A stretch of 17,081 nucleotides of DNA from Candidatus Hydrogenedentota bacterium (lineage in GTDB: Bacteria > Hydrogenedentota > Hydrogenedentia > Hydrogenedentiales > CAITNO01): assembly GCA_903922535.1 (NCBI GenBank), contig CAIXUF010000898.1, positions 1 through 17,081 on the forward strand, read 5' to 3'. Under the pieces are notes generated by a model. It searched no databases, had not been told where the DNA came from, and was given only the letters and a program-made list of their open reading frames with translations. The position numbers and the translations under genes are program-made. The stretch's first letter is position 1, and each line of letters starts with the position of its first letter. Positions 1 through 17,081 of the stretch are shown piece after piece.

Positions 1-693
1 GCCGGGTCATTCCTGATGGGCTCTGCAATACCCCTATGTGACCAATGTCCGGGGGAATCTCCGGCGCATATCGTGACGCAGAGCGGGTACTGGATGGGCA
101 AGTATGAACTGACCAAGCGGCAGTGGATGGCCGTGATGGGTTCCCACCCGTGGGATGGGCTCGGGGCAAGCAACGTTCTTGCCGACCTGGACTCTCCGGC
201 GGTATGGATCACTTGGCCCGACGCGCAGGCGTTCATTACACAGCTAAACTCTGCGACAGGCAAAACCTTCCGTGTGCCGACCGAGGCCCAATGGGAATAC
301 GCCTGCCGTGCGGGCACACAAACGTATTACTACTGGGGTGATGACCCCCAGAATACGTCGATTGGCGGATATGCGTGGTGGATGAACAACGCCTACGGTG
401 CCGGCCAGGAATACGCGCATTTGGTCGGCCAGAAGGTACCCAATGCTTGGGGCTTGTACGACATGGGCGGAAATGTTTACGAATTCTGTGACGATGACTG
501 GCACGGAAACTACTACGGGGCACCGACAAATGGAGCCCAGGCTTGGATTGACATACCCAGAAGCCCTTACCGGGTGGTTCGCGGCGGGGCTTGGGTTTCC
601 GGATTTGGCGAGTGTCGTTCGGCGTTCCGCACTTCTATTCCCACAGACCTGGCGCATGCCAGTTATGGATTTCGCGTTGTGCGGACTCCGTAA
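1..693 (+). CDS. FGE/SUMF1-fold protein, 5' end cut off by window edge
   Basis: The reading frame is open from base 1, and its first residues (AGSFLMG) match an internal segment of the next gene, so the true start lies upstream. The ATG at 16 is internal. The visible 230 residues are an FGE-sulfatase (DUF323-type) domain: PAGSFLMG-like start, WMGKYELTKRQW, FRVPTEAQWEYACRAG, NAWGLYDMGGNVYEF, then RVVRGGAW and a terminal GFRVVRTP. True FGEs convert a sulfatase Cys to formylglycine using a copper-binding Cys pair after RGGS. Here the first position is Ser200 and the second Cys205 (numbered from base 1), so the pair is incomplete and FGE activity is unlikely. The fold is also used by non-catalytic and ligand-binding proteins. 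By analogy with the next gene, the missing N-terminus may hold a signal peptide and Ig-like repeats. The family call is firm; the function is unknown. Confidence 0.88.
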   Translation, partial: AGSFLMGSAIPLCDQCPGESPAHIVTQSGYWMGKYELTKRQWMAVMGSHPWDGLGASNVLADLDSPAVWITWPDAQAFITQLNSATGKTFRVPTEAQWEYACRAGTQTYYYWGDDPQNTSIGGYAWWMNNAYGAGQEYAHLVGQKVPNAWGLYDMGGNVYEFCDDDWHGNYYGAPTNGAQAWIDIPRSPYRVVRGGAWVSGFGECRSAFRTSIPTDLAHASYGFRVVRTP

Positions 694-803
694 GACTGAG
701 AACAATAGCCCTGTTACCCCCCAAGTATACGTGTGAGTTTCCTCTGGCCAGAAGCCGGAGAGACTGGTGTGGTTGCCAAATATGTGCCGACGGGTGCCTG
801 AAC

Positions 804-810
804 GAAGGAG
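804..810 (+). promoter_or_regulatory. Ribosome binding site that decides the start of the second FGE-fold gene
   Basis: GAAGGAG lies 8 bases before the ATG at 819. The open frame runs further upstream, to 591, but that part overlaps the previous gene and looks non-coding. The site and the signal peptide that begins at 819 agree on the start. Confidence 0.75.
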
Positions 811-818
811 TGGGTGCG

Positions 819-2216
819 ATGAAAAGAATGTCATGGTTCACCGGACTTGTGCTGGCAAGTACGTTCCTGGCGATTGCGGGATTTCCGCAGCCGGCGGCAC
901 ATGCGGGCGACACCATTCCCCCGACCGGAACGATAGTCATCAACAACAACGCGACCAACACAAACACGCCCGCTGTAAAGCTGTCGCTGACTTGGTCGGA
1001 CGGCATCGGTTCAGGCGTGTCGCGCATGCGTTTCAGCAATGATGGGTCGCATTGGACCGTATGGGAACCGCCGGTGGCGATCCGCGACTATACACTTCCG
1101 GGCACGGACGGCTACAAGACGGTGCGGGTGCAGTACCTGGACAAGATGATGAACCGGTCAGACGCATTCAGCGACTACATCCGGCTGGACACGGTGCCGC
1201 CCACCGGTGGCATTGTCATCAACAGCGGCGCGCTGACCACGCCCGGCCAGCTGGTCACGCTGGGTTTGACCTGGTCCGACGGAACGGGTTCGGGCGTGAC
1301 GCGCATGCGTTTCAGCGATGACGGCGCACATTGGACCGCCTGGGAACTGTCGGCGGCCAACCGCCCCTACACGCTGCCGGCGGGGCAGGGCTACCACACG
1401 GTGCGTGTTCAGTACGCGGACGCCACGGGGAATTACTCCCCCGTGTACAGCGATTACATCAAGGTGCAGGAGCCCAAGCAGGAGACATGGATGCTGCCGA
1501 ACGATGTCCCGCTGGTGATGGTGTGGATACCGGCCGGGTCATTCCTGATGGGCACCGGCGGATCCGAGGGTGCCTATGCGCATGAAGCTCCGCCGCATAT
1601 CGTGACGCAGAGCGGGTTCTGGATGGGCAAGTATGAAGTGACCAAGCGGCAGTGGATTGCGGTGATGGTTTCGCAACCGTGGGAGGGTCAGCCACAGGTG
1701 CTCAGTCACTTTGACTCCCCGGCCGTAGATGTGTGGGGGGGGGATATGGAGTTGTTCATAACGCGTTTGAACACCTTGACGGGAAAAACGTTCCGCCTGC
1801 CAAGCGAGGCGCAATGGGAATACGCGTGTCGGGCGGGCACATCAACGGCCTACTACTGGGGTGAAGACCCCCAACATGCCATGATTGGCGCATATGCATG
1901 GTGGAATGGCAACGCCAACAGTGTTGGGCAGCGTTACGCTCATGTGGTGGGCCAGAAGATACCCAATGCGTGGGGCTTGTACGACATGATCGGGAATGTC
2001 AGGGAATGGTGCGATGACGACTGGCACGATACCTACGAAGGCGCGCCCACAAACGGAGCCCAGGCCTGGATTGACATACCCAGAAATGGTCTCCGGTTGC
2101 TTCGCGGCGGGGACTGGGCAGAGTACGTGTGGAACACCCGTTCGGCGTCTCGCTACAGCAGTAGCTGGGGTGTTACGAGCGAGTTCTACGGATTCCGCGT
2201 GGTGCGCACTCCATAG
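819..2216 (+). CDS. Secreted protein with two Ig-like repeats and an FGE/SUMF1-fold domain
   Basis: This 465-aa protein starts at ATG 819, supported by GAAGGAG and a clear signal peptide: MKRMS, a hydrophobic core, then AHA before GD at about residue 30. Residues 31-123 and 124-216 are two tandem copies of a 93-residue beta-rich unit. Each holds PPTG, LTWSDG-GSGV-RMRFS-DG-HWT-WE, YTLP, and a V-VQY---N-S-YSDYI end, resembling Ig-like/fibronectin-like surface repeats. Residues from about 225 to 465 are an FGE-sulfatase domain closely similar to the upstream gene. At the two positions where FGE has its catalytic cysteines this protein has Glu435 and Thr440, so it is probably not a formylglycine-generating enzyme. 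It is likely exported and may be a binding or surface protein; the substrate is unknown. A run of nine G (1735-1743) lies inside the FGE domain without breaking the frame. Confidence 0.9.
   Translation: MKRMSWFTGLVLASTFLAIAGFPQPAAHAGDTIPPTGTIVINNNATNTNTPAVKLSLTWSDGIGSGVSRMRFSNDGSHWTVWEPPVAIRDYTLPGTDGYKTVRVQYLDKMMNRSDAFSDYIRLDTVPPTGGIVINSGALTTPGQLVTLGLTWSDGTGSGVTRMRFSDDGAHWTAWELSAANRPYTLPAGQGYHTVRVQYADATGNYSPVYSDYIKVQEPKQETWMLPNDVPLVMVWIPAGSFLMGTGGSEGAYAHEAPPHIVTQSGFWMGKYEVTKRQWIAVMVSQPWEGQPQVLSHFDSPAVDVWGGDMELFITRLNTLTGKTFRLPSEAQWEYACRAGTSTAYYWGEDPQHAMIGAYAWWNGNANSVGQRYAHVVGQKIPNAWGLYDMIGNVREWCDDDWHDTYEGAPTNGAQAWIDIPRNGLRLLRGGDWAEYVWNTRSASRYSSSWGVTSEFYGFRVVRTP
909..1466 (+). repeat. Two tandem 279-base repeats encoding Ig-like domains
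   Basis: The units start at 909 (GACACCATTCCCCCGACCGG) and 1188 (GACACGGTGCCGCCCACCGG), a period of 279 bases or 93 codons. DNA similarity stays high across the middle, for example CGCATGCGTTTCAGC in both copies. This points to a fairly recent internal duplication rather than ancient domain divergence. Confidence 0.8.
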
Positions 2217-2263
2217 ACTGTCGGTTGTCTTTGTCCGGCCCGATTCCTTGTTAGACACTGCCG

Positions 2264-2293
2264 TGCCGCCGCGCTTTGCGCGGGGCGTCTTTT
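2264..2293 (+). terminator. Likely rho-independent terminator after the FGE-fold genes
   Basis: CCGCGC (2269-2274), loop TTT, and GCGCGG (2278-2283) form a perfect 6-bp stem. The stem can extend outward by about four pairs with one bulged G at 2268. TCTTTT follows at 2288-2293. The site is 48 bases after the upstream stop codon and before the next operon, a sensible place for an end of transcription. Confidence 0.6.
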
Positions 2294-2379
2294 CGGAGAA
2301 CGGCGCTGCTTCAACCGTTTTGGCCTTGACCGGCCATTGTGGGTGATGTGGTGCCTGTCGTGTCGCATGCGCCCGGCAG

Positions 2380-2409
2380 TTGTATCCCCCCGTTCCAGCC
2401 TTCTATACT
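2380..2409 (+). promoter_or_regulatory. Candidate sigma70-type promoter for the GH51 operon
   Basis: TTGTAT (2380-2385) and TATACT (2404-2409) are separated by 18 bases and lie 43 bases before the ATG at 2452. The -10 box is a 5/6 match to TATAAT and the -35 box matches TTGACA at about 4/6. The position after a likely terminator and before the first gene of an operon supports it. Housekeeping promoters in this lineage are not known to me. Confidence 0.45.
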
Positions 2410-2451
2410 GATGCGGGGAGGAGGTTGGGCCAAAGAAGGAAAGCACAGGAC

Positions 2452-3147
2452 ATGCAGGCCGAAGACCGCGTTATTCATTTTTGTGTGGAGCTGATTCACC
2501 AGCCGTCGCCCCTCAACCGCGCCGCGCTTCAAAAACTGTATTTCGACCTTTCGCAGACCCGGGCCAACTATAACAGCATCGAGGTCAACGAGGGCGGACA
2601 GTCCCGGTTCTACTCGAACCGCGGCCAGGCGCAGTCTATACTTCTGTTTCTTCCCGACCGCGCGCTGGTCATCGAGGAATGGGCCGATCTGGCGTTGAGT
2701 GATTTCGAGGAGAAGGTGCGCGTTATCATGCCGCACCTGGGCGCGGCGCGGCAGATTGACCGCTTTATGGTCCACGCGGCCACCATACGCTCCACCTTTG
2801 CGCTGACCCATTTCACCGATTCCCGCGTGTTCCTGCTCGACGCCGCCTGCAGCTTGTCCGGGCGCATCACCCCGCATTTCCAGCGTCCCGTGGCCACCGG
2901 CGGCCTGCGCTTCGTCCTGCCCGAAACGCCCGAGCATCCCGGCGCGTTGCAGGTGAACATAGAATCCTTCCGCCACAGCAACGACGAGATGTTTGTCGAG
3001 GTCAAGGGCGTCTACGGACGCCAGCAGGTGCTGGTCGGCCAGGGTGAGGAGGTCATCCACAATCTGCGCGAGGTGCGGCACTTTGTCAGTGAGCGGGTGT
3101 ATCCGTTCTTGCAGCAGTTTGACCAGCCCTCCGGCGTTGATGCATGA
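2452..3147 (+). CDS. Unrecognised 231-aa protein, first gene of the GH51 operon
   Basis: The ATG at 2452 is preferred over the in-frame ATG at 2380 because the 24 residues before it look non-coding, the upstream DNA carries promoter-like boxes, and AGAAGGA (2434-2440) lies 11 bases before it. I do not recognise the family. The protein is soluble, with no signal peptide or membrane segment. It looks like a mixed alpha/beta fold with alternating strand-like stretches (SILLFLPDRALVIEEW, GGLRFVLPE, ALQVNIESFRH, EMFVEVKGVYG) and a helical C-terminus. Its stop overlaps the start of the GH51 gene as ATGA, so the two are almost certainly translated together. Translational coupling suggests a role linked to that enzyme, but nothing in the sequence names it. 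Confidence 0.8.
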   Translation: MQAEDRVIHFCVELIHQPSPLNRAALQKLYFDLSQTRANYNSIEVNEGGQSRFYSNRGQAQSILLFLPDRALVIEEWADLALSDFEEKVRVIMPHLGAARQIDRFMVHAATIRSTFALTHFTDSRVFLLDAACSLSGRITPHFQRPVATGGLRFVLPETPEHPGALQVNIESFRHSNDEMFVEVKGVYGRQQVLVGQGEEVIHNLREVRHFVSERVYPFLQQFDQPSGVDA

Positions 3148-4715
3148 GCCGTCCCGCCATTAACATTTGGCCCGCCCTGCCCAAATCCGTCATTCGGCCC
3201 GAGATCTACGGCCATTTCGCGGAGCATTTGGGACGCTGCATCTATGAGGGCGTCTGGGTGGGGGAGGGAGCGCGCCTTCCCAACGAAAACGGCCTGCGCC
3301 TCGACGTGCTTGCCGCGTTGAAACATCTGCGCGCGCCCGTCGTGCGCTGGCCCGGCGGCTGCTTTGCCGACGATTACCACTGGCGCGACGGCGTCGGGCC
3401 GCGTGCCGAAAGGCCCGTCACGGCAAACATCTGGTGGCGTCAGGGCGAGCCGAACGAATTCGGCACGGGCGAGTTCATGCGCTTCTGCCGCGCCCTGGGC
3501 TGCCAGCCCTACCTTTGCGCCAACGTCGGTTCCGGCAGCCCCCGCGAGGCACGCGACTGGGTCGAATACTGCAACTTCGGCGGCGATTCGTCCCTCTCCG
3601 CACTGCGCGCCCGGGACGGCAGTCCCGAGCCCCACGGTGTCAAGTATTGGGGCGTCGGCAACGAGAATTGGGCTTGCGGCGGACGCCTCACCGGCGGCGA
3701 CTACGCCAAAGAGTTCGCCCGCTACGGCAATTATATGAAGGCGATGGACCCCTCCGTCGAACTGGTCGCCTGCGGCGCCCAGCCCAGCGACCGCCACAGT
3801 TTTAAGTCCCCCTTTGCAGGGGGATTTAGGGGGATGTTGGGGCCGCCAACCGTGCCGGGAATGGCGGAACACAACCCCGTCCAGAACGACTGGAACCACG
3901 ACTTCTGCGCGGGCATGCAGCACCCCGAACTGATAGACCATATCGCGTTGCACCGCCACTTCTCACGCGGTCCGGGCAGGGATTTCAGCGATGGTGATTT
4001 CCGCGGCCTCTTTGCCGATGTCTTCACCCTGGAACGCGACCTGAAACTGACCGAGGCGATCCTGGCCTACCACTACCCCGACAAGTTCGTCGGGATTATG
4101 GTCGATGAATGGGGCATGTGGCACCCCGAAGCGCAGGTGGACAATGGCCTGGAGCAGGACCACACCCTGCGCGACGCCCTGCTGGCCGCCAGCGTGCTGA
4201 ACCTGTTCAACCGCTGGTCCCACCGCGTCACCATGGCCAATATCGCCCAGACCATCAACGTGCTGCAATGCCTGGCCATGACCCAGGGCGACCGCATGTT
4301 CCTGACCCCGACCTACTACGCCTTTGACATGCTGCGGCCGCACATGGGCGCGCGCGCCATCACCCACGAAACGGACAGCCCGTCCTACTCCGCCCATCCG
4401 GTGGGCCAGTCCGCCCCCTGCAACGTTCCGCTGCTCGACGCCAGCGTTTCCATGGCCGGAAAGAAAGTCCTCGTTACCGTGGTCAACCGCTCCCTCGACA
4501 CGGACCTGGAAACAGCGATTCAACTGCGCGAGTTTCGCGCCGCTTCGGTGTCCGCCAAGGTCATGGCGGCTCCCGACCCGCGGGCCACAAACAGTTTCGC
4601 GGTTCCCTCTGGAGTCGCCTCCAAACGAACCAAGGTCGATGCGGTCGAAGGCGGCACCATCGTTCACGTCTTTCCCCGTCATTCCCTGACGGCCCTGACC
4701 ATAACACTGGAATAG
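3144..4715 (+). CDS. GH51 alpha-L-arabinofuranosidase with an in-frame repeat insertion
   Basis: This 523-aa enzyme belongs to glycoside hydrolase family 51, retaining enzymes that release terminal alpha-L-arabinofuranose from arabinan, arabinoxylan or short arabino-oligosaccharides. The N-terminal barrel includes IYGHFAEHLGRCIYEGVWV and VVRWPGGCFADDYHWRDGVGP. The acid/base is Glu174 in WGVGNENW and the nucleophile is Glu322 in IMVDEWGMW. A C-terminal beta-sandwich ends in HVFPRHSLTALTITLE. There is no signal peptide, so it should act in the cytoplasm on imported oligosaccharides. In well-studied GH51 enzymes (Geobacillus E175/E294) the two glutamates are 119 residues apart; here the gap is 148. 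The extra 29 residues match a segment at about 219-247 that begins with a translated palindromic repeat. The start is fixed by the ATGA overlap with the upstream gene, and the next gene follows after 7 bases. Confidence 0.93.
   Translation: MSRPAINIWPALPKSVIRPEIYGHFAEHLGRCIYEGVWVGEGARLPNENGLRLDVLAALKHLRAPVVRWPGGCFADDYHWRDGVGPRAERPVTANIWWRQGEPNEFGTGEFMRFCRALGCQPYLCANVGSGSPREARDWVEYCNFGGDSSLSALRARDGSPEPHGVKYWGVGNENWACGGRLTGGDYAKEFARYGNYMKAMDPSVELVACGAQPSDRHSFKSPFAGGFRGMLGPPTVPGMAEHNPVQNDWNHDFCAGMQHPELIDHIALHRHFSRGPGRDFSDGDFRGLFADVFTLERDLKLTEAILAYHYPDKFVGIMVDEWGMWHPEAQVDNGLEQDHTLRDALLAASVLNLFNRWSHRVTMANIAQTINVLQCLAMTQGDRMFLTPTYYAFDMLRPHMGARAITHETDSPSYSAHPVGQSAPCNVPLLDASVSMAGKKVLVTVVNRSLDTDLETAIQLREFRAASVSAKVMAAPDPRATNSFAVPSGVASKRTKVDAVEGGTIVHVFPRHSLTALTITLE
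3801..3834 (+). repeat. CCCCC/GGGGG palindromic repeat inserted in a coding sequence
   Basis: TCCCCC (3807-3812), loop TTTGCA and GGGGGA (3819-3824) form a perfect hairpin. TTTAGGGGGA follows at 3825-3834. This matches the general form of the small repeats with TTTAGGGGGATTT motifs that are common between genes in many bacteria. Here it is read as FKSPFAGGFRGM, in frame, inside the GH51 barrel. The inserted segment probably extends to about 3884, judging by the spacing of the catalytic residues. Confidence 0.7.
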
Positions 4716-4722
4716 ACCGGCC

Positions 4723-5733
4723 ATGCAAGCGACGGGAGAACCGCTGGTCTCGGTACTCATGCCGGTATACAATGCCGCCGGTACCGTGGCGGCGGCGGTG
4801 GATTCCATTCAGGGACAGGATTTCGGCGCATGGGAAATGCTTGCCGTGGACGACGGCTCAACAGATGGTTCCACCGAAATTCTGGAGGGGCTGGCGCAAA
4901 AGGATCCCCGCATCCGCGTCCTTCGCATCAAGCACAGCGGCATCGTGGCGGCACTGCAAACATCCGCTGCCGACGCCAAAGGCACCTATTTGGCCCGCAT
5001 GGACGCGGACGACCTCGCCCGGCCCGAAAGGCTGCGCCTGCAACTGGACTGTTTTGCCTCAGACCCGGGTTTGGGCCTGTGCGGCGGGCGGGTGCGCATG
5101 ATGGGCGATTCCATCGGTTCCGGGCGGCGCCGCTATGAGGCATGGGTGAATGCGCTGACCAGCCACGAGGTCATCGTGCGCGAGATCTTCGTCGAATGCC
5201 CCCTGCCGCATCCGACCTTCATGATTTCGCGGAAGTGGTATGACCGGATCGGCGGCTATCAGGAATGCCCCTGGCCCGAAGACTACGACCTCGTCATGCG
5301 CTTGTGGCGGGTCGGCGCGCGCTTTGCCAAACCCGAAGCCGCCGTGTTGGACTGGCGCGACCATCCGGATCGTTTGTCCATGAACGATCCGCGGTATGAC
5401 GAGGCGGCCTTTCGCGCCCTCAAGCGCCATTACCTCGCCCAGTTCCCCGCAAGGGTGGGTCGGCCCCTGTACCAGTGGGGTGCCGGGGAAGTGGGCAAGC
5501 GCTGGCTGCGTGAAGGGAAGGGTGCAACTCCGGTCGCTGTTGTGGACATTAATCCCCGAAAGATAGGCCGAATTATTCATGGAGTGCGCGTGATTACCAA
5601 GGAACAACTGCCGCCTCCAGCCGCCTGCTTTGTTGTGGTGATGGTTGGCACACCGGGTGCCCGTGACGAAATCCGCGATCTGCTGAGTCCAATGGGATTT
5701 CTGGAATGCAAGGATTATTTGTTTTTTGCATAA
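4723..5733 (+). CDS. GT2 family glycosyltransferase with C-terminal Rossmann-like domain
   Basis: This is a 336-aa protein. Residues about 8-230 are a GT-A fold family 2 glycosyltransferase: VSVLMPVYNAAGTV, the nucleotide-binding DDGSTD (43-48), the metal-binding MDADD (93-97), and PEDYD with Glu186/Asp187 near the likely catalytic base. It should transfer a sugar from a nucleotide-sugar to a glycan or lipid acceptor; donor and acceptor cannot be read. There is no membrane segment, so it is cytosolic or peripheral. From about residue 250 a second domain begins with YQWGAGEVGKRW, followed by VAVVDINPRKIGR and IHGVRVI, a dinucleotide- or nucleotide-binding Rossmann-like pattern. It lies 7 bases after the GH51 stop without a clear Shine-Dalgarno site, which implies co-transcription. 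Confidence 0.88.
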   Translation: MQATGEPLVSVLMPVYNAAGTVAAAVDSIQGQDFGAWEMLAVDDGSTDGSTEILEGLAQKDPRIRVLRIKHSGIVAALQTSAADAKGTYLARMDADDLARPERLRLQLDCFASDPGLGLCGGRVRMMGDSIGSGRRRYEAWVNALTSHEVIVREIFVECPLPHPTFMISRKWYDRIGGYQECPWPEDYDLVMRLWRVGARFAKPEAAVLDWRDHPDRLSMNDPRYDEAAFRALKRHYLAQFPARVGRPLYQWGAGEVGKRWLREGKGATPVAVVDINPRKIGRIIHGVRVITKEQLPPPAACFVVVMVGTPGARDEIRDLLSPMGFLECKDYLFFA

Positions 5734-5754
5734 ACCCAGTTGACATTCCAACAA

Positions 5755-5776
5755 TCCCAAAGAATGGGAAGTTTTA
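5755..5776 (+). terminator. Weak possible terminator after the GT2 gene
   Basis: TCCCA (5755-5759), loop AAGAA and TGGGA (5765-5769) form a 5-bp stem followed by AGTTTTA. It lies 22 bases after the stop codon. The stem is short and the T-tract interrupted, so this is only a candidate. Confidence 0.3.
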
Positions 5777-5827
5777 GAGGAACCCCCGTCAAAGTGTACA
5801 CTGTGCAAATGGAGGATGGACCCAGCT

Positions 5828-5863
5828 TGGACAGTCGCTCGAATCGCCTGGCCCCACTGTCCA
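5828..5863. repeat. 8-bp inverted repeat upstream of the sigma factor gene
   Basis: TGGACAGT (5828-5835) and its exact complement ACTGTCCA (5856-5863) flank a 20-base loop. The right arm runs into the GTCCATACC tandem repeat. It could be an operator or a transcript hairpin; no protein partner can be inferred. Confidence 0.45.
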
Positions 5864-5885
5864 TACCGTCCATACCGTCCATAAC
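5859..5885 (+). repeat. Three tandem copies of GTCCATACC
   Basis: GTCCATACC, GTCCATACC and GTCCATAAC run head to tail at 5859-5867, 5868-5876 and 5877-5885. They lie in the 231-base gap (5734-5964) before the sigma factor gene. Apart from the adjoining inverted repeat, I saw nothing else convincing in that gap. The 61-codon open frame across it looks non-coding. Confidence 0.75.
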
Positions 5886-5964
5886 TGCAGTCAGTGGAAT
5901 TCCACGTGCGAAATGCCTGGAATAATCGCTGTAAACCTTTTATCCATGGAAAACGTTTGCCAAG

Positions 5965-6597
5965 ATGAGTGACATGAATTTAGCCCGTCCGGAAAGTTCG
6001 GGTACAGACGACACCGCGCTGGCGCTTGCCGCCGGGCGGGGCGATATGGCCGCATTAGAGGAAATCGTGCGGAAATATCAGGGTCGTGTGTACGCGACGG
6101 CCTACCGGGTGACCGGCAACCGCGAGGACGCGCTGGACGTCACGCAGGACGCGCTTGTCAAGGCCTATCAAAAGATAGGCACATGGGCGCCGACCGGAAA
6201 TTTTCTTTCGTGGCTTCTCCGCCTCACGACAAACCAGGCGATTGACCACCTGCGCCGCAGAAACCGGCGCAAGCAGGAGCCTTTGGACGAGGCCTTTGTC
6301 GGCCAGACCGAAGGTGCCGCCGTGGAGCCGACCGTGGAGAACACAGAAAGCGTGGTGCGCGGCCGGGAGATAGACGCCCGGGTACGCGGTGCGCTCGTGA
6401 AGCTGTCCAACATGCAGCGGACTGTCTTTGTGCTGCGCCATTTTGAAGAGTTTTCCCTGGCTGAAATTGCAGAAGAATTGGGCTGTACCGTCGGCAGTGT
6501 CAAGGTGCATCTGTTTCGCGCGTTGAAGAAGTTGCGCGTTGAACTCGATGACTTGGCGCCCGACACCAGCCAAAACGATCAGGACAAAATGAAATGA
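5965..6597 (+). CDS. ECF-type RNA polymerase sigma factor
   Basis: The protein has 210 aa and the two-domain layout of sigma70-family extracytoplasmic-function factors. Sigma region 2 lies at about residues 29-105 (ALEEIVRKYQGRVY, NREDALDVTQDALVKAYQ, then NFLSWLLRLTTNQAIDHLRRRNRR). Region 4 lies at about 145-197 (LSNMQRTVFVLRHFEEFSLAEIAEELGC, then VGSVKVHLFRALKKLR), the helix-turn-helix that reads the -35 element. It would direct RNA polymerase to a small regulon. The ATG at 5965 has no good Shine-Dalgarno site; ATG 5974 is an alternative. The stop overlaps the next gene (ATGA), a membrane protein placed and shaped like an anti-sigma factor. Its targets are unknown; the T2SS operon 1.1 kb downstream is a candidate only by position. 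Confidence 0.93.
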   Translation: MSDMNLARPESSGTDDTALALAAGRGDMAALEEIVRKYQGRVYATAYRVTGNREDALDVTQDALVKAYQKIGTWAPTGNFLSWLLRLTTNQAIDHLRRRNRRKQEPLDEAFVGQTEGAAVEPTVENTESVVRGREIDARVRGALVKLSNMQRTVFVLRHFEEFSLAEIAEELGCTVGSVKVHLFRALKKLRVELDDLAPDTSQNDQDKMK

Positions 6598-7643
6598 TCT
6601 TTTGGACGAAACGGCGAAAGGTGGAGGCGTTGTTGGCCGCGTCGCTGTACGAACCCCTGGTGGGCGCCGAGCGCCGGATGCTGGAAATCGTCCTGGAGGG
6701 CGACTCACAGCTCAGGTCTGAGGCGGAGGCGCTCGGTCGGGTGCGACGCATGGTGCGGCTCGAAACGCCCGAATTCACCGGCGATCTCGTTCCGCTGCTC
6801 CATGCGAGACTGCTCGAAGTCGTTCCCCAGCGGGGTGCATGGATTTCCTGGCGCTGGATTTCCGGTGCCACGGTGGCTGTGGGTGCGGGCGTGATTATGT
6901 TTGTTTCGGTCCTTGGCGGACCGGATTCTGTCACAGCGCCTTCGGTGAGGACGAGTCCGGTTGCCCCGCAAGTGGCACTTTCACCGGTGAAAGAGGCCAT
7001 TTCGAAAGCAAATGATCTGATGGCGTCAAGGAACCTGCTGGGCGCCCGGACCGTTTTGGACCGGGCACTTGCCAACAACCCCGGAAATGCGGCCGCAGGT
7101 GAGGCGCAGCAACTGCTGGCAAATCTCGAATTCAGCGAGTTTCAGCGTTATCCGGAAGCCTACGCCGCATACGACACGCTGCGCACCCGCTATCCGGAAG
7201 CCTTCATGAACAGCCCCGAAAGCGTTCAGCGCTTCAATCTACTGGATGAGGCCAGACGCTCGGGATACGCCCCCATGTACGCGCTGGCCGCAATCCGCAA
7301 CAATCCCGCCAATGCCTTCGAGCAGTGTGAACGGCTCGTGGCGCAGTATCCCGACTCACTGGTCGCCTCGATGGCGATGAATGAGATGCGCGTGATGGTC
7401 GGCCTTCCGGAACAGTTGGACGGCGCGTCGCATGTCGCGGCGCTGGAGCGCGTCAGAAACAAGTGCAGCGACCCCTCGGCGGTGGCCCAGGTGACGCTTG
7501 CCCTCGGCAATGTCTACAGGGACGACCTGTGCGACACGCGAAGGGCCCGGCTGTTCTACAATGAGGCCGCATCAAGCGGACATTCAGCCGTCGTGACCCG
7601 CGCCCAGGAAGCGTTGGCCAAACTTGCCATGGACACGCCATGA
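6594..7643 (+). CDS. Putative anti-sigma factor: single-pass membrane protein with TPR-like repeats
   Basis: This 349-aa protein is translationally coupled to the ECF sigma gene (ATGA overlap). Residues 1-80 have no signal peptide and include LYEPLVGAERRMLEIVLEGDSQLRSEAEAL. That stretch resembles the helical sigma-binding segment of anti-sigma factors, but the Cys/His zinc motif is missing. One membrane helix lies at about residues 88-108. The remaining 220 or so residues, probably periplasmic, look like tetratricopeptide-type helical repeats (KANDLMASRNLLGARTVLDRAL, then YPEAYAAYDTLRTRYPEAF, and ARLFYNEAASSGHSAVVTRAQEALAKLA). I infer that it holds the sigma factor at the membrane and senses a periplasmic partner. 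The layout and operon support this; no family match is certain. Confidence 0.7.
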   Translation: MIFWTKRRKVEALLAASLYEPLVGAERRMLEIVLEGDSQLRSEAEALGRVRRMVRLETPEFTGDLVPLLHARLLEVVPQRGAWISWRWISGATVAVGAGVIMFVSVLGGPDSVTAPSVRTSPVAPQVALSPVKEAISKANDLMASRNLLGARTVLDRALANNPGNAAAGEAQQLLANLEFSEFQRYPEAYAAYDTLRTRYPEAFMNSPESVQRFNLLDEARRSGYAPMYALAAIRNNPANAFEQCERLVAQYPDSLVASMAMNEMRVMVGLPEQLDGASHVAALERVRNKCSDPSAVAQVTLALGNVYRDDLCDTRRARLFYNEAASSGHSAVVTRAQEALAKLAMDTP

Positions 7644-7653
7644 CCCCTGCTGT

Positions 7654-7682
7654 TTGCTCTTCCGCTCCCGATGTGTTAACAT
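7654..7682 (+). promoter_or_regulatory. Candidate extended -10 promoter for the T2SS operon
   Basis: TTGCTC (7654-7659), 17 bases, then TAACAT (7677-7682) preceded by TGT, giving an extended -10 (TGnTAACAT). It lies 41 bases before the GTG start of gspE in the 80-base gap after the anti-sigma gene. The match is moderate, and read-through from the sigma operon is equally possible. Confidence 0.35.
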
Positions 7683-7723
7683 TTTACAGATAAACCACTT
7701 GCAAAGATTGGGAGCCCTCCTGA

Positions 7724-9478
7724 GTGCCAGTTTACAGCGGTCTTGAACAGTACCTAATCCGTCAGGGCTTGGTCGATGAGGCCCGCATGGACCGGGCCAA
7801 GAGTGAGGCGGCCAAAAGCGGGGCCAACCTAATCCCCGTCATCTCCCAGTTGGGATTCGCCCCCGCCGACAAGGTGTATCAGGCGCTCGCCAGCTTTTGC
7901 GAGATGCGTTTCGTTCTCCCGTCCAAGATGGAAATCCCCCCCGAACTCATCGAAAAGGTGCCCGCCCGCTTTGCCACCCACTACGGTTTCGTGCCCATTC
8001 AGGAGCGCAATGGAATCTTGGTGGTGGCCATCAGCGAACCGCTCAACGCCCAGTTGCTCGACGACATAAGGTTGGTGCTGAAGCGGCGGGTTGAGGCCGT
8101 CGTGACCACGCCCCAGGAGATTAGCCGGGTCACCAAGGACCTCTACGGCGTCGGCGCGGACACGATGGAGAAGATTCTCATCAACGCCGACGGCATGGAG
8201 GGCGTGGTCAATCTGGAAGGGACCCAGGTCAACTCCGACCTTGGCGACGACAGCATCGACGCGTCGATTATCAAATTCGTCAACGAACTCATACTTGAGG
8301 CAATACAGTCCGACACGACCGACATTCACATTGAGCCTTTTGAGGACAGTCTGCGGGTCCGGTACCGCATTGACGGCATCCTTCACCAGGCCCCGACCCC
8401 GCCGTCCATTCGCGGGTTCCACTCGGCCATCGTGTCCCGCATCAAGATCATGGCCAATCTGAACATCGCCGAGAAGCGGCTCCCCCAGGACGGAAAGATT
8501 CTGGCGTCGTTTGGCGACGCCCATTACGATCTTCGCGTGTCCATTCTGCCCACCCCCCACGGCGAATCGGTGAACATCCGCATACTGAGCCGCACCTCCA
8601 TGGCGCTCACCCTGGACCAGTTGGGTTTCCTGCCGGAGGACATGGGCGAATTCAGCCGCCTTATCAGCAAGCCCCACGGGATTATCCTAGTCACCGGCCC
8701 CACCGGCAGCGGAAAAACCACCACCCTGTACGCCGCCCTGGCCAAGTTGAACCAGGTGGATCGCAAGATTATTACCATAGAGGACCCGATCGAGTACCAG
8801 TTGGCCGGGATTTCCCAGATGCAGGTGCAGCCCAGGATCGGCTTCGACTTTGCGCTGGGGCTGCGGTCCATGCTGCGCCATGATCCCGACATCATGTTGG
8901 TCGGCGAAATCCGCGACCATGAGACCGCGGAAATGGCGATCCGCTCCAGCCTCACGGGCCACCTCGTGCTGAGCACGCTGCACACAAACGATTCCGCGGG
9001 CGCCGTGACCCGTCTGGTGGACATGGGCGTCGAGCCCTTCCTTATCTCAAGCACCATGATCGCCTCCATAGCCCAGCGCCTGGTCCGGCGGATTTGCCGC
9101 CATTGCGGCGCCCCGCACGAACCCGACGCCGTCGTCCTGCTCCATGAATTCGGCATCGGCCCCCAGCACATGAAGGGCGGAAAGTTCCGCATGGGCGCCG
9201 GTTGCGACGAATGCCGCCACACCGGCTACCGTGGCCGCCTGGCCGTCTACGAAATGCTGGCCTTTACCGAGCAGATAAAGGAGATGACCGTGCACCGGGC
9301 AAACGCGCTCGACATCAAGAAGGTCGCCGTGCGCAACGGAATGAAGACGCTGCGCGCCTCGGGCTGGCAGCGCATCTGGTCCGGCGACACCACGCTTGAG
9401 GAGGTCCTTCGCGTGACGGCCGATTCAGAGTCGATTGGCTTCGAACTGGATGGCGGCCATGCCCCAGTTCCGGTATGA
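7724..9478 (+). CDS. gspE: Type II secretion ATPase GspE
   Basis: This 584-aa cytoplasmic AAA-like ATPase powers pseudopilus assembly. Residues about 1-150 are a GspE/MshE N-terminal domain that docks on GspL. The ATPase core has Walker A GPTGSGKTTT (325-334), an Asp box (ITIEDPIEYQL), Walker B IMLVGEIRD (390-398, Glu395) and a His box TGHLVLSTLHTN from residue 411. A zinc-binding tetracysteine follows, C458-x2-C461 and C494-x2-C497, as in GspE/PilB but not PilT. The start is GTG 7724, with GGGAG (7710-7714) 9 bases upstream. It is the first gene of the T2SS operon, and gspF overlaps its end. PilB is the alternative reading, but the GspK and GspL genes downstream favour T2SS. Confidence 0.95.
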   Translation: MPVYSGLEQYLIRQGLVDEARMDRAKSEAAKSGANLIPVISQLGFAPADKVYQALASFCEMRFVLPSKMEIPPELIEKVPARFATHYGFVPIQERNGILVVAISEPLNAQLLDDIRLVLKRRVEAVVTTPQEISRVTKDLYGVGADTMEKILINADGMEGVVNLEGTQVNSDLGDDSIDASIIKFVNELILEAIQSDTTDIHIEPFEDSLRVRYRIDGILHQAPTPPSIRGFHSAIVSRIKIMANLNIAEKRLPQDGKILASFGDAHYDLRVSILPTPHGESVNIRILSRTSMALTLDQLGFLPEDMGEFSRLISKPHGIILVTGPTGSGKTTTLYAALAKLNQVDRKIITIEDPIEYQLAGISQMQVQPRIGFDFALGLRSMLRHDPDIMLVGEIRDHETAEMAIRSSLTGHLVLSTLHTNDSAGAVTRLVDMGVEPFLISSTMIASIAQRLVRRICRHCGAPHEPDAVVLLHEFGIGPQHMKGGKFRMGAGCDECRHTGYRGRLAVYEMLAFTEQIKEMTVHRANALDIKKVAVRNGMKTLRASGWQRIWSGDTTLEEVLRVTADSESIGFELDGGHAPVPV

Positions 9479-10673
9479 GGTAAAGAAAGGCCCCGGGGCG
9501 GTCTCCAAGGGGGTCATTGAGGCGGAGAACCAGCGCTCCGCCATCGCGCGGCTGCGCGACATGGGCTATTTTCCCATCCGCGTCGAGGAGGCCCGGGCGG
9601 AGGAGAAAAAGGACACGCTGCGCGAGGCCCTCGCGCGGGTCCGCCTCAAGGACCGCAACCTGTTCTTCCGCCAGTTGGCCAATCTGCTCGAGTCGGGGAT
9701 GATGATCACGCGCGCCCTGCGCACCCTGGTTGAGCAGACCGAAAACCCCAAACTGGTGAAGATTATCGAGCAGCTTCGCGACGACGTCCAGAAGGGAAAC
9801 AGCCTGGCCGAGGCGATGGAAAAGCATCCCAGCGTGTTCCCCAACATGTATTGCAGCCTTGTCCGGGCCGGCGAGGCCGGCGGCATGCTCGAAGAGGTGC
9901 TTTGGCGCATCTGTGCCTTTGGCGAGCAGGAGGAGGAACTGCGCGGCAAGGCCGTTGGCGCCATGGTGTATCCCGCCTTCCTGACCACCGTCGGCTCCAT
10001 CGCCATCTTCATCCTGGTCTCCTTTGTGTTTCCCAAATTTATCAAGGTCTTCGAGGAGTTTCACGCCCAACTGCCCCTGCCCACGGTCATCGTGATGGCC
10101 ATATGCAAGTTCATGGGAATGTGGTGGTGGGCCGTGCTGGCCGGGCTCGTGCTTTTCGCGGTGGCACTGCTGCGGTGGCTGCGCACCGAAGACGGTCGGC
10201 GCAGGCTGCACGGGTTCGTGCTCAGGGTGCCCGTGGTCAAGTCGGTTGTGCTGAAATACGAAATGGCGAAATTCGCAAGGACGCTCGGCACGCTCATGGA
10301 CAATGGCGTGCCGATCCTCACCTCCATAAAGATCACCGCCGAAACCATGACCAACGTGCTCATCCGCGACGAGGTCAGCCAGATGCACATCGGCGTCACC
10401 GAGGGCGACAGTCTGAGCGAGACCATGCGGCGCGGAAAGTTTTTCCCGCCCATGGTGATGAGCATGTTTGCCGTGGGCGAGGAGAGCGGACGGGTCGGCA
10501 CGGTGGCAAAGCGCGTTGCGGACGCGTATGATTTGGAGGTGGACCGCGCGGTAAAGGCGCTGACCGCGCTTTTCGAGCCGCTGCTGATTGTCGTCATGGG
10601 TGTGATCGTGGGTTTCCTCGTGATAGCCATGCTTCTGCCCATGCTGAATCTGAGTTCAACCGTCGGAGCCTGA
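9459..10673 (+). CDS. gspF: Type II secretion inner-membrane platform protein GspF
   Basis: The protein has 404 aa from ATG 9459 (MPQFRYEV, the usual GspF opening). In-frame ATGs at 9435 and 9450 add a few residues and lack typical sequence. The gene overlaps gspE by 20 bases. Two T2SSF helical domains (residues about 67-190 and 270-395) share motifs such as FFRQLANLLESGMMITRAL and KFARTLGTLMDNGVPILTSI, each followed by an E-G-SL--AM/TM segment. Three membrane helices lie at about 173-192, 221-241 and 374-396. GspF is thought to pass the GspE ATPase motion to pseudopilin insertion. The key residues and length are normal for the family. A 72-base gap separates it from gspG. Confidence 0.95.
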   Translation: MPQFRYEVKKGPGAVSKGVIEAENQRSAIARLRDMGYFPIRVEEARAEEKKDTLREALARVRLKDRNLFFRQLANLLESGMMITRALRTLVEQTENPKLVKIIEQLRDDVQKGNSLAEAMEKHPSVFPNMYCSLVRAGEAGGMLEEVLWRICAFGEQEEELRGKAVGAMVYPAFLTTVGSIAIFILVSFVFPKFIKVFEEFHAQLPLPTVIVMAICKFMGMWWWAVLAGLVLFAVALLRWLRTEDGRRRLHGFVLRVPVVKSVVLKYEMAKFARTLGTLMDNGVPILTSIKITAETMTNVLIRDEVSQMHIGVTEGDSLSETMRRGKFFPPMVMSMFAVGEESGRVGTVAKRVADAYDLEVDRAVKALTALFEPLLIVVMGVIVGFLVIAMLLPMLNLSSTVGA

Positions 10674-10704
10674 CGGCTGTCCCCGACTCGTCGCTCCGGT
10701 GCGT

Positions 10705-10710
10705 TATACT
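10705..10710 (+). promoter_or_regulatory. -10-like box upstream of gspG
   Basis: TATACT lies 35 bases before the gspG ATG, in the only sizeable gap (10674-10745) inside the T2SS cluster. It is the same hexamer as the candidate -10 box at 2404. No good -35 box is seen 16-18 bases upstream, so this may be an activator-dependent promoter or chance. Confidence 0.25.
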
Positions 10711-10745
10711 GAATGTGGCGCAGGCAAACAGTGGAGAGTACTGTC

Positions 10746-11168
10746 ATGAAACCGAACGCGGGTTTTACCCTTATCGAACTCATTCTGGTCACGGTGATCA
10801 TCGGCATTCTGGCCGGCATGGTGGCCCTCAACTATAGCGGCCGCGTACGGGACACGCAGGTCCGCGCCGCAAAGGGCGACATTGCCAGCTACAGCAACGC
10901 CGTCGACATGTTCGCCCTGGACAACAACGACGAGTATCCGAAGTCGCTCAATGACCTGTCCGGGGGAAAGAGGAACTACGTCCGCGAGGTGCGGCCCGAC
11001 CCATGGGGCAACCCTTACATCTACACACCGCCCACGGACATGCTCAAGGCCGACTACAAGATCTTCTCGGCCGGGCCCGACGGCGTTCCGGGGAATGAGG
11101 ACGACATCACATCAAGTTCGGCGGACCCGTCCGCGAAGACCGGCCAGGGTAACACAAAGTCAAAATAG
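10746..11168 (+). CDS. gspG: Major pseudopilin GspG
   Basis: This 140-aa protein starts at ATG 10746, with GGAGAG (10733-10738) upstream. MKPNAG|FTLIEL is a class III prepilin leader: cleavage after Gly6 by prepilin peptidase, Phe7 methylated, and Glu at mature position 5. A hydrophobic helix spans residues 7-30. The body matches GspG: AAKGDIASYSNAVDMFALDNNDEYP, then RPDPWGNPYIY, and the calcium-loop region SAGPDGVPGNEDD. It polymerises into the pseudopilus that pushes substrates through the secretin. The segment between DEYP and DPWGNP is shorter than in proteobacterial GspG, which usually has a TTEQGL-type stretch there. A 25-residue polar tail follows the calcium region. The gene is flanked by a 72-base gap and a strong hairpin, so its dosage may be set separately. 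Confidence 0.93.
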   Translation: MKPNAGFTLIELILVTVIIGILAGMVALNYSGRVRDTQVRAAKGDIASYSNAVDMFALDNNDEYPKSLNDLSGGKRNYVREVRPDPWGNPYIYTPPTDMLKADYKIFSAGPDGVPGNEDDITSSSADPSAKTGQGNTKSK

Positions 11169-11189
11169 CCGCGGCCATGATGCCGCGGC
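11168..11189 (+). promoter_or_regulatory. Strong intercistronic hairpin after gspG
   Basis: GCCGCGGC (11168-11175), loop CATGAT, GCCGCGGC (11182-11189): an 8-bp all-GC stem starting at the last base of the gspG stop codon. No T-tract follows, so it is not a typical terminator. It could protect the upstream mRNA from exonucleases or reduce read-through into gspH. Confidence 0.6.
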
Positions 11190-11201
11190 CTGGCGCAGCC
11201 C

Positions 11202-11756
11202 ATGATTGCACTGAAAACACGCAAAATCCGTTCGGCCAGGGAAGGTTCCGTGCCGGGACCGCAGGTCCGAACGGGTTTTACCTTTCTGGAACTGATCGTC
11301 GTGCTGGCACTGCTCGCGATCATTTCGGCAATCATTGTGCCCGTCTACGTCCGTTCCATGAACGGCATCCAGATGCGCAGCGCCCGAAACGATCTTATCG
11401 GAACGCTCCGGTACATCCAGGAACTGTCCGTGCAGGAGTCCAGGGAATACCGGCTCTACATTGACGCCGTGAACGGCCTCTACTGGGTGAAGGTAATGGC
11501 CAAGCTGGTGGACGGCGACAAGATCTTTGAGCCCGTCGAGGAGACCTGGGGCGCGGTGACAAAGCTGCCGGACCAGTTTGTCATCACCAATGTAAAGGCC
11601 CGCAAGGACCGGGGCGACAGGGCCCTGTTCATAGCCTGCCAGCCCAACGGGGCCTCCGATCACGCGGTGATTTCCGTGCGCGACGACCACGCAAAGAAAA
11701 GCAAGTACAAGATCGTCGTGCTCGGGCCGATCGGCAAGATTGAGGTCCAGCAATGA
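11202..11756 (+). CDS. gspH: Minor pseudopilin GspH (GspH/FimT type)
   Basis: The 184-aa protein has a prepilin leader ending RTG|FTFLEL, with Glu30 at mature position 5, a hydrophobic helix to about residue 48, then a beta-rich globular domain. It would be a minor pseudopilin near the pseudopilus tip. Position between gspG and gspI fits gspH, though H-type pseudopilins diverge and the letter rests partly on order. With ATG 11202 the leader is 25 residues and there is no Shine-Dalgarno site. GTG 11250, in frame, would give a 9-residue leader and is preceded by AGGGAAGG (11238-11245) only 4 bases away, so it is a real alternative start. The stop overlaps the gspI start as ATGA. Confidence 0.8.
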   Translation: MIALKTRKIRSAREGSVPGPQVRTGFTFLELIVVLALLAIISAIIVPVYVRSMNGIQMRSARNDLIGTLRYIQELSVQESREYRLYIDAVNGLYWVKVMAKLVDGDKIFEPVEETWGAVTKLPDQFVITNVKARKDRGDRALFIACQPNGASDHAVISVRDDHAKKSKYKIVVLGPIGKIEVQQ

Positions 11757-12226
11757 AGCGCCGCGCCAAAGGCGGCTATATCTTTGTCGAGACGCTCGTC
11801 GCCATGGCGATCCTGAGCGTCAGCGCGATCGTGATCCAGGAGTCGATTCGGCAGGCCATCCTCGCCAGAGCCCAGGCCATGGACTACACCACGGCCCGTT
11901 TTCTGCTGGAAAAGGTCATGGCCGACCGCATGCTGGTCTTTGAACAGCCCGAGGGGGAGGGAAAAGGAGTTTTCGACGCCCCCTTCGAGCGTTTTGCCTA
12001 CACCTGGGAGGTGAAGCGGGTGGAGATTCCCATGCCCGATCTTCCCCCAACGATGACGCCCGAGGATGTCAAATTCTTCAAGGACAACTACATCAAGTAC
12101 ATCGGAAAACTGGGCGCAAAGGTGACCTGGTCGAGGGCTGGCGTGCCGTTCACCGCCGCCGCCGAGACACTGCTCAGAAAAGACCTGGTATGGATGCCGC
12201 CCGCAGAGCCTGGAGCGCCGGCATGA
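11753..12226 (+). CDS. gspI: Minor pseudopilin GspI
   Basis: The 157-aa protein opens with MKRRAKGG|YIFVETLVAMAIL: a short basic leader, Gly8 at the cleavage site, Glu13 at mature position 5 and a V-TLVAMAILS helix typical of GspI. The first mature residue is Tyr instead of the usual Phe or Met. The globular part is short, with an EVKRVEIP strand and a longer helical insertion (PEDVKFFKDNYIKYIGKLG) before VTW. GspI, J and K form the tip complex that starts pseudopilus assembly. ATGA overlaps at both ends (gspH and gspJ) show tight translational coupling. Confidence 0.85.
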   Translation: MKRRAKGGYIFVETLVAMAILSVSAIVIQESIRQAILARAQAMDYTTARFLLEKVMADRMLVFEQPEGEGKGVFDAPFERFAYTWEVKRVEIPMPDLPPTMTPEDVKFFKDNYIKYIGKLGAKVTWSRAGVPFTAAAETLLRKDLVWMPPAEPGAPA

Positions 12227-12969
12227 GCACCGGGGTGCACAAATGCACACGGCGTCTCCGGCAGGGGTTCACCCTGGCCGAACTGCTGGTCGCCACCACG
12301 CTGTTGAGCATCGTGATGAGTTCCGTCTATGTCCTGTTCAATTCCTCCCTGAGGGCGTGGCGGACCGTGGAATCCGGTTTTGACGCCCATCTTGAGGCCA
12401 GAGCCTTCATGTCCATATTCTCCCATGAGTACGGAAATCTTGTGGCCCGGGCAAGCCACCTCTTCGAGGGCAAGGATGACACCTTGACCATGTTCGTTGT
12501 CGCCCAGCCCGAAAACCTTGAACAGGGGCAAAGCCGGCGGCTCATGCGCGTGGAGTATTCCTACAACCGCGGCAAGAACGAGGTGATCCGCGAGGAGGCC
12601 TTTGTCGAATCAGCCCTGCCCCAGGTGCCCACGGATGGACAGCGGATCAGGGAGGAACGCATGAAGCTCAGCAAGAAGCACCGGACGGTGCTGGTGAACA
12701 ATGCCACTGCCTTTCGCATTCGCTACATTTGGGTGCCGCTTGCTGAAGGCTGGGACCCCAAGACGCCTCCTGAGCCGGTGCCGCCCGTCTACATGGACGT
12801 TCACAGGCAGCGGTGGGGGCTGCCACAGGCCGTGGAGATTACCCTGGAGGTGACAAATCCCAAGGACCCGGAGGACAGGTACACCGTCACCTCGACCTTT
12901 CCCGCGCGCGCGCCCTCCAACAGAATGCTGCGTTCGTCGCTCGACATGATGTGGGAGGCCAAACTGTGA
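12223..12969 (+). CDS. gspJ: Minor pseudopilin GspJ
   Basis: This 248-aa protein is read from ATG 12223, which overlaps the gspI stop as ATGA; the upstream in-frame ATG at 12190 lies inside gspI. The leader ends RRLRQG|FTLAELLVATTLLSI, with Gly15 at cleavage and Glu20 at mature position 5. A large beta-rich globular domain follows (MRVEYSYNRGKNEVIREE, FRIRYIW, AVEITLEVTNP), with the length and late V-I-L-V strands typical of GspJ. A proline-rich loop (PKTPPEPVPPVYMDVH) is inserted before the last strands. It should join GspI and GspK in the pseudopilus tip. Its stop overlaps the gspK start by one base (TGATG). Confidence 0.87.
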   Translation: MSTGVHKCTRRLRQGFTLAELLVATTLLSIVMSSVYVLFNSSLRAWRTVESGFDAHLEARAFMSIFSHEYGNLVARASHLFEGKDDTLTMFVVAQPENLEQGQSRRLMRVEYSYNRGKNEVIREEAFVESALPQVPTDGQRIREERMKLSKKHRTVLVNNATAFRIRYIWVPLAEGWDPKTPPEPVPPVYMDVHRQRWGLPQAVEITLEVTNPKDPEDRYTVTSTFPARAPSNRMLRSSLDMMWEAKL

Positions 12970-13907
12970 TGCGGCGGCAGCAGGGATTTGTGCTCATGTG
13001 CGTGCTGTGGGTGGTCGCCATGCTCACCGTCATCACCCTCGGTTTTGGGCACCGGGCCGCCCTTGATCGCCGCGCCGCCGCCTACGCGCTGGATCACTCC
13101 GTGGCCATGGCCGCCGCGCGCGGCGCCGTGGAGCGGGGCATTGTCGAAATTGCCAACCGCGGCGTCAAGATGCGCATGCTTCCGCTCAGCATGCGCGGGG
13201 GCACTCATCTCGGCGAAGCCTGGGCAAATCCCGTCAATATTTACAAGGAGGGCAACCTCACGGCCGATGATTCCCTGAAGCACGACGAGGCTTCCTACAT
13301 CATCACCGACGAGGATCGCTTCATCAACATAAACTCCGCACCGAAAGACCTGCTCGAGGGCATCAAGGCAATGGACCGCACGCTCGTGCGCCGCATCTGG
13401 TCCCGGCGAACCAAGGAAGAGAACACCGAAGAGGGTGTGGTCCCCTTCAACTCCATCGAGGAACTGCGCTATATGCGCGGCATGGACGACGACGAATGGT
13501 TTGGAACTGCCGGAAAGACGGGACTGAAGGATTTAATCACCGTTTGGGGCGGGACGGGGATCAACGTGAACACGGCGTCCAAGGCCGTGCTCATGTGCGT
13601 TCCGGGCGTGCAGGAGGGCGACATAGACACCATTCTGGGCTATCGCGCCGGACACGACGGCAAGCTAAACACGGCCGATGACCGTGGATTCAGCAGCCTC
13701 GATGACATGAGCGCGAAGACCGGCGTGCAGGGCGCCACACGCGAGGCGCTGAACACTTATTGCACCTGTGATTCCTCGTTCTTTAAGATTACAGGATTGG
13801 CCACGCGGCGCGCGGGGCGCGTCCGGGCCGTTTGCTCGGCAGTTGTCATATTCGGCGAAGGAGGAATGCAAACCGTGGACTGGCAGGAGAAGGCGCTTGG
13901 CTCATAA
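12969..13907 (+). CDS. gspK: Minor pseudopilin GspK
   Basis: This 312-aa protein starts at ATG 12969, sharing one base with the gspJ stop. MRRQQG|FVLMCVLWVVAML is a prepilin leader in which mature position 5 is Cys, not Glu. Lack of Glu5 is a known hallmark of GspK, the tip pseudopilin. The body contains two helix-hairpin-helix-like units of the T2SSK family (FININSAPKDLL and INVNTASKAVLMCVPGV), separated by a large helical insertion. An Asp-rich segment (DGKLNTADD) may bind metal. It caps the pseudopilus with GspI and GspJ and may contact substrates. Its 3' end overlaps gspL by 11 bases. Confidence 0.92.
   Translation: MRRQQGFVLMCVLWVVAMLTVITLGFGHRAALDRRAAAYALDHSVAMAAARGAVERGIVEIANRGVKMRMLPLSMRGGTHLGEAWANPVNIYKEGNLTADDSLKHDEASYIITDEDRFININSAPKDLLEGIKAMDRTLVRRIWSRRTKEENTEEGVVPFNSIEELRYMRGMDDDEWFGTAGKTGLKDLITVWGGTGINVNTASKAVLMCVPGVQEGDIDTILGYRAGHDGKLNTADDRGFSSLDDMSAKTGVQGATREALNTYCTCDSSFFKITGLATRRAGRVRAVCSAVVIFGEGGMQTVDWQEKALGS
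13885..13889 (+). promoter_or_regulatory. Ribosome binding site that fixes the TTG start of gspL
   Basis: AGGAG lies 7 bases before TTG 13897. No ATG or GTG sits at a suitable distance in this frame, and the conserved N-terminal strand (ERISVLHFDG) begins a few codons later. Confidence 0.65.
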
Positions 13908-15384
13908 GTCTGAAAGAATCAGTGTGCTCCATTTCGACGGGCACGGCGTGTCCTGGCTGCGGGCCGAACGGTCCCCAGCGGGCCTTGACGTGCTCGAACA
14001 GGACTGCGAGCGCGGCGACTGGACAGGGGGGGACGCCCTGGAACAGGCCCTCAAAGCGTTTGTGCAGCGCCATGGCATTGAGGCGGACACGGTCCTGTCT
14101 GTGTTCCCCCGCTACGACGTCACCACCCGCATCCTGACCCTGCCCAGCCACGACCACGATGAAATCGCAGGTATGATACGGCTGAGCGCCGAGGAATTCG
14201 TCCCCTACGGCGCCGAGGAATTGATCATAGACCATTCCGTGCTGCGCCTGCTGCCCAGCGGCGAGTCGTCCGTCTTTGCCGTGCTGGCGCACCGCGACAT
14301 GGTGGAGCGCCACCTGTCCGTGCTGTCCGCGGCGGGCGTCGAACCGCGGCAGGTGTGCCTCAGTTCCGCCTGCCTCGTCAATTGCGCGCTGGCCGCCGAA
14401 CTGAAGGGCCGCTTTGGCGTGGTGCATCTGGCCTCCGGCGGCTTTGAATTGGCCGTGGTGAACGACGGCCGTCTGGCCTACAGCCGCGGTGTGGCGTCAG
14501 GCCAGGATTGGGAAACAGTGGCCAAAGACCCGGCCGCAGGCGGCGGAGTCGGGCTGATTCAGGAAAGCCCCGTCGATGAGCTTGCCGCGGAGATTCGCAG
14601 TTCCCTGGCCTCCTACCGGCGCGATTCGGCGGATGGCGAGGGCGTTGAGATGCTCTATGTCGGCTGCGACGGCGTGGACGTGTTCGCGCTGTGCCGGCAC
14701 CTGTCAGACGCGCTGGGCATGGAGTGCCGTCCGGCCTCCTTTGGGCGCGACGTAGGCGTGCAGGGCAAGGCGCTGGACCGCGCCCCCCTGGCGGCCTTGG
14801 GCGCACTGCTCGGCCTCGAAGGCGCCGTTCCGGTGACCATTAGCCTTTTGCCCGAGCGTATCGCGGCGCGGCGTCAGATGCAGAGCACAAAGCGGCTCGC
14901 CGTCCGCGTCGCCCTGTTCGCCGTCGGCCTCTCCATTGCCCTGGGCGCGTTGTACGGGCAGGCCGTGCATGTCCGGAAACAGGTCATAGCCGAACTGGAG
15001 GGCCGGGTGCAGGCAATGGAGCCCAACGCGCGCGGCATTGCCGAGAAACGGGAGCAACTGACCATACTGCGACGCCAGGTGGACAGCAAGGGTTCCATTG
15101 TCGAACAGTTGGCCGCCGTGGTGGATGCACTGCCCGAGGGCCGCACCAACATCACCCGGATCAGCCTGGACCGCGAGGATGCGATCGACGTCTGGGGCCG
15201 GGCCAAATCGGTCGATGACGTGGCGGAGTTTGCCCAGAACCTGCGCAACAAAGCCTCCGCGGCGGGTCTGGCCTTTTTCGCGCATGCGCGCAGGGTTTAC
15301 GAACAGAAGGCGGTGGAGCAGGAGTCGCCCGTGTTCACCTATCAGGTGGACATACCGTTGCACGAGGAAAAAGATGCGAAGTGA
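13897..15384 (+). CDS. gspL: GspL, inner-membrane T2SS protein (PilM-like plus PilN-like)
   Basis: This 495-aa protein is read from a rare TTG start, 11 bases before the end of gspK. Residues about 5-330 form the cytoplasmic actin-like (ASKHA/PilM-like) domain that binds GspE: SERISVLHFDG, then LPSHDHDEIAGMIRLSAEEFVPYGAEELIIDHSVL, and later GRFGVVHLASGGFELAVV. A single membrane helix lies at about 334-355 (LAVRVALFAVGLSIALGALYG). The periplasmic part starts with a coiled coil (VIAELEGRVQAMEPNARGIA) and ends in a ferredoxin-like PilN/GspL fold (INITRI-type LPEGRTNITRISLDRE, then VDDVAEFAQNLRN). It couples the ATPase to GspM and the GspC-like protein. In-frame upstream codons back to 13768 overlap gspK and are rejected. 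Confidence 0.87.
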   Translation: MAHKSERISVLHFDGHGVSWLRAERSPAGLDVLEQDCERGDWTGGDALEQALKAFVQRHGIEADTVLSVFPRYDVTTRILTLPSHDHDEIAGMIRLSAEEFVPYGAEELIIDHSVLRLLPSGESSVFAVLAHRDMVERHLSVLSAAGVEPRQVCLSSACLVNCALAAELKGRFGVVHLASGGFELAVVNDGRLAYSRGVASGQDWETVAKDPAAGGGVGLIQESPVDELAAEIRSSLASYRRDSADGEGVEMLYVGCDGVDVFALCRHLSDALGMECRPASFGRDVGVQGKALDRAPLAALGALLGLEGAVPVTISLLPERIAARRQMQSTKRLAVRVALFAVGLSIALGALYGQAVHVRKQVIAELEGRVQAMEPNARGIAEKREQLTILRRQVDSKGSIVEQLAAVVDALPEGRTNITRISLDREDAIDVWGRAKSVDDVAEFAQNLRNKASAAGLAFFAHARRVYEQKAVEQESPVFTYQVDIPLHEEKDAK

Positions 15385-16510
15385 ACGAATAAAATCGGTC
15401 GGCAGTCTGTGGAGCCGCCTCTCCGGCCGGGAACGCCGCCTGGCCGTCTTGACAGGCGCCGTTATCGGCGGATTCCTGGTGTTCACCGCCGTGCGTGCGG
15501 GCCTTTCGTCGCTTCGGGAGATGGACAACGAAATTGGCCGGCTTCAGGATGATATCATCAACTGCGCCAACCAGATGGCACGTCGGGAGGCCGTAGAGGG
15601 GCAGTACGCCAAGGTGGCGGCCCAGCATTCAAGCGCATGGAGCGAGCCCGAGATTCACGACCGGTTGCGCCAGGAGATCTACCGACTGGCAAGGCGGGTG
15701 CCGCCCCCGCTCAACGAGCGCGGCACCGCGGTGGACTCCCCGGGCAACACCGAGAACCTCGTGGAGATCCCCGCGCTGGGCAAGGGCGAGATGGCCGAGG
15801 GCGGCGCGGGATACCGGCAATACCGGATTTCATTGCGGATTCCGGCGGTCGGCATCAAACCAATCATCGATTTCCTGGAACGGTTGCAGCAGAGTCCCCA
15901 ATCGTTGCGCGTGGACAAACTGGAACTGTTCCGCACGCCGGAGTCCGATCAGGTCGCCGCAAGCGTGGTCATCACGCGGACCATCGCCAATGGAGCCTCC
16001 GCAACAGAGGCCGGCGCCGGGGAGCAAAAGACGGACCAGAAGGCTGCCGCCGCCGACAAGCAAAAGAATCCGGCCGTCGCCGCCGACGCGGAGGGCGGCG
16101 TGGGAAACGGCCGCATTCCACTATCCGCCTCCGATTGGGCCACTGCGGGCTGCAAGACGGAACTGGTAGAGGCGGCAGGGGCGAAGCCCTATCTCGAATT
16201 CAAGGCAGAGGCCGCCAATGCAACGGCCGAGCTTGCCCGGAGAATGTCCGGTGATGCCGTCTATGAGGCCATTCTTGAGATTAGCGCGACCGGGAAAGCC
16301 GAGTTTGGCATGGGCCTGGAGGGGAACAGGGAATTCTTCCCCGACAGCGTGCCCCTGAAGGGGGACGGTGCCAAATACCGCTATCAGGTGGAGTTCGGCG
16401 TCCCCGTCGGGGCGGCAAAGGGCAGGGTGGCCTGTCCGCGCCTCATGCTGGCCGAAAAGGGAACCGTGGTGCAAGTCCACAACATTCTGTTGCGGAAGAT
16501 GGTGGAGTAG
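15374..16510 (+). CDS. gspM: GspM/PilO-like protein with an extra C-terminal beta-sandwich domain
   Basis: This 378-aa protein is read from ATG 15374, with GAGG (15364-15367) upstream, overlapping gspL by 11 bases. A membrane helix lies at about residues 21-44, followed by a coiled coil (REMDNEIGRLQDDI). A ferredoxin-like PilO/GspM domain covers about 146-205 (YRISLRIPAVGIKPIIDFLERLQ). Classical GspM proteins end there, at roughly 160-200 aa. Here an Ala/Lys/Gly-rich linker (206-242) leads to another 135 residues with a jelly-roll-like strand pattern (YLEFKAEA, VYEAILEISATGKAEFGMG, VPLKGDGAKYRYQVEFGVPVG, VVQVHNILLRKM). That pattern resembles CBM4/9-type or discoidin-like carbohydrate- or protein-binding domains, which is my inference. 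GspM should pair with GspL in the periplasm. The GspC-like gene starts 3 bases after the stop. Confidence 0.8.
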   Translation: MRSERIKSVGSLWSRLSGRERRLAVLTGAVIGGFLVFTAVRAGLSSLREMDNEIGRLQDDIINCANQMARREAVEGQYAKVAAQHSSAWSEPEIHDRLRQEIYRLARRVPPPLNERGTAVDSPGNTENLVEIPALGKGEMAEGGAGYRQYRISLRIPAVGIKPIIDFLERLQQSPQSLRVDKLELFRTPESDQVAASVVITRTIANGASATEAGAGEQKTDQKAAAADKQKNPAVAADAEGGVGNGRIPLSASDWATAGCKTELVEAAGAKPYLEFKAEAANATAELARRMSGDAVYEAILEISATGKAEFGMGLEGNREFFPDSVPLKGDGAKYRYQVEFGVPVGAAKGRVACPRLMLAEKGTVVQVHNILLRKMVE

Positions 16511-16513
16511 ACT

Positions 16514-17008
16514 GTGGAACGGATTGTAAACATTGTCGGTTCCGGACTAATCGCACTGGTGCTTGGCGCCATTGTGATGAACGTCGTCTATGACCCCATG
16601 AGCGCCCGGCGCGAGTACCTCAGACAGGCACTGGCCGACATTCACGCGACCAATGACGAGGAAGAGGGTGCCCAGGGGAACTTTGAGAAATGGAACAGCC
16701 TCATAACGGCCAAACCGGGCGTCTGGACCGGCATGGGTCCCCCGCCGCCCCCGCCACCCCCGCCCGCGCCGCCCCCGCCGCAGGCCCCGAACATGGGCCA
16801 AATGCTGACCGGGATAAAGGCCACCCACCAGAAGGTGGGCGAGAAGATCAAGATAATAACGGCTGAAATTCCCAAGGGCGCGTTCTATGGTGTCGGTGAC
16901 GTCGTGAATGGACTTACGGTCAAGTCCTTTGACAAGACCTCCGTCACACTTTCGCTGGACTGGAAAGAGGGCAATCAGGAACTTACGCAGACGATTCCCA
17001 GGGAATAG
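16514..17008 (+). CDS. Short GspC/PilP-like inner-membrane protein with polyproline linker
   Basis: This 164-aa protein starts at GTG 16514, 3 bases after gspM. A membrane helix covers residues about 5-27 with no cleavage site, so the C-terminus is periplasmic. A low-complexity linker at 76-92 has nine prolines, Ala, then four prolines. Residues about 108-164 (KIKIITAEIP, AFYGVGDVVNGLTVKSFDKTSVTLSLDW) follow the pattern of the homology region shared by GspC and PilP: Y-VGD-v-G-tV-si----V-L. That domain links the inner-membrane ring to the secretin. No PDZ or coiled-coil domain follows, unlike classical GspC. Its place after gspL-gspM matches pilP after pilM-N-O. I call it GspC/PilP-like by pattern and position rather than by strong similarity. 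Confidence 0.65.
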   Translation: MERIVNIVGSGLIALVLGAIVMNVVYDPMSARREYLRQALADIHATNDEEEGAQGNFEKWNSLITAKPGVWTGMGPPPPPPPPPAPPPPQAPNMGQMLTGIKATHQKVGEKIKIITAEIPKGAFYGVGDVVNGLTVKSFDKTSVTLSLDWKEGNQELTQTIPRE

Positions 17009-17050
17009 CGGCGGCGAATAATAGACGCTGATCCCCGGGATGTTGTATTC

Positions 17051-17077
17051 TTGACAAGCAGAGAGCTTTGTTAATGT
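17051..17077 (+). promoter_or_regulatory. Possible promoter at the right edge
   Basis: A perfect TTGACA (17051-17056) is followed after 15 bases by TAATGT (17072-17077). The spacing is short and the -10 weak. The window ends four bases later. An ATG at 17074 could start the next gene, probably the secretin, in which case the box would be too close to serve it. Confidence 0.2.
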
Positions 17078-17081
17078 TGGA

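Follow-up and report, generated by a model that had tools for sequence, protein, structure and literature searches.

A palindromic repeat unit in frame within a GH51 alpha-L-arabinofuranosidase gene of Hydrogenedentota and its copies in related genomes

Introduction

Palindromic repeats lying in frame within unrelated protein genes have been described as Rickettsia palindromic elements (RPEs) and as Wolbachia palindromic repeats, and they are tolerated by at least one tested enzyme (PMC2229807, PMC10969869). RPEs are reported to be 105 to about 150 bp long, nearly half of them being located within genes (PMC2229807, PMC10969869), and a CGTC end has been reported for those of R. conorii (PMC3733652). 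In-frame fusions are also reported for the ERIC/IRU, Nemis and YAPL MITEs, with lengths of 107-168 bp (PMC2229807), and coding palindromes, in the form of perfect inverted repeats of up to 284 bp in protein genes, for the mitochondria of Nematomorpha (PMC6649704). REPIN/REP doublets are described as high-copy, inverted elements with a constrained spacer length and a loose spacer sequence (PMC3116915), and Y1 transposases are held to mobilise REPs (PMC3116915, PMC3733652). The GTAG and CGTC superfamilies of REPs comprise short palindromes and doublets, some lying wholly within ORFs, where they encode 20-30 residues or more, and intragenic REPs occur in free-living species too (PMC3733652).

We analysed a stretch of 17,081 nucleotides from a Candidatus Hydrogenedentota bacterium, hereafter the window. 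An earlier note on this DNA had suggested that a mobile small repeat entered a loop of a GH51 enzyme and was tolerated as protein, and this suggestion was largely borne out by empty sites in homologues, by copies of the repeat in relatives and by a low-confidence loop in the structure model.

The GH51 Gene and Its In-Frame Insertion

The window contains a coding sequence for a protein of 523 aa (3144..4715), which is a GH51 alpha-L-arabinofuranosidase according to both its domains and its fold; this gene and all the parts of it described below lie on the forward strand. Pfam analysis returned PF06964 (E 9e-39) and PF22848, the best solved relative was 2vrk (E 9e-104), and the comparison of the protein model with 2vrk by Foldseek gave TM values of 0.86/0.91. 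The codons for E174 (3663..3665) and E322 (4107..4109), which we take from established GH51 knowledge to be the acid/base and the nucleophile respectively, are intact, both catalytic glutamates being kept.

The spacing of 148 between E174 and E322 is as the earlier note had counted it. A spacing of 119 is known for the GH51 enzymes of Geobacillus and Clostridium, and the excess of about 29 codons, or 87 bp, had been assigned to an insertion at 3798-3884, which had to be corrected. A spacing of 123 was found in six of the ten proteins checked, the ones without the insert, so that 25 residues, and not 29, belong to the insertion; the other 4 of the 29 extra codons are an ordinary difference from Geobacillus. 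The insertion, at what we call site 1, is 75 bp long and is located at about 3795..3869, with ends uncertain by a few bases, corresponding to residues ~218-242 (HSFKSPFAGGFRGMLGPPTVPGMAE). These values were derived from segment lengths, from the number of bases opposite the syntenic locus L001 and from DNA alignment with loci L001, L002 and L008.

A scan of genome contigs returned at least 79 GH51 loci, the close ones among the matches listed being L001, L002 and L008. They belong to three Candidatus Hydrogenedentes draft genomes of 6.3-7.6 Mb (G001, G002 and G003) with the isolate names Loclat, AlinenLipids and MJ-2014, presumably lake isolates. L001 is syntenic with the window from 2375 to 14780 and its site 1 is empty: in blastn searches 2375-3779 and 3882-4397 were aligned, leaving 102 window bases opposite 27, a net difference of 75 bp. 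At the protein level 66 homologues were aligned, hand-picked to span the best 120 of 7,999 (8,000 candidates were scored, and the list of 120 contains the query). The segment from C210 to W250 counts 41 residues in the window and 16 in 41 of the 66 proteins, and it has at most 17 in all 58 proteins outside the clade P0001-P0008, none of which carries the insert. Within this clade four of the eight members are carriers, the window counted, with segments of 41 (P0001), 49 (P0002), 34 (P0004) and 32 residues (P0005), and the segment has 16 residues in P0003, P0006, P0007 and P0008. Homologues without the segment, as the earlier note had anticipated, were thus found, and its residues are not common across genera.

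Anatomy of the Repeat Unit

The inserted 25 residues are encoded around a palindromic unit of 39 nt (3799..3837), GTTTTAAGT-CCCCC-TTTGCA-GGGGG-ATTTA-GGGGG-ATGT, whose core hairpin TCCCCC/GGGGGA occupies 3807..3824. As originally noticed, the palindromic motif lies in the coding sequence without a stop, since 3807-3833 (TCCCCC-TTTGCA-GGGGGA-TTTA-GGGGG) reads KSPFAGGFRGM in frame. The single-stranded DNA of 3790-3900 folds at -24.6 kcal/mol versus a shuffle mean of -18.5 (sd 2.28, n=200), and one shuffle in 200 folds as well as the native sequence. The remainder of the insertion after the unit (3838..3869) is alignable in L002 and L008 and absent in L001. A source for this tail was sought and none was found, the repeat family does not account for these final 32 bases of the insertion, and no target duplication could be defined from the GH51 comparison (L001, L002, L008) or from that of CoaE described below.

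Within the window, counting with a loose pattern returned three matches, two of them at the same place, versus 1.4 expected; 39 of 200 shuffles reach three, and the core does not recur elsewhere in the window at up to 1 mismatch. As the motif is not rare in this count, the statistical support comes instead from the copies in the genomes of relatives. Two further features of the window were recorded: a short direct repeat of CCGTCCATA at 5857-5883, in the gap ahead of the next gene, and two neighbouring reading frames at 1-693 and ~819-2216, which we take to be formylglycine-enzyme-like, with similar C-terminal sequence, the first being cut by the window edge.

A sample of units was collected from the top-listed loci among the matches of G001-G003, a non-random choice, together with the window, L001, L002 and L008. 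The 380 raw matches corresponded to 313 distinct contexts and, once shifted hits were merged, to 239 units, a few of which resemble chance matches. The resulting family consensus is GTCTTAAGT-CCCCC-TTTGAA-GGGGG-(ATTTA or second hairpin)-GGGGG-ATGT. Pairing over at least 4 bp is possible in 48 of the 57 distinct second-hairpin segments versus 13.9% of shuffles in the same search, and the second hairpin looks as if it were modular or structurally selected. Its stems vary between copies (GCCGC, GGCCC, GACCGCC and GGTTCGC, for example in L121, L126 and L138), with pairing mostly kept. An inverted tail partner was present within 75 nt for 145 of the 239 units versus 15 of 225 at a control offset, the spacers of the pairs being mostly 18-21 or 26-30 nt; 92 units have no inverted partner and 2 are at an edge. 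The window's unit is single and of the short ATTTA form. An Rfam search on five sources (window, L008, L121, L126 and L138) returned four matches with E values of at most 1, none of which reached its gathering score; the match of mir-671 to a unit pair (L121 3022-3124), also below its gathering score, was taken as a chance hairpin likeness and discarded.

Distribution of the Repeat in Related Genomes

The pattern GTCCCCCTTTGAAGGGGG, allowing up to 3 mismatches, returned 307, 186 and 157 matches in G001, G002 and G003, against 6, 14 and 6 for a reversed-pattern control; the counts of GTCCCCCTTTGAAGGGGG cover both strands, and one palindromic place may be counted twice. The repeat, present as one copy in the window, is thus not unique, in agreement with what had been proposed, and is dispersed across genomes of a Hydrogenedentota clade, as shown in these relatives. 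Three more distant Hydrogenedentota gave 7, 3 and 5 matches versus 8, 2 and 7 for the reversed control, which is the control level. The 17-base core, with at most 1 mismatch, was matched in 29 of 68 genomes of the phylum, 21 of which had at least 8 matches (strands summed). Among 41 genomes of other groups, reached via their GH51 loci and assigned by record title (one is titled only 'bacterium'), two were matched, with 1-2 one-mismatch matches each and three in total. For the exact core, the earlier statement that such repeats are common between genes in many bacteria therefore finds no support in these 41 genomes.

Other In-Frame Captures

Ten of the 239 units (in the window, L008 twice, L133, L153, L171, L194, L226, L227 and L233) were called coding by a codon-usage test, which is rough, having failed to detect the units at site 2 in L001 and L002 and having accepted L133; units that it did not call coding are not thereby proven to be intergenic. 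L133 (DUF559) passed the test but was excluded as a capture, its unit being at the N-terminus. An empty site was available for comparison in four cases, GH51 site 1, GH51 site 2, CoaE and the M23 peptidase.

Site 2 of GH51 lies in the C-terminal domain (4362..4439, residues 407-432) and is empty in the window, where it has 26 residues. It has 36-72 residues in P0002-P0007, so that inserts occur at the protein level in six of the eight clade members, tandem in P0003 and P0005; the site was compared at the DNA level in L001, L002 and L008. The CoaE of G001 (L194:1118-2005, reverse strand) contains an in-frame insert of 85 residues between 'NPM' and 'LFDGL', which comprises two repeat cores, one of which has a full tail. 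This insert is missing from the eight other genomes aligned, and a ninth (G008) matches the family unbroken, outside the alignment. CoaE is normally essential, and the insert-bearing copy is the sole CoaE found in the draft genome G001. In the M23 peptidase, HIPLNPPSKGDL occurs in G002 and G003, and the site is empty in G001 and in four more distant genomes.

Each of the four copies found of a Wzy_C-type (O-antigen-ligase-like) protein, two from G001, one from G002 and one from G003, contains units; an additional unit is present in the G003 copy, and none of the four is empty. Units collect in a hydrophilic loop of this protein (L301, L226 and L300), and L301 also bears a stretch of PPPQPSPCQREGEETSP, which presumably resembles another coding repeat. 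One unit was found between the domains of an HZS_alpha/FGE protein (L227), at a single locus and without an empty-site comparison.

The consensus unit is open in four of its six frames, which makes coding captures survivable, and a TTCGAA variant takes out one TGA of a further frame, as read from the sequence itself. The readings KSPFEGG, IPLNPPSKGDL, TTPFKGGL and VPLRRG derive from different frames and strands. There is no single conserved encoded peptide, as KSPFEGG, IPLNPPSKGDL, TTPFKGGL and VPLRRGWPEGPGDV all occur.

Structure Model and Selection

The AlphaFold2 model of the window's GH51 (A3) showed a mean pLDDT of 88.1 and a pTM of 0.90. Residues 216-243, located between strand 206-209 and helix 250-257, are the only stretch of at least 3 residues with pLDDT <50 in the whole model; blocks 21-30 and 71-80 also have a mean pLDDT of just 63-65. 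The loop position expected for the segment agrees with this model, and the site-1 insert is loop-like and probably floppy on an otherwise normal GH51 fold, low AlphaFold confidence being a proxy for disorder only. From the order of the fold, the loop, coming after a barrel strand, should face the catalytic side.

At 131 near-invariant columns the window's GH51 has 3 changes, and the proteins outside the clade have a median of 2 (range 0-13), a comparison that favours the latter since the columns were defined on them. The dN/dS of the GH51 body was 0.064-0.122 over six pairs, from the four clade genes with DNA out of eight clade members, values that indicate purifying selection. Over the insert (26 codons, three pairs) pN was 0.244, 0.277 and 0.330 versus pS of 0.295, 0.355 and 0.400, showing on these small numbers an almost neutral drift. 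Because its catalytic residues are intact and its body is under purifying selection, the window's GH51 is very probably still functional, and the idea that this copy is on the way to loss lacks support on the same grounds.

Some other members of the clade deserve mention. The P0006 protein carries both E174Q and E322Q, with the remainder of the protein intact and no site-1 insert, and is probably inactive. C73 is changed in P0005-P0008 and C178 in P0004, P0007 and P0008, both positions being near-invariant among the remaining aligned GH51 proteins.

Number of Insertions and Mobility

The history of the two sites was examined on an IQ-TREE phylogeny of 20 rows, from which the insert columns were excluded. 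Resolution within the clade is poor on this tree and its bootstrap did not converge; the minimum number of changes on it was three for site 1 and two for site 2. We lean towards one old insertion at site 1 with later losses or small rearrangements, as suggested by the tails after the unit, which are alignable among the window, L002 and L008; losses in P0003 and P0007 are then implied. A somewhat smaller but still substantial probability is assigned to repeated independent insertions at one permissive loop. These would account for the at least three changes at site 1, for the cost of 15.6 log-likelihood units when the carriers (P0001, P0002, P0004 and P0005) are forced into a clade, for the different flanking residues of the insert in P0002, and for the additional units at GH51 site 2 and in the Wzy_C loop of some relatives. 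However, the alignable tails speak against such a hotspot, as do the poor resolution of the clade and the AU test, in which the forced clade was not rejected (p-AU 0.08).

The search for IS-type genes covered PF01797, with 13, 8 and 5 Y1 transposase matches in G001, G002 and G003. The stretches surrounding 25 of the 26 matches, all but G001:C939, contained no full unit; several of these stretches end at contig ends, and a tail-like string was found once each in L274 and L187. Y1 matches were present in 17 of the 21 high-copy genomes and in 37 of the 47 others (p=1), and Y1 and unit counts correlate weakly (rho 0.26, p 0.03). Four genomes (G008, G056, G060 and G064) have 12-80 core matches and no Y1 match, which the drafts may lack. 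RAYT/Y1 was therefore rejected as the mobiliser, no full unit being linked to Y1 in the stretches covered and the presence of Y1 not following that of the units, with the weak correlation of counts remaining.

As a tentative idea, which we regard as rather doubtful in its entirety, the units might form a separate REP superfamily, in which a fixed CCCCC/GGGGG hairpin is joined to an exchangeable second hairpin conserved in structure, moved by an agent other than Y1/RAYT, accepted by permissive gene loops and hitting one enzyme repeatedly. If this were true, GH51 would represent a running natural experiment in which random peptides are inserted into a working fold.

Proposed Explanation and Alternatives

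Taken together, we consider it highly probable that a dispersed REP-like repeat of a Hydrogenedentota clade was inserted in the GH51 barrel loop and tolerated. A copy of the repeat would have entered the loop that connects strand 206-209 with helix 250-257, and it could persist because the insertion lengthened the gene by a multiple of three and brought no stop into that frame. As the intact frame and the model suggest, the insert would be translated as a flexible loop of 25 residues; the enzyme would keep working, the insert drifting almost neutrally, and the repeat would spread as inverted pairs or single units through some mobiliser.

Loop lengths vary at this position even outside the clade (7-17 residues), as they would if the segment were an ordinary lineage-specific extension with a chance likeness to the repeat. 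This is very improbable, since the segment contains the 39-nt unit of the family, its hairpin preceded by GTTTTAAGT and followed by ATGT, and this unit is met again at site 2, within further proteins and in numerous other places of the relatives' genomes. An assembly artefact, in which a repeat-induced chimera put the repeat into the gene, deserves equally little credence: several units in the draft genomes do sit no more than 70 bases away from a contig end, but synteny with L001 holds on both sides of the insertion, the unit is found at the same place in three other records, with an alignable tail in both of the two with DNA, and the reading frame is kept in all carriers.

It is also improbable, though less so, that the insert is adaptive and alters substrate access or partner binding. 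The inferred orientation of the loop, which should face the catalytic side, and its retention in several species would fit such a role, whereas the nearly neutral evolution of the insert, its absence from half the clade and the reading of the same DNA in other frames in other proteins, by which no single peptide is favoured, argue against it. Relaxed constraint, with a GH51 gene that is degenerating in this clade and would accept any change, is an unlikely cause. The double substitution of the catalytic glutamates in P0006 and the 6-8 changes of P0005-P0008 at the 131 near-invariant columns point in that direction, but the window itself is close to the median of the proteins outside the clade in such changes and the dN/dS of the body is low. 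Insertion of the dispersed repeat followed by tolerance remains the reading that we prefer.

Coding palindromes are best known from Rickettsia and Wolbachia, both of them obligate intracellular bacteria. The present ones are found in environmental bacteria with large draft genomes, and in an enzyme family for which crystal structures are available. The GH51 clade contains enzymes that bear inserts at two sites, that lack them or in which they are expanded; together with the 85-residue insert of CoaE, these would make tolerance, cost and repeat mobility directly measurable.

Comparison with Known Repeat Systems

No report on this repeat family was found among the matches listed from the open-licence PMC literature, where only work on Challenger Deep sediment surfaced for repeats in Hydrogenedentes, and of the unit sequence and peptide strings only the short TCCCCCTTT occurs among the matches listed. 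Like RPEs, the Hydrogenedentota unit is in frame in unrelated genes (GH51, CoaE and M23 with empty sites, Wzy_C without). Unlike them, it has a core of ~30-49 nt, uses several frames and was called coding in just 10 of the 239 sampled units, and the CGTC end occurs in just 21 of 227 left flanks. The likeness to Rickettsia palindromic elements drawn in the earlier note is thus retained for behaviour and not for membership.

The fusions of ERIC/IRU, Nemis and YAPL are comparable in being in frame and are set apart by their described length, and the palindromes of Nematomorpha share the coding position but are mitochondrial, perfect and up to 284 bp long. As for REPINs, the Hydrogenedentota units are high-copy in the relatives' genomes and form inverted doublets at constrained spacing; unlike REPINs, no full unit was found near Y1/RAYT genes and the unit is in two parts, with an exchangeable second hairpin. 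Membership of the GTAG or CGTC REPs was rejected on the left flanks, with GTAG in 1 and CGTC in 21 of 227, and on the right-end consensus ATGT. The in-frame capture of small palindromic repeats is already known, and the Hydrogenedentota family belongs to neither the GTAG nor the CGTC REPs.
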